DNA of 64,000 nt, from the NCBI RefSeq assembly GCF_025376885.1, contig NZ_JAHUBR010000001.1, positions 682,001-746,000 of the forward strand, in the 5' to 3' direction. Of this stretch, positions 1 to 64,000 are shown in pieces (the stretch's first letter is position 1; each line of letters opens with the position of its first letter). The position numbers and the translations under genes were made by a program. The DNA is from Pseudoruegeria sp. SHC-113. Its GTDB lineage: Bacteria > Pseudomonadota > Alphaproteobacteria > Rhodobacterales > Rhodobacteraceae. Under the pieces are notes generated by a model. That model ran no database searches and was not told the DNA's origin. It saw only the letters and a program-made list of their open reading frames with translations.

Positions 1-347
1 GGGGAGAGCAGCAGCTTGCCGAGGTAATCCAGCGCCTGCTGGCTGCCAGAGGTGATCAGGATGTTCTCGCGCGTGCAGGGCACGCCGATGCGGCCCATCT
101 CGCCCGCGATCCAATCACGCAGGGGCCTGTGGCCCTCGGAGACAGAATATTGCAGCGCCGCAGACGCACCGGTGGCGAAGATCTTCTCAAAGGCCGCCCG
201 GAAGGCTTCCGCCGGAAACAGCGCCGGATCGGGGATGCCGCCCGCGAAGGAGATCACTTCGGGCTGATCCAGCAGCTTCAGAAGCTCGCGGATCTCGCTG
301 GCCTTCATGCGGCCCATCCGGCTTGCAAATACGCTGTGCCACTCCAT
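1..347 (-). CDS. PLP-dependent aminotransferase (class I/II), N-terminal part only
   Basis: The first 115 codons of a fold-type I aminotransferase are present and the gene runs off the left edge. The N-terminus MEWHSVFASRMGRMKASEI leads into the stretch VISFAGGIPDPALFP and then LQYSVSEGHRPLRDWI, a pattern typical of the 2-aminoadipate/MocR-like aminotransferase branch (LysN-like). The PLP lysine would lie beyond the window. The start ATG at 347 is preceded by GGGAGG. The substrate cannot be told from this fragment; the family includes alpha-aminoadipate, aromatic and branched-chain enzymes. A 25-bp dyad lies about 50 bp upstream of the start. Confidence 0.85.
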   Translation of the reverse strand, partial: MEWHSVFASRMGRMKASEIRELLKLLDQPEVISFAGGIPDPALFPAEAFRAAFEKIFATGASAALQYSVSEGHRPLRDWIAGEMGRIGVPCTRENILITSGSQQALDYLGKLLLS

Positions 348-397
348 CAGAGCCTCCCTTGGCGATGCGATCGGGCAAACGCTCGCATGGGGATGCA

Positions 398-422
398 TTT
401 ACGTCAATATAGCTGACATAAA
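398..422. promoter_or_regulatory. 25-bp dyad, candidate operator of the aminotransferase gene
   Basis: TTTACGTCA, seven bases, then TGACATAAA: 8 of 9 arm positions are complementary. On the minus strand the centre reads TATATT, a 5/6 match to a sigma-70 -10 box, so a bound protein would cover the promoter of the leftward aminotransferase. The regulator is not in the window. Binding is inferred only from symmetry and position. Confidence 0.5.
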
Positions 423-486
423 TCGTGATCGCGACGGAAAGCGCCTGAAAGCGTGCAGGCGAAGGGCCACGAGGGCCACTGCCGCC

Positions 487-513
487 TTGACAACCCGCCC
501 CGCCTCATATGTA
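487..513 (+). promoter_or_regulatory. Candidate sigma-70 promoter of aspS
   Basis: A perfect -35 hexamer TTGACA (487-492) is followed after 15 bp by TATGTA (508-513), a weak -10. It lies about 40 bp upstream of the aspS start codon, the expected distance. The spacer is shorter than ideal, so the -10 assignment is uncertain. Confidence 0.45.
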
Positions 514-554
514 CCGGCGCCCAACCATACAGACACGCCCGGGAAGGGAGCATC

Positions 555-2336
555 ATGCACGCATATCGCAGCCACACCTGCGCAGAGCTCAACAAGGATC
601 ACGTTGGCCAGACGGTCCGGCTTTCGGGCTGGGTTCATCGGGTGCGCGATCACGGCGGCCTGCTGTTCATCGACCTGCGCGATCACTACGGTATCACCCA
701 GGTGATGGCGGACCCGGACAGCCCGGTGTTTGCCGCGCTGGAAAAGGTGCGCAGCGAGTGGTGCATCCGCATCGACGGCAACGTCATGGCGCGGGACGAA
801 AGCCTCGTGAACCCGGCGATCCCCACCGGCGAGATCGAGGTGTTCATCCGCGATCTTGAAGTTCTGGGCAAGGCCGAGGAACTGCCGCTGATGGTCTTCG
901 GCGATCAGGAATATCCGGAAGAAACCCGCCTGAAGTACCGCTACCTCGATCTGCGCCGCGAGAAGCTTCAAACCAACATGAAGATGCGCTCCGACGTGGT
1001 GGCCTCCATGCGCAAGCGCATGTGGGACAAGGGTTTCCGCGAGTTCCAGACGCCGATCATCACCGCCTCGTCGCCGGAAGGCGCGCGCGATTTCCTCGTG
1101 CCCTCCCGCCTGCACCCCGGCAAGTTCTACGCGCTGCCGCAGGCGCCGCAGCAGTTCAAACAGCTGATCATGGTCTCGGGCTACGACAAGTATTTCCAGA
1201 TCGCGCCCTGCTTCCGCGATGAAGACCCGCGCGCGGACCGCTCGCCCACCGATTTCTACCAGCTTGATCTTGAGATGAGCTTCGTCACCCAGCAGGATGT
1301 GTTCGACACGATCTCGCCTGTGCTGGCGGGCGTCTTCGAGGAATTCGGCGGCGGTAAGAAAGTGGACAACCCCGCCGAGTGGCCGCAGATCTCCTACCGC
1401 GATGCGGCGCTCTGGTATGGCTCCGACAAGCCGGACCTCCGCAACCCGATCAAGATGCAGGTGGTGAGCGAGCACTTCCGCGGCTCGGGCTTTGCGATCT
1501 TCGCCAAGCTGCTGGAGCAGGAGGGCACCGAGATCCGCGCCATCCCAGCCCCGACGGGCGGCAGCCGCAAATTCTGCGACCGGATGAACAAATTCGCCCA
1601 AGGAGAAGGCCTGCCGGGCATGGGCTATATTTTTTGGCGCGAAGGTGAGAACGGCATGGAAGCCGCCGGTCCGCTCGCCAAGAACATCGGCCCGGAGCGC
1701 ACCGAGGCGATCCGCCAGCAGCTGGGGCTGAACGTGGGCGATGCGGCCTTCTTCCTCGGTGGCAAGCCCAAGGCCTTTGAAAAGGTCGCCGGCAAGGCCC
1801 GCACCGTGATCGGCGATGAGCTTGGCCTGACCGAGCAGGATCGCTTCGCCTTCGCCTGGATCGTGGATTTCCCGATCTACGAGCAGGACGAGGAAACCGG
1901 CGAGATCGATTTCGAGCACAACCCCTTCTCCATGCCGCAAGGCGGGCTGGAGGCGCTCAACGGCGATCCGCTGCAGGTGAAGGGCTTCCAGTACGATCTG
2001 GCTTGCAACGGCTACGAGCTGGTGTCCGGCGCGATCCGCAACCACAAGCCCGAGATCATGCTGAAAGCCTTTGAGCTGGCCGGTTACGGCGAGGATGAGG
2101 TGAAGAGCCGCTTCGGCGCGCTCTATCAGGCCTTCCACTACGGCGCCCCGCCGCACGGTGGCTGTGCCGCTGGCGTGGACCGCATCGTGATGCTGCTCGC
2201 CGAAGAGGCCAACATCCGCGAAGTGATGATGTTCCCGATGAACCAGCGCGCCGAGGATCTGATGATGGCCGCCCCCAGCGCGCCGCAGAACGAACAGCTG
2301 CGCGAGCTGAGCCTGCGGGTGATCCCGCAGGAGTGA
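555..2336 (+). CDS. aspS: Aspartate--tRNA ligase, predicted non-discriminating (Asp/Asn) type
   Basis: A 593-residue bacterial-type class II aspartyl-tRNA synthetase, the usual family length. The N-terminal OB-fold anticodon domain contains [11 protein letters not shown], and catalytic motif 2 is [15 protein letters not shown]. Motif 3 ends GVDRIVML near the C-terminus, and the GAD insertion lies between them. The His of RDHGG (residue 33) aligns with His31 of the Pseudomonas enzyme, a mark of non-discriminating AspRS that also charges tRNA-Asn for GatCAB; discriminating enzymes have Leu there. The start at 555 (MHAYRSHTC) fits the family N-terminus and follows GGGAGCATC. An in-frame extension to 453 has no family match. 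A terminator follows. Confidence 0.97.
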
Positions 2337-2362
2337 TCCCTGCGCAGCAGTCAAGTATTCAA

Positions 2363-2392
2363 GGCCCCGGCACTTTTGCTGGGGCCTTTTTC
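2363..2392 (+). terminator. Rho-independent terminator after aspS
   Basis: GGCCCCGGC and GCTGGGGCC form a 9-bp stem with one G-U pair, followed by TTTTTC. It lies 26 bp after the aspS stop codon. Confidence 0.85.
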
Positions 2393-2552
2393 TGTGCGGG
2401 CTGCCCTTTTGCGCCGCTTCCTGCCGATTGACGCAATCGTGACGGCGAAAACCCGCGCTGCCCGTGCGAAATCCCTGCGCGCCATGCCCTGCCTTGGGTT
2501 ACACTTGATGAACGCGCCATTTGAGCGCCCAGCAGCCCGAGTCCCGCCTGCC

Positions 2553-3941
2553 ATGTTCGATCCAGAGACCGCCGCCATCCGCTTCGGCACCGGCCTGTCG
2601 CCCACCCTTGCGCCGCCCCAGAGCGTGGCGGCCATGCTTGCCGCGCTGCAAGGCCCTGATGTGGTGGCCGAGGCGCTCCCGATCCAGAGTTTCACTGAAA
2701 GGCTCGACACGTTTCAGGCGTTCAACGCGCGCAGCAAGGCGCGGCGGCAGACGCAGAAATCAGGGGACGCGGCGGCTGAACGCGCCGCCATCGAAGAGAT
2801 CCGCAGCTATCGCCGCCAACTGAATGCTGACAGGCGGGACGGTTTTCGCGCCGAGCTGGCCCGCGCCGCCGAAACGTCGGATGGGTTCCGCGAGCGGCTG
2901 GCGTGGTTCTGGGCCGATCACTTCACCGCCGTGGGCCGTTACCCGCCCGCCGAAGCCGCACAGGCGAGCTACCTCGAAGAAGCCATTCGCCCGCATCTGA
3001 CAGGCAATTTCGCCCAGCTCCTGCGTGCTGCCGCCCTGCACCCCATGATGCAGCTCTACCTGGACCAGAACGCATCTGTCGGCCCCAATTCGCAGGCCGC
3101 GAAGAAGAACGCGCGCGGGCTGAACGAGAACCTTGCCCGCGAGTTGCTGGAGCTGCACACGCTGGGCGTGGAAGGCACCTACACCCAAAGCGATGTGCGT
3201 GAACTGGCGCGGCTGCTGACCGGCGCGGGCTTCAGTGCGCGCAACGGTGGCTTCATGTATCGCGCCAATGTGGCGGACCCCGGCACCAAAACCGTCCTTG
3301 GGGTGCGCTACGGCGAGCCGGAGAGCAACGAGGCCGAGATGCTGCGCTTTCTGGATGCCGTGGCAACGCACCCCGACACCGCACGCCACATCGCGCGCAA
3401 GTTCGTGGTGCATTTCGTCTCTGATACGCCCGATGCAGATCACGTGGCCCATGTGGCCCGCGCGTTCACCGAAAGCGGCGGTGCGCTGATGCCAACCTAT
3501 GCCGCCCTGCTGGAGCACCCCGCCGCATGGGGCCACCCCGACAGCAAGGTGAAGCCGCCCGCCGATTACGTCGCCTCCGCGCTGCGGGCGCTGGGGCTTG
3601 GGCATGACGCCTTGCGCGGGTTGAAAACCAACCGGCTGCAGCTTCTGTTCCTTGCGCCCTTGGCCGGGATGCACCAGCCGTGGCGCGCGCCGTCCGGCCC
3701 CGATGGCTGGCCCGAAGCGGCGGAGGACTGGATCACGCCGCAGGGGCTCGCGGGCCGCATCCAATGGGCGATGACGGTGCCGCAGGTGCTGCAGCGCGAT
3801 CTGCCCGATCCGCTCACCTTCGCGGAAACCGCACTGGGGCAGCGGTTGACCCCGGAAATCGCCTTCGCCGCCCAAAACGCCGAAACCCGCTGGGAAGCCA
3901 TCGGCCTCGTGCTCGCTTCCCCTGCCTTTCAACGCCGATAG
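2553..3941 (+). CDS. DUF1800 family protein
   Basis: About 462 residues. The N-terminus FDPETAAIRFGTGLSP and the internal signature NENLARELLELHTLGV followed by TYTQSDVRELARLLTG mark the DUF1800 family, whose biochemical role is unknown. I chose the ATG at 2553 because family members start just before the RFG.G motif; an ATG at 2508 would add 15 residues without a better ribosome site. No clear signal peptide is visible. It is followed nine bases later by a DUF1501 gene. The two families are commonly adjacent, which suggests a functional pair at the cell envelope (inference). Confidence 0.9.
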   Translation: MFDPETAAIRFGTGLSPTLAPPQSVAAMLAALQGPDVVAEALPIQSFTERLDTFQAFNARSKARRQTQKSGDAAAERAAIEEIRSYRRQLNADRRDGFRAELARAAETSDGFRERLAWFWADHFTAVGRYPPAEAAQASYLEEAIRPHLTGNFAQLLRAAALHPMMQLYLDQNASVGPNSQAAKKNARGLNENLARELLELHTLGVEGTYTQSDVRELARLLTGAGFSARNGGFMYRANVADPGTKTVLGVRYGEPESNEAEMLRFLDAVATHPDTARHIARKFVVHFVSDTPDADHVAHVARAFTESGGALMPTYAALLEHPAAWGHPDSKVKPPADYVASALRALGLGHDALRGLKTNRLQLLFLAPLAGMHQPWRAPSGPDGWPEAAEDWITPQGLAGRIQWAMTVPQVLQRDLPDPLTFAETALGQRLTPEIAFAAQNAETRWEAIGLVLASPAFQRR

Positions 3942-3950
3942 GAGGCCCCC

Positions 3951-5183
3951 ATGCGCCTGCTGACACGTCGGAACTTCCTGCTGCGCGCCTCGGCCCTTGG
4001 CTGTTCGGCCGCCGCCAGCCCGCTGATCACCCCCGTCACCTTCGCCTCCGCCCCGTGGGACAACCGGCTCGTGGTGATCATCCTGCGCGGCGGGATGGAC
4101 GGGCTGGATGTGGCCCGCCCCTATGGCGATCCGGGCTTTGCCGCCCTGCGCGCCGGGCTCGCCCCGGAAAAGGAGCTTGGCCCCCGCGATCTGGATGGTT
4201 TCTACGCCCTGCACCCCGCGCTCACCGGCCTGCGCCCGATGTGGGACGCGGGCCAGCTGGCCTTCGCCCATGCCGTTTCCACCCCCTACCGGGACAAGCG
4301 CAGCCATTTCGACGGGCAGGACATGCTCGAGGCGGGCGGCGACACCGTGCCGGGCGTGGGCACCGCGCGCAGCGGCTGGCTCAACCGGCTGTTGCTGGAA
4401 GCCCCTGGCCATGATGTGCGTACCGCCTTTGCCGTTGGCCGCGAGGATCTGGCGATCCTCGCCGGGGAGGCGGACGTGTCCAACTGGGCGCCGGATGCGC
4501 GGCTCGCGCTTTCGGCGCAGGCGCGGCGGCTTCTGGAGCTTGTCGCCCATGATGATCCGCTCTTTGCCGACAACGCCGCCGAGGCGATGGATCTGGCCGC
4601 CGCGATCGACCCGGACGCCGAGGTGCCGGAGGATTTCGGCGACATGCTGCAGGACATGAGCGAGGGCGTGGCCGAGAGCCGCAAGGGCAAGGGCCATGTG
4701 AAACTGGCCGAGTTCACCGCCAGCCAGCTGCGCGAAGACACCCGCATCGCCGCCTTCTCGCTCAACAACTGGGACACCCACCGCGATCAGAAACGCCTGC
4801 TGGCACGCTCGCTGGGCCAGCTTGAGGACGTGCTGCTCACGCTGCAGGCCGAGCTTGGCCCGGTCTGGGAAAAAACGGCCGTGGTGGCTATGACGGAATT
4901 CGGCCGCACCGCGCGGGAGAACGGCAGCCGGGGCACCGATCACGGCACCGGCGGGCTGATGCTCATGGCCGGCGGTGCGGTGCGCGGCGGGAAAGTCTAT
5001 GGCAAATGGCCGGGGCTTGGGGCGTCTGACCTCTATAAGGAACGCGATCTTCTGCCCACCGAGGACGTGCGCACCTATGCGGCTATGGCCATTCAGGGGC
5101 TCTTCGGCACCGAACAATCGGTGCTGGAACAGACCGTCTTCCCCGGCCTCGACATGGGCGCGCGGCCGAACGTGATCCTGTGA
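3951..5183 (+). CDS. DUF1501 family protein with Tat signal
   Basis: 410 residues. The N-terminus LTRRNFLLRASALG is a twin-arginine signal, so export in the folded state is predicted. The body shows the DUF1501 signatures ILRGGMDGLD near residue 45 and TEFGRTARENGSRGTDHG near residue 317, related to the alkaline phosphatase/sulfatase fold; catalysis has not been established for the family. A strong ribosome site (AGGAGG) lies 5 bases before the ATG, inside the end of the DUF1800 gene, so the two are co-transcribed. The partner DUF1800 protein lacks a clear signal peptide. Confidence 0.92.
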   Translation: MRLLTRRNFLLRASALGCSAAASPLITPVTFASAPWDNRLVVIILRGGMDGLDVARPYGDPGFAALRAGLAPEKELGPRDLDGFYALHPALTGLRPMWDAGQLAFAHAVSTPYRDKRSHFDGQDMLEAGGDTVPGVGTARSGWLNRLLLEAPGHDVRTAFAVGREDLAILAGEADVSNWAPDARLALSAQARRLLELVAHDDPLFADNAAEAMDLAAAIDPDAEVPEDFGDMLQDMSEGVAESRKGKGHVKLAEFTASQLREDTRIAAFSLNNWDTHRDQKRLLARSLGQLEDVLLTLQAELGPVWEKTAVVAMTEFGRTARENGSRGTDHGTGGLMLMAGGAVRGGKVYGKWPGLGASDLYKERDLLPTEDVRTYAAMAIQGLFGTEQSVLEQTVFPGLDMGARPNVIL

Positions 5184-5258
5184 GGTCAGCGGTGGTGGAC
5201 ATCGGCGGAGTAATCCTGTCCTGATGGCTGGGTTTGCGGCCAAGGAAAGGACACTGCC

Positions 5259-5990
5259 ATGGACAGCCACCGCCCCGTCGGGGACATCCTCACAGGCTGG
5301 ACACCCGCTCCCGCGCCCGGGCCTTCGGTGCTTGAAGGGCGCTACGCGCGGCTGGAGCGGCTCTCGGCCAAAGCCCATGCGGCGCCGCTTTTCGCCGCCA
5401 ACAGCGCCGATGCCCGGATCTGGGATTACCTGCCCTATGGCCCCTTTGACACGGTTGAGGCCTATAGCGCGTGGGTCGAGGCTATGGCACCGGGGTCAGA
5501 CCCGATGTTCTACGCGATCCGCGATCAGGACAGCGGGCTCTGGGGCGGCGTGGCAAGCTACCTGCGCATCGCGCCCGAGGTGGGCAGCATCGAGCTGGGC
5601 CACATCAACCTTTCCCCCCGCCTGCAGGGCACCCGCGCCGCGACAGAGGCGCTTACCCTGATGATCCGCTGGGCGATGGAGGCCGGCTATCGCCGGTTCG
5701 AGTGGAAATGCGATGCGCTCAACGCGGGCTCACGCCGTGCGGCGGAGCGGCTGGGCTTGAGCTATGAAGGCACCTTCCGGCAGGCCACCATCGTGAAGGG
5801 GCGCAACCGCGATACGGCGTGGTTCGCCGCCACCGACGGCGACTGGCCCGCCCTGAGCACCGCCTATGACAGCTGGCTTGCGCCGGAGAATTTCACCTCC
5901 GACGGCCAGCAGCGCCAGTCTCTCACGGCCCTCACCGCGCCCATTCTGGTGGCGCAGGATCCGGCCCGAAAGGCGCGGGAACGGGGCTAA
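5259..5990 (+). CDS. GNAT acetyltransferase, RimJ/RimL-like
   Basis: 243 residues. It resembles the RimJ/RimL N-acetyltransferase branch: VLEGRYARLERLS at the start, a central beta strand IELGHINLSPRLQGT containing the acetyl-CoA region, and AERLGLSYEGTFRQATIVKGRNRDTAWFA (positions approximately 165-195) with the typical GFxxEGxLR...R.....D.... pattern of this group. The substrate is unknown; relatives acetylate protein N-termini or small molecules. The C-terminal 40 residues are an unconserved tail. It stands alone between DUF1501 and a convergent response-regulator gene, whose stop codon lies 10 bases beyond this one. Confidence 0.88.
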   Translation: MDSHRPVGDILTGWTPAPAPGPSVLEGRYARLERLSAKAHAAPLFAANSADARIWDYLPYGPFDTVEAYSAWVEAMAPGSDPMFYAIRDQDSGLWGGVASYLRIAPEVGSIELGHINLSPRLQGTRAATEALTLMIRWAMEAGYRRFEWKCDALNAGSRRAAERLGLSYEGTFRQATIVKGRNRDTAWFAATDGDWPALSTAYDSWLAPENFTSDGQQRQSLTALTAPILVAQDPARKARERG

Positions 5991-6000
5991 GAGCGGCATT

Positions 6001-6765
6001 TCAGATCGGCGGGCGGTCGCGCAGGCGTTCCTCCACGAGGTGAAACAGCTGCGTCAGCTCCGGCGCGCCGCGCCGGGGGCTGGAGGGCAGGGCTTTCGCC
6101 GCCTGCTCAAGGGCCGGATCGGCGGCACCGCGGGCAAGACCATGGACAAACCGGGCCAGGTAGCTTGCGCGCATCTCCTCGCTGGGCGCTGCGCTTACCT
6201 TTCCAGCGGCTGGCAGCCCCGCGCGGATCGCCGCCAACCCGTGCCGGGCGCGGCGCAGATCGTCGAAATAGGCGAGGCTGTCGGGGGGAGGCGCGGCCTC
6301 GCCGTTCTGCTCAAGCACGGTCGGCAGACGCGGCCAATCGCCCGGCGGCTCCGCCCAAGGGGTGCCGGGCGGCAGCGCCTTGCGCAGGGCGGCTTCGAAC
6401 CCCGACAGCGAGGGAATAGGTTTTTCGATGAAGCCATCCGCCCCGGCCTCCAGCGCAGCACCGCGCAGCTCCGGATCACCGCTGGTGGCCAGCAGCGCCA
6501 GCGGTCGTGGGCTGTGGCTGCGCAGCCGGGAGAGCAGTGCGAGCCCGCTGCCGTCGGGCAGGCCCAGATCGGCGAGCAGCACATCCGGGCGGCTGCGCGC
6601 CAGATGGCGCCAGGCCGCCGAGAGGCTGTCGGCCCGCCGCATCCGCAGGCCAAGGGCGCGGCACATCAGGCGGATCGCGTCGCTTGCGAAGCGGCTGTCC
6701 TCCACCAGCAGCATCGTGAGCCCGGCCAAGGGCGGGCGCGTCTGTTGGGTGTGCGAGCCGGGCAT
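6001..6765 (-). CDS. Response regulator receiver protein without a DNA-binding domain
   Basis: 254 residues. A receiver domain occupies residues 17-135: acidic pair E22-D23 in LLVEDS, phospho-acceptor Asp66 in LLADLGLPDGSG, the conserved Thr/Ser in LATSGDP and Lys in GFIEKP. The remaining 120 residues have no HTH or enzymatic signature and are Ala/Pro-rich with an alpha-helical end; they may bind a partner protein. The start follows AAGGAGATGCC. No histidine kinase is nearby, so its input is unknown. It is divergent from mce, with a 185-bp gap. Confidence 0.88.
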   Translation of the reverse strand: MPGSHTQQTRPPLAGLTMLLVEDSRFASDAIRLMCRALGLRMRRADSLSAAWRHLARSRPDVLLADLGLPDGSGLALLSRLRSHSPRPLALLATSGDPELRGAALEAGADGFIEKPIPSLSGFEAALRKALPPGTPWAEPPGDWPRLPTVLEQNGEAAPPPDSLAYFDDLRRARHGLAAIRAGLPAAGKVSAAPSEEMRASYLARFVHGLARGAADPALEQAAKALPSSPRRGAPELTQLFHLVEERLRDRPPI

Positions 6766-6950
6766 CTGGCATCTCCTTCCATCCGGGGCATGACGTGGCG
6801 TGCGGGCTGTTCTTCCGCGCCCCGCGCATTAAATCGCGCCATGACTAACGCCGGGTTAAACCCGCCCGCCTGCGGCACCGCAGCGCTTGCGGCAGGGCAG
6901 GGGCGCGGGCATAACCCGCGCTTGAGAGCGCGAGAGAGAGGAGAGCCGAG

Positions 6951-7355
6951 ATGATCGGTCGTCTGAATCATGTGGCCATTGCCGTTCCGGATCTGGAAGC
7001 GGCATCGGCCCAATACCGCAACACGCTGGGGGCCAAAGTCGGCGCGCCGCAGGATGAGCCCGATCACGGTGTGACCGTGGTGTTCATCGAACTGCCCAAC
7101 ACCAAGATCGAGCTGCTGTATCCGCTGGGCGACGAAAGCCCGATCAACGGGTTTCTGGAGAAGAACCCGGCCGGCGGCATTCACCACATCTGCTACGAGG
7201 TCGAGGACATCCTCGCCGCCCGCGATCACCTGAAGGCCGAAGGCGCGCGGGTTCTGGGCAGCGGTGATCCCAAGATCGGGGCGCATGGCAAGCCCGTGCT
7301 GTTCCTGCATCCGAAGGATTTCAACGGCTGCCTCGTCGAACTGGAGCAAGTCTGA
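6951..7355 (+). CDS. mce: Methylmalonyl-CoA epimerase
   Basis: 134 residues, a single VOC-fold enzyme. It interconverts (R)- and (S)-methylmalonyl-CoA in propionyl-CoA breakdown to succinyl-CoA. Visible features are the metal-binding RLNHVAIAV at the start, PAGGIHHICYEV in the second half and the C-terminal FLHPKDFNGCLVELEQ with the second His and the Glu ligand. The ribosome site GAGAGGAGAG lies just upstream. DUF1467 follows after only three bases, an arrangement typical of Rhodobacterales and other alphaproteobacteria. The mutase and carboxylase genes are not in this window. Confidence 0.95.
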   Translation: MIGRLNHVAIAVPDLEAASAQYRNTLGAKVGAPQDEPDHGVTVVFIELPNTKIELLYPLGDESPINGFLEKNPAGGIHHICYEVEDILAARDHLKAEGARVLGSGDPKIGAHGKPVLFLHPKDFNGCLVELEQV

Positions 7356-7358
7356 GCC

Positions 7359-7649
7359 ATGACCATCACCGCCGCCCTCGTCCTCTATGCCGTGATCTGG
7401 TTCATGGTGCTGTTCATCGTGCTGCCGATCCGACTGAAAACGCAGGGCGAGAGCGGTGCGGTGGTGGAAGGCACGCCGAAATCCGCGCCCCTGAACCCCG
7501 ATCTCAAGCGGAAGACGAAGATCGTCACGCTGGTGACAACGGTGCTCTTCGTGATCATCGCTGGGATCATCATTTCCGGCGTGATCAGCGTGCGCGATCT
7601 GGACTGGTATAACCGCATGGGCCCGCCGGCGAGCACGCTGGCGGATTGA
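7359..7649 (+). CDS. DUF1467 family membrane protein
   Basis: 96 residues with two predicted transmembrane segments (about 5-23 and 57-76) joined by a loop with the family signature LPIRLKTQGE. DUF1467 proteins are small inner-membrane proteins of unknown function found directly behind mce in alphaproteobacteria. Here the start codon is three bases after the mce stop, so translation is likely coupled. The role is unknown; the constant pairing hints at a link to propionate metabolism, but this is only an association. Confidence 0.9.
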   Translation: MTITAALVLYAVIWFMVLFIVLPIRLKTQGESGAVVEGTPKSAPLNPDLKRKTKIVTLVTTVLFVIIAGIIISGVISVRDLDWYNRMGPPASTLAD

Positions 7650-7685
7650 ACTTCCGCGGAGTGATCCGCGACTAAGTGCTCTGAG

Positions 7686-7705
7686 CGCCCGCCATGGGAC
7701 GGGCG
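7686..7705. terminator. Possible bidirectional terminator hairpin
   Basis: CGCCCG and CGGGCG form a 6-bp stem between the convergent DUF1467 and EI24 genes. There is no T-run, so this is weak. Confidence 0.25.
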
Positions 7706-7763
7706 GAAGGGGCGGGCGGCCGTGTGCCTTCTACTGGAGTGGCAGGCGACCATCCAGAGGTGC

Positions 7764-8462
7764 CTAGGTCTTGGCCTGCGTTCCCGTCAGCCGGTGGAAC
7801 AGGTGGGTGAAGGTCGCCGCGCCCAGCACCGGGATCAGCAGGTTCACGATCGGGATCGACAGCGGCACCGCCATCAGCGCGCCGGACACCCAGATCTGCG
7901 GCGCGAACTCCCGCCGCAGCACCGCCGCTTGCGCCCGGCCCACGCGGCGCATGGCCACGAGCTGGAAATATTCCCGCCCCAGAAGGAAGCCGTTCAGCAG
8001 CCAGAAGATGATCGGCGCGAGCGGGGCGAAGAAAATGTAAAGCACCAGCGCCACGAGGTTGGCGAGGATCAGCACGCCCAGAAACCCGGCCGCATCGCGG
8101 ATGGTTTCGGCCAGCGGAATGCGCTCCACGGGCGGTAGGTGAGGATAGTGGCGCTCTTCCACCGCCTCGGAGACCTCTTCGAGAAAGAGCCCCATGAAGG
8201 CCGCCGCCACCGGCACCATCAGGAAGACGGACAGCCCCATCATCACGGGGATCATCGCCCAGGAGAGCGCATCGCCGACCCATGTGATCTGCCCCACGAA
8301 GGGCAGTGAGACGCTTTCCGGCACAAGCCAGGCCACGCCATACATGAAGACCACGGTGAGCCCGAACAGCAGCGCGACGGTCAGGCCGACGCCGAGCAGC
8401 AGCACCTTGCGAAAGCGCGGATCGCCGATCTGGTTCAGCGCGAGGGAGAAATCACGAAACAT
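7764..8462 (-). CDS. EI24 / CysZ-like membrane protein
   Basis: 232 residues with about five or six hydrophobic segments. It opens MFRDFSLALNQIGDPRFRKVLLLGVG and contains the pattern EVSEAVEERHYP in a cytoplasmic loop, as in the EI24/CysZ (DUF540) family. CysZ proteins import sulfate, but this family is broad and many members have no known substrate. The start ATG overlaps the stop codon of the upstream nitroreductase gene (TGATG), so the two are translationally coupled. A longer reading from 8477 would lack that coupling and has no better ribosome site. Confidence 0.88.
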   Translation of the reverse strand: MFRDFSLALNQIGDPRFRKVLLLGVGLTVALLFGLTVVFMYGVAWLVPESVSLPFVGQITWVGDALSWAMIPVMMGLSVFLMVPVAAAFMGLFLEEVSEAVEERHYPHLPPVERIPLAETIRDAAGFLGVLILANLVALVLYIFFAPLAPIIFWLLNGFLLGREYFQLVAMRRVGRAQAAVLRREFAPQIWVSGALMAVPLSIPIVNLLIPVLGAATFTHLFHRLTGTQAKT

Positions 8463-9040
8463 CAGGCGTCTACCCATTGCGTGATCGCCGCCAGATCCGG
8501 GCGCGGGCGCTCGGGCGGGGCATTGGTCTCGGTGCCGATGTGGATCATCCCCGCGATGCGCTCGTGCGCGGCAAGGCCAAGGCCCTCGGCGACGAAAGCG
8601 CGGTCGTGGCTGGCCCAGCCGGAGAGCCAGTTCGCGCCCCAGCCAGCCGCCAGCGCAGCGTTCAGCAGCGCGAGGCAGACGGCACCGGCGGAATAGGTCT
8701 GCTCTATGGCGGGGATCTTCTCGCTCGCTTTCGGGCTTTCCACCACGGCCACCACGAGGCCCGCATCGGCATATTGGCGGCGGGCCTTCTCGATGGCTTC
8801 GGCCTCCAGCCCAAGCGCCACGCCGCGGCTTTCCACCAGCGCCGCAAGCCGCTGCAGGGCGGCCTCTTCCAGCACGATGAAGCGCCAGGGTTCGAGCTTG
8901 CCATGATCCGGCGTGCGCGCGGCGGCTTCCAGCAGCGGGCCCAGATCGGCGCGCGCGGGCCAGGGCGCGGTCAGCGTCTTGGCCGGGCGGGAGCGGCGGG
9001 TGAGCAGGAAATCAAGGGCCTCGGGGCGCGGGTTCGGCAT
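8462..9040 (-). CDS. Nitroreductase family FMN protein (YdjA-like)
   Basis: 192 residues, the short single-domain nitroreductase form like E. coli YdjA. The N-terminal ALDFLLTRRSRPAKTL carries the Arg-Ser-Arg FMN phosphate grip, and AARTPDHGKLEPWRFIVL and the Gly-rich WGANWLSGWASHDRAF are typical further on. It should bind FMN as a dimer and reduce nitro or quinone-like compounds with NAD(P)H; the natural substrate is unknown. The start at 9040 has GGAGAC upstream. It is coupled to the EI24 gene. Confidence 0.92.
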   Translation of the reverse strand: MPNPRPEALDFLLTRRSRPAKTLTAPWPARADLGPLLEAAARTPDHGKLEPWRFIVLEEAALQRLAALVESRGVALGLEAEAIEKARRQYADAGLVVAVVESPKASEKIPAIEQTYSAGAVCLALLNAALAAGWGANWLSGWASHDRAFVAEGLGLAAHERIAGMIHIGTETNAPPERPRPDLAAITQWVDA

Positions 9041-9135
9041 GGAAGTCTCCGGTCGTCTGGTCACATGCCATGTCGGCATGGGGCGCTGCCCATTCAAGGG
9101 CCGCTTGGGGTTTGCATCAAATGGCTGGCGGCGGG

Positions 9136-9321
9136 CTAGCGGGTGAGGGGGATCAGCGCGAGGGCGAAGAAGCAGAGCGCGGCTGGCACGCCATAGAGCC
9201 AAGCGCGCGTCTGCCAGCCCTCTTCCTGCGCCTTCCAGTTCTCGCGGAATGCGCGCCCGGCGAAGATCATCACCAGAAGGAACAGGATGCCCGTGACGGG
9301 CGTGAGGCTCAGGCTATCCAT
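9136..9321 (-). CDS. Small two-helix membrane protein, uncharacterised
   Basis: 61 residues. Two hydrophobic helices (about 4-21 and 41-57) flank a charged loop FRENWKAQEEGWQTRAW. I do not recognise a named family. The start ATG at 9321 overlaps the stop codon of the upstream IMPACT gene by eight bases, which supports translation as part of that operon. The mature topology would place the charged loop on one side of the membrane with both ends on the other. Confidence 0.7.
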   Translation of the reverse strand: MDSLSLTPVTGILFLLVMIFAGRAFRENWKAQEEGWQTRAWLYGVPAALCFFALALIPLTR

Positions 9322-9700
9322 GGGCAGGCTCCGCTTGATCAAGGTAATGGCGCACGCAGGTCTGGACGTGGCGGAAGCGATCCCCGCCGAGCTTGGTGCC
9401 GCCGTACCAGCGTGTCACCACGATAAGGTGGTTGGTCAGGGCTTCACGCTCCAACATCCGCAGGATCACCATCCCGGCACCGCTCTCGCCATCGTCGTTT
9501 TTCAGGGGCAGTTGCTGGCCGCTATCATCCGCGAGCAGCACGGCCCATGTGTTGTGCGTGGCCTTGGCGTAGCGCTTCTGGCGGCAGAGCGCCTTGATCA
9601 GCGCCTCGGCCTCTTCCTTGCTGGCAGCAGGGCCGCCGCTGACGGAGTATTTGCTGCCCTTGTCGGACAGCACGCCTTCGAATTGCACAAGATCCGCCAT
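9314..9700 (-). CDS. YigZ / IMPACT family (UPF0029) protein
   Basis: 128 residues. The UPF0029 N-terminal domain is clear: ATHNTWAVLLADDSG, then NDDGESGAGMVILRMLE and VVTRWYGGTKLGGDRFR, the most conserved block of the family. The usual C-terminal domain (about 70 residues in YigZ) is missing, so this is a one-domain version. Eukaryotic IMPACT modulates GCN2 kinase activation; the bacterial function is not established. The gene lies four bases behind an M48 peptidase gene and overlaps the next small membrane protein gene, forming a three-gene unit. Confidence 0.9.
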   Translation of the reverse strand: MADLVQFEGVLSDKGSKYSVSGGPAASKEEAEALIKALCRQKRYAKATHNTWAVLLADDSGQQLPLKNDDGESGAGMVILRMLEREALTNHLIVVTRWYGGTKLGGDRFRHVQTCVRHYLDQAEPAHG

Positions 9701-9704
9701 GCGT

Positions 9705-10448
9705 TCAGTTCAGCCGCGCCGCCGTGGCGCGCACGGTTTGCATGCGGGCGGCGTTGGGCGGATGGGTGCCGAGGAAGCGGTTGCCTGGATCAGGAATGCG
9801 CGTGAAATACTCGGCGCCCTTCACCGGATCATAGCCCGCGCGATGGGCAATGACGGTGCCAAGCGCGTCGGCTTCCAGCTCGAAATCCTTCGAGTAGCTG
9901 CGCGCGCCCACGGTGGCGCCGAATTCCTGCGCGGCTTCGATGGCGGTGGCATCGCCCCCCAGTTGCGAGGCAAGGATCCCGGCCACAAGCGCGCCTGCCA
10001 TGGCATTGTCCTGCTGCTTGGTGAGATGGGCGGAGATGTGATGCGCGGCCTCGTGGCCCATGATGAAGGCCAGTTCATCCTCATTCTTCACATCGGCGAT
10101 GAGCGGGATCGTGAAGGCGAGGATCGGGCGGCCGGAGCGGTCCACCGTCTGGTAGGCATTGGGGGGCTGGCCGGGGCGGTCGTCCACCACGACTCGGAAA
10201 TCACAGTTGGTGTTCTGCGTGCGCGCCCGGCATTCGGCCTCGGCCACGGGCTCCACGCGTTTCACGACGGAGGTGAAATTATTGGCCGCCTGCTGCGGGC
10301 TCGGCAACCCGTCGCGGCTCGCGCTTGTCTGCCCGGAGGGCGCTTGCGGCGGTGGCGGTGCAGCGCAGGCGGTGGCCAGAAGCAGCGCCAGAAGCAGCGC
10401 CAGAAGCGGCGCAGCGCGAAGGGGAGTGCGGAAAAGCCGTGTCACCAT
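9705..10448 (-). CDS. M48 family metallopeptidase lipoprotein (BepA/LoiP-like)
   Basis: 247 residues. A signal peptide ends in LLLATAC, giving lipid-modified Cys28. The zinc site HEAAH is at residues 132-136 and the third ligand Glu192 lies in FELEADALG, with RNPPN-like THPPNAARM near the end. This is the periplasmic M48 type involved in outer-membrane protein quality control (BepA, LoiP). It lacks the TPR part of BepA. The signal sequence contains three copies of a 12-bp repeat. A hairpin with a T-run on this strand lies about 60 bases upstream of the start. Confidence 0.93.
   Translation of the reverse strand: MVTRLFRTPLRAAPLLALLLALLLATACAAPPPPQAPSGQTSASRDGLPSPQQAANNFTSVVKRVEPVAEAECRARTQNTNCDFRVVVDDRPGQPPNAYQTVDRSGRPILAFTIPLIADVKNEDELAFIMGHEAAHHISAHLTKQQDNAMAGALVAGILASQLGGDATAIEAAQEFGATVGARSYSKDFELEADALGTVIAHRAGYDPVKGAEYFTRIPDPGNRFLGTHPPNAARMQTVRATAARLN
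10375..10410. repeat. 12-bp tandem repeat inside the M48 signal peptide
   Basis: Three consecutive units of GCCAGAAGCAGC (the last with one change) encode Leu-Leu-Ala-Leu on the minus strand, in frame. Gain or loss of a unit would change the hydrophobic core by four residues. Confidence 0.85.
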
Positions 10449-10505
10449 GTTGCCTGAGTGCTCTTCTTAAGTGCTTTACCTGTCTGCTGAGCCTGTCTGC
10501 CCGGA

Positions 10506-10526
10506 GAAAAACGCCCTCAAGGGCGT
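10506..10526 (-). terminator. Hairpin with T-run in the leader of the M48 gene
   Basis: ACGCCC and GGGCGT form a perfect 6-bp stem with loop TCAA; on the minus strand it is followed by TTTTTC. It sits upstream of the M48 start codon rather than after a gene, so it could be an attenuator or the end of a small RNA. Confidence 0.5.
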
Positions 10527-10611
10527 GTCTTTCTCATGAGTCTTAGCGCGCGGACACGGGGAAGGCGAGAGCGGCAGTTGCATTCGCCACGGCCCGGCGT
10601 AATCTGGCCGT

Positions 10612-10869
10612 ATGTTTACCATCGAACACGAATTCGACGCCACGGTCGTCACCCTCGTCGATGACGGGGACGGCGGGCAGAGCCCGCTTCAGGAAGACGT
10701 TGTGATCAACGCTTTCGAGGAATGCATCACCATCGAGCAGCTGGACCCGCGCAGCGAGGAGGTGCAGGTGATCACGCTCTCCATCGCCATGCTCAACGAT
10801 CTGGCCGCCGCGCTGGATTTGCCCGAGGGCGTCTACAAGCTGGTGGCCGAGAAGCGCAGGCCCGGCTAA
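10612..10869 (+). CDS. Conserved-looking hypothetical protein, 85 aa
   Basis: 85 residues, acidic, beginning MFTIEHEFDATVVTLVDDG and ending LVAEKRRPG. No transmembrane segment, no cysteine motif beyond a single Cys, no recognised domain. A Phe-start with several beta-strand-like stretches and a final helix suggests a small folded protein. The codon usage matches neighbouring genes. Its stop overlaps the stop of the convergent DUF167 gene by four bases. I give no function. Confidence 0.6.
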   Translation: MFTIEHEFDATVVTLVDDGDGGQSPLQEDVVINAFEECITIEQLDPRSEEVQVITLSIAMLNDLAAALDLPEGVYKLVAEKRRPG

Positions 10870-11135
10870 TCCAGCACGCGGAAAACCTTCTCGCGGGATG
10901 TGTCACCCCGGATCAGCGCGAGCCGCGATTTCGCGATCCCCATTTCCTTTGCTAGCAGCTTGCGCACGGCCTCGTTGGCCTTGCCTTTTTCCGGCACCGC
11001 GGTGACGGAGACTTTCAGCACACCGTCCTCCAGCCGCATCCCGTTGCGCGCCGCTTTCGGCGTGACCTTCACCGCAATCTCGCATCCGGGCGCAGTTAGG
11101 CGCGCCAGATGGGCTTTGTGGTCGGGGGGGCTCAT
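10866..11135 (-). CDS. DUF167 (YggU) family protein
   Basis: 89 residues. The family motif IAVKVTPKAARNGM near residue 20 and PEKGKANEAVRKLLAKEMGIAKSRLALIRGDTSREKVFRV across the second half identify DUF167/YggU, a small alpha/beta protein of unknown function found widely in bacteria and archaea. The start at 11135 (MSPPDHKAHL) gives the normal family length; longer readings add 60 residues of no similarity. Confidence 0.92.
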   Translation of the reverse strand: MSPPDHKAHLARLTAPGCEIAVKVTPKAARNGMRLEDGVLKVSVTAVPEKGKANEAVRKLLAKEMGIAKSRLALIRGDTSREKVFRVLD

Positions 11136-11400
11136 GCGGTTGCCTCGCGTTGCCCCACATGCTGCGGTGCTGCCGCGCAGAGGGCGGTAGTCGCACTGAA
11201 GACCACGCCGGGTGAGGCGATACAGGCGGCCAGAAAGCGCGTAACATGCTGGGTGTCCATGAGAGGCGATCCAACTGCAAAAGGTGGGCGGAGTGAACCC
11301 GGCCGCTTCAGTCAAGGCAAGGAAATTATGTGCGAAAATCCCCCCATGGACGGCACGCCTGCCCCGGCCTAGGCTGGCCGCAATTGAGGAGGGTGCACCG

Positions 11401-12507
11401 ATGACAACCGGCTTTTACTGGGATGAACGCTGTTTCTGGCACGCGGGCGGCAACTATGCCTTCACCCTGCCTTTGGGCGGGCTGGTGCAGCCGCTGGCCA
11501 GTGGCGGCTTGCCTGAGAACCCGGAAACCAAGCGGCGGCTGAAGAACCTGCTGGAGGTCACCGGCCTGATCAGCGAGCTGGATGTGCGCGGCGCAGCGCC
11601 TTCGGGGGAGGGCGATCTGCTCCGGGTGCATCCGCGTGAGTACATCAAGAACTTCAAGGCGATGTCGGATGCGGGCGGTGGCGAGCTGGGCTTGCGCACG
11701 CCTTTCGCGCAGGGCGGTTTCGAGGCTGCCACGCTGTCCGCCGGGCTGGCGCAGGACGCGCTTTTCAACGTGCTGCGCGGGGCACATGCCAATGCCTATG
11801 CGCTGTCCCGCCCGCCGGGGCACCATTGCCTGCCCGATTTCCCCAACGGCTTCTGCCTGCTGGCCAATATCGCCATCGCTGTGCAAGCGGCGCGGGCGGC
11901 GGGGCTCTGCGAGCGGGTGGCGGTGCTCGACTGGGACGTTCACCACGGCAACGGCACCGAGGCGATCTTCTACGAGGATCCCGATGTGCTCACGGTCTCG
12001 CTGCATCAGGAGCGCAACTACCCGCTTGATACCGGCGATGTGGCGGCGCGGGGGGCGGGGAGAGGCGAAGGCTTCAACGCCAACATCCCGCTGCCGCCGG
12101 GCGCGGGCCACGCCACCTATCTGGCCGCGATGGAGCGCATCGCCCTGCCGTTGATCCGTGCCTTCAAACCGGATGTGATTATCGTGGCCTGCGGGTTTGA
12201 TGCCGCCGCCATCGATCCGCTGTCCCGCATGCTGGCCACCGCCGAGACGTTCCGTGCGATGACGGCGCAGGTGAAAGCTTTGGCGGAGGATATTTGCGAA
12301 GGCCGCCTCGTGGCAGTGCATGAGGGCGGGTATTCGGAAGTGTATGTGCCGTTCTGTGGCCATGCCGTGATCGCGGAACTGGCGGGGAGCGCGACGGTGG
12401 CGGTCGATCCGATGGCCGAAACGCTGGCCGCGCGGCAGCCGGGGGCGCGGTTTGAGGCCTATTGCGATTCGCATCTAGAGGAGATGCGGGAAGCTTTGGG
12501 GGCTTAG
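11401..12507 (+). CDS. Histone deacetylase family hydrolase (acetylpolyamine/class II type)
   Basis: 368 residues. The arginase/deacetylase fold is shown by SRPPGHHCLPDFPNGFC (paired His), the zinc ligands in VLDWDVHHGNGTEAIFY, the second Asp in ACGFDAAAIDPL, and EGGYSEVYVPFCGHA with the catalytic-site Tyr region. Bacterial members remove acetyl groups from polyamines or other small amines; protein deacetylation cannot be assumed. The His usual after GFDA is replaced by Ala, a common variation in the class II bacterial group. The start ATG follows GAGGAGGG by eight bases. Confidence 0.92.
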   Translation: MTTGFYWDERCFWHAGGNYAFTLPLGGLVQPLASGGLPENPETKRRLKNLLEVTGLISELDVRGAAPSGEGDLLRVHPREYIKNFKAMSDAGGGELGLRTPFAQGGFEAATLSAGLAQDALFNVLRGAHANAYALSRPPGHHCLPDFPNGFCLLANIAIAVQAARAAGLCERVAVLDWDVHHGNGTEAIFYEDPDVLTVSLHQERNYPLDTGDVAARGAGRGEGFNANIPLPPGAGHATYLAAMERIALPLIRAFKPDVIIVACGFDAAAIDPLSRMLATAETFRAMTAQVKALAEDICEGRLVAVHEGGYSEVYVPFCGHAVIAELAGSATVAVDPMAETLAARQPGARFEAYCDSHLEEMREALGA

Positions 12508-12540
12508 ATAGACTGATCAGCCATCACGCATGTGACGGCC

Positions 12541-12570
12541 ACGCGCCTGCCTGCCCCTGGGCAGGCGCGT
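12541..12570. terminator. Hairpin between convergent deacetylase and nqrM genes
   Basis: ACGCGCCTGCC and GGCAGGCGCGT form a perfect 11-bp stem with an 8-base loop. There is almost no T-run, but its position between two convergent genes fits a terminator. Confidence 0.5.
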
Positions 12571-12627
12571 TCCGCGCCCGCCCAGTCAAGCGCTCATCGC
12601 TTGTAAGTGGGGGATTTTGCTAGCAGA

Positions 12628-12858
12628 TCAGTTGCCGAACTGGTTTACGATCTGGCCCGCACGCTTGCAGGCGAGCTTGTCGCGCAGCGGGCTGTCGGGA
12701 TCGATGTCCTTCTTGCAGACAACGCATTTGTCAGCCCCGGCGATGGCGTTGAGCCCGCCGCAGCTGCCCTTGATCGTGCGGCCCTTGAACATCACGCCCA
12801 CGGCCATGCCGGTGACGACGAGGGTGAGAAGGATGAAGGCGAGTACGAAGGTGGCCAT
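12628..12858 (-). CDS. nqrM: NQR maturation factor NqrM (DUF539)
   Basis: 76 residues. One N-terminal transmembrane helix (about 3-23), then KGSCGGLN with Cys33, the residue known to be essential in Vibrio NqrM, and a CVVC pair at 45-48 plus Cys63. NqrM delivers iron for the metal centre held between NqrD and NqrE in the membrane. It stands directly after apbE on the minus strand (29-bp gap), divergent from nqrA-F, so all the factors needed for flavin and iron loading are in one place. Confidence 0.93.
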   Translation of the reverse strand: MATFVLAFILLTLVVTGMAVGVMFKGRTIKGSCGGLNAIAGADKCVVCKKDIDPDSPLRDKLACKRAGQIVNQFGN

Positions 12859-12887
12859 GATCTGCGTCCGTGTGCTTGCTTGAAGGT

Positions 12888-13910
12888 TTATTTATTGCCT
12901 TCGACGTAGGAATCAAAGGCGCGAGATGACGCGGTCACGAAATCGTTGCCTTCGCGGCTGATGAAATAGACGGCCAGCCCAAGCGCCTCGGCGGCCTCAA
13001 GCCCGCGCGCCTGCCCCATCGCGAGCATCGCCGTGGCCCAGCCATCGGCAAGCATCGCGTTCTCTGCGAGCACCGTAACAGAGGCCGTCTTGTGGGTGAT
13101 CGGGCGGCCGGTGTTGGGATCGATGATGTGGCTGTAGCGGATGCCGTCATCCTCGAAATAGTTGCGGTAGTCGCCCGAGGTCGCCATGCCGGTGTTCTCC
13201 ACCGGCAGCACCAGTTGCAGCGTCTTGCTGCGCGCGTCGGGCTTTTCGATGCCGATGGACCACGGCTTGTTCTCGGCGTTCTTGCCGGAGGCCACCAGAT
13301 CGCCGCCGATTTCCACCAGATAGCGGCTGATGTCCTTGGAGGCCACGAGCGCGGCCACTTCGTCCACGCCGTATCCTTTTGCAATCGCGGAGAGATTCAC
13401 CGATACGCCGGGCTTTTCCTTCTTCAGCGTCGGCCCCTCGGCGAGCGTCAGAAGGCTCAGTTGGCCCACGTCGGAGAGCGCGGCGAGGATCTCGGCATCC
13501 GTCGGGATCGGCTCGCCGGGCTTCTTCGGGCCAAAGCCCCAAAGTTCGATCAGCGGGGCGAGCGTCACGTCGAAGACGCCGCCCGAGCCAAGGTGGATGC
13601 CGTTGGCGGCCTCCATCACATAGGCAAATTCCGCCGACACCGGCTGCGCGCCCAGATCGGTGGAGGCGTTGAAACGCGAAACCTCGGAGTTCGGATCCCA
13701 GTTGCTCATCTGGGCGTTCACCCGCGCGAGCACAGCCTCGATATCGGCGTGCAGCGCCTCGGCCTCCAGCCCTTCCGGCATGTCCACCACCGTCACGCTG
13801 TAGGTGGTGCCCATGGTTTCGCCCACAAGCCGCACGGGCTCGGGCTCATCGGTGGAAAACAGGCAGGCTGAAAGGGCGAAAGGGGCGATCAAAGCAGGGA
13901 GAAGGCGCAT
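12888..13910 (-). CDS. apbE: FAD:protein FMN transferase ApbE, lipoprotein
   Basis: 340 residues. A lipoprotein signal ends ALSAC (Cys16), placing the enzyme on the periplasmic side of the membrane. ETMGTTYSVTVVD near residue 32 and DPNTGRPITHKTASVTVLAENAMLADGWATAMLAMG near the end are typical of ApbE, with the Mg2+/FAD site residues. It links FMN covalently to Thr of the SGAT-type motifs in NqrB and NqrC, both present in the adjacent operon. It is transcribed away from nqrA across a 270-bp gap. Confidence 0.96.
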   Translation of the reverse strand: MRLLPALIAPFALSACLFSTDEPEPVRLVGETMGTTYSVTVVDMPEGLEAEALHADIEAVLARVNAQMSNWDPNSEVSRFNASTDLGAQPVSAEFAYVMEAANGIHLGSGGVFDVTLAPLIELWGFGPKKPGEPIPTDAEILAALSDVGQLSLLTLAEGPTLKKEKPGVSVNLSAIAKGYGVDEVAALVASKDISRYLVEIGGDLVASGKNAENKPWSIGIEKPDARSKTLQLVLPVENTGMATSGDYRNYFEDDGIRYSHIIDPNTGRPITHKTASVTVLAENAMLADGWATAMLAMGQARGLEAAEALGLAVYFISREGNDFVTASSRAFDSYVEGNK

Positions 13911-14037
13911 GGCGTCAGGTCACCGGGGTTCGTGAGTCTGGGTTGCGGGTGTGTTTCATGCGGCCCCGGCGGTGTCAATTGGCGTGGGGTGAGACATTAA
14001 GACGTGCGTTTTCCGGTAAATTCGCACCCGCAGCATG

Positions 14038-14066
14038 TTGCCCTGACTGGATTAGCTGAATAAAAG
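14038..14066 (+). promoter_or_regulatory. Candidate promoter of the nqr operon
   Basis: TTGCCC (14038-14043), 17 bp, then TAAAAG (14061-14066), about 115 bp upstream of nqrA in the 270-bp apbE-nqrA gap. Both boxes are 4/6 matches, so this is tentative. The rest of the gap shows no clear operator. Confidence 0.3.
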
Positions 14067-14180
14067 CGGGCGCGATGACCGCAGGGCAGGGGCTGATGCG
14101 CCGCGCGGTGATTCATGCTATGTGCTGCCCTGTTTGAAAAGACCATCGCGCCCCTGTGGCGCCTGAACTTGCCGAGGCCT

Positions 14181-15530
14181 ATGTCAGAATTCGTACTCAA
14201 GCGGGGTCTTGATCTGCCGATTACCGGTGCCCCCGACCAGAAGATCAGCGAGGGCGCTGCACCGGCGTCCGTGGCCCTGATCGGAGCCGATTATGTCGGC
14301 TTGAAACCGAAGATGCTGATTGCCGAAGGCGATGAGGTCGTGCGTGGCACGCCGCTCTTCTGCCACAAGGACGATCCCGAGGTGATGTATGTCGCTCCCG
14401 CCAAAGGCCGGGTGCGCGCGATCAACCGGGGCGCGCGCCGCGTGCTGCAGAGCGTCGTGATCGACGTGGACGACATCAGCGATGCGGGCATGGATTTCGG
14501 CAAGGCCGATCCTGCCGCGCTCACCGGCGATGACCTGCGCGCCAAGCTGGCGGCCTCTGGCCTCTGGACGGGCTTCCTGACCCGCCCCTACGCCAAGGTG
14601 CCCGCACTGGACAGCGCCGCTGCCGACATTTTCGTAACCGCCATGGACAGCGAGCCGCTTTCGGCGGATGCCGCCGTGATCCTCGCCGAGAAAACGGCGG
14701 AGTTCCGCGCCGGTGTGACGGCGCTCACCAAGCTCACCGAAGGCCGCGTCTTCGTCTGTACCGCACCGGGCACGCAAGCCGGTGTGGACGGCATCGAGCG
14801 CGTGGAAACCCACAGCTTTGCCGGCCCGCACCCCGCCGGGCTTGCTGGCACGCATATGCACTTCCTGTCCGTCCCCACGGCTGAAAAGACCGTCTGGTCC
14901 ATCGGCTATCAGGACGTGATCGCCATCGGCGCACTGCTGCTGACCGGCCATCTGGACATCACCCGCGTGATCTCCCTTGCTGGCCCGCTCGCCGCCAACC
15001 CGCGCCTCGTGCGCACGGTGACGGGCGCTTCGCTGGCCGAACTGACCGATGGTGAGATCGCTGGCGATGAGCCTTGCCGCGTGATTTCGGGCTCCGTGCT
15101 TTCGGGCACGCAAGCCGAAGGTCCGTTCGCCTATCTGGGCCGCTACGCGCGTCAGGTGACGCTGATCAAGGAAGACGCCGACCAGAGCGTTCTGGGCTGG
15201 ATCATTCCGCAGCCGAACAAGTTCTCGGTGCTGCCGGTTCTGGCCTCGGCCATGAGCAAGAACAAGCTGTTCAACATGACCTCGAACCTCAACGGCGGCC
15301 GCCGTGCGATGGTGCCGACGGGCGTGTTCGAGCGGCTGATGCCGCAGGATTTCCTGCCCACCCAACTGCTGCGCGCCCTTCTGGTGATGGACACCGACAC
15401 CGCCCAGGCGCTGGGCGCGCTTGAACTGGCCGAGGAAGACGTCGCGCTCTGCGCGTTTGCCTGCCCGGCCAAGTATGAGTATGGCCTCGCCCTGCGCGAC
15501 AGCCTGCAAAAGATCGAGAAGGAAGGCTGA
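14181..15530 (+). CDS. nqrA: Na+-translocating NADH:quinone oxidoreductase subunit A
   Basis: 449 residues, the usual length. The N-terminus FVLKRGLDLPITGAP and PKMLIAEGDEVVRGTPLFCHKDDPEVMYVAPAKG form the lipoyl/biotinyl-like fold of NqrA; the rest is the RnfC-like soluble part. NqrA sits on the cytoplasmic face next to NqrB and takes part in quinone binding; it carries no firmly bound cofactor. It opens a six-gene operon with three- to zero-base spacing. The start at 14181 (MSEFVLKRG) is chosen by family alignment; GAGG lies eight bases before it. Confidence 0.97.
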   Translation: MSEFVLKRGLDLPITGAPDQKISEGAAPASVALIGADYVGLKPKMLIAEGDEVVRGTPLFCHKDDPEVMYVAPAKGRVRAINRGARRVLQSVVIDVDDISDAGMDFGKADPAALTGDDLRAKLAASGLWTGFLTRPYAKVPALDSAAADIFVTAMDSEPLSADAAVILAEKTAEFRAGVTALTKLTEGRVFVCTAPGTQAGVDGIERVETHSFAGPHPAGLAGTHMHFLSVPTAEKTVWSIGYQDVIAIGALLLTGHLDITRVISLAGPLAANPRLVRTVTGASLAELTDGEIAGDEPCRVISGSVLSGTQAEGPFAYLGRYARQVTLIKEDADQSVLGWIIPQPNKFSVLPVLASAMSKNKLFNMTSNLNGGRRAMVPTGVFERLMPQDFLPTQLLRALLVMDTDTAQALGALELAEEDVALCAFACPAKYEYGLALRDSLQKIEKEG

Positions 15531-15533
15531 CCC

Positions 15534-16739
15534 ATGGGACTGCGCAGTTTCTTCGACCGGATCGAGCCCAATTTCGAGAAGGGCGGCAAGTACGAGAAGT
15601 TCTTCCCGCTCTACGAGATGGTCGAATCCTTTATCTACACGCCGAAAACCGTCACGACCGTTGCGCCGCACGCGCGCAGCTACGTGGATATGAAGCGCAT
15701 CATGACCTACGTCGTGATCGCCACGATCCCCTGTATCCTGATGGCGCTCTACAACACCGGCCTGCAAACCAACTCCGCCCTCACGGCCCTTGGGCCTGAC
15801 AGCCACACCGGCTGGCGCGTGGCGGTGATGCAGTTCCTCGGTTTCTCGCTGGAGCCGGGCCTGATCGCCAACCTCTTCCACGGCTTCCTCTACTTCCTGC
15901 CGATCTACGTGGTGACGCTGGTTGTCGGCGGCATCTGGGAAGTGATCTTCGCCACCGTGCGCGGCCATGAAGTGAACGAGGGCTTCCTCGTGACCTCCAT
16001 GCTCTACGTGCTGATCCTGCCGGCTTCCACGCCGCTGTGGCAGGTGGCTCTGGGCATCAGCTTCGGCGTGGTGCTGGGCAAGGAAGTCTTCGGCGGCACC
16101 GGCAAGAACTTCCTGAACCCCGCCCTCACCGGCCGGGCGTTCCTCTACTTCGCTTACCCGGCCAACATGTCCGGCGACAAGATCTGGACGCCCGTTGACG
16201 GGTTCTCCGGCGCGACCTCGCTCGGCATTTCCGCCGCCGAAGGCGTGCAGGCGCTGGCCGGCTACGGCATCACCTGGTGGGACGCTTTCGTGGGCACCAT
16301 TCAGGGCTCGCTCGGTGAAACCAGCGCGCTGGCCGCGATGATTGGCCTTGCCTTCCTGCTTGTCACCCGCATCGCCAACTGGCGCCTGATCGTGGGTTGC
16401 ATGGGCGGCATGATCGGCTTCTCGCTGCTGCTCAACCTGATCGGTTCCGACACCAACCCGATGTTCGCCATGCCCTGGTACTGGCACTTCGTGCTCGGCG
16501 GCTATGCCTTCGGCCTTGCCTTCATGGTGACCGAACCCGTCTCGGCCTCCCACACCAACGTGGGCCGCTACATCTACGGCGCGCTGATCGGTTTCATGGT
16601 TGTGATGATCCGTGTGCTGAACCCGGCGTTCCCGGAAGGCATGATGCTGGCCATCCTGTTCGCAAACATCTTCGCCCCGCTGATCGACTACTTCGTCGTG
16701 CGGGCCAACATTAGCCGGAGGGCCAAGCGCCATGTCTGA
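15534..16739 (+). CDS. nqrB: Na+-NQR subunit B
   Basis: 401 residues, about ten transmembrane helices. The covalent FMN site is GFSGATSLG with Thr228. ALTGRAFLYFAYP and the long periplasm-facing loop before the FMN site are typical. NqrB holds FMN and riboflavin and forms the main sodium path, using the same fold as RnfD. Starts three bases after nqrA; its last eight bases overlap nqrC. Confidence 0.97.
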   Translation: MGLRSFFDRIEPNFEKGGKYEKFFPLYEMVESFIYTPKTVTTVAPHARSYVDMKRIMTYVVIATIPCILMALYNTGLQTNSALTALGPDSHTGWRVAVMQFLGFSLEPGLIANLFHGFLYFLPIYVVTLVVGGIWEVIFATVRGHEVNEGFLVTSMLYVLILPASTPLWQVALGISFGVVLGKEVFGGTGKNFLNPALTGRAFLYFAYPANMSGDKIWTPVDGFSGATSLGISAAEGVQALAGYGITWWDAFVGTIQGSLGETSALAAMIGLAFLLVTRIANWRLIVGCMGGMIGFSLLLNLIGSDTNPMFAMPWYWHFVLGGYAFGLAFMVTEPVSASHTNVGRYIYGALIGFMVVMIRVLNPAFPEGMMLAILFANIFAPLIDYFVVRANISRRAKRHV

Positions 16740-17544
16740 GCAAGAGCTCAACACCCCGGAGGCCAAGGGCCCGATCGGCCGCTTCTTGGCCGCAAGCCCC
16801 GACAGCACCGTGAAAACCATCACCGTGGCCGTCGTGCTCTGCCTGTTCTGCTCCATGGTCGTGGCCATGGCCGCCGTGAACCTGCGCCCGGTGCAGGAGG
16901 CCAACAAGCTGCGCGACAAGCAGGTCAACATCCTGCAGGTCGCCGGCCTCTATGAGCCGGGCGTCGATGTCTCCGAAGCCTTCGCCGCCTTCGAGCCGCG
17001 CGTGGTGGAACTGGCAACCGGCACCTACACCGACCAGTTCGACGCGGCCACTTTTGATGACCGCGCCGCGGCCTCCGATCCGACCCTGAGCATCGCTCTG
17101 GACGACGATCCGGCCAGCATCGGCCGCCAGAGCAAATTCGCCACCGTCTACCTGCTGAAGGATGACGCCGGCGCGCTCGACAAGGTGATCCTGCCGATCT
17201 ACGGCTACGGCCTGTGGTCCACGCTCTATGGCTTCATCGCGCTGGAAGAGAACGGCAACGACATCTACGGCCTGCAGTTCTACGAGCACGCTGAAACGCC
17301 GGGCCTCGGTGCCGAGGTGGACAACCCGCGCTGGAAAGCGCTCTGGAACGGCAAGCAGCTGCGTGACGAAGACGGCGCGCTGAAGATCACCGTAGCCAAG
17401 GGCACGGGCGATCCCCGCTTCCACGTGGACGCGCTGGCTGGCGCCACCCTCACCTCCGTCGGCGTCGACAACCTCGTGCGCTTCTGGATGGGCGAGGCCG
17501 GCTTCACGCCCTTCCTTGAAAACCTGAAGGCAGGAGAGCTGTAA
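16732..17544 (+). CDS. nqrC: Na+-NQR subunit C
   Basis: 270 residues. One N-terminal membrane helix (about 28-48) is followed by a periplasmic flavin domain; the FMN-carrying Thr239 lies in [13 protein letters not shown], the substrate site of Apb[14 protein letters not shown] and [11 protein letters not shown] are family blocks. Residue -3 of the motif is Ala rather than the more common Ser, a minor variation. The start codon overlaps the end of nqrB and the stop (TAATG) overlaps nqrD, so expression is tightly coupled. Confidence 0.97.
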
Positions 17545-18197
17545 TGGCCCAGACCCGCAAGACACTGCTCGTCGATCCGCTGGTCGACAACAACCCGATC
17601 ACGCTTCAGGTTCTGGGCATCTGTTCCGCCCTCGCGGTGACCTCCTCGCTGAAGGTGGCCTTCGTGATGGCGCTCGCCGTGACCTTCGTGACCGCCTTTT
17701 CGAGCTTCTTCATCTCGATCCTGCGCAACCAGATCCCGAACTCGATCCGGATCATCGTGCAGATGGTGATCATCGCCTCGCTCGTGATCCTCGTGGATCA
17801 GGTGCTGAAGGCCTATGCCTTCGAGATCTCGAAAACGCTCTCGGTCTTCGTCGGCCTGATCATCACCAACTGTATCGTGATGGGCCGCGCCGAAGCCTTC
17901 GCCATGAAGAACCCGCCGGTGGCGAGCTTCATCGACGGCATCGGCAACGGCCTTGGCTACGGTCTGATCCTGATGCTCGTCGGTTTCGTGCGCGAGCTCT
18001 TCGGCTCGGGCTCGCTCTTCGGCATCACCATTTTCGAGACGGTCAACAACGGTGGCTGGTACGTGCCCAACGGCATGCTGCTTCTGCCGCCGTCGGCCTT
18101 CTTCCTGATCGGCCTGATCATCTGGGCCTTCCGCACCTGGAAGCCCGCGCAGGTCGAAGAACGTGAATACAAGATCCAGACGGTGGAGGCTCACTGA
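17544..18197 (+). CDS. nqrD: Na+-NQR subunit D
   Basis: 217 residues, six membrane helices. Cys27 ([12 protein letters not shown]) and Cys110 ([17 protein letters not shown]) match the cysteines that, with two from NqrE, hold the iron centre within the membrane. NqrD and NqrE are inverted relatives of RnfE and RnfA; the electron crosses the membrane through their iron site. The gene overlaps both neighbours by one base (TAATG and TGATG). Confidence 0.97.
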
Positions 18198-18805
18198 TGG
18201 AAGGGCTGCTTTCCCTGGCCGTTAAGGCCATCTTCGTCGAGAACCTCGCGCTCTCCTTCTTCCTCGGCATGTGTACCTTCATCGCCGTGTCTAAGAAGAT
18301 TTCGACCGCGATCGGCCTCGGCATCTCGGTGATGCTCGTGCAAACGATCACCGTGCCCGCCAACAACCTGATCCTCACCTACCTGCTGAAGCCCGGCGCG
18401 CTGTCGTGGGCCGGCTTCCCGGACGTGGACCTGACCTTCCTCGGCCTGATCTCCTACATCGGGGTGATCGCCGCCATGGTGCAGATCCTCGAGATGATCC
18501 TCGATAAGTACTTCCCGCCGCTCTACAACGCGCTGGGGATCTTCCTGCCGCTCATCACCGTGAACTGCGCCATCCTTGGCGGCTCGCTCTTCATGGTGGA
18601 ACGGGATTACTCCTTCCCGGAGTCGGTGACTTACGGCCTGTCTTCCGGCTTTGGCTGGGCGCTTGCCATCACCGCGATGGCCGGTGTGCGCGAGAAGCTT
18701 AAGTACTCCGATATCCCGGACGGCCTGCAGGGCCTGGGCATCACCTTCATCACCGCCGGCCTGATGGCCATGGGCTTCATGTCCTTCTCCGGCGTCAAAC
18801 TGTAA
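18197..18805 (+). CDS. nqrE: Na+-NQR subunit E
   Basis: 202 residues, six membrane helices. Cys26 ([14 protein letters not shown]) and Cys124 ([13 protein letters not shown]) complete the four-Cys iron site with NqrD. The length and the [14 protein letters not shown] start match the family. The start codon overlaps the nqrD stop. The final stretch [19 protein letters not shown] is the last helix. Confidence 0.97.
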
Positions 18806-18818
18806 GGAGACAAGAGGA

Positions 18819-20039
18819 ATGGAAACCTTTTCGCTCGGCGTTCTCCTCTTCACGCTGATCGTGCTGGCGCTCGTGACCGTGATCATGTTCGCCCGCTCGC
18901 GCCTCGTGTCCTCGGGCAACGTCAACATCACCATCAACGGTGAGAAAACGATCTCTGTCCCCGCCGGTGGCAAGCTGCTGCAAACGCTCGCGGCCGAGAA
19001 GCTCTTCGTGCCCTCCGCCTGCGGCGGCGGCGGCACCTGCGCCCAGTGCCGGGTCAAGGTGCTGGACGGCGGCGGCTCCATCCTGCCGACCGAGGAAAGC
19101 CACATCACCAAGCGCGAGGCCGCCTGTGGCGATCGCCTCTCCTGCCAGGTGGCCGTGAAGCAGGACATGGAAATCGAAGTCCCGGAAGAGGTCTTCGGTG
19201 TGAAGAAATGGCGCTGTAAAGTGCGCTCGAACGACAACGTGGCGACCTTCATCAAGGAGCTGGTGCTGGAACTGCCCGAAGGCGAGGACGTGAAGTTCCG
19301 CGCCGGTGGCTACATCCAGATCGAGTGCCCGCCCTATGCGCTCTCCTACAAGGAGTTCGACATCGATGAGGAATACCATCCGGATTGGGACAAGTTCAAA
19401 ATCTGGGACGTGAACTCCAAAGTCGATGAGCCGGTGGAACGCGCCTACTCGATGGCCAACTACCCGGAAGAGAAGGGCATCGTGATGCTCAACGTCCGGA
19501 TCGCCTCGCCGCCTCCGGGCTCCGAAGGCATCCCGGCCGGCAAGATGTCCTCCTACATCTTCAACCTGAAACCGGGTGACGAGGTGACGATCTCTGGTCC
19601 GTTCGGCGAGTTCTTCGCCCGCGACACCAAGAAAGAGATGGTCTTCGTGGGCGGTGGTGCCGGTATGGCGCCGATGCGCTCGCATATCTTCGACCAGCTG
19701 CGCCGCATCAAGACCGATCGCAAGATCACCTTCTGGTACGGCGCCCGCTCCAAGCGCGAAATGTTCTACGTGGAAGATTTCGACATGTTGGCCGCGGAGA
19801 ACGAGAACTTCGAATGGCACGTGGCGCTGTCCGACGCGATGCCGGAGGACAACTGGACGGGCTACACCGGCTTCATCCACAACGTCTTGTTCGAGGAATA
19901 CCTCAAGAACCACCCGGCGCCGGAAGATTGCGAATTCTACATGTGTGGCCCGCCCATCATGAACCAATCCGTGATCAACATGCTGCTCGATCTCGGTGTG
20001 GATCGCGAAGACATCATGCTGGACGATTTCGGCGGCTAA
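18819..20039 (+). CDS. nqrF: Na+-NQR subunit F, NADH-oxidising FAD/[2Fe-2S] subunit
   Basis: 406 residues. One N-terminal helix (about 5-25), then a plant-type ferredoxin domain with Cys68, Cys74, Cys77 and Cys109 holding the [2Fe-2S] cluster, and a ferredoxin-NADP reductase-like part with RAYSMANYP (FAD), [12 protein letters not shown] (NADH) and the C-terminal DDFGG. It takes hydride from NADH and passes electrons to the NqrD/E iron site. The ribosome site AAGGAG lies upstream. A strong terminator ends the operon about 35 bases downstream. Confidence 0.98.
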
Positions 20040-20071
20040 GCCCGCTGACCCAAGCGACAGACAGATCGGAA

Positions 20072-20100
20072 AAGGCCACCCCGCGCGGGTGGCCTTTTTC
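20072..20100 (+). terminator. Rho-independent terminator of the nqr operon
   Basis: AAGGCCACCC and GGGTGGCCTT pair around a short CGCGC loop, followed by TTTC. It lies 33 bases after the nqrF stop. Confidence 0.9.
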
Positions 20101-20212
20101 CTTTCCGAAAGGGGATTTGCGCTGCGGCGCAATAAAATGTCTCGCCAAATGGTGACCCTGCGATAAGCTGGAGGCAAGACTCGCGCATGTCTTTCTTGAG
20201 GAGGAGCAAAAC

Positions 20213-20731
20213 ATGGCACCCACATCCTACCAGTCCAAGATGAAGGGCGATGATCCCAAGACCCACAGCCAGAGCGTCGATCAGGTTGTGGCCATGGGCA
20301 ATGCGACGGTGGCGACGATCCTCGAAGGCAAGGGCAGCGATGTCTACGCGGTGCGCCCTCAGGACACGATCGCCGAGGCCACGCGGGTGATGAAGGAGAA
20401 GCACATCGGCGCGGTGGTGGTGAAGGATGCCGCCGGGGCGCTCGTGGGCATCCTCTCGGAGCGCGACATCGTGCGCCAGCTGGCCGATACGCCGGGCCAG
20501 ACGCTGAGCCACACGGTGGAGGCCCTGATGACGAAAAGCCCCGTGACCTGCTCGCCCGATGAGCCGCTGCTGGCGATGCTGCAGCGGATGACGGAAGGGC
20601 GCTTCCGCCACCTGCCGGTGATGGAGGAAGATCGCCTTGTGGGGGTGATCACCATCGGCGACGTGGTGAGCTACCGCCTGCGCGAGCTGGAATATGAAGC
20701 GCTGAAAATGAAGCAGATGATCGTGGGCTAG
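20213..20731 (+). CDS. CBS-domain pair protein
   Basis: 172 residues. Two CBS motifs: the first around residues 45-105 (VYAVRPQDTIAEATRVMKEKHIGAVVV, then LSERDIVRQLA) and the second around 108-160 (MTKSPVTCSPDEPLLAMLQRM, then LVGVITIGDVVS). Such stand-alone CBS pairs bind adenine nucleotides and often act as sensors. A strong ribosome site (AGGAGGAGC) precedes the ATG. It forms a single-gene unit between the nqr terminator and a large palindrome. The ligand and partner are unknown. Confidence 0.93.
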   Translation: MAPTSYQSKMKGDDPKTHSQSVDQVVAMGNATVATILEGKGSDVYAVRPQDTIAEATRVMKEKHIGAVVVKDAAGALVGILSERDIVRQLADTPGQTLSHTVEALMTKSPVTCSPDEPLLAMLQRMTEGRFRHLPVMEEDRLVGVITIGDVVSYRLRELEYEALKMKQMIVG

Positions 20732-20752
20732 GACCCGCGCTTCGGAGTCTCA

Positions 20753-20786
20753 AAAGGGGGCCTTGATGCAGATCAAGGCCCCCTTT
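20753..20786. promoter_or_regulatory. Perfect 15-bp palindrome with an FNR-type box at its centre
   Basis: AAAGGGGGCCTTGAT, loop GCAG, then the exact reverse complement. Its core TTGAT-GCAG-ATCAA (20763-20776) is a perfect match to the FNR/FnrL consensus TTGATNNNNATCAA. The full stem could also work as a terminator after the CBS gene, though the T-run is interrupted (CCGTTTTT). Either or both functions are possible. Confidence 0.6.
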
Positions 20787-20846
20787 GCCGTTTTTGGCTC
20801 TGCTTTGCCTCATGCAACAGGGATCAGGCAGAGGGAGCCCGCGTCG

Positions 20847-21104
20847 ATGAAGCCGCTTGGAGACGAACGAAAGCACTATTGGCTGGCCACACGGATGGCC
20901 GATGCCGCCGATGTGAATCTCGTGGAGGCTTTCACAGATGGGCGGCTCAGCTCGAAGGAGTGGGCCGGGCTCGTGACTCGCTGCCGGGGCTGTCAATGGG
21001 TCGAGGGCTGCGAGCGCTGGCTGGAGGCCGAGCATCCCGGTGCCGATGTGCCCGCGGGCTGCCGCAACGGCCGCGTTTTCGACGCCCTGAAGATCCCTGC
21101 TTGA
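20847..21104 (+). CDS. DUF6455 family protein, copy 1
   Basis: 85 residues. The pattern of DUF6455 is visible: HYWLATRMADAADVNL, then LSSKEWAGLVTRCRGCQWVEGCERWLEAEHP, then PAGCRNGRVFDAL. Four cysteines (C-x2-C-x5-C and a later one) suggest metal or disulfide chemistry. The function is unknown. The start at 20847 gives the usual family length. It is followed 22 bases later by a second member. Upstream lies the FNR-type box, so oxygen control is possible. Confidence 0.85.
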   Translation: MKPLGDERKHYWLATRMADAADVNLVEAFTDGRLSSKEWAGLVTRCRGCQWVEGCERWLEAEHPGADVPAGCRNGRVFDALKIPA

Positions 21105-21126
21105 CCGGACCAGAGGAGGAACACCC

Positions 21127-21381
21127 ATGCCCAGCAATGAACAGTTCAAGCGCCACGCCATTCTAGTGGACCGCATGGCCGAGACCCTCGGCGTCGACCT
21201 GCAGGAGAAAGTCCTGCGGGGCGAAACCGATATGGTGGAGATCGAGGAAGCTGTCTTCCGCTGCACCGCCTGCACCGATCCGGGCACCTGCGCCCATTGG
21301 CTGGACGCCGCGCAGGGCGTGCAGGAGCAAACGCCGCCCTATTGCCGCAATGCAGATATGATGGCTGCGCTGAAAGGCTAA
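21127..21381 (+). CDS. DUF6455 family protein, copy 2
   Basis: 84 residues. Same layout as its neighbour: HAILVDRMAETLGVDL, then EEAVFRCTACTDPGTCAHWLD, then PPYCRNADMMAAL, with cysteines at equivalent places. The two are clearly paralogous but diverged beyond the cysteine core. A strong ribosome site (AGAGGAGG) lies upstream. The pair forms an operon. Confidence 0.85.
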   Translation: MPSNEQFKRHAILVDRMAETLGVDLQEKVLRGETDMVEIEEAVFRCTACTDPGTCAHWLDAAQGVQEQTPPYCRNADMMAALKG

Positions 21382-21391
21382 GCCCGCGCCT

Positions 21392-21547
21392 TTACAGGAA
21401 GCCGCGCAGCACGGGCAGCAGGCTCGCCGCTGCGACACCCACCACCGCGCCGACGATCAGGCGCATGGCCGGCGTCTTGAAGCCGGGTGCGGCGAGGCTC
21501 AGCAGGCCACAGACGGCGGCATAGAAGATGAGGGCGACGGGATCCAT
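21392..21547 (-). CDS. Small hydrophobic membrane protein, 51 aa
   Basis: 51 residues beginning MDPVALIFYAAVCGLLSLAAPG. Two hydrophobic helices (3-20 and 28-46) are joined by the short basic loop FKTPAMR. The reading frame is closed between two genes and has normal codon use, which supports it. No named family recognised. It is convergent with the DUF6455 pair and follows the WGR gene on the same strand after 51 bases. Confidence 0.65.
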   Translation of the reverse strand: MDPVALIFYAAVCGLLSLAAPGFKTPAMRLIVGAVVGVAAASLLPVLRGFL

Positions 21548-21598
21548 GGCTTGAGCCTAGGCGCATCTGCCTGTTTCTGGCAACGGTTTCTGCGCCGC

Positions 21599-21829
21599 TC
21601 AGGCCCGCAGGTAGCCTTTGCGCAGGAGTCTTTCGCGGGCGCGGTCCGCCTCCAGCGAGGCGGCGCGCAGATCGGAAAAGAGGCGGATCCTCTGCCGCCC
21701 CTGCCGCCCGCGCGCGCCCCATTCCATCACCACGGACCACTCGCCGAACAGGTTCAACTGGATCTCGATCCGGTAGAAGCCGGGGCGGCGGTTAGGGTCT
21801 GGTTGTGTGAGCAGCAGGCAGACTGGCAT
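21599..21829 (-). CDS. WGR domain protein, single domain
   Basis: 76 residues, almost entirely one WGR domain: GFYRIEIQLNLFGEWSVVMEWGARGRQGRQRIRLF, with the Trp-Gly-Arg-like core written WGARGRQGR. WGR domains occur in PARPs, where they bind DNA ends, and as stand-alone small proteins in alphaproteobacteria with unknown role. The start MPVCLLLTQPD at 21829 is chosen because an upstream extension has no similarity. Confidence 0.85.
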   Translation of the reverse strand: MPVCLLLTQPDPNRRPGFYRIEIQLNLFGEWSVVMEWGARGRQGRQRIRLFSDLRAASLEADRARERLLRKGYLRA

Positions 21830-21890
21830 GAGCGAAACGTAGGGGAAGCGCGATTCGCCCGCAAGCCCGATGTGACGCGCGCGGGGGCCC

Positions 21891-22172
21891 TTAGCCCACA
21901 AGGATGATGCTGCTGGTGCCAGACGCGCGGCGCAGGGCATGCACCTCGGCCAGCGCCGGATCATCCCGCCACGCCAGCGCGGCCTCGCGGCTGGGGAAGC
22001 TCAGCACGCCCGCCATCGTCGGCAGGGGCAGCCCATCGTCCAGCAGCGTTGGCGTCGGGCTCGCGGCCTCCAGCTTGCCGCCGTGGCGGGCAAGTGCTTC
22101 GCCCGCGCGTTCGCGATAGGCGGCAAGGGCTTCGGGATCGGTGATGGTCATGTTGACGGTCGCGTAGATCAT
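21891..22172 (-). CDS. DUF1330 domain protein
   Basis: 93 residues, a dimeric alpha-beta barrel. MIYATVNMTITDPEALAAYRE and LPTMAGVLSFPSREAALAWRDDP are typical of DUF1330, with the final SIILVG strand. Function unknown; relatives resemble small monooxygenase-like or ligand-binding barrels. It is divergent from a LysR regulator across 101 bp, the classic arrangement for a LysR target gene. Confidence 0.9.
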   Translation of the reverse strand: MIYATVNMTITDPEALAAYRERAGEALARHGGKLEAASPTPTLLDDGLPLPTMAGVLSFPSREAALAWRDDPALAEVHALRRASGTSSIILVG

Positions 22173-22242
22173 GGGGGTGGGCCTTTCCTTTTCGGTGATG
22201 GTGGGAAGGTAAGCGCGGCCGGCTTTTGCGAAAACCGGGTGC

Positions 22243-22265
22243 TTTTGCAGATGTCCCATGCAAAA
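22243..22265. promoter_or_regulatory. Candidate LysR-type operator
   Basis: TTTTGCA, nine bases, TGCAAAA: a perfect 7-bp inverted repeat in the gap between DUF1330 and lysR, eight bases upstream of the lysR start codon. A related half-site (CTTTTGCG) lies 20 bp to the left. Position and symmetry fit autoregulation. Confidence 0.5.
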
Positions 22266-22273
22266 CTGCATGC

Positions 22274-23149
22274 ATGAAAGAAGATTGGGACGATCTGCGC
22301 GCCGTGCTGATGGTGGTGCGCCATGGTTCGCTCGCGCGGGCGGCAGAGGCGCTGGGGGTGAACTACACCACCGTGGCCCGCCGCATCGCGCAGGCCGAGG
22401 AGACCTACGACACGCGCTTCTTCGAGCGCCTGCCCGCAGGCTATGCCGCGACGCCAGAGGGCGAAGCCGCCGCTCGCGCTGCCGAAGCCATGGCCGAGCG
22501 CGAAACCGGCCTGCGGCTGCAACTGGCCGGGCAGGACGCGCGGCTCTCCGGTCCGCTCACCGTCACCGCGCCCGCACTGCTGATCAGCTCGCACCTATGT
22601 GGCGTCTTCGATGCCTTCACCCGCGCCCACCCGGATGTGGACTTGCGCGTGCTGGCCGCCAACGAGGTGCTGAACCTGAACCGCCGAGAAGCCGATCTGG
22701 CGGTGCGCATCAGCAATGACCCGGGCGACACGCTCACCGGGCGACGGCTGGTGCGCCAGCAGACCGCCGCCTTTGCCGCGCCCGCGCTGGCCGCGCGGCT
22801 GCGCGATGTGCCGGATACCCCGCTGGAATGGATCGGCTTCACCTTCTGGGAGGCCCCGCCAAAAGCCTCACGGCAGGCCCATCCCGAAGCCCGCATCCGC
22901 CTGCGGTTTGACGATATGATCGCCGTAATCGGGGCCACGCAGGCCGGGCTTGGGGTGGCGCGGATGCCGATCTTCGTTGGCCGCGCCGCGGGGCTTGAGC
23001 AGGTGCCGGTGATGGAGCCGCAACCCTATACCGATATCTGGATGGTCGCCCATCGCGACGTCTGGCCCGCCGCCAAGGTGGCCGCCATGCGGGCGCTGAT
23101 CGTGGCGCGCTTCGCGCAGGCGCAGGGCGAGTTCACCACGGACGCCTGA
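22274..23149 (+). CDS. LysR family transcriptional regulator
   Basis: 291 residues. The N-terminal winged HTH (about 1-60) reads WDDLRAVLMVVRHGSLARAAEALGVNYTTVARRI, and the rest is a periplasmic-binding-like effector domain with LTVTAPALLISSHL and NRREADLAVRISN. It most resembles the group of LysR regulators that control small divergent operons. The likely target is the adjacent DUF1330 gene. The effector is unknown. Confidence 0.93.
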   Translation: MKEDWDDLRAVLMVVRHGSLARAAEALGVNYTTVARRIAQAEETYDTRFFERLPAGYAATPEGEAAARAAEAMAERETGLRLQLAGQDARLSGPLTVTAPALLISSHLCGVFDAFTRAHPDVDLRVLAANEVLNLNRREADLAVRISNDPGDTLTGRRLVRQQTAAFAAPALAARLRDVPDTPLEWIGFTFWEAPPKASRQAHPEARIRLRFDDMIAVIGATQAGLGVARMPIFVGRAAGLEQVPVMEPQPYTDIWMVAHRDVWPAAKVAAMRALIVARFAQAQGEFTTDA

Positions 23150-23243
23150 CGTGCAGCCGTGCCGCAGCCTGTGAAGGCGCGCTTTGGCTGGTATCGGGCG
23201 CGCCGCCGCGCTACACGGGCGCAACGGAAGGGATGAGGACACC

Positions 23244-24317
23244 ATGGCAACTCAGGACAAAGTGCTCGCAACCGTGAGCGCCTCTGCGCCCCGGCGCATA
23301 TTCGCGATGGGGGTGCTGGGCATTCTCGGGCTTCTGCTGATCTACATCGCCTTCTCCACGCCCCCGGACTCGCTCGGCTGGCAGATCTTCCTGATCGCCT
23401 TCGGGGCCTTTGCCGTCTGGGCGGCGGTGGTGCTGGGCAAGGCCACGCAGCATGTGATCGAGCTCACGCCCACCGAGCTGCGCGAAAGCACCGGCCGCGT
23501 GCTCTGCCGCGTGGAAGACATTGAGGACGTGAGCCGTGGCGTCTTCGCGATGAAGCCTTCCAATGGCTTCCTGATCAAAGTGAAGAATGCCGAGCGCCGC
23601 GCCTGGGCGCCGGGGCTCTGGTGGCGGCTCTATGGCCGCATCGGCGTGGGCGGGGTGACGGCGGCGAGCCAGTCCAAGGTGATGTCGGAGATCATCGCCG
23701 CCATTCTGGCCGAGCGCATGGGCGTGTCCGGCACCAACGCTTTCACCGAGGCACTGATGGCGGTGCAGCCGAAACCCGCGCCGCTGCCCGAGCCGGACGC
23801 CGAACTGCCGCTGGAAGAGCGCGTGGTGGCCGGGATGCTGGGCTGGCTTTCGATGCGCGACCCGGACGACTGGCACGAGGTGGCGATCAGCTACAACTGG
23901 GATCGTTCGATCGAGCCGCTGCTGTGGATGCTGGCGCAGCCGACCTGCGATCAGGCCACCGTGGCGACGCTCTTCTGGCGCGCAAGCCCCGTGGATGCGT
24001 TGGGCCACACCGATCTGGACGCCGCGCGCAAGGCCTACAACGGCAAGGGCTTTGAAGTGGTGCAAGCCATCATCGCTCAGCTCAACGCGGGCGGCTACGC
24101 GCGTTCCGAGATTGCCTTTGAGGGCCATAAGCTGGGCGGCAGCGTCGAAAGCTGGCAGGCCCGTGCCGAAGGGGCGGGGCTTACGGGCGATCTGCCCGCG
24201 TGGCTTTGGGAAAAGCGCGGCGGGCGGGATCTGTCGGAGCCGCGTTACACCGAAGGCCTGCCGCGCCCGATCGTCGAATGGGTCTTTCCGGATTGGGAAG
24301 AGGGCTGGGGCGACTGA
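23244..24317 (+). CDS. Membrane protein with PH-like N-terminal part and DUF4274 C-terminal domain
   Basis: 357 residues in two parts. Residues 15-65 form two hydrophobic helices, followed by a strand-rich section (HVIELTPTELRESTGRVLCRVEDIEDVSRGVFAMKPSNGFLIKVKNA) that looks like a bacterial PH-type fold. The second half contains PDDWHEVAISYNWDRSIEPLLWMLAQPTCDQATVATLFWRASP, the signature of DUF4274. The last part has EWVFPDWEEGW. DUF4274 occurs mainly in small stand-alone or toxin-immunity-associated proteins; the fusion to a membrane PH-like part is unusual. Function unknown. Confidence 0.8.
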   Translation: MATQDKVLATVSASAPRRIFAMGVLGILGLLLIYIAFSTPPDSLGWQIFLIAFGAFAVWAAVVLGKATQHVIELTPTELRESTGRVLCRVEDIEDVSRGVFAMKPSNGFLIKVKNAERRAWAPGLWWRLYGRIGVGGVTAASQSKVMSEIIAAILAERMGVSGTNAFTEALMAVQPKPAPLPEPDAELPLEERVVAGMLGWLSMRDPDDWHEVAISYNWDRSIEPLLWMLAQPTCDQATVATLFWRASPVDALGHTDLDAARKAYNGKGFEVVQAIIAQLNAGGYARSEIAFEGHKLGGSVESWQARAEGAGLTGDLPAWLWEKRGGRDLSEPRYTEGLPRPIVEWVFPDWEEGWGD

Positions 24318-24335
24318 GGCCGCCCCTAGGCCTGC

Positions 24336-24869
24336 CTACTCGGCGGTGCGCACGCCCCAATTCTGATAGGCCTCAAGCCCCGCGCTACAGACCTCAAGGC
24401 TCATGACCTTGATCTGGTTCGCATCGCTGCGGCCCGAGCGCGTCTCTTCCCCGAGGGTGACGCAAAGTTCCGGCGCGGAGGCTGGCGAGATCGTGCCCTC
24501 GCCGCTGAACAGGAAGCTCTGGGCCGGGCTCGCATCGCAGGTGGCCAGCGCCAGCGCACTGCCGGCGGTGAGGCTCTCCGCCTCGGCGCAGACATCGAAC
24601 TCCGTCATGTAGAGCAGCCCCTCGGCAAAACGGGCCCTGTCAAAGCTCTGATCGAGCCCAAGCGCACCGCCGGGGCTGTAGCAAGTGTGCCCCTGCAGCC
24701 CGTCGGCCGGATTAGCCTCGGCCTCGCGCCCACCGGCGATATCGACGCAATAGCCGTTCTGGGTGTTGTCGAGCATGTCGAGCAGGTAAATCTCGACGGT
24801 TTCGGCCTGCGCACTGCTAAGGGCGAGCAGGGAGGCGACACAGGCGAGGGCGGTTGTCTTGGGGATCAC
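24336..24869 (-). CDS. Secreted protein with ricin-type lectin-like repeats
   Basis: 177 residues. Starting at GTG (24869) gives the signal peptide VIPKTTALACVASLLALSSAQA; GGAG lies eight bases upstream. The mature part has paired cysteines and repeats of the kind GYCVDIAGG, LALATCDASPAQSFLF, LCVTLGEE and SLEVCSAGLEAYQNW, reminiscent of the QxW ricin B-lectin fold. Sugar binding is plausible but the key residues are degenerate. A longer reading from a TTG at 24893 is less likely. Confidence 0.7.
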   Translation of the reverse strand: MIPKTTALACVASLLALSSAQAETVEIYLLDMLDNTQNGYCVDIAGGREAEANPADGLQGHTCYSPGGALGLDQSFDRARFAEGLLYMTEFDVCAEAESLTAGSALALATCDASPAQSFLFSGEGTISPASAPELCVTLGEETRSGRSDANQIKVMSLEVCSAGLEAYQNWGVRTAE

Positions 24870-24960
24870 GGCAAAAACTCCGGGTAAAAACAATCACGCA
24901 GCGGCATGGTTTTGCCAAAGCTGCCACCATACTACGCACCGCGCGCAGGTTTCCGTCGCA

Positions 24961-24996
24961 AAAAAAGAAAGCCCCCTCGGGCTGCGAGGGGGCTTT
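24961..24996 (-). terminator. Rho-independent terminator of the TadE/TadG-like operon
   Basis: AAAGCCCCCTCG and its exact reverse complement form a 12-bp stem around GGCTG. On the minus strand it is followed by TTTC and TTTTTTT, just after the last gene of the operon. Confidence 0.92.
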
Positions 24997-25024
24997 GGGC
25001 AGATGGTGTGCCGTGTGTCGCGGA

Positions 25025-25606
25025 TCAGGAGACGAATTCGAGCTTGGGCACGAAGCGCGGGCTGGTCACGACGAAGTTTTCAAACTCGATCCCCGAGTGC
25101 AGCCATGTGGTATAGAACGGCAGGTGCTCCAGCACGGCGGAGTAATCCATGTGCGTTTCCACGAGGATGATCGTATCGCCATCGGCCATCACCGGGATAC
25201 GGTCCAGCATGCCGTCCAGGTCGGCCTGATCCAATTCGTCTTCCGGGTTGGTGCCAGCGACCTTGCTCCAGTTGAGCAGAAGCTTGTCCTGCGACACGCT
25301 CCAAGACACCAGCGAGACGCGGATCCAGGAGGCCTCGGTATCGTCGGTCAGGTAGTCGAAGACGTCAGCGAGCCCGTCGATGAAAGCTTGATCGACCGGA
25401 TCCTTCTGGCGCGACAGGAGATCGCCCACGGTGTAGGCGGCCTTCACATTGGCGGTGCGGGCGCGGAAGGCGTCGTAATAGGTCACTGTCAGGCCGAACC
25501 CCAGCATCATCAAGGGCAGGATGATCACGGCTTCAACGCTCAGGCCGCCATCGCTGCGCTTGGTGAAGCGGCGCAGCCGGGCGCGGATATGTTGGATCAC
25601 AGACAT
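25025..25606 (-). CDS. TadE/TadF-like envelope protein
   Basis: 193 residues. A basic N-terminus (RARLRRFTKRSDGGLSVEAVIILPLMMLGFGLTVTYYDAFRA) with the TadE-type motif G-x-S-x-E followed by one transmembrane helix is typical of TadE/TadF minor pseudopilins. The rest is exported and shows no cysteines. The start codon overlaps the stop of the preceding gene by one base. Exact role unknown; see the operon as a whole. Confidence 0.82.
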   Translation of the reverse strand: MSVIQHIRARLRRFTKRSDGGLSVEAVIILPLMMLGFGLTVTYYDAFRARTANVKAAYTVGDLLSRQKDPVDQAFIDGLADVFDYLTDDTEASWIRVSLVSWSVSQDKLLLNWSKVAGTNPEDELDQADLDGMLDRIPVMADGDTIILVETHMDYSAVLEHLPFYTTWLHSGIEFENFVVTSPRFVPKLEFVS

Positions 25607-26160
25607 CAGCTCGGCTCGTTCACAAAAGCCGTCGCCGAAACCAGCGCTGTCTGGTTTAGGTGGTTCAGGCCAAGGTTGGTGGTGAATTTCGTGCTCGGAA
25701 AGATCGTGTCGACCATGGAGCAGACCCGCACCAGCATCAGCGTGTTTTCCACGCCGGAGTAGACCGGATCTTCCTGCACGACGATCTCTTCGTCCTGGTA
25801 TTCAACGCAGGTGGCGTCCGGGTCGAGTGTGCCCCAGTCGGCATCGCTCACGGTGCGCAGCTCGACCATGGTTTCCGCCTCGCAATTGGGGATGATCACT
25901 CCGGCGTAGAAGCAGACGCTTTCGCGCAGGTCATCGGCGTCCGGATCCTTGTATTTGCCCAGCCGCAGATCGCGCACCGTCATGTCGACGCCGCGGTCCA
26001 GAGCAACCTGCTTGGCCGTCATCATGCCGGTTTCCGCCGCTGCGAAGAGCAGGGTGATGAAGAGCGGCGTCCAGATCGCGAACTCGATGGTGGCGCTGCC
26101 GTCCTGCCGCTTGGCAAAGCCGCCAAGGGCACGGCGCATATATCTTACGACACGTTTCAT
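25606..26160 (-). CDS. TadE-like pseudopilin
   Basis: 184 residues. KRQDGSATIEFAIWTPLFITLLFAAAETGMM (about 17-48) is a clear TadE-like signal and helix: G-S-A-T-I-E-F resembles the conserved G-x-x-x-V/I-E-F/A cleavage site recognised by the TadV prepilin peptidase. The exported part has four or so cysteines (VCFYAG, PNCEAE, ATCVEY, RVCSMV) which may make disulfides. Start overlaps the end of the upstream TadG-like gene (ATGA). Confidence 0.85.
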   Translation of the reverse strand: MKRVVRYMRRALGGFAKRQDGSATIEFAIWTPLFITLLFAAAETGMMTAKQVALDRGVDMTVRDLRLGKYKDPDADDLRESVCFYAGVIIPNCEAETMVELRTVSDADWGTLDPDATCVEYQDEEIVVQEDPVYSGVENTLMLVRVCSMVDTIFPSTKFTTNLGLNHLNQTALVSATAFVNEPS

Positions 26161-27899
26161 TGGGTCAGCTTCAGGTTGTTGATCTGGGTGGCGATGCTGG
26201 CGAAGGCATCTTTGATTTCCAGATCCTGCACATCGTAAAAGTGGTTATAGGTGGACGCGCAATCTTTCATCACCTGTTTGGAATGGTCGGTGACCTCGTA
26301 GCCGATGGTGAAGATGATGATGTTCTTGTCTTTGGCCGCCGTGCAGATGTCGTCCAGACGATCATCCTTGGTGGATGCCCCGACATAGGAGCGTGCGCCC
26401 GGGTCGATTTTGTCGGCGTAGGAGCTACTGCCGGTCATCGGCTCGTAGATCTTGTCGGCCACATATTCGAGCGAGTAATCGTTCCACAGTTGCGGGTAGC
26501 TCTGGCGCACGGCCTCCCCCTCGACGGGCGTCAGCACGACGGTCTCCTGGTCCTGGTAGGAACACTTCGTCTTGCCCTTCTTGTTCTCCCAGCAGACGAG
26601 CACCTGCTCATATTCGATCGTCTCGATCTCGGCACCATCGCCGTAGGGCAGATCGTGCAGGGCGTCATCGATCTCCCACCAGTACTGATCTTGTTCAGGC
26701 CAGTAGACGGAGAGGTAGCCATCATGGTCGTTTTCGTAGACGTCCGAATAGCCGTTGATGAATTCATCCCTAAGATAGTACTGGCTCGTGTTGATGCCGT
26801 CTGTCATCACGATCAGCACTTTCATGCCGCCGTTGTAGTCATACTCGAAGGGGCGGTTTTCGAAGGACGCGTCCACGTCGCCGTCCGCGATCATCTGGGT
26901 GATCACTCCCTGCGTGTCCGGGTCCAGCAAGGCCGTCGCCCATTTCACGCCCACGTCGATGGAGGTGTTGCCATCGGCGAAGAAGTCTTCGATGTGGTTC
27001 TTCAGCGTTGTCGTGTTCTTCTCGAAGGCCATGATTTCGCGGCTGTCTTCTGTCTGACAGACAAGACGGCGGCCCGAGTAGGAATCCGTGTTGTTGGGCT
27101 TGGACCATTCTTTCCACGGGTCGAAATGGCCGGTGCGCTGCATCAGCGTCTCCGTCGACAGGGTCGTCGTCAGGAAGTCGTCGCTGGTGAAATCGACGCA
27201 ATGCGAATAGCTGTGCTCATCGGTCAGGTTGTAGTGCTGCGCGAGCGTCGCACCGGCGTTCACCTGCGTGGCGTAGGGGATGATCGAATAGGACACCGTG
27301 CCGTCGATCGAAGAGGAGGAAATCTGGTCGATGAAGTCCTGCGCCGCGTCCTTCAGGTTGGCGAGTTTCGTCGTCACCCCGTCGGCGGAATACTGCCCCA
27401 TGGAGCCGGATACATCGAGCACCATCGAGATCTCAAGATCGCGGATCCGCTCCTCGGCGGTGCCGGAGGCCGGCGCAGCGAGTTCATAAATCCCCGACAT
27501 CTTCATGAAGTGGGTTGTCACCGCGCGGCTCGCTGTGGCGGATACGATCCGGTAGGAAACCAGTTCGTCCTGATCCACCGAGATGTCGCTTTCGCTGATG
27601 TAGTCGCCAAGGCCGGCCTTGTCGAAGTAGTCAAGCACCACCGATTTCGGGTCGAGTTCCTGATCGCGGTCGGCGGCGGCGAGAACGGCGCGGTCCAGCG
27701 TGTTCTGCAGCGTCACACGCTCGCTTTCAAATTTCATCAGATCCACCGCGATCCCACCCATCAGGATCATCATGATGAAGATGAAGAGGGCGAAAACGGT
27801 CATCGTGCCGTCCTCTGCATTGCGGAACTGGCGCGCAAACGCATAGGCTTCGGACAGGGAGACGGTGCGGCGGTCGCGTGTCATCGGTTTCTTCTTCAT
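26157..27899 (-). CDS. TadG-like protein with von Willebrand factor A domain
   Basis: About 580 residues. FRNAEDGTMTVFALFIFIMMILMGGIAVDLMKFESERVTLQNTLDRAVLAAA at residues 25-76 is the TadG_N domain with one membrane helix. A VWA domain begins near residue 165 with a complete MIDAS DVSGSMGQYS and runs, with large inserts rich in Tyr, Asp and Glu, to the C-terminus (IIFTIGYEVTD). It is predicted to be exported, binding divalent metal. The start at 27899 (MKKKPMTRD) is the best fit; 27884 is possible. First gene of a three-gene operon. Confidence 0.85.
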   Translation of the reverse strand: MKKKPMTRDRRTVSLSEAYAFARQFRNAEDGTMTVFALFIFIMMILMGGIAVDLMKFESERVTLQNTLDRAVLAAADRDQELDPKSVVLDYFDKAGLGDYISESDISVDQDELVSYRIVSATASRAVTTHFMKMSGIYELAAPASGTAEERIRDLEISMVLDVSGSMGQYSADGVTTKLANLKDAAQDFIDQISSSSIDGTVSYSIIPYATQVNAGATLAQHYNLTDEHSYSHCVDFTSDDFLTTTLSTETLMQRTGHFDPWKEWSKPNNTDSYSGRRLVCQTEDSREIMAFEKNTTTLKNHIEDFFADGNTSIDVGVKWATALLDPDTQGVITQMIADGDVDASFENRPFEYDYNGGMKVLIVMTDGINTSQYYLRDEFINGYSDVYENDHDGYLSVYWPEQDQYWWEIDDALHDLPYGDGAEIETIEYEQVLVCWENKKGKTKCSYQDQETVVLTPVEGEAVRQSYPQLWNDYSLEYVADKIYEPMTGSSSYADKIDPGARSYVGASTKDDRLDDICTAAKDKNIIIFTIGYEVTDHSKQVMKDCASTYNHFYDVQDLEIKDAFASIATQINNLKLTQ

Positions 27900-28277
27900 G
27901 GCGGGTATCCAGAGTTCAGGGTAATCCCAATCCTTCATTTCTGCGATTTGGTTGTGGCCAAAATAGGGCAAAGTTCAGGGGGTTATGGGGAATCCGGGCT
28001 GTGTTAAGCCTTTGTTTCCCATTCTTGACCAATACTGTTTCGGCCGCTGCGCCAATGGTTTCGGCAGGGGTGGAATGTCCACTTCAGCCTTCGCGATCTG
28101 TTGGCGCGTTAATGATTCGCTCATCTCGTGGCATGTTTCCGCAAGGGAAAGTCTGAAGTTTTCAAACTGCCCGAAAAATAGGCTCTTTCCAGCCCCTGCC
28201 ACCGGGCCTAGGCTTGGAGGGCAATGTTATGCACCGGGCCGGAATTTCGCGGCGCGGGATCAGGGAGAGATATGCAT
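27900..28277. other. Intergenic region between divergent TadG-like and dehydrogenase genes
   Basis: 378 bp, richer in A and T than the surroundings, presumably holding both promoters. I see no convincing -35/-10 pair, no long dyad and no small gene with a ribosome site. Confidence 0.5.
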
Positions 28278-29708
28278 ATGAGCACCAAGCGAGAGCCGAG
28301 TTTCCGGGAGTCCGTGGATCTGATGTTCAACCGGGCGGCGGGCCTGATGGATCTGGAGCCGGGGCTGGAAGAGAAGATCCGCGTGGTCAACGCCACCTAC
28401 ACCGTGCGCTTTGGTGTGCGGCTGCGGGGCGAGGTCAAGACTTTCACCGGCTACCGCTCCGTCCACTCCGAGCATATGGAGCCTGTGAAAGGCGGGATCC
28501 GCTACGCGCTCGGCGTCAATCAGGACGAGGTCGAGGCGCTCGCGGCGCTGATGACCTATAAATGCGCTCTCGTGGAAGCGCCCTTCGGCGGATCCAAGGG
28601 CGGGCTTTGCATCGATCCGCGTGAATATGACGCCGCCGAGCTGGAGCGCATCACCCGCCGCTTCGCCTATGAGCTGGCCAAACGCGATCTGATCAACCCC
28701 TCCCAGAACGTGCCCGCGCCTGACATGGGCACCGGCGAGCGTGAGATGGCCTGGATCGCCGATCAATACGCCCGCATGAACACCACCGACATCAACGCCC
28801 GCGCCTGTGTCACCGGCAAGCCGCTGCACGCCGGCGGCATCTCGGGCCGGGTCGAGGCTACAGGGCGCGGCGTGCAATACGCCCTGCAGGAGTTCTTCCG
28901 CCATCCCGAGGACAAGGCGCAGGCCGGGCTGGAAGGCAAGCTCGACGGCAAGCGCGTGATCGTGCAGGGGCTTGGCAACGTGGGCTATCACGCGGCGAAA
29001 TTCCTGAGCGAGGAGGATGGCGCGAAGGTCATCGGCATCATCGAACGCGACGGCGCGCTCTATGATCCGGACGGGCTCGATGTAGAGGCTGTCTCGGCCT
29101 ACATCCGCAAGCACGGCGGGGTGAACATGTTCCCAGGGCCGCAATATGTGAAGGAGGGCGCGAAGCTTCTGGAGGAAGAGTGCGACATCCTGATCCCGGC
29201 GGCACTGGAAGGTGTGATCAACCTCGACAATGCCGAGCGCATCAAGGCGCCGCTGATCATCGAGGCTGCCAACGGCCCGATCACGGCCGGCGCCGATGAC
29301 GTGCTGCGCAAGAAGGGCACGGTGATCATTCCCGATCTCTACGCCAACGCCGGCGGTGTGACGGTCTCCTACTTCGAGTGGGTCAAGAACCTCTCCCACA
29401 TCCGCTTCGGCCGGATGCAGCGGCGGCAGGAGGAAGCGCGCCACCAACTGCTGGTGGACGAGCTGGAGCGGCTGGACCGTTACCTGGGCGATGCCTGGTC
29501 GATGACGCCGAACTTCAAGGAGAAGTATCTGCGCGGGGCCGATGAGCTGGAGCTGGTGCGCTCGGGCCTCGATGACACGATGCGGATTGCCTACCAGTCG
29601 ATGCGCGAAGTCTGGCACGGGCGCGGCGACGTGGAGGATCTGCGCACGGCGGGCTTTATCGTCTCCATCGGCCGCGTGGCCAAGAGCTACGAGGCCAAGG
29701 GCCTGTAA
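28278..29708 (+). CDS. Glu/Leu/Phe/Val dehydrogenase (glutamate dehydrogenase type)
   Basis: 476 residues. The N-terminal dimerisation/substrate domain has VKGGIRYALGVNQDEVEALAALMTYKCALVEAPFGGSKGG with the catalytic-site lysines, and NPSQNVPAPDMGTGEREMAWIADQY. The NAD(P) domain includes VIVQGLGNVGYHAAKFL. This matches NAD-type glutamate dehydrogenases of the smaller class; amino-acid specificity within the family is not certain from sequence alone. The ATG at 28278 is eight bases after GGGAGAG; another ATG at 28272 is too close to it. Single-gene unit. Confidence 0.93.
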   Translation: MSTKREPSFRESVDLMFNRAAGLMDLEPGLEEKIRVVNATYTVRFGVRLRGEVKTFTGYRSVHSEHMEPVKGGIRYALGVNQDEVEALAALMTYKCALVEAPFGGSKGGLCIDPREYDAAELERITRRFAYELAKRDLINPSQNVPAPDMGTGEREMAWIADQYARMNTTDINARACVTGKPLHAGGISGRVEATGRGVQYALQEFFRHPEDKAQAGLEGKLDGKRVIVQGLGNVGYHAAKFLSEEDGAKVIGIIERDGALYDPDGLDVEAVSAYIRKHGGVNMFPGPQYVKEGAKLLEEECDILIPAALEGVINLDNAERIKAPLIIEAANGPITAGADDVLRKKGTVIIPDLYANAGGVTVSYFEWVKNLSHIRFGRMQRRQEEARHQLLVDELERLDRYLGDAWSMTPNFKEKYLRGADELELVRSGLDDTMRIAYQSMREVWHGRGDVEDLRTAGFIVSIGRVAKSYEAKGL

Positions 29709-29722
29709 AGCCGAGTAGTCTC

Positions 29723-29761
29723 GCCCGGCGGCACGCCGGGCAGCCCCCGTCCGCCCCCGTC
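29723..29761. repeat. REP-like palindrome with tail, copy 1
   Basis: GCCCGGCG, three bases, CGCCGGGC, followed by a C-rich tail to 29761. The reverse complement recurs at 45149-45187 with 37 of 39 bases the same; the two differences are in the loop and near the end. It lies just downstream of the dehydrogenase gene. Confidence 0.8.
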
Positions 29762-29770
29762 AAACCTATG

Positions 29771-29811
29771 GTTTGCCTTTGGCAAAACGGGGCGGGGGCT
29801 TCTCCCCCGCC
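29771..29811. repeat. Two consecutive hairpins in the gap before soxB
   Basis: GTTTGCC / GGCAAAAC (one bulge) and then GGCGGGGG / CCCCCGCC with loop CTTCT. Together with the REP-like element they fill most of the 295-bp gap between the dehydrogenase and soxB; the remainder up to 30003 shows no gene. Confidence 0.55.
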
Positions 29812-30003
29812 CGGCGGTCAGGGGCTGCCCTTCTCTCCCCATAACGGCCGTTCAGCTCAGCGGGCCTGACTCCCAATCTCTCTTTCGCGGCAAAACGCGT
29901 CGCGAAAGGGCCAGCCGCTGTCGGCGGGGGGCTTTACCTCTGGCCCCATCCCGCGCCACCATCGCGGGGCAGGGCGCAAGGGGTGCCCGTGGAGAGGGCC
30001 ATC

Positions 30004-31257
30004 ATGCGATTTTCCGCCTGGCAGCTGCTGAAGGAAGGGCTCACCGGCAACAAGGGCTGGGGTGCGCATTGGCGCGATCCGGAGCCCAAGCCCGCCTATG
30101 ACGTTCTGATCATCGGCGGCGGCGGCCACGGGCTGGCCACGGCCTATTACCTTGCCAAGGAACACGGCATCACCAATGTCGCCGTGCTGGAAAAGGGCTA
30201 TATCGGCGGCGGCAACGTGGGGCGCAACACCACCATTGTGCGCGCCAATTACGGGCTGCCGGGCAACTCCGAGTTCTACTCCCACTCCCTCAAGCTCTGG
30301 GAGGGGCTGGAAGCTGATCTGAACTACAACGTGATGCATTCCCAGCGCGGTATCATCAACTTGTTCCACTCCGACGGCGCGCGCGATGCCGCCGCCCGGC
30401 GCGGCAACGCGATGATCAACCAGGGCGATGACGCCGTTCTGCTGGACCGCGACGGCGTGCGCGCCATGCTGCCCTATCTGGACTATGAAAACATCCGCTT
30501 CCCCGTCTACGGTGGCCTCTACCACGCGCGCGGCGGCACCGCCCGCCACGATGCCGTGGCCTGGGGCTTTGCCCGTGGCGCGGATCAGCGCGGGGTGGAT
30601 CTGATCCAGAACTGCGAAGTGACGGGGATCGACGTTGAGCAGGGCCGCGTCACAGGCGTGCAAACAACGCGCGGGGCCATCAAGGCCAATAAGGTCGCCA
30701 TGGTCACCGCCGGGCGGTCCGGGCAGGTGGCCGCAATGGCCGGGATGCGCCTGCCGATCGAAAGCCACATCCTGCAGGCCTTCGTCACCGAAGGGCTCAA
30801 GCCCTGTATCGATACGGTGATCACCTTCGGCATGGGGCACTTTTACATCAGCCAGTCCGACAAGGGCGGGCTCGTCTTTGGCGGCGATCTGGATTTCTAC
30901 GCCTCCTACGCGGCCCGCGGGAACCTGCCGCAGGCCGAGCATGTGATGGAAGCCGCGATGACGCTGATGCCGATGATCGGCAAGGCCCGCGTGCTGCGCA
31001 GCTGGGGCGGCATCATGGATATGTCACCCGACGGCTCGCCCATCATCGACACCACCCATATCGACGGGCTCTTCCTGAATTGCGGCTGGTGCTACGGCGG
31101 CTTCAAGGCGGTGCCGGGATCCGGAAACGTCACCGCCCATCTGATCGCCACGGGCCGCCCGCATGAGGCTGCCACGAAATACCGGCTCGACCGCTTCGCC
31201 ACGGGCATTGGCCTGATGGACGAAGAAGGCACCGGCAGCCAACACAACCTGCATTAG
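30004..31257 (+). CDS. soxB: Sarcosine oxidase subunit beta
   Basis: 417 residues, normal for heterotetrameric sarcosine oxidase beta. The FAD-binding GxGxxG part is YDVLIIGGGGHGLATAYYLAKEHG, and the covalent-FMN/FAD region and C-terminal WCYGGFKAVPGSG are present. The complex demethylates sarcosine to glycine with tetrahydrofolate, giving 5,10-methylene-THF and H2O2. Start after GGAGAGGGCC. First gene of soxBDAG. Confidence 0.96.
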   Translation: MRFSAWQLLKEGLTGNKGWGAHWRDPEPKPAYDVLIIGGGGHGLATAYYLAKEHGITNVAVLEKGYIGGGNVGRNTTIVRANYGLPGNSEFYSHSLKLWEGLEADLNYNVMHSQRGIINLFHSDGARDAAARRGNAMINQGDDAVLLDRDGVRAMLPYLDYENIRFPVYGGLYHARGGTARHDAVAWGFARGADQRGVDLIQNCEVTGIDVEQGRVTGVQTTRGAIKANKVAMVTAGRSGQVAAMAGMRLPIESHILQAFVTEGLKPCIDTVITFGMGHFYISQSDKGGLVFGGDLDFYASYAARGNLPQAEHVMEAAMTLMPMIGKARVLRSWGGIMDMSPDGSPIIDTTHIDGLFLNCGWCYGGFKAVPGSGNVTAHLIATGRPHEAATKYRLDRFATGIGLMDEEGTGSQHNLH

Positions 31258-31269
31258 GGAGCGCATGCC

Positions 31270-31545
31270 ATGAGGATCACCTGCCCCTGTTGCGGCCCCC
31301 GCGATCTGCGCGAGTTTTCCTATCGGGGCGCGGCCAGCGATCTGGACCGCCCCGCCGCCGATGCGCCGCCGGAAGATTGGCACGCCTACCTCCACCTGCG
31401 CGACAACCCCGCCGGGGTGACGCGCGATCTTTGGTATCACGAGCTGGGCTGCGCAAGCTGGCTCGTGGTGACGCGCAACACGGTGACGCATGAGATCCTC
31501 TCCTGCGAGATGGCGCGCGATGTCGCGCGGGAGGCGGCACGATGA
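31270..31545 (+). CDS. soxD: Sarcosine oxidase subunit delta
   Basis: 91 residues. The zinc site begins ITCPCCGPRDLREFSYRG and is completed by HELGCASWLVVTRNT, as in all SoxD proteins. It packs between alpha and beta subunits. Located 12 bases after soxB; its last four bases overlap the start of soxA. Confidence 0.96.
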   Translation: MRITCPCCGPRDLREFSYRGAASDLDRPAADAPPEDWHAYLHLRDNPAGVTRDLWYHELGCASWLVVTRNTVTHEILSCEMARDVAREAAR

Positions 31546-34472
31546 GGATCGACGGCACCGGGCTGATCAACCGCGACAAACCCGTCAGCTTCAGCTTCGA
31601 TGGCCGCAGCTATCAGGGCTTTGAGGGCGATACGCTGGCCTCCGCCTTGCTCGCCAATGGCGTGCGGCTGATGGGGCGCAGCTTCAAGTATCACCGCCCG
31701 CGCGGCGTGTTCACCGCCGGCTCCGAAGAGCCCAACGCGCTGATGACAGTCGGGCGCGGCGCGGCGCAAACGCCCAACGTGCGCGCCACCGTGCAGGAGA
31801 TCTACGAGGGGCTGGACGCCCGCAGCCAGAACCGCTGGCCCTCGCTCTCGGCTGATCTGCTTTCGGTGAACGATCTGCTCTCGCCCTTCCTTGGCGCGGG
31901 CTTCTACTACAAGACCTTCATGTGGCCCCGCAGCTTCTGGGAGAAGCTCTATGAGCCGGTGATCCGCCGCGCCGCCGGGCTGGGCGCGCTCTCCGGAGCC
32001 CACGACACTGCGCGCTACGATCGCGCCTACGCCTTCTGCGATCTGCTCGTGGTCGGCTCCGGCCCCGCCGGGCTCATGGCGGCGCTCACGGCGGGCCGTT
32101 CGGGGGCCGATGTGATCCTCTGCGAGGAAGACAGCGCCTTCGGCGGGCGGCTCAACAGCGAGGCGGAAGAGATCGACGGCGCGCCTGCGCGGGCGTGGGT
32201 GAAGGCCTGCCTCGCGGAACTGGACAGCCTGCCCAACGTGCGGCTGATGCGGCGCACCACGGTGACCGGGGCCTATGATCAGGGCACCTACGGTGCGCTG
32301 GAGCGCGTGGCCTTGCACATGGCCGATCCCGGCGACCGCCCGCTGGAAACCTTCTGGCACATCGCCGCGAAAGCCTGCGTGCTGGCCGCCGGTGCTTTGG
32401 AGCGCCCCATCGCCTTTCCGATGAATGACCGCCCCGGCGTGATGACGGCCAGCGCCCTGCGCAGCTACCTGCACCGCTACAACGTCGCCCCCGGCAAGCG
32501 CGTCGCGGTGTTTGGCAACAACGATGGCGCGCGGCAGACGGCCGAGGATCTGCGCGCGGCAGGCGTGGAAGTGGCCGCTCTTGTCGACAGCCGGTCTGAC
32601 GCCGACCTGCCGGTGGGTTTCAACGCCTTCAAGGGCGCGCAGGTCATCCACACCAAGGGCTATACGGGGCTGAAATCCATCACCATCTCCACAGGGAATC
32701 GCGAAGAGGTGATCGAGGCCGATTGCCTTGCCGTCACCGGCGGCTGGAACCCGACACTGCACCTCACCTGCCACATGGGCGCGCGGCCCGTCTGGAGCGA
32801 ACCCCTCGCCGCCTTCGTGCCCGCAGACCATACCGTGCCCGGCATGATCCCGGCGGGCGCGGCCAAGGGCCTCTTCTCCACGGCGGGATGCCTTGCCGAT
32901 GGCCAGCGCGCCGCGAAAGAAGCGCTCAGGGCGCTGGGCCTGAAGGCCAAAGCCGCCGATCTGCCCGTGGCCTCCGATGCCCCCTACAGTGTCGCGCCGC
33001 TCTGGCAGGTGCCCGGCAAGAGGCGCGCGTGGCTCGATTTCCAGAACGACGTGACGGTGAAGGACGTCAAGCAGGCCGCGCAGGAGAACTTCCGCTCGGT
33101 CGAGCACATGAAGCGCTACACGACGCAAGGTATGGCCACCGATCAGGGCAAGAACAGCAACGTGGGTGCGCTCGCGGTGCTGGCCGATGCCACCGGGCGC
33201 GGCATCCCCGAAACCGGCACCACCACCTTCCGCCCGCCCTTCGCGCCGGTCTCCATCGCGGCCATGGGCGCTGGCGCGCGCGGCAAGGGCTTTGCGCCCG
33301 AGCGCTTCACCACCTCCCACGCCGCCAGCCAGCGCCGCGCCGCGCCACAGATCGAGGCCGGGCTCTGGTATCGCCCCTCCTATTATCCGCTCCCGGGCGA
33401 TTCCGGTTGGCAGGAGGCCTGCAACCGCGAGGTCGGCTATGTGCGCAATGCGGTCGGGGTCTGCGATGTCTCGACGCTGGGCAAGATCGACATTCAGGGC
33501 AAGGACGCCGCCGCCTTCCTTGATTTCGTCTACACCAACACCTTCTCCACCCTGAAAGAGGGGCGCGTGCGCTACGGGCTGATGTTGCGCGAGGATGGCC
33601 ACGTGATGGACGATGGCACCTGCGCGCGGCTGGGGCCGAACCATTACCTGATGACAACCACCACTGCAGCCGCCGGTCAGGTGATGAAACATCTGGAGTT
33701 CGTGCGCCAAGCCCTGCGCCCGGAGCTGGATGTCTGCCTTGCCTCCGTGACCGAGCATTGGGCCCAATTCGCCGTGGCCGGCCCGCAATCGCGCGCGCTG
33801 CTGGACGCCGTGCTGGATGCGCCGGTCGATGAAGCGGAGTTCCCCTTCATGGGCTGCGGTGCTGTCACCGTGGCGGGCGTGCCCGGGCGGCTCTTCCGCA
33901 TCTCCTTCTCCGGCGAACATGCCTATGAAATCGCCGTCCCCGCCCGCTACGGCGCGGCGCTGTTCGGCGATCTCGTCGCCCGCGCCGAGGTGCTGGGCGG
34001 CGGGGCCTACGGGATGGAGGCGCTCAACGTTCTGCGGATCGAGAAGGGCTTCATCACCCACGCCGAGATCCACGGTCGCACCACCGCTTTTGACATCGGG
34101 ATGGCGCGGATGGTGGCGGCCAAGAAGGAGTGCATAGGCAAGGCGGCCTCCCAGCGCGAAGGGCTTTCGGGGCCGGAGCGCGAGCAGCTTGTGGGGCTGA
34201 AGCCCGTGCTGCCGGGCGGGCGGATCACCGCCGGCGCGCATCTGTTCTCGGAAGCCAAACCGGCCACACGGGTGCATGATGAGGGCTATGTGACCTCCAC
34301 CGGCTACTCCCCCACACTGGGCCATGAGATCGGGCTTGGCTTCCTGAAAAACGGGCCGATGCGCCATGGCGAGGTGGTGAAGCTGGTGGACCACCTGCGC
34401 GGGGTGGAAACGCTCTGCACCGTCTGCGGCCCGGTTTTCCTTGATCCCGACGGAGGGCGGATGCGTGGCTGA
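31542..34472 (+). CDS. soxA: Sarcosine oxidase subunit alpha
   Basis: 976 residues. From the N-terminus: a ferredoxin-like-fold domain without cluster (VSFSFDGRSYQGFEGDTLASALLANGVRLMGRSFKYHRPRG), an NAD-binding part (LLVVGSGPAGLMAALTAG, then KRVAVFGNNDGARQTAEDL), and the C-terminal glycine-cleavage-T-like domain that binds tetrahydrofolate (from about residue 600, with VGVCDVSTLGKIDIQGKDA and GMEALNVLRIEKGFI). This subunit carries NAD and noncovalent FAD and passes methylene to THF. Confidence 0.97.
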   Translation: MRIDGTGLINRDKPVSFSFDGRSYQGFEGDTLASALLANGVRLMGRSFKYHRPRGVFTAGSEEPNALMTVGRGAAQTPNVRATVQEIYEGLDARSQNRWPSLSADLLSVNDLLSPFLGAGFYYKTFMWPRSFWEKLYEPVIRRAAGLGALSGAHDTARYDRAYAFCDLLVVGSGPAGLMAALTAGRSGADVILCEEDSAFGGRLNSEAEEIDGAPARAWVKACLAELDSLPNVRLMRRTTVTGAYDQGTYGALERVALHMADPGDRPLETFWHIAAKACVLAAGALERPIAFPMNDRPGVMTASALRSYLHRYNVAPGKRVAVFGNNDGARQTAEDLRAAGVEVAALVDSRSDADLPVGFNAFKGAQVIHTKGYTGLKSITISTGNREEVIEADCLAVTGGWNPTLHLTCHMGARPVWSEPLAAFVPADHTVPGMIPAGAAKGLFSTAGCLADGQRAAKEALRALGLKAKAADLPVASDAPYSVAPLWQVPGKRRAWLDFQNDVTVKDVKQAAQENFRSVEHMKRYTTQGMATDQGKNSNVGALAVLADATGRGIPETGTTTFRPPFAPVSIAAMGAGARGKGFAPERFTTSHAASQRRAAPQIEAGLWYRPSYYPLPGDSGWQEACNREVGYVRNAVGVCDVSTLGKIDIQGKDAAAFLDFVYTNTFSTLKEGRVRYGLMLREDGHVMDDGTCARLGPNHYLMTTTTAAAGQVMKHLEFVRQALRPELDVCLASVTEHWAQFAVAGPQSRALLDAVLDAPVDEAEFPFMGCGAVTVAGVPGRLFRISFSGEHAYEIAVPARYGAALFGDLVARAEVLGGGAYGMEALNVLRIEKGFITHAEIHGRTTAFDIGMARMVAAKKECIGKAASQREGLSGPEREQLVGLKPVLPGGRITAGAHLFSEAKPATRVHDEGYVTSTGYSPTLGHEIGLGFLKNGPMRHGEVVKLVDHLRGVETLCTVCGPVFLDPDGGRMRG

Positions 34473-35013
34473 CCTGATTGCAAAATCCCCCTGCGCCGGG
34501 CTGTTGCCGGTGCAGCACGGCGGGCTGGTCCTGACCGAATGCGCCCCCGAGGCGATCCACCTGCTCGCCGCCTATCAGGGTGCGGCGGCCAAGGCGGGCG
34601 CGGCGCTTGAAAAGGCGCACGGGCTGGGCTGGCCAAAGCCCGGCACCTCCACTCAGTCCGCTCAGGCCCGCGCGCTGTGGTTCGCCCCGGATCAGGCGCT
34701 CTTGCTCGGCGCGGTGCCCGTGGCCTCGCTCGCGCGCCATTGTGCCATAACCGATCAAAGCGACGGCTGGGCGCGGGTGGACCTGACGGGGCAGGGCGCG
34801 GAGGATGTGCTTGCCCGCCTCGTGCCGGTGGATCTGCGCGCTCAAAGCTTCCCCGAAGGTGCAGTGGCACGCACGGCGGTGTTTCACATGAGTGCTGTGA
34901 TCACCCGCACAGGCGCGGCTAGCTTCGAGATCCTTGTCTTCCGCTCCATGGCCCAGACGCTGGTGCACGAGCTTTTGGAAGCCATGAAAAGCGTGGTGGC
35001 GCAGCAGAGCTAA
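34465..35013 (+). CDS. soxG: Sarcosine oxidase subunit gamma
   Basis: 182 residues starting at GTG (34465), which overlaps the end of soxA by eight bases and follows [37 protein letters not shown] and [35 protein letters not shown] identify the gamma subunit. It completes the tetramer. The usual associated genes for serine hydroxymethyltransferase, formyl-THF deformylase and FolD are not in this locus. Confidence 0.94.
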
Positions 35014-35017
35014 ATCG

Positions 35018-35062
35018 CCCGGCACCGCCGGGCCGCGCCCGCCCCGCCCCATGGGCGGGCGC
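35018..35062 (+). terminator. Double hairpin behind soxG
   Basis: CCCGGC/GCCGGG (35018-35032) and GCGCCCGCCC/GGGCGGGCGC (35035-35062). No T-run; either a factor-dependent terminator or another REP-like element. Confidence 0.4.
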
Positions 35063-35134
35063 TTCGCTTCCGCCCCGGAGCGGGCGCCGCCCTCTGTGAG
35101 AGCTGAAACGACGCAACGCCCTTGTTTTCACCGC

Positions 35135-35163
35135 TTGACCAGCGGTCAAATCCACATCATATG
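35135..35163 (+). promoter_or_regulatory. Dyad/promoter upstream of lepA
   Basis: TTGACC-AGC-GGTCAA (35135-35149) is a perfect dyad. The left arm is also a good -35 box; CATATG (35158-35163), a poor -10, follows at 17 bp. It lies 22 bp before the lepA start. Confidence 0.45.
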
Positions 35164-35170
35164 CCGAGCC

Positions 35171-36970
35171 ATGACCGATCTCGCCAAAATCCGCAATTTC
35201 TCCATCGTCGCCCATATCGACCACGGGAAATCCACCCTCGCAGACCGCCTGATCCAGGCCACCGGTACCGTTCAGGACCGGGACATGAAGGAACAGCTGC
35301 TGGACTCGATGGACATCGAACGCGAACGCGGGATCACCATCAAGGCCAACACCGTGCGTATCGATTACGAGGCCGAGGACGGCGAGCGCTACGTGCTCAA
35401 CCTGATCGACACCCCCGGCCACGTCGATTTCGCCTATGAGGTCTCCCGTTCGATGCAGGCGGTAGAGGGCTCGCTGCTGGTGGTGGATTCCACCCAGGGC
35501 GTCGAAGCGCAGACGCTGGCCAACGTCTATCAGGCGATTGATGCGGACCACGAGATCGTGCCGGTGCTGAACAAGATCGACCTGCCCGCTTCCGATTGCG
35601 AGCGCGTGGCGGAGCAGATCGAGGACGTGATCGGCATCGACGCCTCCAACGCCATTCAGGTCTCCGCCAAGACCGGCATCGGTATCCGCGAAACGCTGGA
35701 AGCCATCGTCACCCGCCTGCCCGCGCCGCAAGGCACGCGCGACGCGCCACTCAAGGCGATGCTCGTGGACAGCTGGTACGACAGCTACCTCGGCGTGATC
35801 GTTCTGGTGCGCATCATCGATGGCGTCCTGAAGAAGGGCGACAAGATCCGCATGATGTCCACCAACGCCGTCTACCCGGTGGAGCGCATCGGTGTCTTCC
35901 GCCCGGCGATGGCGGTGATCGACGAGCTGGGCCCGGGCGAAATCGGCTTCCTGACCGCCTCCATCAAACAGGTGCGAGACACCCGCGTGGGCGATACCGT
36001 CACCCATGAGCGCAAGGGCTGCGAAAAGCCGCTGCCGGGCTTCAAACCCGCCCAGCCCGTGGTCTTCTGCGGCCTCTTCCCGGTGGACAACGCCGAATTC
36101 GAAGATCTGCGCACCGCGATCGAGAAGCTCTCGCTCAACGATGCCTCCTTCTCCTCCGAGATGGAAACCTCCGCCGCGCTGGGCTTCGGCTTCCGTTGTG
36201 GGTTCCTTGGCCTCCTTCATCTGGAAGTGATCCGCGACCGGCTGGAACGCGAATACGATATCGAACTGATCACCACTGCGCCGAGCGTGGTCTATCACGT
36301 ACACATGCGCGACGGCGAAGTGCGCGAGCTGCATAACCCCGCCGATATGCCCGATCTGACCCATGTGGATCACATCGAAGAGCCGCGCATCAAGGCCACG
36401 ATCCTCGTGCCCGACGAATACCTCGGCGACGTGCTGAAGCTCTGCCAGGATCGCCGCGGCATCCAGCTGGATCTCACCTACGCCGGCAGCCGCGCCATGG
36501 TCGTCTACGATCTGCCGCTCAACGAGGTGGTGTTTGATTTCTATGATCGCCTGAAATCGGTAACGAAGGGTTACGCCAGCTTCGATTACCAGATGATCGG
36601 CTACCGCGAGGACAGCCTCGTGAAGATGCAGATCCTCGTGAACGAAGAGCCGGTGGACGCGCTCTCCGTCATGGTGCACCGCGACCGCGCCGAGATGCGA
36701 GGCCGTGCGATGGTGGAGAAGCTCAAGGAACTGATCCCGCGCCACATGTTCAAGATCCCGATCCAGGCCGCCGTTGGTGGCCGCGTCGTGGCCCGCGAAA
36801 CGCTCTCGGCCATGCGCAAGGACGTGACGGCGAAATGCTACGGCGGCGACGCCACCCGGAAGCGCAAGCTTCTGGACAAGCAGAAGGCCGGCAAGAAGAA
36901 AATGCGCCAGTTCGGCAAGGTGGAGATCCCGCAACAGGCGTTCATCTCCGCGCTGAAGATGGACGATTGA
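35171..36970 (+). CDS. lepA: Elongation factor 4 (LepA) GTPase
   Basis: 599 residues. G1 motif AHIDHGKST at 14-22, G3 DTPGHVDF, G4 NKIDLP, then elongation-factor domains II, III/V and the LepA-specific C-terminal domain (from about residue 490, with [39 protein letters not shown]). It acts on ribosomes during initiation or stalled translocation. The start at 35171 ([15 protein letters not shown]) fits the family; an upstream reading does not. Confidence 0.98.
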
Positions 36971-36977
36971 TCCAGCC

Positions 36978-36996
36978 GTGGCCCCAACGGGGCCAC
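36978..36996 (+). terminator. Hairpin after lepA
   Basis: GTGGCCCC and GGGGCCAC form an 8-bp stem with a three-base loop, eight bases after the lepA stop. There is no T-run on either strand, so it is uncertain. Confidence 0.4.
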
Positions 36997-37009
36997 GAGA
37001 AAGCATCGC

Positions 37010-37738
37010 CTATTCTGCGGCTTTCGGGATGTACCAATCGTCGAATTTGCTGAGGTCCGTCAGGATCCGCTGATAGCCATTGGCCGTCAGCAGCGCGTGG
37101 ATCTGCGCCCGCTGCTCGGTGAAATTATGCTCCACCGTGATCAGCCCGAACCTATGGCGGCTGAAATCGAATGCGTTCAGGATCTCGAACTCGCTGCCCT
37201 CCGTGTCCACCGACAGGTAGTCGATGAAGGCCGGGGCGTTGTGCTGGGCCAGAAGATCTACCAGCGAAACGGTCTCCACGATGATCCGCTCCGCCTTTTC
37301 CCGCTTCTCGGCGTGATGATCGCTGTCGGCGAATTGCGCGAGCGTTGAAAGTGTGCGGGAGTCGGCCATGTCGAACTCCAGCTGCTCGCCGGTGGTGCGC
37401 CAGACGCAGCGCGTGTCGATGATGCAGTTGCGCTTGCGGCGCAGCTTTGCGTGCCAGCCCACCGCGGGCTCTGAAAGGATGCCCTTCCAGCCGAAATGCA
37501 ATTCCAGAAGGTTGCTGTTAGAGTATTTCTCACCATTGGTGGCGCCGAATTCCACGAAGTAGCCATCGGGCTTGAAGCCATTGACCACCAGCGCCAGCAG
37601 ATCCTGCCGCAACTGGCCCCGCACGATCAGCCCCTCAGCCGTTTCGGGGGCGAGGAACTTCTGGCGGATGGCGGCGATTTCGGGGGGCTCGGACGCGAGT
37701 TGCGCGTCCGTGGTGGCGGTGAGGTGTTCTTCTGGCAT
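37010..37738 (-). CDS. FkbM family methyltransferase
   Basis: 242 residues. DGYFVEFGATNGEKYSNSNLLE is the SAM-binding motif and IDYLSVDTEGSEFEILNAF is the second hallmark of the FkbM fold, with HRFGLITVEHN following. These enzymes O-methylate sugars or small molecules, often in surface polysaccharides. No polysaccharide genes are adjacent. It is convergent with lepA and starts after a G-poor ribosome region. Substrate unknown. Confidence 0.9.
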   Translation of the reverse strand: MPEEHLTATTDAQLASEPPEIAAIRQKFLAPETAEGLIVRGQLRQDLLALVVNGFKPDGYFVEFGATNGEKYSNSNLLELHFGWKGILSEPAVGWHAKLRRKRNCIIDTRCVWRTTGEQLEFDMADSRTLSTLAQFADSDHHAEKREKAERIIVETVSLVDLLAQHNAPAFIDYLSVDTEGSEFEILNAFDFSRHRFGLITVEHNFTEQRAQIHALLTANGYQRILTDLSKFDDWYIPKAAE

Positions 37739-37849
37739 TCCGTTTGCGTTCCGGCTGCGCGCCCTGCCGGTGTGGCCAGCGCCGTCCTGTGGATAGTGGC
37801 AGGCATTTCCCGGGGGGGGAAGAGGGAAGGCAGGGGAAGGCCGGAAGGA

Positions 37850-37987
37850 TCAGAACTGCCGCTGCACCTTTTCGGCTTCGCGGCTGATGGTGCTGCCAGC
37901 GCTCTCCAGATCCTTGCCGGCCCCTTTCACGGTTTCGCAGGCAGAAAGCATCAGAAGAGCGGCGAGAAGGGCGGTCAGGCGGGGCAT
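37850..37987 (-). CDS. Entericidin-like small lipoprotein
   Basis: 45 residues. Signal MPRLTALLAALLMLSAC with lipid Cys17, then ETVKGAGKDLESAGSTISR, close to the entericidin A/B pattern (C-x-T-V-x-G-x-G-K-D-x). In E. coli, entericidins form a small antidote/toxin lipoprotein pair; in alphaproteobacteria usually only one such gene is found and its role is not clear. AGGA lies five bases upstream of the ATG. Too small to be recognised by length alone, but motif and ribosome site support it. Confidence 0.85.
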   Translation of the reverse strand: MPRLTALLAALLMLSACETVKGAGKDLESAGSTISREAEKVQRQF

Positions 37988-38081
37988 GTCTTTCCTCGTG
38001 AAACGGGTATTTGGCGCGGCAACCTAGGCGCTCGACGCGGCATTGGCCAGTGGGCAAACGTCTTCCGGCCGGAGATCGGCA

Positions 38082-38540
38082 TCAGCCCGCCTGCGCACTT
38101 CTTCGCAATCTTCCCAGCCTGCGCATGCGCCCCAGCAGCCGCTTCAGGCGCGGCCAGCGTGGCGCGCCGGTGCCGATCTCTCCGCCCGTCACCGGCTCCA
38201 GTCCGCCTGCCGCGAGGATTTCACGCTCCATCCTCCGGCTCATCTGGAGTTCCTGCACCTGAAGCGCGGCTTCCCGACGGGTCACGAGCTTGCCATCACG
38301 CCCTTCCACCAGCCCGGGCGGCAACGACAGTGCCCGCCCCGCGCGGCGCCCGCTCAATGGGGGGCGGTGCCCCAGTGCCTCGGTATCGGCGAGGTCCCAG
38401 ATCCGGCGGGCTTCCGGGATCGACACCAGTGCCGCCAGCGGTTTGCCGTGCCGTGTCAGCACGATCACTTCACGTGGGTCTTGTGCCCGTGCCACGAGGT
38501 GTCCGAGCCTGTCGCGGGCCTGGCTGAGGGGAATCTGCAT
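38082..38540 (-). CDS. Phd/YefM-type antitoxin-like protein, orphan
   Basis: 152 residues. The first 50 (MQIPLSQARDRLGHLVARAQ, then EVIVLTRHGKPLAALVSIPEARRI) match the Phd/YefM DNA-binding fold. The remaining 100 residues are charged (many Arg and Glu) and unlike the short toxin-neutralising tail of Phd. No toxin-like gene is adjacent on either side: the 94 bp downstream and 142 bp upstream have no gene. It may be a transcription regulator that has lost its toxin, or one paired with an unlinked partner. Confidence 0.8.
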   Translation of the reverse strand: MQIPLSQARDRLGHLVARAQDPREVIVLTRHGKPLAALVSIPEARRIWDLADTEALGHRPPLSGRRAGRALSLPPGLVEGRDGKLVTRREAALQVQELQMSRRMEREILAAGGLEPVTGGEIGTGAPRWPRLKRLLGRMRRLGRLRRSAQAG

Positions 38541-38682
38541 CGCACGCCCTTGGCCGTTTTTCTGCCCGCAGAATCCCGCGATTGCGTTAACAGCGGTTTG
38601 AAGGCGCGCGCGCTGGTGTCACCTTGGCCATTGCGTGCAGGCTCGGCTAAATCATGCAGTACCCGCCCGGAAAGGAGCCGAC

Positions 38683-39414
38683 ATGCACCGGAGATTCCTG
38701 ATCATTGCCCAGGCCCGCAGCGGCTCCACCTACCTGCAATCCCTGCTCAACGCCCATCCCTCCATCCGCTGCCGGGGCGAGTTGTTCGACCTTGGCCAGA
38801 TCGACGACGACGGCGACAAGATCAGGGATCCGGCGCGGCTTGCGGCCCGGGATGCCGATCCGGCGGGCTTCCTGCACAGGAAGCTGGCGGGCGAGGGGCT
38901 GGAAACGGAGGGGCTGCTCTCCATCGGGGCGAAGCTGCTGTTTCATCATAACCCGCGCCTCTTTTCCGAGATCCTGCCATCAGCCCCCGACATCTCGCTG
39001 ATCCACGTCAGCCGCAGCAACAAGCTCGCCCAGTTTGCCTCTGCCCGGCAGGTCGAAAAAACCGGCCGCTGGGTTGCCTCGGGCGGCGACGGGCCGCCTC
39101 CCCGGATCGCACCGGCGCCGAAGTGGGCCTTGGCGGAATGCAACCGGCTGGCCAACGAGGATCTCTTCCTCGGTCACTGGATTGCGGCCCTGCCGAACCC
39201 CAGCCTCAGGGTCGCCTATGCCGATCTTTTCGCGCCCGGCATTGCGGATCGTCTCACCGGCTTTCTCGGTCTGCCCTCCGTCGGGCCGCTCGCCGGTGCG
39301 TTGCGCAAGCAGGGCCAGAACCGGATCCTTGACCGTTTCGAGAACCCGGGGCCGGTGCGGGCCACCTTCGAAGCCGCCGGTCTGGGCGCATGGCTGGGGC
39401 CGGAACTGCCCTGA
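38683..39414 (+). CDS. Sulfotransferase family protein
   Basis: 243 residues. FLIIAQARSGSTYLQSLLNAHPSIRCRGELFD at the N-terminus is the PAPS 5'-phosphosulfate loop, and LIHVSRSNKLAQFASARQ includes the 3'-phosphate-binding Arg-Ser. It resembles the Stf0-like and sulfotransfer_3 groups. The ribosome site AAAGGAG precedes the start. With the FkbM gene nearby it may decorate a glycan or lipid, but the acceptor is unknown. Confidence 0.88.
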   Translation: MHRRFLIIAQARSGSTYLQSLLNAHPSIRCRGELFDLGQIDDDGDKIRDPARLAARDADPAGFLHRKLAGEGLETEGLLSIGAKLLFHHNPRLFSEILPSAPDISLIHVSRSNKLAQFASARQVEKTGRWVASGGDGPPPRIAPAPKWALAECNRLANEDLFLGHWIAALPNPSLRVAYADLFAPGIADRLTGFLGLPSVGPLAGALRKQGQNRILDRFENPGPVRATFEAAGLGAWLGPELP

Positions 39415-39423
39415 TCGCGGGCT

Positions 39424-39470
39424 TGTACAAAACCGGCACATCGGCCCGGCGCCTCTGTACAAAACCGGCA
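39424..39470. repeat. Two direct repeats upstream of rhodanese gene
   Basis: TGTACAAAACCGGCA occurs at 39424-39438 and again at 39456-39470, 32 bp apart (about three helical turns), in the gap between the sulfotransferase stop and the rhodanese start. Each contains the palindrome TGTACA. A regulator site is likely; which regulator is unknown. Confidence 0.65.
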
Positions 39471-39541
39471 ATAGGCGGCGTCTTGCCAGAAAATGGTCCT
39501 CCGCCTAGGCTGGTCCGACTCGAAGCAAAAGGAGAGCCGCC

Positions 39542-39934
39542 ATGCCCGTGACCGCTGCCGAACTCGTTGCTGCCGCCAATGCCGTCGTCCCCCGGATCAG
39601 CCAGGCCGAAGCTGCCGCCAAGGTGGCTGCAGGCGCGCTGCTGCTCGACATCCGCGACGCCCCGGAACTGGAGGCCAACGGCCGCGCCGAGGGTTCGCAC
39701 CACGTGCCGCGTGGAATGCTGGAGTTCCGGGCTGATCCGGAGAGCCCCTTCCATGATCCTGAGTTGCGCAAGGGTCGCCCTGTGGTGCTGCACTGCGCTT
39801 CAGGCGGCCGGGCCGCGCTGGCCGGAAAGCTGCTCAAGGATCTGGGCTATGACGAGGTCTACAACCTCGGTGGCTTCAAGGATTGGGTCGAGGGCGGCGG
39901 GGCCGTTGTGGAGCCGATGGACAAGGGTATGTAA
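39542..39934 (+). CDS. Single-domain rhodanese-like protein
   Basis: 130 residues. The rhodanese domain covers residues 20-125: AAKVAAGALLLDIRDAPEL, active Cys85 in VVLHCASGGRAALAGK, and LGGFKDWVEGG. The six-residue active loop (CASGGR) ends in Arg as in thiosulfate- or persulfide-type enzymes. It should transfer sulfane sulfur in the cytoplasm. AAAGGAGAGCCGCC precedes the start. It stands alone; direct repeats lie upstream. Confidence 0.93.
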   Translation: MPVTAAELVAAANAVVPRISQAEAAAKVAAGALLLDIRDAPELEANGRAEGSHHVPRGMLEFRADPESPFHDPELRKGRPVVLHCASGGRAALAGKLLKDLGYDEVYNLGGFKDWVEGGGAVVEPMDKGM

Positions 39935-39946
39935 CCCCGCGCAGGC

Positions 39947-40183
39947 CTACTTCCGATAATGCGTCGGCACGATGATCAGCGCGCCGACGGAAGCGACGAT
40001 GGCGTTCAGCCCGGGTGAGCCGAAGCTGATGCCGAACATGATCCGCACGAAGAAGAACAGCAGCGCCCCGCCGACACAGATGATGATCGAGGGCAGGTAG
40101 CCGTTGTGGGTGAAGCCCGTGCGCTCTGTCACGTAGCCCACGATCCCCGCGATCACGAGGGTGCCAAATAGGGTGAGAAACAT
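39947..40183 (-). CDS. Small membrane protein, GlsB/YeaQ-like
   Basis: 78 residues with three hydrophobic helices: MFLTLFGTLVIAGIVGYVTERTG, GYLPSIIICVGGALLFFFVRIMFG and GLNAIVASVGALIIVPTHYRK. The three-helix, glycine-rich design and final GALIIV resemble the transglycosylase-associated (GlsB/YeaQ/YmgE) stress proteins, but the match is by pattern only. It is convergent with the rhodanese gene. The start at 40183 is supported by the hydrophobic N-terminus; a longer reading adds a basic tail. Confidence 0.6.
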   Translation of the reverse strand: MFLTLFGTLVIAGIVGYVTERTGFTHNGYLPSIIICVGGALLFFFVRIMFGISFGSPGLNAIVASVGALIIVPTHYRK

Positions 40184-40260
40184 GGGGGCTCCTGTTGCCG
40201 CTCTGGCTTTCATCTTGGGCGCAGGCGGGGGCAAGTCAACCTTGGGCGGGCTGCCGTATG

Positions 40261-40289
40261 CAAAAAGGCCCCGGACATGCCGGGGCCTT
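40261..40289 (-). terminator. Rho-independent terminator of pnp
   Basis: AAGGCCCCGG and CCGGGGCCTT form a 10-bp stem around a short ACATG loop; on the minus strand it is followed by TTTTTG. It lies 30 bases after the pnp stop. Confidence 0.9.
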
Positions 40290-40318
40290 CTCTTAAAGTC
40301 TGAAAGAAGGGGTGAGGA

Positions 40319-42460
40319 TCAGTCCTCAGCCTTTTCCTTCTTCTCTTCCTTGATCTCTTCGCCGGTCTCCTGGTCCACGACCTTCATGGAGAGGCGCACC
40401 TTGCCGCGATCGTCAAAGCCCAGCAGCTTCACTTTCACGTCCTGACCCTCTTTCAGCACGTCGGAGGGGTGGTTCAGACGGCGGTTTTCGATTTGCGAAA
40501 CGTGCACAAGGCCGTCGCGCTTGCCGAAGAAGTTCACGAAGGCGCCGAAATCGACGATCTTCACGACCTTGCCGTCATAAACCTGGCCAGCTTCCGGCTC
40601 TGCCACGATCGAGTAGATCATGTCGTGGGCCTTCTTGATGGCTTCCGCGTCGGCCGAAGCGATCTTGATCACGCCGTCGTCGTTGATGTCGACCTTCGCG
40701 CCGGAGGTTTCCACGATTTCGCGGATGACCTTGCCGCCGGAGCCGATGACTTCGCGGATCTTGTCGGTCGGGACGGTCATCGTCTCGATGCGCGGAGCAT
40801 GATCGGAGAACTCGCCGGCTTCAGACAGTGCCTTGGACATTTCGCCGAGGATGTGGAGGCGGCCTTCCTTGGCTTGCGCCAGGGCTTTCTCCATGATCTC
40901 GGGCGTGATGCCGGCCACTTTGATGTCCATCTGCAGGGAGGTGATCCCGGCTTCGGTGCCAGCCACTTTGAAGTCCATGTCGCCGAGGTGATCTTCGTCG
41001 CCAAGGATGTCGGTCAGGATGGCGTAGGAGCCGTCATCTTCCAGCACGAGGCCCATGGCCACACCGGCCACGGCGGCTTTCAGCGGAACGCCTGCGTCCA
41101 TCATCGAGAGCGAGCCGCCGCAGACGGAGGCCATCGAGGAGGAGCCGTTGGACTCGGTGATCTCCGACACCACGCGGATGGTGTAGGGGAAATCGGTCGG
41201 GGCCGGCAGAACCGCCTGCAGCGCGCGCCAGGCAAGCTTGCCGTGGCCGATTTCACGGCGGCCCGGGGAGCCCACGCGGCCCACTTCACCCACGGAGTAG
41301 GGGGGGAAGTTGTAGTGCAGCAGGAAGTTGGATTTGTAGGTGCCGGTCAGCGCGTCGATCATCTGCTCGTCGTCGCCGGTGCCCAGCGTGGTGACCACGA
41401 GGCCTTGCGTTTCGCCACGGGTGAACAGGGCGGAGCCATGCGCACGGGGCAGAACCGAGACTTCGCTTTCGATGGCGCGCACGGTCGTCGTGTTGCGGCC
41501 GTCGATGCGGGTGCCGTTCTTCACGACATCGCCACGCAGGATGGTGGACTCGAGCTTCTTCAGCGCGGAGCCGAGGTTCGCGTCTGCCAGCTGCTCTTCG
41601 GTGAGAGCGGCCTTGATCGCGTCACGGGCGGCGCCAACGGCGGCCACGCGGTCCTGCTTGTCGGTGATCGCGTAGGCGGCGCGCATCTGCGCTTCACCGG
41701 CGGCTTTCACGGCTTCAAACAGATCGGCATAATCCGGTGCTTCGAACTGGAACGGCTCTTTCGCGGATTCTTCGGCCAGCGAGATGATCAGGTCGATCAC
41801 CGGCTGGATCTGCTCATGCGCGAAGGTCACGGCGCCCAGCATTTCGGCTTCGGTCAGCTCGTAGGCTTCCGATTCCACCATCATCACGGCGTCTTTGGTG
41901 CCGGCGACAACCAGATCGAGGCGCTGCTCGGGGTTGTTGCGCAGCATGTGCATGTCGTCGCAGGACGGGTTCAGCACGTATTCGCCATCCACGTAACCCA
42001 CGCGGGCACCGGCGATCGGGCCCATGAAGGGCGCGCCGGAGATGGTGAGCGCGGCGGAAGCGGCGATCATGGCCACGATGTCGGGATCGTTGACGAGGTC
42101 ATGGGACAGAACGGTGCACATCACGAGCACTTCGTTCTTGAAACCCGGCACGAAGAGCGGGCGGATCGGACGGTCGATCAGGCGCGCGGTCAGCGTTTCC
42201 TTCTCTGTCGGGCGCGCCTCGCGCTTGAAGAAGCCACCCGGGATCTTGCCGGCGGCGTAGTATTTTTCCTGGTAGTGAACCGTGAGCGGGAAGAAATCCT
42301 GGCCCGGTTTCTGTTCCTTGGCGAAGGTCACGTTGGCCATGACAGAGGTTTCGCCGAGGGTGGCGATGACGGTGCCATCGGCCTGACGGGCAACCTTGCC
42401 CGTTTCGAGGGTGAGGGTTTCGTCGCCCCACTGCATCGATTTCTTGGTTACATCAAACAT
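40319..42460 (-). CDS. pnp: Polynucleotide phosphorylase
   Basis: 713 residues, standard length. Two RNase PH domains (about 1-230 and 310-550), with [27 protein letters not shown] and [15 protein letters not shown] and the second-core [25 protein letters not shown]; then a KH domain ([24 protein letters not shown]) and an S1 domain ([28 protein letters not shown]). It degrades RNA from the 3' end with phosphate and is part of the degradosome. A long hairpin in the leader resembles the control site known from enterobacteria. Confidence 0.98.
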
Positions 42461-42476
42461 CTAGCGTATCCTGTAA

Positions 42477-42507
42477 GGGAGCCCTCCCGGGCGTTCCCGG
42501 GTCTCCC
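42477..42507 (-). promoter_or_regulatory. Stem-loop in the pnp leader
   Basis: GGGAG/CTCCC outer stem and CCCGGG/CCCGGG inner stem with loop of four, starting 17 bases upstream of the pnp start codon. In E. coli a similar leader hairpin is cut by RNase III and then used by PNPase for autocontrol; here this is inferred from position and shape. Confidence 0.55.
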
Positions 42508-42856
42508 TGATGAGTTGGCGGCCCCATTGCCGCCGGCCCTTTCCATCTTAACTGCGAGCGCCAGGGCCAGTGCGCAAGTCTCAGATTTCCCGCGCATACT
42601 AGAGTTTGGGCCGGATTGGAAGGGGGCGCTTGTTTTCCGGGCACTGGCAGGCGCTCCAACGCGCATCTGGCGGGATGTTTGCGATAACATCAGGGCCTGA
42701 GTCGCCTTTTGGAGTGCCGGGCGGGTTGCGGAGCGGCGGGCTGTGAAGTGGTTCTGAATTCAGACCAATCCCGCCTAATCCGGTTTGCACTATCTGCATA
42801 GCCGCCCCGCAGAAAGTGCAAGGCTCTGCGGCGCTCACGGCGGGCCGGATCCATGT

Positions 42857-42884
42857 TTGCCGAAAAAACAGACGGTTTTATAAG
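42857..42884 (+). promoter_or_regulatory. Candidate promoter for the CBS-nhaD genes
   Basis: TTGCCG (42857-42862), 16 bp, TATAAG (42879-42884): the -10 is a 5/6 match. It would start transcription near 42891, some 230 bases before the CBS start codon. Confidence 0.5.
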
Positions 42885-42893
42885 GGGTTGAGA

Positions 42894-42922
42894 GCACGCT
42901 GCGCTGCGGCGTGCGGTTTTTT
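42894..42922 (+). terminator. Orphan terminator directly behind the promoter
   Basis: GCACGC and GCGTGC form a 6-bp stem with a 9-base loop, followed by GGTTTTTT. No plus-strand gene ends upstream. It may be an attenuator for the CBS-nhaD genes or the end of a small RNA. Confidence 0.65.
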
Positions 42923-43121
42923 GCCCCGAACCCGCCCCGCCTCCCTTGAAGCCTGCAAAGAAATCCCTAGCCAGCCGCCGCTTTGAGTGGAATGAAGCCG
43001 CCCAACACGCGTTGCGCTGGCCCGCATGGCCGCTTCACAGCCCGCCTCCGCACCGTGTGAGGGATCGAAATGGGCACCCTCGTGCCCGCCAGAAGAACCG
43101 GAAAAGAAAAGGTCACAACAC

Positions 43122-43610
43122 ATGGGACTGACGTGCCAGGACGTGATGGTGCCGAGTGATGAGCAAATCACTATCGGCCCCGAGGAAAGCGTGGCAACCG
43201 CCTTCCAACTGATCAAACAGAACCGCGCCCGCTTCCTGCCGGTGGTGGATGCCGACGGCAAATACCTTGGCGTCTTCACCGCGCCGACGCTGCTCAAGCT
43301 CTTCCTGCCGAAGGCCGCGATCATCGGCCTGAACGACAGCACGAGCCGCGTGGCCATGGGGCACCTGAGCTTCATGAACCTCGACAAGGAAGATTTCGAC
43401 AACCAGCTCGAAGCGCTGAAATACGAGAAGGTCGTCAACAACATGTCCAACCCCGACAACATTCCCGTTGCGGCCCCGGACACGCCGATCATGGAAGGCA
43501 TCTTCCTGTACTACAAATTCAAGCGTCACGTTGTGCTCGTCGAGCCCAAGACCGGGCGTTTCGTCGGCACCGTCTCCAGCAATTCCCTGCTGGATCGCGC
43601 GCTCAGCTAA
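43122..43610 (+). CDS. CBS-domain protein linked to NhaD
   Basis: 162 residues. Two CBS units: MVPSDEQITIGPEESVATAFQLIKQNRARFLPVVDADGKYLGVFT at the start and PVAAPDTPIMEGIFLYYKFKRHVVLVEPKTGRFVGTVSSNSLLDR at the end, with a charged linker. The two units are shorter than average. It is followed 44 bases later by nhaD, so it may sense nucleotide or energy state for the antiporter (inference). The start MGLTCQDVM has only a weak ribosome site (AAGG). Confidence 0.88.
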   Translation: MGLTCQDVMVPSDEQITIGPEESVATAFQLIKQNRARFLPVVDADGKYLGVFTAPTLLKLFLPKAAIIGLNDSTSRVAMGHLSFMNLDKEDFDNQLEALKYEKVVNNMSNPDNIPVAAPDTPIMEGIFLYYKFKRHVVLVEPKTGRFVGTVSSNSLLDRALS

Positions 43611-43654
43611 GCCTGCTCCTCATCCTCCCAAGATCATAAAACCGGACGAAAACC

Positions 43655-45019
43655 GTGTCTGAACAAACTGCCCACCACGGGGAAGCCGCCTTCTCCGTCC
43701 CCGATCTTCTCGGCATTGAGCCGCTTTGGGTCGCCACCGGGATCCTCATCGCCGTTTACGCGGTGCTCATCACCGAGAAAGTCAACCGCGCCATCCTCGC
43801 CATGCTGGGCGCTTCGCTGATGGTGCTCTTCGGCATCCTCAACCAAGAGCAGGCCGTGGATGGCGTGGACGCCAACACGCTCGCCCTGCTGATTGGCATG
43901 ATGGTGATCGTCGGCATCACCTCCAAAAGCGGCCTGTTCCAATATGTGGCCATCAAGGCGGCGAAATCGGTGAAGGCCGATCCAACCGGCATCCTGATCA
44001 TGCTCACGGTGATCACGGCCGTCTTCTCGGCGCTGCTGGACAACGTGACGACGGTGCTGCTGATCGCGCCGATCACGCTGCTGATCACCGACGCGCTGGA
44101 AACCAAGGTTTTTCCCTTCTTCCTCGCCGAAATCCTCGCCTCCAACGTGGGCGGCACGGCTACGTTGATCGGTGACCCGCCCAACATCATCATCGGCTCC
44201 GCGGCGGGTCTGAGCTTCAACCAGTTCGTGGTGAACCTCGCCCCGATCTCCGCGATCTGCCTCGTGGTGCTGACCGGCATCATCTACCAGATGAACCGCA
44301 AGGCGCTTGCGGCGATCCCGAAATCGGCCTCCGAGCGGATCATGAAGTTCAACGAGGGCGAAGCGATCACCGACCGCGCGCTGATGATCAAATCGCTCTG
44401 CGTGCTGGCGCTGGTGCTTGCGGGCTTCACGCTGGGCCACAGCTACGGCATCCAGCCGGGCACCTCGGCGCTGGCCGGCGCAGGCCTGCTGATGCTGCTG
44501 GCCTATGGTCACCACAAGGGCGAGGAGCAATCCGAAGCCGTGCACCACATCTTCGGCGAAGTCGAATGGATCACCATCTTCTTCTTCGGCGGCCTCTTTG
44601 TCATCGTGGCCGGTGTGGAGCACGTGGGCCTGCTGGAGATCTTTGCCAACAAGGTGCTGGAAATCACCGAAGGCGATCTTGAGAAGACGGCGCTGCTGAT
44701 CTTCTGGGCCTCGGGCATCCTGTCGGCGATCCTCGACAACATCCCCTTCGTGGCAACGATGATCCCGCTGATCGAAAGCACGGCCGACACCTTCGGTGGG
44801 CCTGAGGCGATCGAGCCGCTCTGGTGGTCGCTCGCGCTGGGCGCCTGTCTGGGGGGCAACGGCACGCTGCTGGGCGCTTCGGCGAACCTGACCGTGGCGG
44901 CTTTCGCCGAGAAGGCGAAACAGCCGATCGGCTTCATGCAGTTCATGAAGTACGCCTTCCCGATCATGATCCTGACGCTGGCGATTGCCCACGTCTACAT
45001 CTGGCTGCGCTACTTCTGA
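43655..45019 (+). CDS. nhaD: NhaD-type sodium:proton antiporter
   Basis: 454 residues, 11-13 hydrophobic helices. GTG start. The ArsB/NhaD transporter fold is seen in FSALLDNVTTVLLIAPITLLI, LASNVGGTATLIGDPPNIIIG and its mirror ILSAILDNIPFVATMIPL with LGGNGTLLGASANLT in the second half. NhaD proteins exchange sodium (sometimes lithium) for protons. With NQR in the same region this suggests active sodium circulation. A strong terminator follows. Confidence 0.93.
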   Translation: MSEQTAHHGEAAFSVPDLLGIEPLWVATGILIAVYAVLITEKVNRAILAMLGASLMVLFGILNQEQAVDGVDANTLALLIGMMVIVGITSKSGLFQYVAIKAAKSVKADPTGILIMLTVITAVFSALLDNVTTVLLIAPITLLITDALETKVFPFFLAEILASNVGGTATLIGDPPNIIIGSAAGLSFNQFVVNLAPISAICLVVLTGIIYQMNRKALAAIPKSASERIMKFNEGEAITDRALMIKSLCVLALVLAGFTLGHSYGIQPGTSALAGAGLLMLLAYGHHKGEEQSEAVHHIFGEVEWITIFFFGGLFVIVAGVEHVGLLEIFANKVLEITEGDLEKTALLIFWASGILSAILDNIPFVATMIPLIESTADTFGGPEAIEPLWWSLALGACLGGNGTLLGASANLTVAAFAEKAKQPIGFMQFMKYAFPIMILTLAIAHVYIWLRYF

Positions 45020-45042
45020 TCGTGGCCAACGGATGAACCTGA

Positions 45043-45076
45043 AAGGCCCGCCGGTGCTCCGCGCGGGCCTTTTTTG
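45043..45076 (+). terminator. Rho-independent terminator of nhaD
   Basis: AAGGCCCGC and GCGGGCCTT pair around a loop of about 11 bases, followed by TTTTTG. It lies 23 bases after the nhaD stop. Confidence 0.9.
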
Positions 45077-45148
45077 TTTGGCTTTGTCGCGGGATTTCTC
45101 TTGCTAAGGGCAGGTCCCGTCCGCCGGGTGGGGGTGAAGCCCCGGCCC

Positions 45149-45187
45149 GATGGGGGCGGACGGGGGCTGCCCGGCGTTCCGCCGGGC
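45149..45187. repeat. REP-like palindrome with tail, copy 2 (inverted)
   Basis: G-rich tail followed by GCCCGGCG-TTC-CGCCGGGC. It matches the reverse complement of 29723-29761 at 37 of 39 positions. It lies between the terminators of nhaD and rpsO. Confidence 0.8.
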
Positions 45188-45201
45188 AAGAGGACAGGTA
45201 C

Positions 45202-45235
45202 AAAAAAAAACCGCGCCTTCCGGAGAAGACGCGGT
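45202..45235 (-). terminator. Rho-independent terminator of rpsO
   Basis: An 11-bp stem (ACCGCGTCTTC with GAAGGCGCGGT, one U-G pair) around TCCG, followed on the minus strand by nine T. It closes rpsO before pnp is reached. Confidence 0.95.
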
Positions 45236-45264
45236 GCGTTTCACAGAGGCCTGTGAAGCGGCGC

Positions 45265-45534
45265 TTAGCGGCGGATGCCGAGGCGCTCGATCAGGCTCTG
45301 GTAACGGGCTTCTTCCTTGCCCTTCAGGTAGTCCAGCAGCTTGCGGCGCTGGGCAACCATTTTCAGAAGGCCACGGCGGCCGTGGTTGTCCTTCTTGTGG
45401 GTCTTGAAGTGCTCGGTGAGCGTGTTGATGCGCGAGGTCAGGATGGCAACCTGGACTTCCGGGGAGCCGGTATCGCCTTCTTTGGTGGCGAATTCCTTGA
45501 TAACGCGGTCTTTTTCTTCAACGGTGATCGACAT
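45265..45534 (-). CDS. rpsO: 30S ribosomal protein S15
   Basis: 89 residues, the normal length. [43 protein letters not shown] is the rRNA-binding core, with [23 protein letters not shown] at the end. S15 binds 16S rRNA early in assembly. AGGAG lies seven bases upstream. In most bacteria rpsO is directly upstream of pnp; here they are on the same strand but about 2.8 kb apart with opposite-strand genes between. Confidence 0.98.
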
Positions 45535-45716
45535 CGGGGTCTCCTAAAGGTTTGAGTTCATGTCATGGCGCAAGCCGGGATGTCGTCCAGCAGGGCCCGT
45601 GGAGGCCTCCCCCCGAAGAGGGAAGGATGGGCGCGTATACGCAGAATCGCGGCGCGGGGAAAGGGAAAAATATGCGCGCTACCCTCAGGCGGCGTGCCGC
45701 CGGTGCCGGGGCCAGC

Positions 45717-46595
45717 CTAGGTCAGAAGGGCGATCTGGCTCGGATCCAGCCCGCTCACCCCTTTCAGCGTGGCGATGTGGACGCCGTCCAGATAGATCTC
45801 GCTGTCCTGCCCGTCGCCCGCCTGAACCTCCTGCAGGGTGACCTCGGGCAGCACGCCGGTCGGGCCGGAGTACTGGATCAACAGCGCATCCTCGCTGGCG
45901 TTGAAATCCATGATCGTGGCCTCGCTGCCCTCCTCGATCCAGTCGCCGACAAAGAAGCTGTCCGCCCCTTCGCCGCCTGTGCCGACATCTTCGTTGCCGA
46001 GCACCAGCACGTCGTCGCCGCTGCCGCCGTTGAGGAAATCCTGCCCGTCCGTATCATTGCCGTCGGCGTCCTGCACGGTGCCGGTCAGCGTGTCGTTGCC
46101 GCCGCCGCCTATGATCGCGTCCGCGCCGCTGCCGCCGGTGACGCTATCGTCCCCGTAGCCGCCTTCAAGCTGGTCATCGCCCGTGCCGCCGGAGAGGACG
46201 TCATTGCCCTCGCCGCCGATCAGCGTGTCATCGCCCGCACCGCCAGAAAGCGTATCGTCGCCGCCCCAGCCGCGCAGCAAGTCGGCGGCTTCATCGCCGA
46301 TCAGCACATCGTTGCCATCCCCGCCCACGACGTCATCGGAGCCCTCGCCCCCGGTGAGCAGATCGTCCCCCGCCTGACCAAGGATATTGTCGGAGCCGCT
46401 GCCGCCGTCGATGATGTCATTGCCATCGCCCCCGGCGAGCAGATCGTTGCCGCCGTGGCCAGAGATCACGTCGTCCCCGTCGGTGCCTTCCAGCACATCA
46501 TCGCCTTCGGTGCCCTCGATCTCTTCCCCGCCGAGCATCATGTCGGCGACGAAGCCCGCGGCCAGAAGGCCGAACAAACCCACCAATCCCATCAT
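45717..46595 (-). CDS. RTX-type calcium-binding repeat protein with N-terminal membrane helix
   Basis: 292 residues. One hydrophobic N-terminal segment (MMGLVGLFGLLAAGFVADMML) is followed by about eleven nonapeptide-type repeats (GGxGxDxLx, residues 30-190) such as GGNDLLAGGDGNDIIDGG that form a calcium beta-roll, then a small C-terminal domain (IMDFNASEDALLIQY) like the one found at the end of RTX secretion substrates. No T1SS genes (hlyB/hlyD/tolC) are in the window. The membrane-like N-terminus is unusual for RTX proteins. Confidence 0.85.
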   Translation of the reverse strand: MMGLVGLFGLLAAGFVADMMLGGEEIEGTEGDDVLEGTDGDDVISGHGGNDLLAGGDGNDIIDGGSGSDNILGQAGDDLLTGGEGSDDVVGGDGNDVLIGDEAADLLRGWGGDDTLSGGAGDDTLIGGEGNDVLSGGTGDDQLEGGYGDDSVTGGSGADAIIGGGGNDTLTGTVQDADGNDTDGQDFLNGGSGDDVLVLGNEDVGTGGEGADSFFVGDWIEEGSEATIMDFNASEDALLIQYSGPTGVLPEVTLQEVQAGDGQDSEIYLDGVHIATLKGVSGLDPSQIALLT

Positions 46596-46708
46596 GGCGC
46601 AGGTGCCTCACTCATCAAACCAAGCGCGCGATTCGGACGCGCGTGGAGAGAGTAAACCCGCGTGGGTCTTAGGATGGCGTTAAGAATTCCGAAACTTTTA
46701 GGTAAATC

Positions 46709-47050
46709 CTATTCGCTCGCGGGAGACGCAGGCTCGGCGGCGGAGGCTTCGGTTTCAGGCGCGGGCCTGCCCTTGTCGTATTCGCCTTGGATTTCCTGCG
46801 CGATCTCCCCGGCCCAATCGCCGATGATCGGGATGAAATCGATCTTGGAGAGCGAATAGATCACCACCGACACCAGCACCGAGGCGCCGATCACCGTGCC
46901 CAGACCCAAGGCGAGGCCACGGGCGAACTGGAACATCAGCGTGCGCCAGATGTTGTTGTTGATGCGCACGATGCGATGGTTGTTGAACGTATGCAGCTCC
47001 TGGCGGATGGCAGCCAGTTCTTCGGTCAGCGTATCTTGGTCAGCGCTCAT
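46709..47050 (-). CDS. DUF5665 family membrane protein
   Basis: 113 residues. LHTFNNHRIVRINNNIWRTLMFQFARGLALGLGTVIGASVLVSVVIYSLSKIDFIPIIGDWAGEIAQEI is the DUF5665 signature with one long hydrophobic helix. The C-terminal 25 residues are Ala/Pro/Glu-rich. Common in Rhodobacterales; role unknown. Start at 47050 (MSADQDTLTEEL). Confidence 0.88.
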   Translation of the reverse strand: MSADQDTLTEELAAIRQELHTFNNHRIVRINNNIWRTLMFQFARGLALGLGTVIGASVLVSVVIYSLSKIDFIPIIGDWAGEIAQEIQGEYDKGRPAPETEASAAEPASPASE

Positions 47051-47101
47051 GATGTCCCTTTTTCGTTGCCCCACGTTACCCGGCCAAGCCCGTGGCGCAA
47101 G

Positions 47102-47617
47102 CTATTCCCCGACGTCCCAGGGGCGCGGGGCTTCGGAATAGGCAATGTAGAGCGGGTGTTTGGGGTGGCCCGCCTTGGAGAGGCCAAGGTGGAACAGCGG
47201 CAGGCCGGTTTCGCGCAGGAGCGCCTCGACTTGGGGGCCGCGATTGAGATGCGCCCCATGGGTGCCCCAGGCGCAGATGATCTGATCGGCCCACTGCGCG
47301 GCCTCCCGGATGGCGGCATCATTCTCGAGGCCGACGGGATCGGCCGCGGCGCGCATTTTGCGCGGGTCGGTGTCGCGCCAGGCGAAGATGTTGCAGACCC
47401 GGAAGGCCCCGAAGCCCAGCGTGCGCGCGCGGCGTTCGCAACGCTCCACGGTGGGATCGTTCTGCACTTCCGTGGCGGTGGAGGGGTTGAGCATCAGGAA
47501 GACCGCCTTGCGCCCGGCAGGATCCCATATGCGGGTCAGCGCGTAGCGGTAGCGCTCGCAATCGGAGTAGAGCGCGGTGGAGGCGGCGTCGTCTTTCTGG
47601 TGGGTGCGGGTGATCAT
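47102..47617 (-). CDS. DUF1643 family protein
   Basis: 171 residues. RYRYALTRIWDPAGRKAVFLMLNPSTATEVQNDPTVERCERRARTLGFGAFRVCNIFAWRDTDPRKM is the DUF1643 pattern, with IICAWGTHGAHLNRGPQVEALL. Unknown function, widely distributed, often near mobile or housekeeping genes. The start at 47617 is chosen because the preceding part is not conserved. Confidence 0.88.
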   Translation of the reverse strand: MITRTHQKDDAASTALYSDCERYRYALTRIWDPAGRKAVFLMLNPSTATEVQNDPTVERCERRARTLGFGAFRVCNIFAWRDTDPRKMRAAADPVGLENDAAIREAAQWADQIICAWGTHGAHLNRGPQVEALLRETGLPLFHLGLSKAGHPKHPLYIAYSEAPRPWDVGE

Positions 47618-47650
47618 GCTCTGATGGCCCGCCGGTGGCTGAGGTCGGAT

Positions 47651-47681
47651 GCCTCCGGCGGGGATATTTGGGGAACAAAGT
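47651..47681. repeat. Dispersed intergenic motif, copy A
   Basis: GCCTCCGGCGGGGATATTTG followed by GGGAACAAAGT. Related sequences are at 54471-54495 and 59106-59124. It lies between the DUF1643 start and the aminotransferase stop. Confidence 0.7.
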
Positions 47682-47727
47682 GGGGCAGGGCACCGCAAAG
47701 GTGCCCCGCCGTGGTTCAAGCCTGTGC

Positions 47728-48912
47728 TCAGATACCGGCGTCCACGATCGCTTTGGCGAGGATCGGCACGGTTTGGGCGTTGAGGCCGGCGATGTTCATG
47801 CGGCTGTCGCCGACCATGTAGATCGCGTGATCGGCGCGCAGTTTTTCCACCAGTTCGGGCGTGGTGCCGAGGCGGGAGAACATGCCGCGGTGCTGGGCGA
47901 GGAAGCCGAAGCGATCGGACCCCGCGGCACGCTGCAACTCATCGGCCAGTTGCTGGCGCAGCGAGAGCATGCCGAGGCGCACCTCCTCCAGCTCCGTCTG
48001 CCACTCGGCGCGCAGGGCGGGATCGGTGAGGATCATCGTCACAAGCCGGGCGCCGTGGTCGGGCGGGAAGGAGTAGTTCTGGCGGTTCAGGAAGGCGAGG
48101 CTGCCCTGGGCCAGCGGCTGGCCGTCGGCTTTTTCCGAGATCGCCATCAGCAGGCCGGTGCGCTCGCGGTAGATGCCGAAGTTCTTGGAGCAGGAGGCCG
48201 CGATCAGGCATTCGGGCATTTCGCTCGCCACCATGCGCACGGCGGCGGCGTCTTCTTCCAGACCATCGCCGAAGCCCTGGTAGGCGATGTCCACGAAGGG
48301 CACCGCGCCCACGTCCTGCAGGACGGAGATCACCTCGGCCCATTGCGCCAGTGTCAGGTTGGCGCCCGTCGGGTTGTGGCAGCAGCCGTGCAGCAGCACG
48401 ACGTCACCCGCCTTCACCTGCGCGAGATCTTCCAGCATGCCTTCGAAATCGACACCGCGGGTTTCCTCGTCGAAATAGCGGTACTCGGCCATCGGCATCT
48501 TGAGGAACTTCAGGATCGAGGGGTGGTTGGGCCAGGTCGGGGCGGATAGCCAGACGGTGGCGTCCGGGTTGACCCATTTGATCAGCTCGAAGCCCTGCCG
48601 GATCGCGCCGGTTCCGCCGGGCGTGGCCACGGCGGCGATGCGGGCGCGCACAACCGAAGTGCCCAGCACCAGATCGATCATCGCATCGCCGAAGGCCGGA
48701 TCGCCCGCGAGCCCGGTGTAGGATTTCGTCGTCTCCGTTTCCCACAGGGTTTTCTCGGCGGCCTTGATGGCGCGCATCACGGGCGTGACGCCCTCTGCGT
48801 TCTTGTACACACCGACGCCCAGGTCGATCTTGCCGTCGCGGGGATCTTCCCGGAAGGCCTGCATCAGGGCGAGGATCTTGTCTGCGGGTTGTTGTTGGAG
48901 GAGTTCGAGCAT
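47728..48912 (-). CDS. Aromatic/aspartate aminotransferase (class I)
   Basis: 394 residues. MLELLQQQPADKILALMQAFREDPR and LGVGVYKNAEGVTPVMRAIKAAEKTL are typical of the TyrB/AspC type Iα group; the PLP lysine lies in AASCSKNFGIYRERTG, preceded by FVDIAYQGFGDGLEEDA with the PLP-binding Asp/Tyr. It transaminates aspartate or aromatic amino acids with 2-oxoglutarate; some members also accept cysteine. It starts two bases after sseA, so the two are co-expressed. Confidence 0.93.
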   Translation of the reverse strand: MLELLQQQPADKILALMQAFREDPRDGKIDLGVGVYKNAEGVTPVMRAIKAAEKTLWETETTKSYTGLAGDPAFGDAMIDLVLGTSVVRARIAAVATPGGTGAIRQGFELIKWVNPDATVWLSAPTWPNHPSILKFLKMPMAEYRYFDEETRGVDFEGMLEDLAQVKAGDVVLLHGCCHNPTGANLTLAQWAEVISVLQDVGAVPFVDIAYQGFGDGLEEDAAAVRMVASEMPECLIAASCSKNFGIYRERTGLLMAISEKADGQPLAQGSLAFLNRQNYSFPPDHGARLVTMILTDPALRAEWQTELEEVRLGMLSLRQQLADELQRAAGSDRFGFLAQHRGMFSRLGTTPELVEKLRADHAIYMVGDSRMNIAGLNAQTVPILAKAIVDAGI

Positions 48913-48914
48913 GG

Positions 48915-49772
48915 TTAGGCTTCGCCGGTTGCTACGTTGAGGTAAGGGAACATGCCCCACTCGGCCCAGGAGCCGTCGTAGAGCGAATGATCGCGATGGC
49001 CCATGCGCTCCAGCGCAAGGGAGAGGACGGCCGCGGTGACGCCGGAGCCGCAGGTGGTGATCACGGGTTTGGCCAGATCGACGCCGGCAGCCTCGAAGAC
49101 CGCGCGGGTCTCTTCGGGCGATTTCAGGGTCTTGTCGGCGTTCAGCAGGCTTGCGTAATGCACGTTGCGGGAATTGGGGATGTGGCCTGCGCGCAGGCCT
49201 GCGCGGGGCTCCGGGGCCTCGCCGCGGAAGCGCGAGGGCGAGCGGGCATCGACGATGGCGTGATCGGCGAGCTTGGCGGCATGGGCCACCTGCGTGACGT
49301 CCTTCACCAGATGCGCCTGCCGCTGCACCGTCATATGGCGGTCGCGAATGATCGGCGGCATGTCCTCGACCGGGCGGCCCTCGGCCTGCCACTTGGGAAA
49401 GCCGCCATCCAGCACGGCGACATCGGTTTTGCCCATCAGGCGGAACAGCCACCAGACGCGGGCGGCGGAGAACAGGCCAGAGCCGTCATAGATCACGACC
49501 TGATGGCCATCGCCCACGCCCATCGCCCGCATGCGGGACATGAATTTCTCCACCGGCGGTGCCATATGGGGCATCTCGGAGCGGTGATCGCTGATCTCCT
49601 CGATGTCGAAGAAGCGTGCGCCAGGGATATGGGCGGCGTCATACTCGGCCTTGGGATCGCGCGCCTCAGCGGGCAGATACCAGGAGGCATCGAGCACGCG
49701 CAGGTCGGGATCCTTCAGATGGGCGGCAAGCCACTCCGTGGATACCAGCGTTTTCGGATCGTCCGTTGCCAT
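48915..49772 (-). CDS. sseA: 3-mercaptopyruvate sulfurtransferase
   Basis: 285 residues, two rhodanese domains. The active Cys241 is in TTCGSGVTAAVL, the CG[ST]GVT loop that separates mercaptopyruvate sulfurtransferases from thiosulfate rhodaneses. The N-terminal domain (VLDASWYLPAEARDPKAEY, GSGLFSAARVWW) is inactive. It moves sulfur from 3-mercaptopyruvate to acceptors such as thioredoxin or cyanide. Upstream of, and nearly touching, a class I aminotransferase that could supply the substrate from cysteine. Confidence 0.95.
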   Translation of the reverse strand: MATDDPKTLVSTEWLAAHLKDPDLRVLDASWYLPAEARDPKAEYDAAHIPGARFFDIEEISDHRSEMPHMAPPVEKFMSRMRAMGVGDGHQVVIYDGSGLFSAARVWWLFRLMGKTDVAVLDGGFPKWQAEGRPVEDMPPIIRDRHMTVQRQAHLVKDVTQVAHAAKLADHAIVDARSPSRFRGEAPEPRAGLRAGHIPNSRNVHYASLLNADKTLKSPEETRAVFEAAGVDLAKPVITTCGSGVTAAVLSLALERMGHRDHSLYDGSWAEWGMFPYLNVATGEA

Positions 49773-49874
49773 GCCTTCCCCCAGTTTGCGCAGCCCGCAA
49801 CGTGCCGGGTCGCGCCCCGGGCGGGCAGCCCTTGCCTAGCGCCGGGAGGGACGAAGGGCAAGCAAATAGGCGGC

Positions 49875-50360
49875 TTATTCGCCGTGGCGTAGCAGGCGCT
49901 GCTTCTGGCGGCCCCAATCGCGCTTGGCCTCGGTTTCGCGCTTGTCGACCGTCTTCTTGCCCTTGGCGATGCCGATCTTCAGCTTCACGTAGCCCTTGTG
50001 GTTGAAGTAGAGCACCAGCGGCACCAGCGTCATGCCCTTGCGCTGGGTCTCGTTCCAGAGGCGGGAAAGCTCCTTGCGGGAGACCAGAAGCTTGCGCTTG
50101 CGCCGCTCTTCATGGCCGAAGGTCTTGGCCTGTTCATAGGGCGCGATGTAGCAGTTCGTCAGCCACAGCTCGCCGTTGTCCACGGAGGCATAGCTCTCGG
50201 CGATGTTGGACTGGCCGGTGCGCAGGGATTTGACCTCGGAGCCAAGCAGCATCACGCCACATTCGAGATCGTCCTCGATGGCGTAATCGTAGCGGGCACG
50301 CCGGTTCTCGGCGATCACCTTGTAGTTCTTTTCTTCCGGGGTCTGCTTTTTCTTGGCCAT
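49875..50360 (-). CDS. smpB: SsrA-binding protein
   Basis: 161 residues. [48 protein letters not shown] and [27 protein letters not shown] are SmpB core blocks, with the basic C-terminal tail [28 protein letters not shown] that reaches into the decoding centre. It binds tmRNA and enables ribosome rescue. The start at 50360 ([10 protein letters not shown]) is typical; a reading nine bases longer is less likely. Confidence 0.97.
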
Positions 50361-50488
50361 GCAGCGCACTTAAGCTTTGGGCCGGAATTAGTCCAGAGGG
50401 GCACGATGCCGTGAACGGGGCGCGAAAGCCTTTGACCTTCCCCTAGATGGAAGCCTTAGGCGAGGCTTCACCAAGAACAGGGGCATCC

Positions 50489-50929
50489 ATGGAAATGAAG
50501 AAAACGCTGATCGCAACAGGGGGCGTGGCTCTGGCCGTCGTGGCCGGTTTTGTCATGTTTGGCGGCGGCGCGGACACGGCGCAGGAGCCGGTGGCCGCGC
50601 TGGAGGGGGCGGCGCTGGTGCAGATCATCGTGCCCGAGGTGCTGTCGGAGAATGCCGCGATCGGCAAGCGCGGCTTCGATCTCTATTGCGCGCAGTGCCA
50701 CGGGCCCAATGCCGTAGGTCAGGACGGCGTCGCGCCGCCGCTGGTGCACAAGATCTACGAGCCCTCCCACCATGCCGACGAGTCGTTCCAGCGCGCGGTT
50801 GCGCAGGGGGTACAGGCGCATCACTGGACCTTCGGCAACATGCCCCCGGTACAAGGGCTGAGCCGGGCGGATGTGGCGCTGATCATCGCCTATGTTCGGG
50901 AATTGCAGCAGGCCAACGGAATCCAGTGA
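50489..50929 (+). CDS. Small c-type cytochrome, membrane-anchored or secreted
   Basis: 146 residues. N-terminal hydrophobic helix (KKTLIATGGVALAVVAGFVMFGG) and a single heme site CAQCH (Cys67, Cys70, His71) with likely sixth ligand Met118 in FGNMPPV. It could be anchored since no clear cleavage site is seen. AGGGG lies five bases upstream of the start. The stop codon overlaps the start of a second cytochrome gene, so both are made together. Partner oxidase or reductase unknown. Confidence 0.9.
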   Translation: MEMKKTLIATGGVALAVVAGFVMFGGGADTAQEPVAALEGAALVQIIVPEVLSENAAIGKRGFDLYCAQCHGPNAVGQDGVAPPLVHKIYEPSHHADESFQRAVAQGVQAHHWTFGNMPPVQGLSRADVALIIAYVRELQQANGIQ

Positions 50930-51372
50930 TGTGGGATAGAATGCGGAGATTCGTTGTGTTCGGTGCTGCCGCGCTTTGGGCTGCGCCCGTGTTTGCGGCT
51001 CATGAGCTGGAAGGGCGCGATACGGCGGCGGGGCGGGCGCTCTACGCTGAGCATTGTGCAGCGTGCCATGGTGCGAAATTGGAAGGCCAGCCGGACTGGC
51101 AGAGCCCCGGCCCCGATGGCCGGTTACCGGCCCCGCCTCACGATGCGAGCGGGCATACGTGGCACCACGACAATCAGCTCTTGTTCGACTACACGTGGCT
51201 TGGCGGCGCGGGGGCTCTGGAGGCGCGCGGGATCAGCAATTTCGACAGCGGCATGCCGGGGTTCGAGGGCGTGCTGAGTTCGGAGCAGATCTGGGATGTG
51301 CTGGCCTATATCGCTTCGACATGGCCGGATCGGATCCAGTCGATCCAGAAACAGCGAAACCCGCCGCATTGA
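50929..51372 (+). CDS. Second small c-type cytochrome, secreted
   Basis: 147 residues. Signal peptide RRFVVFGAAALWAAPVFAAHE, then RDTAAGRALYAEHCAACHGAKLEG with CAACH (Cys43, Cys46, His47). The likely sixth ligand is the Met in DSGMPGF; YIASTWP near the end is typical of cytochrome c class I. Start codon overlaps the stop of the first cytochrome (TGATG). A stem (CCCGCCGC/GCGGCGGG) includes its stop codon. Confidence 0.9.
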   Translation: MWDRMRRFVVFGAAALWAAPVFAAHELEGRDTAAGRALYAEHCAACHGAKLEGQPDWQSPGPDGRLPAPPHDASGHTWHHDNQLLFDYTWLGGAGALEARGISNFDSGMPGFEGVLSSEQIWDVLAYIASTWPDRIQSIQKQRNPPH

Positions 51373-51380
51373 GCGGCGGG
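51360..51380. terminator. Hairpin between convergent cytochrome and dapA genes
   Basis: CCCGCCGC and GCGGCGGG form an 8-bp stem; the cytochrome stop codon lies in the loop. No T-run on the plus strand and only a broken one on the minus strand. Confidence 0.4.
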
Positions 51381-51414
51381 CCTCAAAATGTTTGGGCTGC
51401 GTAGCCCGTTCAGA

Positions 51415-52290
51415 TCAGTTCAACAGGCCCGCGTGGCGCAGGGCGGCGTCGATCTTCTCGCGCGTGGGCGCGGTGGCCGGGGTGAGCGGCAGGCGGATTT
51501 CCTCGCCGCAGAGGCCCAGTTTGCTCATCGCGTATTTCGCGCCCACGAGGCCGGGCTCGGTGAAGATTGCCATATGCAGCGGCATCAGGCGGTCCAGAAG
51601 CGAAAGCGCGGCCGGGTAATCGCCGGAAAGCGTTGCAGCCTGGAAATCGGCGCAGAGCTTGGGCGCGACGTTGGCCGTCACCGAGATGCAGCCCACGCCG
51701 CCATGGGCGTTGAAGCCGAGCGCGGTGGCGTCTTCGCCGGAGAGCTGCGCGAAATCGGTGCCGCAGGTGATGCGCTGCTGGGGCACGCGGGACAGATCGC
51801 CGGTGGCATCCTTCACGCCCACGATACGCGGCAGCTTCGCCAGCTCGCCCATGGTGTCGGGCGTCATGTCCACGATGGAGCGGCCGGGGATGTTGTAGAT
51901 GATGATCGGCAGGCCACAGGCATCGTGGATGGCGCGGAAATGAGCCTTGAGCCCTTCCTGCGTCGGCTTGTTGTAATAGGGCGTGACCACGAGGATCGCA
52001 TCCGCCCCCACGCTTTCGGCGTGCTGGGCGAGGTGAATCGATTCCGAGGTGCTGTTGGAGCCAGCGCCCGCGATCACCGGCACGCGGCCCGCGGCGGCTT
52101 TCACCACCTCTTCCACCACGATCTCATGCTCGCGGTGGCTCAAGGTGGGGCTTTCGCCGGTGGTGCCCACGGGCACGAAACCGCTGGAGCCTTCAGCAAT
52201 GTGCCAATCGACGAGGCGTTTGAGCGTGTCGATATCCAGTTCGCCGTTCTTGAACGGCGTCACCAGGGCTGGAATGGACCCTTTGAACAT
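51415..52290 (-). CDS. dapA: 4-hydroxy-tetrahydrodipicolinate synthase
   Basis: 291 residues, the standard DapA length. [19 protein letters not shown] contains the conserved pyruvate-carboxylate-binding TTGE, Tyr132 lies in [10 protein letters not shown] and the Schiff-base Lys160 in [10 protein letters not shown]. It joins pyruvate with aspartate semialdehyde in lysine and diaminopimelate synthesis. AAGGAGACGTGTC precedes the ATG. Divergent from the lytic transglycosylase, which works on the same wall material. Confidence 0.97.
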
Positions 52291-52462
52291 GACACGTCTC
52301 CTTTGGTTCGAATTTTTCTGTATGATGTGGGCGAGTCGCCCGATTGCAAGCGCGCGGAACCTATCCGCGATCGCGGCAATTGCCAAGTTTGTGAATTGCC
52401 CCTGTGCGGGGCGGGGCTAGAGTTCCGAAAACGGGCGGAAGCCGAGCAGAGGTTTGCAGAGA

Positions 52463-54406
52463 ATGCACCGATTGAGCTTACTTGTGAGCAGCCTATTCCT
52501 GTGCGCCGCGACAGCGGTCGGCGCGCAGCAGCTTTCCGAGGCCCGCGTGCTGGGCAACGCCTTTGAGGCGATGCGGCAGGGGGACTGGGACGAAGCCACC
52601 CGCCGCGCGCGGGCGGGCAATGAAGTTGTCGAGGATCTGGTGGAATGGCACCGCCTACGCGCAGGCCGGGGCGAGATGCCCGACTACATCGCCTTTCTGA
52701 CCGACAACAGCGACTGGCCCGGCCTGCCGCTGCTGCGCAAACGCGGGGAGGACAGCATCCCGCGCGGGGCGTCGCCGCAGAATGTCCTGGCCTACTTTGG
52801 GGGCGCGCTTCCGCAAACCGGCGTCGGCGCGTTGCGGCTTGGAGAAGCGCAGGCGCGGCTTGGCAATCAGGGCGAGGCCGAGGCCACGCTGGTGCTGGCT
52901 TGGCGCACGCTGGATCTGACCCGCGAAGAGCGCGAGGCCTTCCTTGAGCGGCACGGCAAGCTTGTGACGCCGCACAATGAGGCACGGCTCGACATGCTGC
53001 TGTGGCAGGGCGAGAAGATTCAGGCCGAGGCGATGTATCCTTTCGTATCCGAGGGCTGGCGGGCGCTGGGCGCAGCGCGGCTTGCGTTGCGCGATCAGGC
53101 GCCGGGTGTGGATGGGCTGATCGAGAAGGTCCCAGCGTCACTCGCTGATCATCCGGGGCTGGCCTATGAGCGGTTCAACTGGCGCGCCCGCAAGGGGCGC
53201 AATGCCGATGCGATCGCGCTTCTTCTGGAGCGCAGCACAAGCGCTGCCGCCCTTGGCGAGCCGGAGCGCTGGTCCGGCTGGCGGCGGGCGCTTGCGCGGG
53301 TGGAAATGCGCGAAGGCAACGCGCAGACGGCCTATCGCATCGCGGCCAACCACTTCCTGACCGGCGGCAGCGCTTATGCCGATCTGGAGTGGCTCGCGGG
53401 CTATATCGCCCTGCGCTACCTGAACGATCCGGCCACGGCCTACGGGCATTTCTCCCACCTGCGCGAGGAGGTCTCCTCTCCGATCAGCAACGGGCGCGCG
53501 GGCTACTGGCAGGGCCGGGCGCTTGCGGCGATGGGCGAGGCCGATCGGGCGCGGGAGGCCTATGCCTTCGGCGCGACCTATCAATCGAGCTTCTACGGGC
53601 TGCTCGCGGCCGAAGCCGCCGGGCTGCCGATGGACCCGGCGCTGACCGGGGCGGAGGTCTTCCCCGACTGGCGACAGGCCAGCTTCATGACCAGCGACGT
53701 GCTGCATGCGGCGCTGATCCTGCACAAGGCAGGCGAACTGAGCCTTGCGGAGCGCTTCCTCGTGCATCTGGCCGAAACGCAGGACCGCACGGCGCTGGGG
53801 CAGCTTGGCGATCTGGCCTTTGCCATCAACGAGCCGCATATCGCGCTGATGGTCGCCAAACAGGCCGCCAGCATGGGGCACGTGATCGACAAGGCCTACT
53901 ACCCCCTTCACGAATTGGCCGACGGGCCCATGCCGGTGCCACCGGAACTGGCGCTTTCCATCGCGCGGCGGGAAAGCGAGTTTGACCCCGCCGTGATCAG
54001 CCCCGTGGGCGCGCGCGGGTTGATGCAGTTGATGCCCGGCACGGCGCAGGACATGGCGAAGGAAGTGGGCGTGGACTATTCCAAGGGCCGCCTGCTGAGC
54101 GACTGGGGCTACAACGCGAAACTCGGCACCGCTTACCTGAACGAGTTGATCGAGGAGTTCGGAGAGAACTATATCCTCGTCTCCGTGGCCTATAACGCCG
54201 GCCCCAGCCGCGCGCGGCGCTGGATCGAGGAGCGCGGCGATCCGCGCTCGGCCGGGGTTGATATCGTCGACTGGATCGAGCACATCCCCTTCACCGAGAC
54301 CCGCAACTACGTGATGCGGGTGACCGAAGCCCTGCCGATTTACCGCGCACGGATGTCGGGGCAGGTGGGCCTTCCACGGCTCGCGGAAGAGTTGAACGGC
54401 TCTTGA
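52463..54406 (+). CDS. Soluble lytic murein transglycosylase (Slt family)
   Basis: 647 residues. Signal peptide HRLSLLVSSLFLCAATAVGAQQ, a long helical superhelix domain (to about 460) as in Slt70, then the catalytic domain with Glu504 in ARRESEFDPAVISPVGARGLMQLMPGTAQDMAKEVG and YNAGPSRARRWIE. It cleaves the glycan strand of peptidoglycan with formation of 1,6-anhydro ends in the periplasm. The first ATG at 52463 is chosen; a TTG lies nine bases earlier. Confidence 0.95.
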   Translation: MHRLSLLVSSLFLCAATAVGAQQLSEARVLGNAFEAMRQGDWDEATRRARAGNEVVEDLVEWHRLRAGRGEMPDYIAFLTDNSDWPGLPLLRKRGEDSIPRGASPQNVLAYFGGALPQTGVGALRLGEAQARLGNQGEAEATLVLAWRTLDLTREEREAFLERHGKLVTPHNEARLDMLLWQGEKIQAEAMYPFVSEGWRALGAARLALRDQAPGVDGLIEKVPASLADHPGLAYERFNWRARKGRNADAIALLLERSTSAAALGEPERWSGWRRALARVEMREGNAQTAYRIAANHFLTGGSAYADLEWLAGYIALRYLNDPATAYGHFSHLREEVSSPISNGRAGYWQGRALAAMGEADRAREAYAFGATYQSSFYGLLAAEAAGLPMDPALTGAEVFPDWRQASFMTSDVLHAALILHKAGELSLAERFLVHLAETQDRTALGQLGDLAFAINEPHIALMVAKQAASMGHVIDKAYYPLHELADGPMPVPPELALSIARRESEFDPAVISPVGARGLMQLMPGTAQDMAKEVGVDYSKGRLLSDWGYNAKLGTAYLNELIEEFGENYILVSVAYNAGPSRARRWIEERGDPRSAGVDIVDWIEHIPFTETRNYVMRVTEALPIYRARMSGQVGLPRLAEELNGS

Positions 54407-54415
54407 GGGGAAGGT

Positions 54416-54495
54416 TGCGCTGCGGGCCTTGCGCCCCGCAGCGCAGGCAAGAGCGGGGCTCTGCCCCGCACCCCGAGATATTTGTAGAACAAAGT
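54416..54495. repeat. Hairpins plus dispersed motif, copy B
   Basis: TGCGCTGCGGG/CCCGCAGCGCA (54416-54445) and GCGGGGC/GCCCCGC (54453-54469) are followed by CCCCGAGATATTTG and TAGAACAAAGT, a relative of the sequence at 47651. It sits between the slt stop and the convergent EamA gene and could terminate both. Confidence 0.65.
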
Positions 54496-54499
54496 AGGC

Positions 54500-55399
54500 T
54501 CAGGAGGCGGGTTTGGCCGGATCCTCCGGGGGCGCGGCGCGGGCCCGGCTGCGCAGCAGCGTGAAGATGCCGGCGGCGGTGACAATGGCAGCCCCCAGCG
54601 CCACATTGGGGCGCAGCGCTTCGCCGAAGAGCAGGATGCCCATGGTGGAGGCGAAGACGAGTTGCAGATAGGCGAAGGGTTGTACGGCGCTGGCCTCGGC
54701 CACGGCGTAGCATTTGATCAGCAGCCAGTGGCCAAGCGCGCCAAAGACGCAGAGCAGCGCCATCCAGCCCCAATCCGGCGCTGTCATCGGCTCCCACGAC
54801 CAGATCCCGATGGCTGTCATCGCGGCGGCGCCCACGGTGCCTGTCCAGAAGAAGCTCGTCGCGGCGCTGTCCTTGCGGGCGGCGAAGCGGGTGGCGAGCC
54901 CGTAGCAGGCAAACATCGTGGCCGAGAGCAGCGGCACCACGGCGGCCGGAGCAAAGACGCCGCTGCCGGGCTGCAGGATGATCAGCACGCCGATGAAGCC
55001 GATGCCGATGGCGCCCCAACGCCGCCAGCCGACCTTTTCGCCCAGCACCGGGCCTGAGAGCGCGGCGATGATCAGCGGGTAGCAGGCGAAGACGGCGTGG
55101 CTTTCTACGAGGCCGAGCAGCACGAAGGCCAGAACCATCACGCAGATCTCCATGGCCAGCAGGAGCCCCCGGAAGATCTGCAGCAGCGGTTGGCCCGTGC
55201 GCGCGGTGGCGCGCAGCCCGCCCGGGCGGCGCGCGGCGATCACCACCACGAAGGCGGCGAAGAACCAGTAGCGCACCATCACAACCATCAACGTGTTGTA
55301 TTCGCCCGCAAGGTGGCGCGAGATGCCGTCCTGCAGGGCGAAGACGAAGGTGGTGGCGACCATCAGAAGGATGCCGAGCCGGGTGTTCTGCTCCGTCAT
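54500..55399 (-). CDS. EamA/DMT family transporter
   Basis: 299 residues with ten hydrophobic helices in two repeats of five. RLGILLMVATTFVFALQDGISRHLAGEY and RWGAIGIGFIGVLIILQPG are typical of the drug/metabolite transporter superfamily (S-adenosylmethionine or amino-acid export types). The substrate cannot be inferred. Its start overlaps the mnmD stop by three bases (ATGA), so it is read with mnmD. Confidence 0.92.
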   Translation of the reverse strand: MTEQNTRLGILLMVATTFVFALQDGISRHLAGEYNTLMVVMVRYWFFAAFVVVIAARRPGGLRATARTGQPLLQIFRGLLLAMEICVMVLAFVLLGLVESHAVFACYPLIIAALSGPVLGEKVGWRRWGAIGIGFIGVLIILQPGSGVFAPAAVVPLLSATMFACYGLATRFAARKDSAATSFFWTGTVGAAAMTAIGIWSWEPMTAPDWGWMALLCVFGALGHWLLIKCYAVAEASAVQPFAYLQLVFASTMGILLFGEALRPNVALGAAIVTAAGIFTLLRSRARAAPPEDPAKPAS

Positions 55400-56088
55400 T
55401 TGGGTGCTGCCGGGCCGGTGAGCGTGGCTTTCGTCATGTGGCGTTTGCGCCCGTGGCCGGGGATACGCTCAACGGTGAAGCCCGCCTCCGCGAGCCCGCG
55501 CCGCACGAAACCGGCGGCCGTGTAGGTGGCGGCGCTGCCGCCGGGCGCAGTGTGGCGGGCAACCTCGCGCATCAGCGCCTCTTCCCAGAGCTCGGGGTTG
55601 CGTGCAGGCGCGAAGCCGTCGAGGAACCAGGCGTCGGCCTTGCCCTCCCAGCGGGCCAGCTCCTGCCGCGCATCGCCGATGCGGATGTCGGCGATGAGAT
55701 CGGGCAGGGTGACCTGCCGCGCGCCGGCCTCCCATTGTGCAAGGAAGGGATCGGCAATGGCGCGGGCCTCGGGGAAGGCCGCGAGCGCGCGAGCCATGTC
55801 GGTGGCCGTCATCGGGTAGGCTTCGAAACTGGTGAAGCGCAGCGGGCCGCTCTGGCCGCTATCCCGCCACGCCAGCAGCGCCGCGAAGAGGTTCAGCCCG
55901 GTGCCAAAGCCCAGTTCCGCGATCTGAAACCCCGGTTTGAAGCGCGCCGGAAGCCCGTTGCCGGCCAGAAACACATGCCGCGTCTCCGCAAGGCCGTTTT
56001 CCAGCGAGAAATAGGGGTCGTCGAACTGGCGGGAGACGGGCAGGGCGCCGTCGCGCCAGTCGAGATCGGCTGTCTGGCTCCGGGGCAT
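55396..56088 (-). CDS. mnmD: tRNA mnm5s2U34 methyltransferase MnmD
   Basis: 230 residues. SRQFDDPYFSLENGLAETRHVFLAGNGL and IAELGFGTGLNLFAALLAWRD (SAM site) with AWFLDGFAPARNPELWEEALMREVARHTAPGGSAATYTAAGFVRRGL match the methyltransferase half of MnmC. It makes the final methylation of mnm5s2U at the wobble base. The oxidase half is encoded separately and divergently 54 bp away. Start at 56088. Confidence 0.95.
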   Translation of the reverse strand: MPRSQTADLDWRDGALPVSRQFDDPYFSLENGLAETRHVFLAGNGLPARFKPGFQIAELGFGTGLNLFAALLAWRDSGQSGPLRFTSFEAYPMTATDMARALAAFPEARAIADPFLAQWEAGARQVTLPDLIADIRIGDARQELARWEGKADAWFLDGFAPARNPELWEEALMREVARHTAPGGSAATYTAAGFVRRGLAEAGFTVERIPGHGRKRHMTKATLTGPAAPK

Positions 56089-56142
56089 GGGATATCCTAA
56101 AAGCAGGGGCGAACGGGCGGACAATGGCGAAGGCGGCGGGCG

Positions 56143-57183
56143 ATGGCAACGGTGGATGTGACGGTACGCGGCGCGGGGATCTTTGGGCTTTCGGTGGCCT
56201 GGGCCTGCCTGCAGGCGGGCGCGCGGGTGCGCGTGGTGGACCCTTATGGCGTGGGCGCGGGGGCGTCGGGCGGGCTCGTGGGGGCGCTGGCCCCGCATAC
56301 GCCGGAGCGGTGGAATGCGAAGAAGCAGTTCCAGTTCGAAAGCCTGATGATGGCGGAAGGGTTTTGGCAGGCGGTGGCGCAGGCCGGCGGGCAGGATCCG
56401 GGCTATGCGCGCTCCGGCCGGCTGCAGCCCATCGCCGACGACCGCAGCCTTGCGCTGGCGCAGGAGCGCGCCGCGCAGACCGAAGCGCTCTGGCAGGGCA
56501 AAGCGGTATGGCAGGTGGTGCCGCAAGGCGCGCATGAGGGCTGGCGGCCCGAGAGCCCCACGGGGTTCCTGATCCACGACACGCTGAGCGGCCGGATGCA
56601 TCCGCGCCGGGCCTCGGCCGCTCTGGCTGCGGCGCTGACGGCACGCGGGGCGGAGATCGTGGCCGAGGCAGCCGACGAAGGGCAGGTGCTCTGGGCCACG
56701 GGCCACGCCGGGCTTGCGGCGCTGTCGGAGGCCTTTGGGCGTAGCCTTGGCGGCGGGGTGAAAGGGCAGGCGTTGCTCCTGCGCTTCGCCGCGTCGGACA
56801 AGCCGCAGCTCTTCGCCGATGCGCTGCATATCATCCCCCATGCCGATGGCACGGTGGCGATCGGCTCCACCAGTGAACGGGAGTTCAGCGACCCTGCGTC
56901 CACGGATGAGCAGCTTGATGCCATCCACGCCCGCGCGCTTGCGGCCTTTCCGATGCTGCAAGGCGCAGAGGTGCTGGAGCGCTGGGCCGGGGTGCGCCCA
57001 CGCGCCAAAAGCCGCGCGCCGATGCTGGGGGCGTGGCCCGGAAGGCCCGGCCATTTCATCGCCAACGGCGGCTTCAAGATCGGTTTCGGCATGGCCCCGA
57101 AAGTGGCGCAGGTGATGGCAGGCCTGATACTGGAGGGGCGCGACGCGATCCCCGAAGGCTTCCGCGTGGAAGACAACCTCTAG
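56143..57183 (+). CDS. mnmC: FAD-dependent oxidoreductase corresponding to MnmC C-terminal half
   Basis: 346 residues, DAO-type FAD fold. VRGAGIFGLSVAWACLQAGARVRVVD (FAD motif), GAGASGGLVGALAPHTPERWNAKKQFQFE, and the C-terminal RAKSRAPMLGAWPGRPGHFIANGGFKIGFGMAPKVAQVMA. It resembles the cmnm5U-to-nm5U oxidative decarboxymethylating half of E. coli MnmC. The start is 54 bases from mnmD on the other strand, which strengthens the assignment. Confidence 0.85.
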   Translation: MATVDVTVRGAGIFGLSVAWACLQAGARVRVVDPYGVGAGASGGLVGALAPHTPERWNAKKQFQFESLMMAEGFWQAVAQAGGQDPGYARSGRLQPIADDRSLALAQERAAQTEALWQGKAVWQVVPQGAHEGWRPESPTGFLIHDTLSGRMHPRRASAALAAALTARGAEIVAEAADEGQVLWATGHAGLAALSEAFGRSLGGGVKGQALLLRFAASDKPQLFADALHIIPHADGTVAIGSTSEREFSDPASTDEQLDAIHARALAAFPMLQGAEVLERWAGVRPRAKSRAPMLGAWPGRPGHFIANGGFKIGFGMAPKVAQVMAGLILEGRDAIPEGFRVEDNL

Positions 57184-57187
57184 CACT

Positions 57188-58000
57188 TCAGGCAGGCGTG
57201 GCTTCGGCCTCCATGCAAAGCCGCCCATCCTCAGCGCGCACCCAGAGGCGCTGGCCCTTGCGGCAGAACATGGCCGCCTCGCTGTGCATCAGGGGCGCGG
57301 TGGCGCGGAAGCGGAAGGCCGCGAGCGGCCCCAGCTCTGCTTGTGCCTTTTCCATCAGCATATGCGCCAGCAGGGGGCCGTGTACCACAAGGCCTGCGTA
57401 GCCTTCTATCTGACGGGCATAGACCTCATCGTAGTGGATGCGGTGGCCGTTGAAGGTCAGGGCGGAGTAGCGAAACAGCAGCGTGCTGTTGAAAGCGCGC
57501 CGAGTGGCACTCTCCTCATCCGTTGGCGCTTGCGGCGCGACGGGGCGCGGCGTGGCGGGGTCGGCCTCCTGCCGGTAGACGAGATCCTGCCATTCGGTGA
57601 TACAGAGTTCGCCGCCCTGCCAGATCTCGTGGCGCAGGGTGACGAAACCCAAAGGCCCGCTGCGTCCCTCCTTACGCTTGGTGGCCTCCACGGTGCTGCG
57701 CTTCTTAGCCGGGGTGCCGCAAGTAAGCGGCGCGTGGAAGGTGAGCCGCCCCCCGGCCCACATGCGGCGGGGCAGGCCCATGTCGGGGATCAGGCCCTGC
57801 CCGGTGCGCGGATGGCCGTCCCGCCCGAGGGCGTCCGGGGGCTGCGCATCCCAGAAATAGATCTGGTGCCAGAAAGGCGGCAGCGCCGCGCCCGCCGATG
57901 GCGCGGCCCCGGCCCGGCCAAGGCTTGCATGCAGGGCTTGTGCCCGCGCCGGATCCAGCGCGCAGGTTAGGGTTTGATAAAAGGGGGCTTTCTCTGGCAT
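57188..58000 (-). CDS. MaoC-fold hydratase, mesaconyl-C4-CoA (3-methylfumaryl-CoA) hydratase type
   Basis: 270 residues. LPPFWHQIYFWDAQPPDALGRDGHPRTGQGLIPDMGLPRRMWAGGRLTF and the later FSALTFNGHRIHYDEVYARQIEGYAGLVVHGPLLAHM (hot-dog hydratase motif) match FAS1-like/MaoC dehydratases, especially the 3-methylfumaryl-CoA hydratase branch. The likely reaction is addition of water to a branched unsaturated dicarboxylyl-CoA. No other genes of the 3-hydroxypropionate or itaconate pathways are adjacent. Confidence 0.85.
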   Translation of the reverse strand: MPEKAPFYQTLTCALDPARAQALHASLGRAGAAPSAGAALPPFWHQIYFWDAQPPDALGRDGHPRTGQGLIPDMGLPRRMWAGGRLTFHAPLTCGTPAKKRSTVEATKRKEGRSGPLGFVTLRHEIWQGGELCITEWQDLVYRQEADPATPRPVAPQAPTDEESATRRAFNSTLLFRYSALTFNGHRIHYDEVYARQIEGYAGLVVHGPLLAHMLMEKAQAELGPLAAFRFRATAPLMHSEAAMFCRKGQRLWVRAEDGRLCMEAEATPA

Positions 58001-58045
58001 GATCCCAGCTTATTGGAGAAACACAGGTCATTTGAAGGGGGGAAC

Positions 58046-58441
58046 ATGCCGAGCGTGTCGTCTCTGGACCATCTGGTCCTGACGGTGGCCGATCTCGACG
58101 CCGCCGTAGCATTTTATTCAGAGGTGCTGGGCATGGAGGCCCGCAGCTTCACGCCCGAAGGGGGCGAGCCGCGCACCGCATTGCATTTCGGGTTGCAGAA
58201 GCTGAACCTGCACGTGGCAGGCAAGGAGTTCGAGCCCAAGGCGCAAACGCCCCAGCCGGGCTCTGCCGATCTTTGCTTTCTCTCGGCCAACAGCCTGAAG
58301 AACTGGCAGGTGCATCTGGCAAACCACGGCGTGAAAGTGGAGGAAGGTCCCGTGCGCCGCACAGGCGCGACAGGGCCGATCGATTCTCTTTACGTGCGCG
58401 ATCCGGACGGCAACCTCGTGGAGATCGCCACCCGCGCTTAA
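58046..58441 (+). CDS. VOC family protein (glyoxalase-like)
   Basis: 131 residues, two beta-alpha-beta-beta-beta units. SLDHLVLTVADLDAAVAFYSEVLGME gives the metal-binding His, TALHFGLQKLNLHVA the mid strand and YVRDPDGNLVEIATR the final Glu ligand. Typical of stand-alone VOC proteins, including the fosfomycin-resistance and dioxygenase types; the substrate is unknown. GGGGGGAAC precedes the start. Its stop overlaps the convergent FMN reductase stop by four bases. Confidence 0.9.
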   Translation: MPSVSSLDHLVLTVADLDAAVAFYSEVLGMEARSFTPEGGEPRTALHFGLQKLNLHVAGKEFEPKAQTPQPGSADLCFLSANSLKNWQVHLANHGVKVEEGPVRRTGATGPIDSLYVRDPDGNLVEIATRA

Positions 58442-58986
58442 GCGGCCTTGGCCAGGGCGCTCAGAGCGCGCAGATCGCTCATCAACTCGGTGAGCGCCTT
58501 CTCATAGCGCACGTTGGTCAGCCTGCCTTGCGCATCGAATTGCTCCTCGCACTGGCCTACCAGAACCTCCGGCCCCGGCAGAACATGGGGGCGGAAAGGA
58601 TTGAGGCACAGCCGCAGCGAGTTCTGCGCCCGCTCGCCGCCTGCGCGCCCGCCGGTGGCCGAGACGATGGCCACGGGCTTGCCGCGCCACGGCCCGCCCT
58701 TGGTGCGGCTCACCCAGTCCAGCGCGTTCTTCAGCACGCCGGAGAGGTTCTTGTTGTATTCCGGCGTCGAGATCACCACCGCATCGGCCGCTGCGACCTG
58801 ATCGGCCAGTGCCTGCACTTGGGCGGGAATGCCCTCGGCATCTTCCAGATCGCCATCATAAAGCGGCAGGCGCAGGTCGGCGCGGACCACTTCGGCCTCG
58901 CCAAACAGCCGCGCGGCCTCTTCCAGAAGTTTACGGTTGTAAGAGCCCGCCCGCAGCGAGCCCGAAATCAGCAGAAGCTTCGGCAT
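58438..58986 (-). CDS. NADPH-dependent FMN reductase
   Basis: 182 residues. LISGSLRAGSYNRKLLEEAARLF is the phosphate-binding loop and STPEYNKNLSGVLKNALDWVSR the FMN loop of the flavodoxin-like NADPH-dependent FMN reductase family (ChrR/YieF/azoreductase relatives). It reduces quinones, chromate or other substrates with NADPH. Stop overlaps the convergent VOC gene. Confidence 0.93.
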   Translation of the reverse strand: MPKLLLISGSLRAGSYNRKLLEEAARLFGEAEVVRADLRLPLYDGDLEDAEGIPAQVQALADQVAAADAVVISTPEYNKNLSGVLKNALDWVSRTKGGPWRGKPVAIVSATGGRAGGERAQNSLRLCLNPFRPHVLPGPEVLVGQCEEQFDAQGRLTNVRYEKALTELMSDLRALSALAKAA

Positions 58987-59105
58987 CTGTCGTCCCTTGT
59001 GTTGTCTCTCTTAGCCCAACCTAGGGCGCGCCGCCGCCCGGCACAGCGCCCCAAAAGCGCACAGGCCCTGCGCACCTGGCACACCGCGCTTCCTCACCTG
59101 GCTGT

Positions 59106-59124
59106 AAATATCCCCGCCGGAGGC
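59106..59124. repeat. Dispersed intergenic motif, copy C
   Basis: AAATATCCCCGCCGGAGGC is the reverse complement of the core at 47651-47669. It lies between the FMN reductase and cobO and lacks the GAACAAAG part. Confidence 0.6.
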
Positions 59125-59156
59125 AAGAAGCTGCACGAAAGGGCAGCGTCTTTCCT

Positions 59157-59777
59157 TCAGTACTCCACACCGATCTGCGCTTTGATCCCGGAGCGGAACG
59201 GATGTTTCACCAGTTCCATTTCCGTTACCAGATCGGCAACCTCGATCAGCTCGTCCTTGGCGTTGCGCCCGGTGAGCACGACATGGGTCATCTCGGGTTT
59301 CTCATCGCGCAGGAAGGCGACAACGTCGTTCACGTCGATGTAATCGTAGCGCAGGGCGATGTTGATCTCGTCCAGCAGCACCATCGTGTTCTTGGGGTCG
59401 CGGATCAGCTCCTTGGCCTTTTCCCAGGCCGCTTTCGCCATCTCGATGTCGCGGCTCTTGTCCTGGGTTTCCCAGGTGAAGCCCTCGCCCATCGTGTGGA
59501 ATTCGCAAAGATCGGCAAAGCGCTCGGTGATCAGGTTGCGCTCGCCGCACTCCATGCCGCCCTTGATGAACTGCACCACGGCGCATGGCATGCCATGGGC
59601 GATGCAGCGGAAGATCATCCCGAAGGCAGCGGAGCTTTTGCCCTTGCCCTTGCCGGTGTGGATGATGATCAGGCCCTTCTTATCCGTCTTCGTGGCCATG
59701 ATCTTGTCGCGAGCGGCCTTCTTCTTGGCCATCTTCATCGCGTGGCGTTCCAGATCTTCCGGGCTCTGTTCCGACAT
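59157..59777 (-). CDS. cobO: Cob(I)yrinic acid a,c-diamide adenosyltransferase
   Basis: 206 residues, the CobA/BtuR type. Walker A HTGKGKGKSSAAFG (41-54), then VVQFIKGGMECGERN and MVLLDEINIALRYDYI. It transfers the adenosyl group from ATP to cob(I)yrinate or cobalamin. Start at 59777 (MSEQSPEDLERHAMKM). Preceded on the same strand by a GFA gene (42-bp gap), a membrane protein, GNAT and cobN. Confidence 0.96.
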   Translation of the reverse strand: MSEQSPEDLERHAMKMAKKKAARDKIMATKTDKKGLIIIHTGKGKGKSSAAFGMIFRCIAHGMPCAVVQFIKGGMECGERNLITERFADLCEFHTMGEGFTWETQDKSRDIEMAKAAWEKAKELIRDPKNTMVLLDEINIALRYDYIDVNDVVAFLRDEKPEMTHVVLTGRNAKDELIEVADLVTEMELVKHPFRSGIKAQIGVEY

Positions 59778-59819
59778 GCCTGTCCTCTTTATTGCTCTGT
59801 GGGGCACCCGCGGGCGGGC

Positions 59820-60245
59820 CTAGGAGGCCTCGCCGATCTCGGGCGCATCGGCTGGAGCGAAACCTTCGTATCTGGGCAGGGCATCGTCAAGCGCGATCCA
59901 CGGCAGTTTCTCGGCGTGATGCACGTGGAAGCGCGGGGTGAAAGCCTCGGGCGACTCGAGCCCGGCGGCATAGAGATGGATCTCGCCTGCGTAGCGTTCG
60001 GCCTGAAAGGCCACGGGCGTGCCGCAGCGGCTGCAGAAATGGCGGGTGACACCGGGGGAGGAGGCATAGGCACCGGGCGTCGCGCCTGTCCAGCGAAAGC
60101 CCGAGCTGCGCACACCGAGGAACGTTACAACCGGGGCGGCGCACTGGCGGCGGCAGTCGGCGCAGTGGCAATGACAGGCCCAGAGCATCGGCCCCTCGGC
60201 TTCCCATCGTGTGTCGCCGCAGAGGCAATGGCCTTTCAGTGTCAT
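59820..60245 (-). CDS. GFA family protein (zinc-binding, Mss4-like)
   Basis: 141 residues. CLCGDTRWEAEG and HCHCADCRRQCAAPVVTFLG form the first zinc sites and FCSRCGTPVAF the second, as in GFA/CENP-V proteins. Named after a glutathione-dependent formaldehyde-activating enzyme, though most members have no proven catalysis. It lies between cobO and a membrane protein gene. Confidence 0.93.
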   Translation of the reverse strand: MTLKGHCLCGDTRWEAEGPMLWACHCHCADCRRQCAAPVVTFLGVRSSGFRWTGATPGAYASSPGVTRHFCSRCGTPVAFQAERYAGEIHLYAAGLESPEAFTPRFHVHHAEKLPWIALDDALPRYEGFAPADAPEIGEAS

Positions 60246-60285
60246 GCTGTCACCCTCCCGTTTGCTCTTTGGCAGGGAACGTGGC

Positions 60286-60318
60286 GAAAACGGGCGCGCG
60301 GGGCAAGGGCGCGCCCGT
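60286..60318 (-). terminator. Terminator behind the palindrome-controlled membrane protein gene
   Basis: ACGGGCGCGC and GCGCGCCCGT form a 10-bp stem with a nine-base loop, followed on the minus strand by TTTTCG. Confidence 0.7.
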
Positions 60319-60330
60319 CTTGGGCGGCGG

Positions 60331-61566
60331 TTAGGCCGGTGCCGCAGGGTTGGCGGGCTGCGCGCCGAAGTGCTTGCGGTTCAGCCCGATCAGCAGCGCG
60401 ATCATGGCGATCTGGAAGGCCACGGCGACGCCGGAGAGCGCCCAGTAGGCAAGGCCGAATTTCGCGATCAGCCCGCTCGCCACCAGCCCCTTGTTGATCC
60501 AGAACTGCAGCAGAACGCTCATCGCCACACCGGGGCAGACCAGCGCATAGGAGCCGGGCGAGGCCTCCGCCCCCCAGAGGAAGCGCGCGCCGTAACCTTG
60601 GCGCGCCAGCACCATCAGCCCGAGCAGTCCGAAGAGGATCTGGACAGAGAGGAACCGCGTCAGGCTCATCAGCGTGTCGGCTGGGGCGGTGTGGCCGCCA
60701 AAGAGGCTGTGCAGCCCGTGGCCCTGCCGCAGAGTGAGGATGGCAAGGATCGTCATCAGCGGGATCAGGATCATCAACGTCGGGGCGGTCTCCTGCGCGG
60801 CGCCGTGCTCCATCATGGCGCGCAGGCCAAGGATCATCGCGAGCCCTGCGATCAGCGCGGCGGTGATCAGGAAGAAGGTCGAGAAGATCAGGCTCAGACC
60901 GGCGGTGAGCGTCAGTTGGCTCATCGCGGCCGGGGCGGCCATGCCGACACCGATCATGGCGAAGCCGAAGGCGGGCAGGATCTGGGCGAAGGAGTTGTTC
61001 TTACTGCAGTCAAAGCCGCCGTGCACCAGCACCCGGCCCAGAAAACCGCCCAGCAAGCGGAAGGCCAGCACGCCAATGGCCAAAAAGCCGGCCATCGCCA
61101 GCGGGAAGAGGTATTCCACCACGCCCCAGAGGCCGGGCACGAAGACGAGGCCGAGGATGAACAGCATGTTCACCGACATCGCCAGCGCCAGCGGCAGCGC
61201 CATCAGCTGGCTTTCGGCATTGCTCGCGCGGAGGGCCTTGCCCCGCTCGGACGACAGAAAGGGTTTGAGCCGGGAGAGGTTCCAGGCCAGCGCGCGCAGG
61301 TTCAGCACGGCAAAGCCCGCAATGCCAAAGAGCGCGATCAGAATCATGCCTTGCAGGGCAGGCGTGCCCGACAGGAAAGCCGCCTGTATGTCGCCAAACA
61401 CCGGTACCGGGCGGCCCACATGCGGGATCCAGAACATCAGGTACATGAAGAAGGTCACCGCAAGGCCCCCGGCCCCGACAGAGGCGAGGAAATACTGCGG
61501 TGCGTATGTCTCGGAGGGGCGGGGCGGCACGGCGGGGCCTTGGGGAAGGGCAGATGTCTTGCGCAT
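60331..61566 (-). CDS. Multi-spanning membrane protein, TsoY/SLAC1-like (tentative)
   Basis: 411 residues with about ten or eleven hydrophobic helices. QYFLASVGAGGLAVTFFMYLMFWIPH begins the first; GGFDCSKNNSFAQILPAF near residue 205 contains a Cys-Ser-Lys-Asn-Asn motif between helices that may be the active or ligand site. The general layout resembles the TehA/SLAC1 transporters and, from memory, the TsoY (seleno)protein family where the Cys position can be selenocysteine; I cannot confirm this. Start at 61566 has GGAG six bases upstream. A palindromic operator covers its promoter. Confidence 0.7.
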   Translation of the reverse strand: MRKTSALPQGPAVPPRPSETYAPQYFLASVGAGGLAVTFFMYLMFWIPHVGRPVPVFGDIQAAFLSGTPALQGMILIALFGIAGFAVLNLRALAWNLSRLKPFLSSERGKALRASNAESQLMALPLALAMSVNMLFILGLVFVPGLWGVVEYLFPLAMAGFLAIGVLAFRLLGGFLGRVLVHGGFDCSKNNSFAQILPAFGFAMIGVGMAAPAAMSQLTLTAGLSLIFSTFFLITAALIAGLAMILGLRAMMEHGAAQETAPTLMILIPLMTILAILTLRQGHGLHSLFGGHTAPADTLMSLTRFLSVQILFGLLGLMVLARQGYGARFLWGAEASPGSYALVCPGVAMSVLLQFWINKGLVASGLIAKFGLAYWALSGVAVAFQIAMIALLIGLNRKHFGAQPANPAAPA

Positions 61567-61577
61567 AGCGGGCTCCA

Positions 61578-61627
61578 TTACATTCAGAAGTTTGAATGTA
61601 ATATATGCGAGAATTTGAATATGTAAA
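61578..61627 (-). promoter_or_regulatory. Promoter with palindromic operator (ATTC-N8-GAAT)
   Basis: On the minus strand: -35 TTTACA (61627-61622), 16 bp, -10 TATATT (61605-61600), each a 5/6 match. From 61578 to 61601 runs a perfect dyad TTACATTCA-N6-TGAATGTAA overlapping the transcription start. Its core ATTC-N8-GAAT (61582-61597) equals the motif of SqrR/BigR-type ArsR repressors. A further GAATTTGAAT lies at 61611. Classical repressor geometry. Confidence 0.8.
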
Positions 61628-61688
61628 CGCGGCAATCTGGCAGCCCCGCGATTGGCGGAGCGTCCGCGCCGGGTTTCATCAAAAGCCT

Positions 61689-62180
61689 TTAGGAAACAGC
61701 GCGTTCGTAGGTGTAGGAGGTGGCACGCGTATAGCCGGGATGCGCCGTGGCGCAGGTGCGCGTGAAGCCGAGATGGGCGAAGAAGCTGTGGTTTTCCGTA
61801 AGTTCCACCCGGGTTTGCAGGCGCAGGCCCGGCAGGCCAAGCCGCGCCGCTTCCCGCGCGGCCTCGGCCAGAAGTGCCGCCGCATATCCCTTGCCGCGCG
61901 CCGTAGAGGCGACGGCGAGTTTGCCCACGTAGAGGCAATCGGTTTTCGGGGTCAGGAACAGGCAGGCCTGCGGTGCATGATCGCTGTCGCCGACCACAAG
62001 CACGCCACCCCCCGCCGCCTGCGCGGCGATGTCCTGCAGGGTGAGCCGGTGCAGCGAGGAGGGGGGATCGATCCGCCCTTCCATTCCCGCGAAAGCCTCT
62101 GACAGCAGATCCCGCAGCGCCCGACAGGCCGCTTCATCCGGCTGGGTGAGGCGGCGGGGGCGCAGGCCTGCCTCGCTCAC
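61689..62180 (-). CDS. GNAT acetyltransferase coupled to cobN
   Basis: 163 residues from a GTG at 62180 that overlaps the cobN stop by four bases (GTGA). YVGKLAVASTARGKGYAAALLAEAAREAARLGLPGLRLQTRVELTENHSFFAHLGF is the acetyl-CoA and substrate region, with the Arg-Gly-x-Gly-Tyr-Ala loop. It is a short GNAT domain with a hydrophobic middle segment (GGGVLVVGDSD). Substrate unknown. Confidence 0.85.
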   Translation of the reverse strand: MSEAGLRPRRLTQPDEAACRALRDLLSEAFAGMEGRIDPPSSLHRLTLQDIAAQAAGGGVLVVGDSDHAPQACLFLTPKTDCLYVGKLAVASTARGKGYAAALLAEAAREAARLGLPGLRLQTRVELTENHSFFAHLGFTRTCATAHPGYTRATSYTYERAVS

Positions 62181-64000
62181 GGCAGCAGCGCCGCGATCCG
62201 GGCGCGGGCGGAGTTGGAGCGCGGCTGCCAGAGGCCGCGATCGACGGCCTCCTGCAGGCGTTCGGCGATCTCTTTCAGGGCAGGCGCGTTGTGTTCTGCA
62301 ATGAAATCGCGGGTGGCTTCGTCTTCCAGAAAGGCCCCTTCCACGAGGTCGAAATGATGGCCCTTCACCGCGCCCGTGGTGGCGGCGAAGGCAAAGAGGT
62401 AATCCACCGTCGCCGCGATCTCGAAGGCGCCCTTGTAGCCGTGGCGCTTCACGCCATCGATCCACTTCGGGTTCACCACGCGGGAGCGCACGACGCGGCT
62501 GATTTCCTCGTCCAGCGTGCGGATCTGCGGGCGTTCGGGGCGGGAGTGATCGTTGTGGTAGATTGGCCGGTCGCGCCCCTGCAGCGTGGCCACAGCCGCC
62601 GCCGCGCCGCCTTCGAACTGGTAGTAATCGTCGGAGTCGAGCAGATCGTGCTCGCGGTTGTCCTGGTTCTGCACGATGGCCTCGGCTTCGCTGAGCCGCG
62701 TTTCAAAGGCGCTGCGCGCCCGCGTGCCTTCCGCGCCCTTGCCATAGGCGTAGCTGCCCCATTGCAGGTAGGCCTCGGCCAGATCGGCCTTGTCGGCCCA
62801 GAGCCGCTCGTCGATCATCGCCTGCAGCCCCGCGCCATAGGCTCCGGGTTTGGAGCCAAAGACGCGGAACGCACCGCTTTCACCTTCGGTGCGCGCGCGG
62901 GCGGCAGCCGGGTTCTGCTCGGCAGGCTCGTCCAGCGCCATCACCGCCCGCGCGGCGCTGTCGACCAGTGCGATGAGCTGCGGAAAGGCGTCGCGGAAGA
63001 AGCCGGAAACCCGCAGGGTGACATCCACGCGGGGGCGGCCCAGCACGGAGGCCGGGAGCACCTCGAAGCCTGTGACACGGCGGTTGGCGCTGTCCCACTT
63101 TGGCTTCACGCCCATCAGCGCAAGGCATTGGGCGATGTCATCGCCGCCGGTGCGCATGTTGGCGGTGCCCCAGGCGGTGAGCAGCAGGCTGCGCGGCCAG
63201 TCGCCATGCTCCTGCAGATGGCGCTCGATCAGGAGGTTGGCGGATTTCCACCCCAGTGCCCAGGCCGTGGGCGTGGGCACGGCACGGCTGTCGACCGAGT
63301 AGAAGTTGCGCCCCGTAGGCAGCACATCAAGCCGCCCGCGCGTCGGCGCGCCGGAGGGGCCGGGCGGCAGGAAGCGGCCCGAAAGCGCGGTGAGCAGGCC
63401 TGCACTTTCCTGCGGGCCGCAAGCGGCGACCATGGGCGCGACAGTCTCGCGGGCATGGGCGAGCACCTCGGCGCTCAAGGAGCCGGGGGCGTCGCCATCA
63501 CCGTCCAGTAGCAGCGCGGCGAAGAGCTCAAGCCTTTCGATGGTGTCGCCCGTGCTGCGCCAGTTGGCGCTGTCTACGTTGGCGAGGCATTCTGGGCGCG
63601 GGCCGTCCCACGGCGCGGCCATCTCGGCGGACAGCGGGTCAAAGCCAAGCGCCAGATCGTCCGCCAGTGCGCGGATCAGGGAGGCATCGGCCCCTTTGCC
63701 CGCGCCGCGCGGCACGCGCACCAGCGCCTGCACCAGATCGCGCGCCAGCCGCCCCTCCGGCGCTTGGCCGAAAATGTGCAGCCCGTCGCGGATCTGGGCT
63801 TCCTTCAACTCGCAGAGATAGGCGTCGAGCTTGGCCAGATCGCTCTCCTCATCCTCCCCGGTGAGGCCTGCATCGGCATCAAGACCGGTGGCCGAGGTCA
63901 TCGACAGGATCTCGCGTTTCAGATGGGCGATGCGGCGCGGGTCCACCCCGGCGGCCTCGTAATATTCGTCCACCAGCGCTTCGAGGTCCTTCAGCGGCCC
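62177..64000 (-). CDS. cobN: Cobaltochelatase subunit CobN, C-terminal part
   Basis: 608 codons of the C-terminal half of CobN (family about 1,200 residues); the gene runs off the right edge in frame. LPTGRNFYSVDSRAVPTPTAWALGWKSANLLIERHLQEHGDWPRSLLLTAWGTANMRTGGDDIAQCLALMG and GVKRHGYKGAFEIAATVDYLFAFAATTGAVKGHHFDLV are strongly conserved blocks. With CobS and CobT it inserts Co2+ into hydrogenobyrinate diamide in the aerobic B12 pathway. Start beyond the window; GNAT overlaps its stop. Confidence 0.97.
   Translation of the reverse strand, partial: GPLKDLEALVDEYYEAAGVDPRRIAHLKREILSMTSATGLDADAGLTGEDEESDLAKLDAYLCELKEAQIRDGLHIFGQAPEGRLARDLVQALVRVPRGAGKGADASLIRALADDLALGFDPLSAEMAAPWDGPRPECLANVDSANWRSTGDTIERLELFAALLLDGDGDAPGSLSAEVLAHARETVAPMVAACGPQESAGLLTALSGRFLPPGPSGAPTRGRLDVLPTGRNFYSVDSRAVPTPTAWALGWKSANLLIERHLQEHGDWPRSLLLTAWGTANMRTGGDDIAQCLALMGVKPKWDSANRRVTGFEVLPASVLGRPRVDVTLRVSGFFRDAFPQLIALVDSAARAVMALDEPAEQNPAAARARTEGESGAFRVFGSKPGAYGAGLQAMIDERLWADKADLAEAYLQWGSYAYGKGAEGTRARSAFETRLSEAEAIVQNQDNREHDLLDSDDYYQFEGGAAAAVATLQGRDRPIYHNDHSRPERPQIRTLDEEISRVVRSRVVNPKWIDGVKRHGYKGAFEIAATVDYLFAFAATTGAVKGHHFDLVEGAFLEDEATRDFIAEHNAPALKEIAERLQEAVDRGLWQPRSNSARARIAALLP

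Follow-up and report, generated by a model that had tools for sequence, protein, structure and literature searches.

The tsoY locus and its promoter

We analyzed a 64,000-nucleotide stretch of the Pseudoruegeria sp. SHC-113 genome (the window), which carries a tsoY-family gene on its minus strand at 60331-61566. The open reading frame has 411 codons (411 aa), with the ATG at 61566-61564 and the stop codon at 60333-60331. Between 59157 and 64000 it sits among cobalamin genes (cobN-like, GNAT, tsoY, a gene for a GFA-domain protein, cobO-like). The cobN, GNAT and cobO neighbors recur in some 10-25 relatives, with no evident functional reason.

A GGAG at 61573-61576 is the likely ribosome-binding site, judged by inspection of the sequence. 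Further upstream a -35 box (TTTACA, 61627-61622) and a -10 box (TATATT, 61605-61600) are separated by 16 bp and together match 10 of 12 consensus positions, where shuffled sequences expect 0.1 such promoters, which confirms the good boxes reported in a preliminary description of this DNA. The perfect palindrome with 9-bp arms reported there is also present, as ATTACATTC-AGAAGTTT-GAATGTAAT at 61577-61602 (operator O1), with its ATTC-N8-GAAT core at 61582-61597 just downstream of the -10 box. That description overlooked a second, degraded copy, ATTCAAATTCTCGCAT at 61605-61620 (operator O2), which begins 23 bp upstream of O1, and lies between the -35 and -10 boxes; in relatives both copies are often intact, 24-25 bp apart. 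The core is the recognition sequence deduced for SqrR of Rhodobacter capsulatus and is found under E. coli YgaV too (PMC9774250). An operator of this kind overlapping the promoter marks the SqrR/BigR/SoxR regulon, and tsoY has one.

Occurrence of the operator in the genome and among orthologues

The O1 palindrome is not a chance occurrence: the 3.9-Mb genome has no other copy of its 22-bp form and matches the 8-base core alone at just 12 sites. Besides the tsoY site, three of these 12 precede sulfur operons. Two lie in the sox cluster of contig 5, upstream of soxX and of soxB, where the SoxX, SoxY, SoxA, SoxB and SoxC models all score above their cut-offs. The third, at 9626 of contig 4, precedes an operon (L328:9768-14506) for a YgaP_TM protein, a Blh-type persulfide dioxygenase, a TIGR01244/SQR fusion (ST-SQR) and a SulP transporter, and this operon closely resembles a tsoY neighborhood of a presumed gammaproteobacterium described below. 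The other eight sites, seven within predicted genes and one beside ybaB, are not sulfur-related.

The site is also conserved between genera. Of 296 Rhodobacteraceae genomes sampled, 81 have tsoY, and in 49 of the 80 usable loci an exact ATTC-N8-GAAT stands no more than 100 bp ahead of the start, compared with a mean of 0.325 and a maximum of 2 in 200 rounds of dinucleotide shuffling, a figure that is not a strict probability given that the loci share descent and are not fully independent. The motif is dense there, with 69 matches in 8 kb of upstream DNA, whereas 1.149 Mb of flanking sequence holds 6. Nineteen loci have two exact tandem copies spaced 24-26 bp apart, and between genomes the half-sites are constant while the letters of the spacer vary. 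Among sox loci examined in relatives, five of eight have the exact site. The operator had been assigned to the SqrR/BigR kind before, and its identity with the deduced R. capsulatus site, its conservation and its sharing with the sox and persulfide-dioxygenase promoters bear this out.

The exact operator is absent upstream of the remaining 31 of the 80 orthologues. Seven of these (L049, L100, L110, L111, L113, L115 and L118) share a different palindrome just upstream, approximately GTGAC-N4-GTCACCGTC, which possibly serves a different regulator. In L314 (two sites), L323 and L324, which lie outside the Rhodobacteraceae, the tsoY promoter has ATTA-N8-TAAT, a palindrome that shares its 16-bp geometry with the SqrR site and may represent a variant specificity of an ArsR-type repressor.

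Candidate repressors

The preliminary description placed the repressor outside the window and suggested looking for an ArsR gene with two sensing cysteines. There is indeed no SqrR-type repressor within the window, and the genome has two candidates elsewhere. One is SoxR of the sox cluster (C5:137427-137804, C57 and C123); the other (C3:195844-196134, C53 and C119) is 63% identical to it. In both the putative sensing cysteines are 66 residues apart; the equivalent cysteines of YgaV are C31 and C98 (PMC9774250). The NCBIfam BigR equivalog model, with a cut-off of 155, gives the two proteins 95 and 112 bits, and the TsoR model (ArsR-type regulator of the Tso system) gives them 45 and 55. Judged by sequence, both are SqrR/BigR-type repressors and not BigR equivalogs. 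We considered the second repressor as a regulator of its own cluster and rejected this, as neither an exact operator nor sulfur genes lie beside it.

Across the 80 tsoY genomes, the operator is present in 49 of 76 with a close SqrR-type homologue versus none of four with a weak or no homologue (p=0.02), and it is more common with both repressors (35/45) than with SoxR alone (14/31; p=0.007), the repressor classes being assigned by hand from search E-values. It is plausible that SoxR and the second repressor share the tsoY operator, because SoxR and sHdrR of Hyphomicrobium bind the same DNA fragments (PMC12423496).

Protein family and fold

The preliminary description suspected a relation to TsoY, and the profile search turned this into an assignment, with NF047644 (TsoY family) matching over its full length (profile 1-378 of 378) at 492 bits against a cut-off of 150. 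The selenoprotein TsoY model, NF047643, reaches 40.9 bits against 250; the codon of C344 (60535-60537) is TGC and there is no in-frame UGA, which makes this protein a Cys form and not a selenoprotein. The TsoY name reportedly goes back to Haft and Tolstoy 2025, and our literature search found no function for the family.

The comparison with SLAC1 that was proposed at the outset holds at the level of the fold and not at that of the sequence profile. Pfam families, including SLAC1 (PF03595), gave no match to the protein in the profile search, NCBIfam likewise gave no SLAC1/TDT match, hhalign of TsoY against PF03595 gave an insignificant probability of 0.4% (0.3-4% over settings), and no PDB chain homologous by sequence was found. 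The AlphaFold model, built with 44 orthologues, has a pLDDT of 94.9 and ten long helices. In Foldseek and VIA-align searches with this model the TehA, SLAC1 and SLAH structures came far on top, with 22 entries at Z 25-30 (about 29 for TehA/SLAC1) and an rmsd of about 3-4 Å over about 300 residues, while the next unrelated match had a Z of 14.6. A ten-helix SLAC1/TehA fold is thus well supported by the predicted structure for a protein that is not a Pfam SLAC1 member by sequence.

A conserved cysteine at the predicted gate position

The GGFDCSKNN stretch that the preliminary description picked out as a membrane-embedded Cys motif is present, but its cysteine, C187 (codon 61008-61006), is Cys in only 13 of 80 orthologues and Val in 44, and in the model it lies in the TM4-TM5 loop and not inside a long helix. 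For its poor conservation we rejected it as the functional site, in favor of C344. C344, in the SYALVCPGVA stretch of helix 9, is by comparison invariant in 80 of 80 Rhodobacteraceae sequences and in 88 of 88 when other Pseudomonadota are included, and 66 of 81 TsoY proteins have a single Cys. H49, N96, N133, E151, R280 and Q385 are invariant polar residues. Selenoprotein TsoY has the motif UxxV (2026 review, PMC13188914), which C344-P-G-V347 fits and C187 does not. By this sequence motif C344 fits as the counterpart of the selenocysteine, although a Sec-containing TsoY was not found in 398 Pseudomonadota genomes. The selenium link made earlier survives in this form, as a Sec residue in relatives; for a selenium compound as the substrate we found no evidence and dropped it.

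In five of five MAFFT strategies and most hhalign settings, C344-P345 pairs with the Phe-Pro of TM9 in the SLAC1 family, where the Phe is F450 of Arabidopsis SLAC1, counted in the PDB alignment. F450 and its counterpart F262 of HiTehA are the pore-blocking gate residue, and P451 is a helix breaker (PMC10645844). TsoY keeps the Pro as P345 and has Cys for the gate Phe in all orthologues. Since C344-P345 aligns with Phe450-Pro451, the gate Phe appears to have been replaced by a thiol in TsoY, and by a selenol in relatives, a conclusion that rests on motif, order and fold together.

Association with sulfur oxidation

Genomes with tsoY are enriched in soxB, which scores above the cut-off in 72 of 81 genomes with tsoY versus 122 of 215 without it (odds ratio 6.1, p=5e-8); it is missing in nine tsoY genomes, and a congener of the present genome has neither gene. 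In Rhodobacteraceae, tsoY is mostly monocistronic among unrelated genes, and we found no conserved operon partner there, the contexts varying between cobalamin genes, smc, lrgAB and GntR. An lrgA gene, with lrgB, follows tsoY on the same strand in L044:9674-10799 and also in L080, L089, L099 and L123.

A gene linkage comes from outside the Rhodobacteraceae. In G510, which we infer from its genes and distance to be a gammaproteobacterium, tsoY lies in a cluster read in one direction with genes for a CsoR-type repressor, a peroxiredoxin, a TDT/SLAC1 protein, an octaheme tetrathionate-reductase-family cytochrome, a persulfide dioxygenase (SDO), a TIGR01244/SQR fusion, SulP and a rhodanese. The dioxygenase, SQR fusion and SulP are 58%, 54% and 58% identical to the proteins of the contig 4 operon, which means that one and the same module is connected with tsoY in two lineages, here through a shared operator and in G510 through gene linkage. 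This linkage supports a sulfur role independently of the operator. A true SLAC1/TDT gene also adjoins tsoY in three lineages (L312:8969-10093, L325:7169-8272 and L137:5779-6783), and it is conceivable that TsoY and the adjacent protein form a mixed trimer. A 5-kb contig in a metagenome-assembled genome labelled Desulfobulbus (L258) bears a tsoY of Rhodobacteraceae type with 61% identity and is likely a binning contaminant.

Interpretation

The preliminary description had proposed a sulfur- or selenium-compound transporter induced by reactive sulfur; narrowed to a sulfur-anion transporter, this is the best-supported reading. In the form we consider probable, TsoY is a SLAC1-fold channel for sulfur oxyanions whose gate is a thiol, and sulfane sulfur would derepress its gene along with those of Sox and persulfide oxidation. 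An ArsR repressor of the SqrR/BigR/SoxR type would repress tsoY by occupying the ATTC-N8-GAAT operators, which cover the -10 box and the start point. Sulfide, thiosulfate or polysulfide would raise intracellular sulfane sulfur, which would bridge the two cysteines of SoxR or of the second repressor and release it from the DNA. TsoY would then be made together with the Sox enzymes and the products of the persulfide dioxygenase/SQR-fusion/SulP operon, and would most likely act as an inner-membrane SLAC1-type channel conducting a sulfur oxyanion that the pathway produces or consumes. Persulfide dioxygenase makes sulfite in the cytosol, so sulfite or thiosulfate are the obvious candidates for the cargo, with outward passage the more likely. 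The regulon and the fold are the well supported parts of this reading, and the computations also show the family, the operator and the conserved Cys; substrate, direction and thiol chemistry, like repressor binding and induction, are what we infer.

The gate itself allows a more specific proposal. The F262A exchange in TehA raises conductance, and C344 in place of the blocking Phe could likewise open the pore at the constriction. Sulfur species on their way through the pore probably come into contact with this Cys or react with it, and for sulfite or sulfane sulfur such a reaction could be reversible. TsoY may then represent a thiol- or selenol-gated anion channel of the SLAC1 fold, with the pore-blocking Phe exchanged for Cys throughout the family (Sec in some members). 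Its gate would itself bind, sense or relay sulfite or sulfane sulfur, and its expression would be under a repressor that senses sulfane sulfur. We offer this tentatively, with rather less confidence than the channel role as such.

The same findings can be read in other ways. TsoY could be an inward path for sulfane sulfur or thiosulfate like SoxT/YeeE, bringing in a cytosolic substrate or the signal for the repressor and using C344 as a YeeE-type Cys. This would suit the regulon shared with sox and the one invariant cysteine of the pore helix; YeeE/YedE transporters also have Cys-to-Sec members (PMC13188914), and there is a precedent in the roles of SoxT1A/B in Hyphomicrobium (PMC11582611). 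We think it unlikely, however, as the fold is that of SLAC1 and not of YeeE, the sox cluster already has a YeeE/SoxT-like protein of its own (L041:9750-10907), and thiosulfate oxidation by a complete Sox system takes place in the periplasm, so that mass import is unneeded (PMC11582611). A general anion channel for chloride, bicarbonate, nitrate or dicarboxylate, balancing charge or pH during sulfur oxidation and with C344 as a mere redox gate, seems to us quite unlikely. SLAC1/TehA relatives do conduct such anions, and a SulP transporter gene belongs to the tsoY regulon here and to the tsoY cluster in G510, but the association with persulfide and thiosulfate genes is narrow, and a Cys/Sec that never varies points to sulfur or redox chemistry.

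It is improbable that TsoY is no channel at all but a membrane-embedded thiol/selenol enzyme or sulfur carrier that has kept the SLAC1 fold. The sole conserved Cys, with Sec in relatives, and the invariant polar residues speak for it, yet the fold is that of a channel with the Cys at its pore gate, a catalytic domain is absent, and TDT/SLAC1 genes adjoin tsoY in the three lineages named above. Most improbable in our judgment is a coincidental sulfur link, with the operator serving some unrelated regulator. The orthologues lacking the exact operator, and the other palindrome that seven of them share, could be taken this way; against it, sox and persulfide-dioxygenase promoters of the same genome have the site, its presence tracks close SqrR-type repressors, and the gammaproteobacterial linkage is independent of it.

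What is new here is the regulon and the pair of candidate repressors, the fold, the cysteine at the gate position and the independent gene cluster. Together they provide a named family, for which we found no reported role, with a testable hypothesis, a SLAC1-fold sulfur-anion channel wired to Sox and persulfide oxidation, and C344 is the single residue to mutate. To our knowledge, the passage of sulfite and thiosulfate across the inner membrane in bacterial sulfide and thiosulfate oxidation is only partly known. If our reading is true, it would explain why some TsoY members spend a selenocysteine at the gate position, and a redox-gated member would join the channel fold known from stomata and TehA.

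Comparison with known systems

The regulation resembles that of the sulfane-sulfur-responsive SqrR, BigR and SoxR repressors in its ATTC-N8-GAAT sites and its two two-cysteine candidates; it differs in that both repressors fall below the BigR equivalog cut-off, and their binding at tsoY is predicted from sequence. Within the TsoY family, the protein has the full-length match far over the cut-off and an invariant CPGV that fits the UxxV of selenoprotein TsoY, but it is the Cys form, and no Tso genes (the three selenoprotein operon) were noted beside it. With the SLAC1/TehA channels (TDT, PF03595) it shares the ten-helix fold, the aligned TM7 PTLxI and TM9 x-P motifs and the TDT gene adjacent in three lineages, whereas sequence similarity is insignificant, the gate Phe is Cys and the stretch from TM7 to TM9 is longer by about 20 residues.

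The likeness to the sulfite exporters TauE, YeiH/SuyZ and Ssu1 is one of proposed role, namely sulfite or thiosulfate export during persulfide or thiosulfate oxidation. Ssu1 belongs to the TDT family, while TauE and YeiH are of transporter families other than that of TsoY, whose substrate is predicted. The SoxT/YeeE thiosulfate transporters (PF04143) are alike in belonging to a sulfur regulon, in being Cys-based and in having Sec-containing relatives; their fold is unrelated to that of TsoY, and the sox cluster of this genome encodes a separate YeeE/SoxT-like protein.
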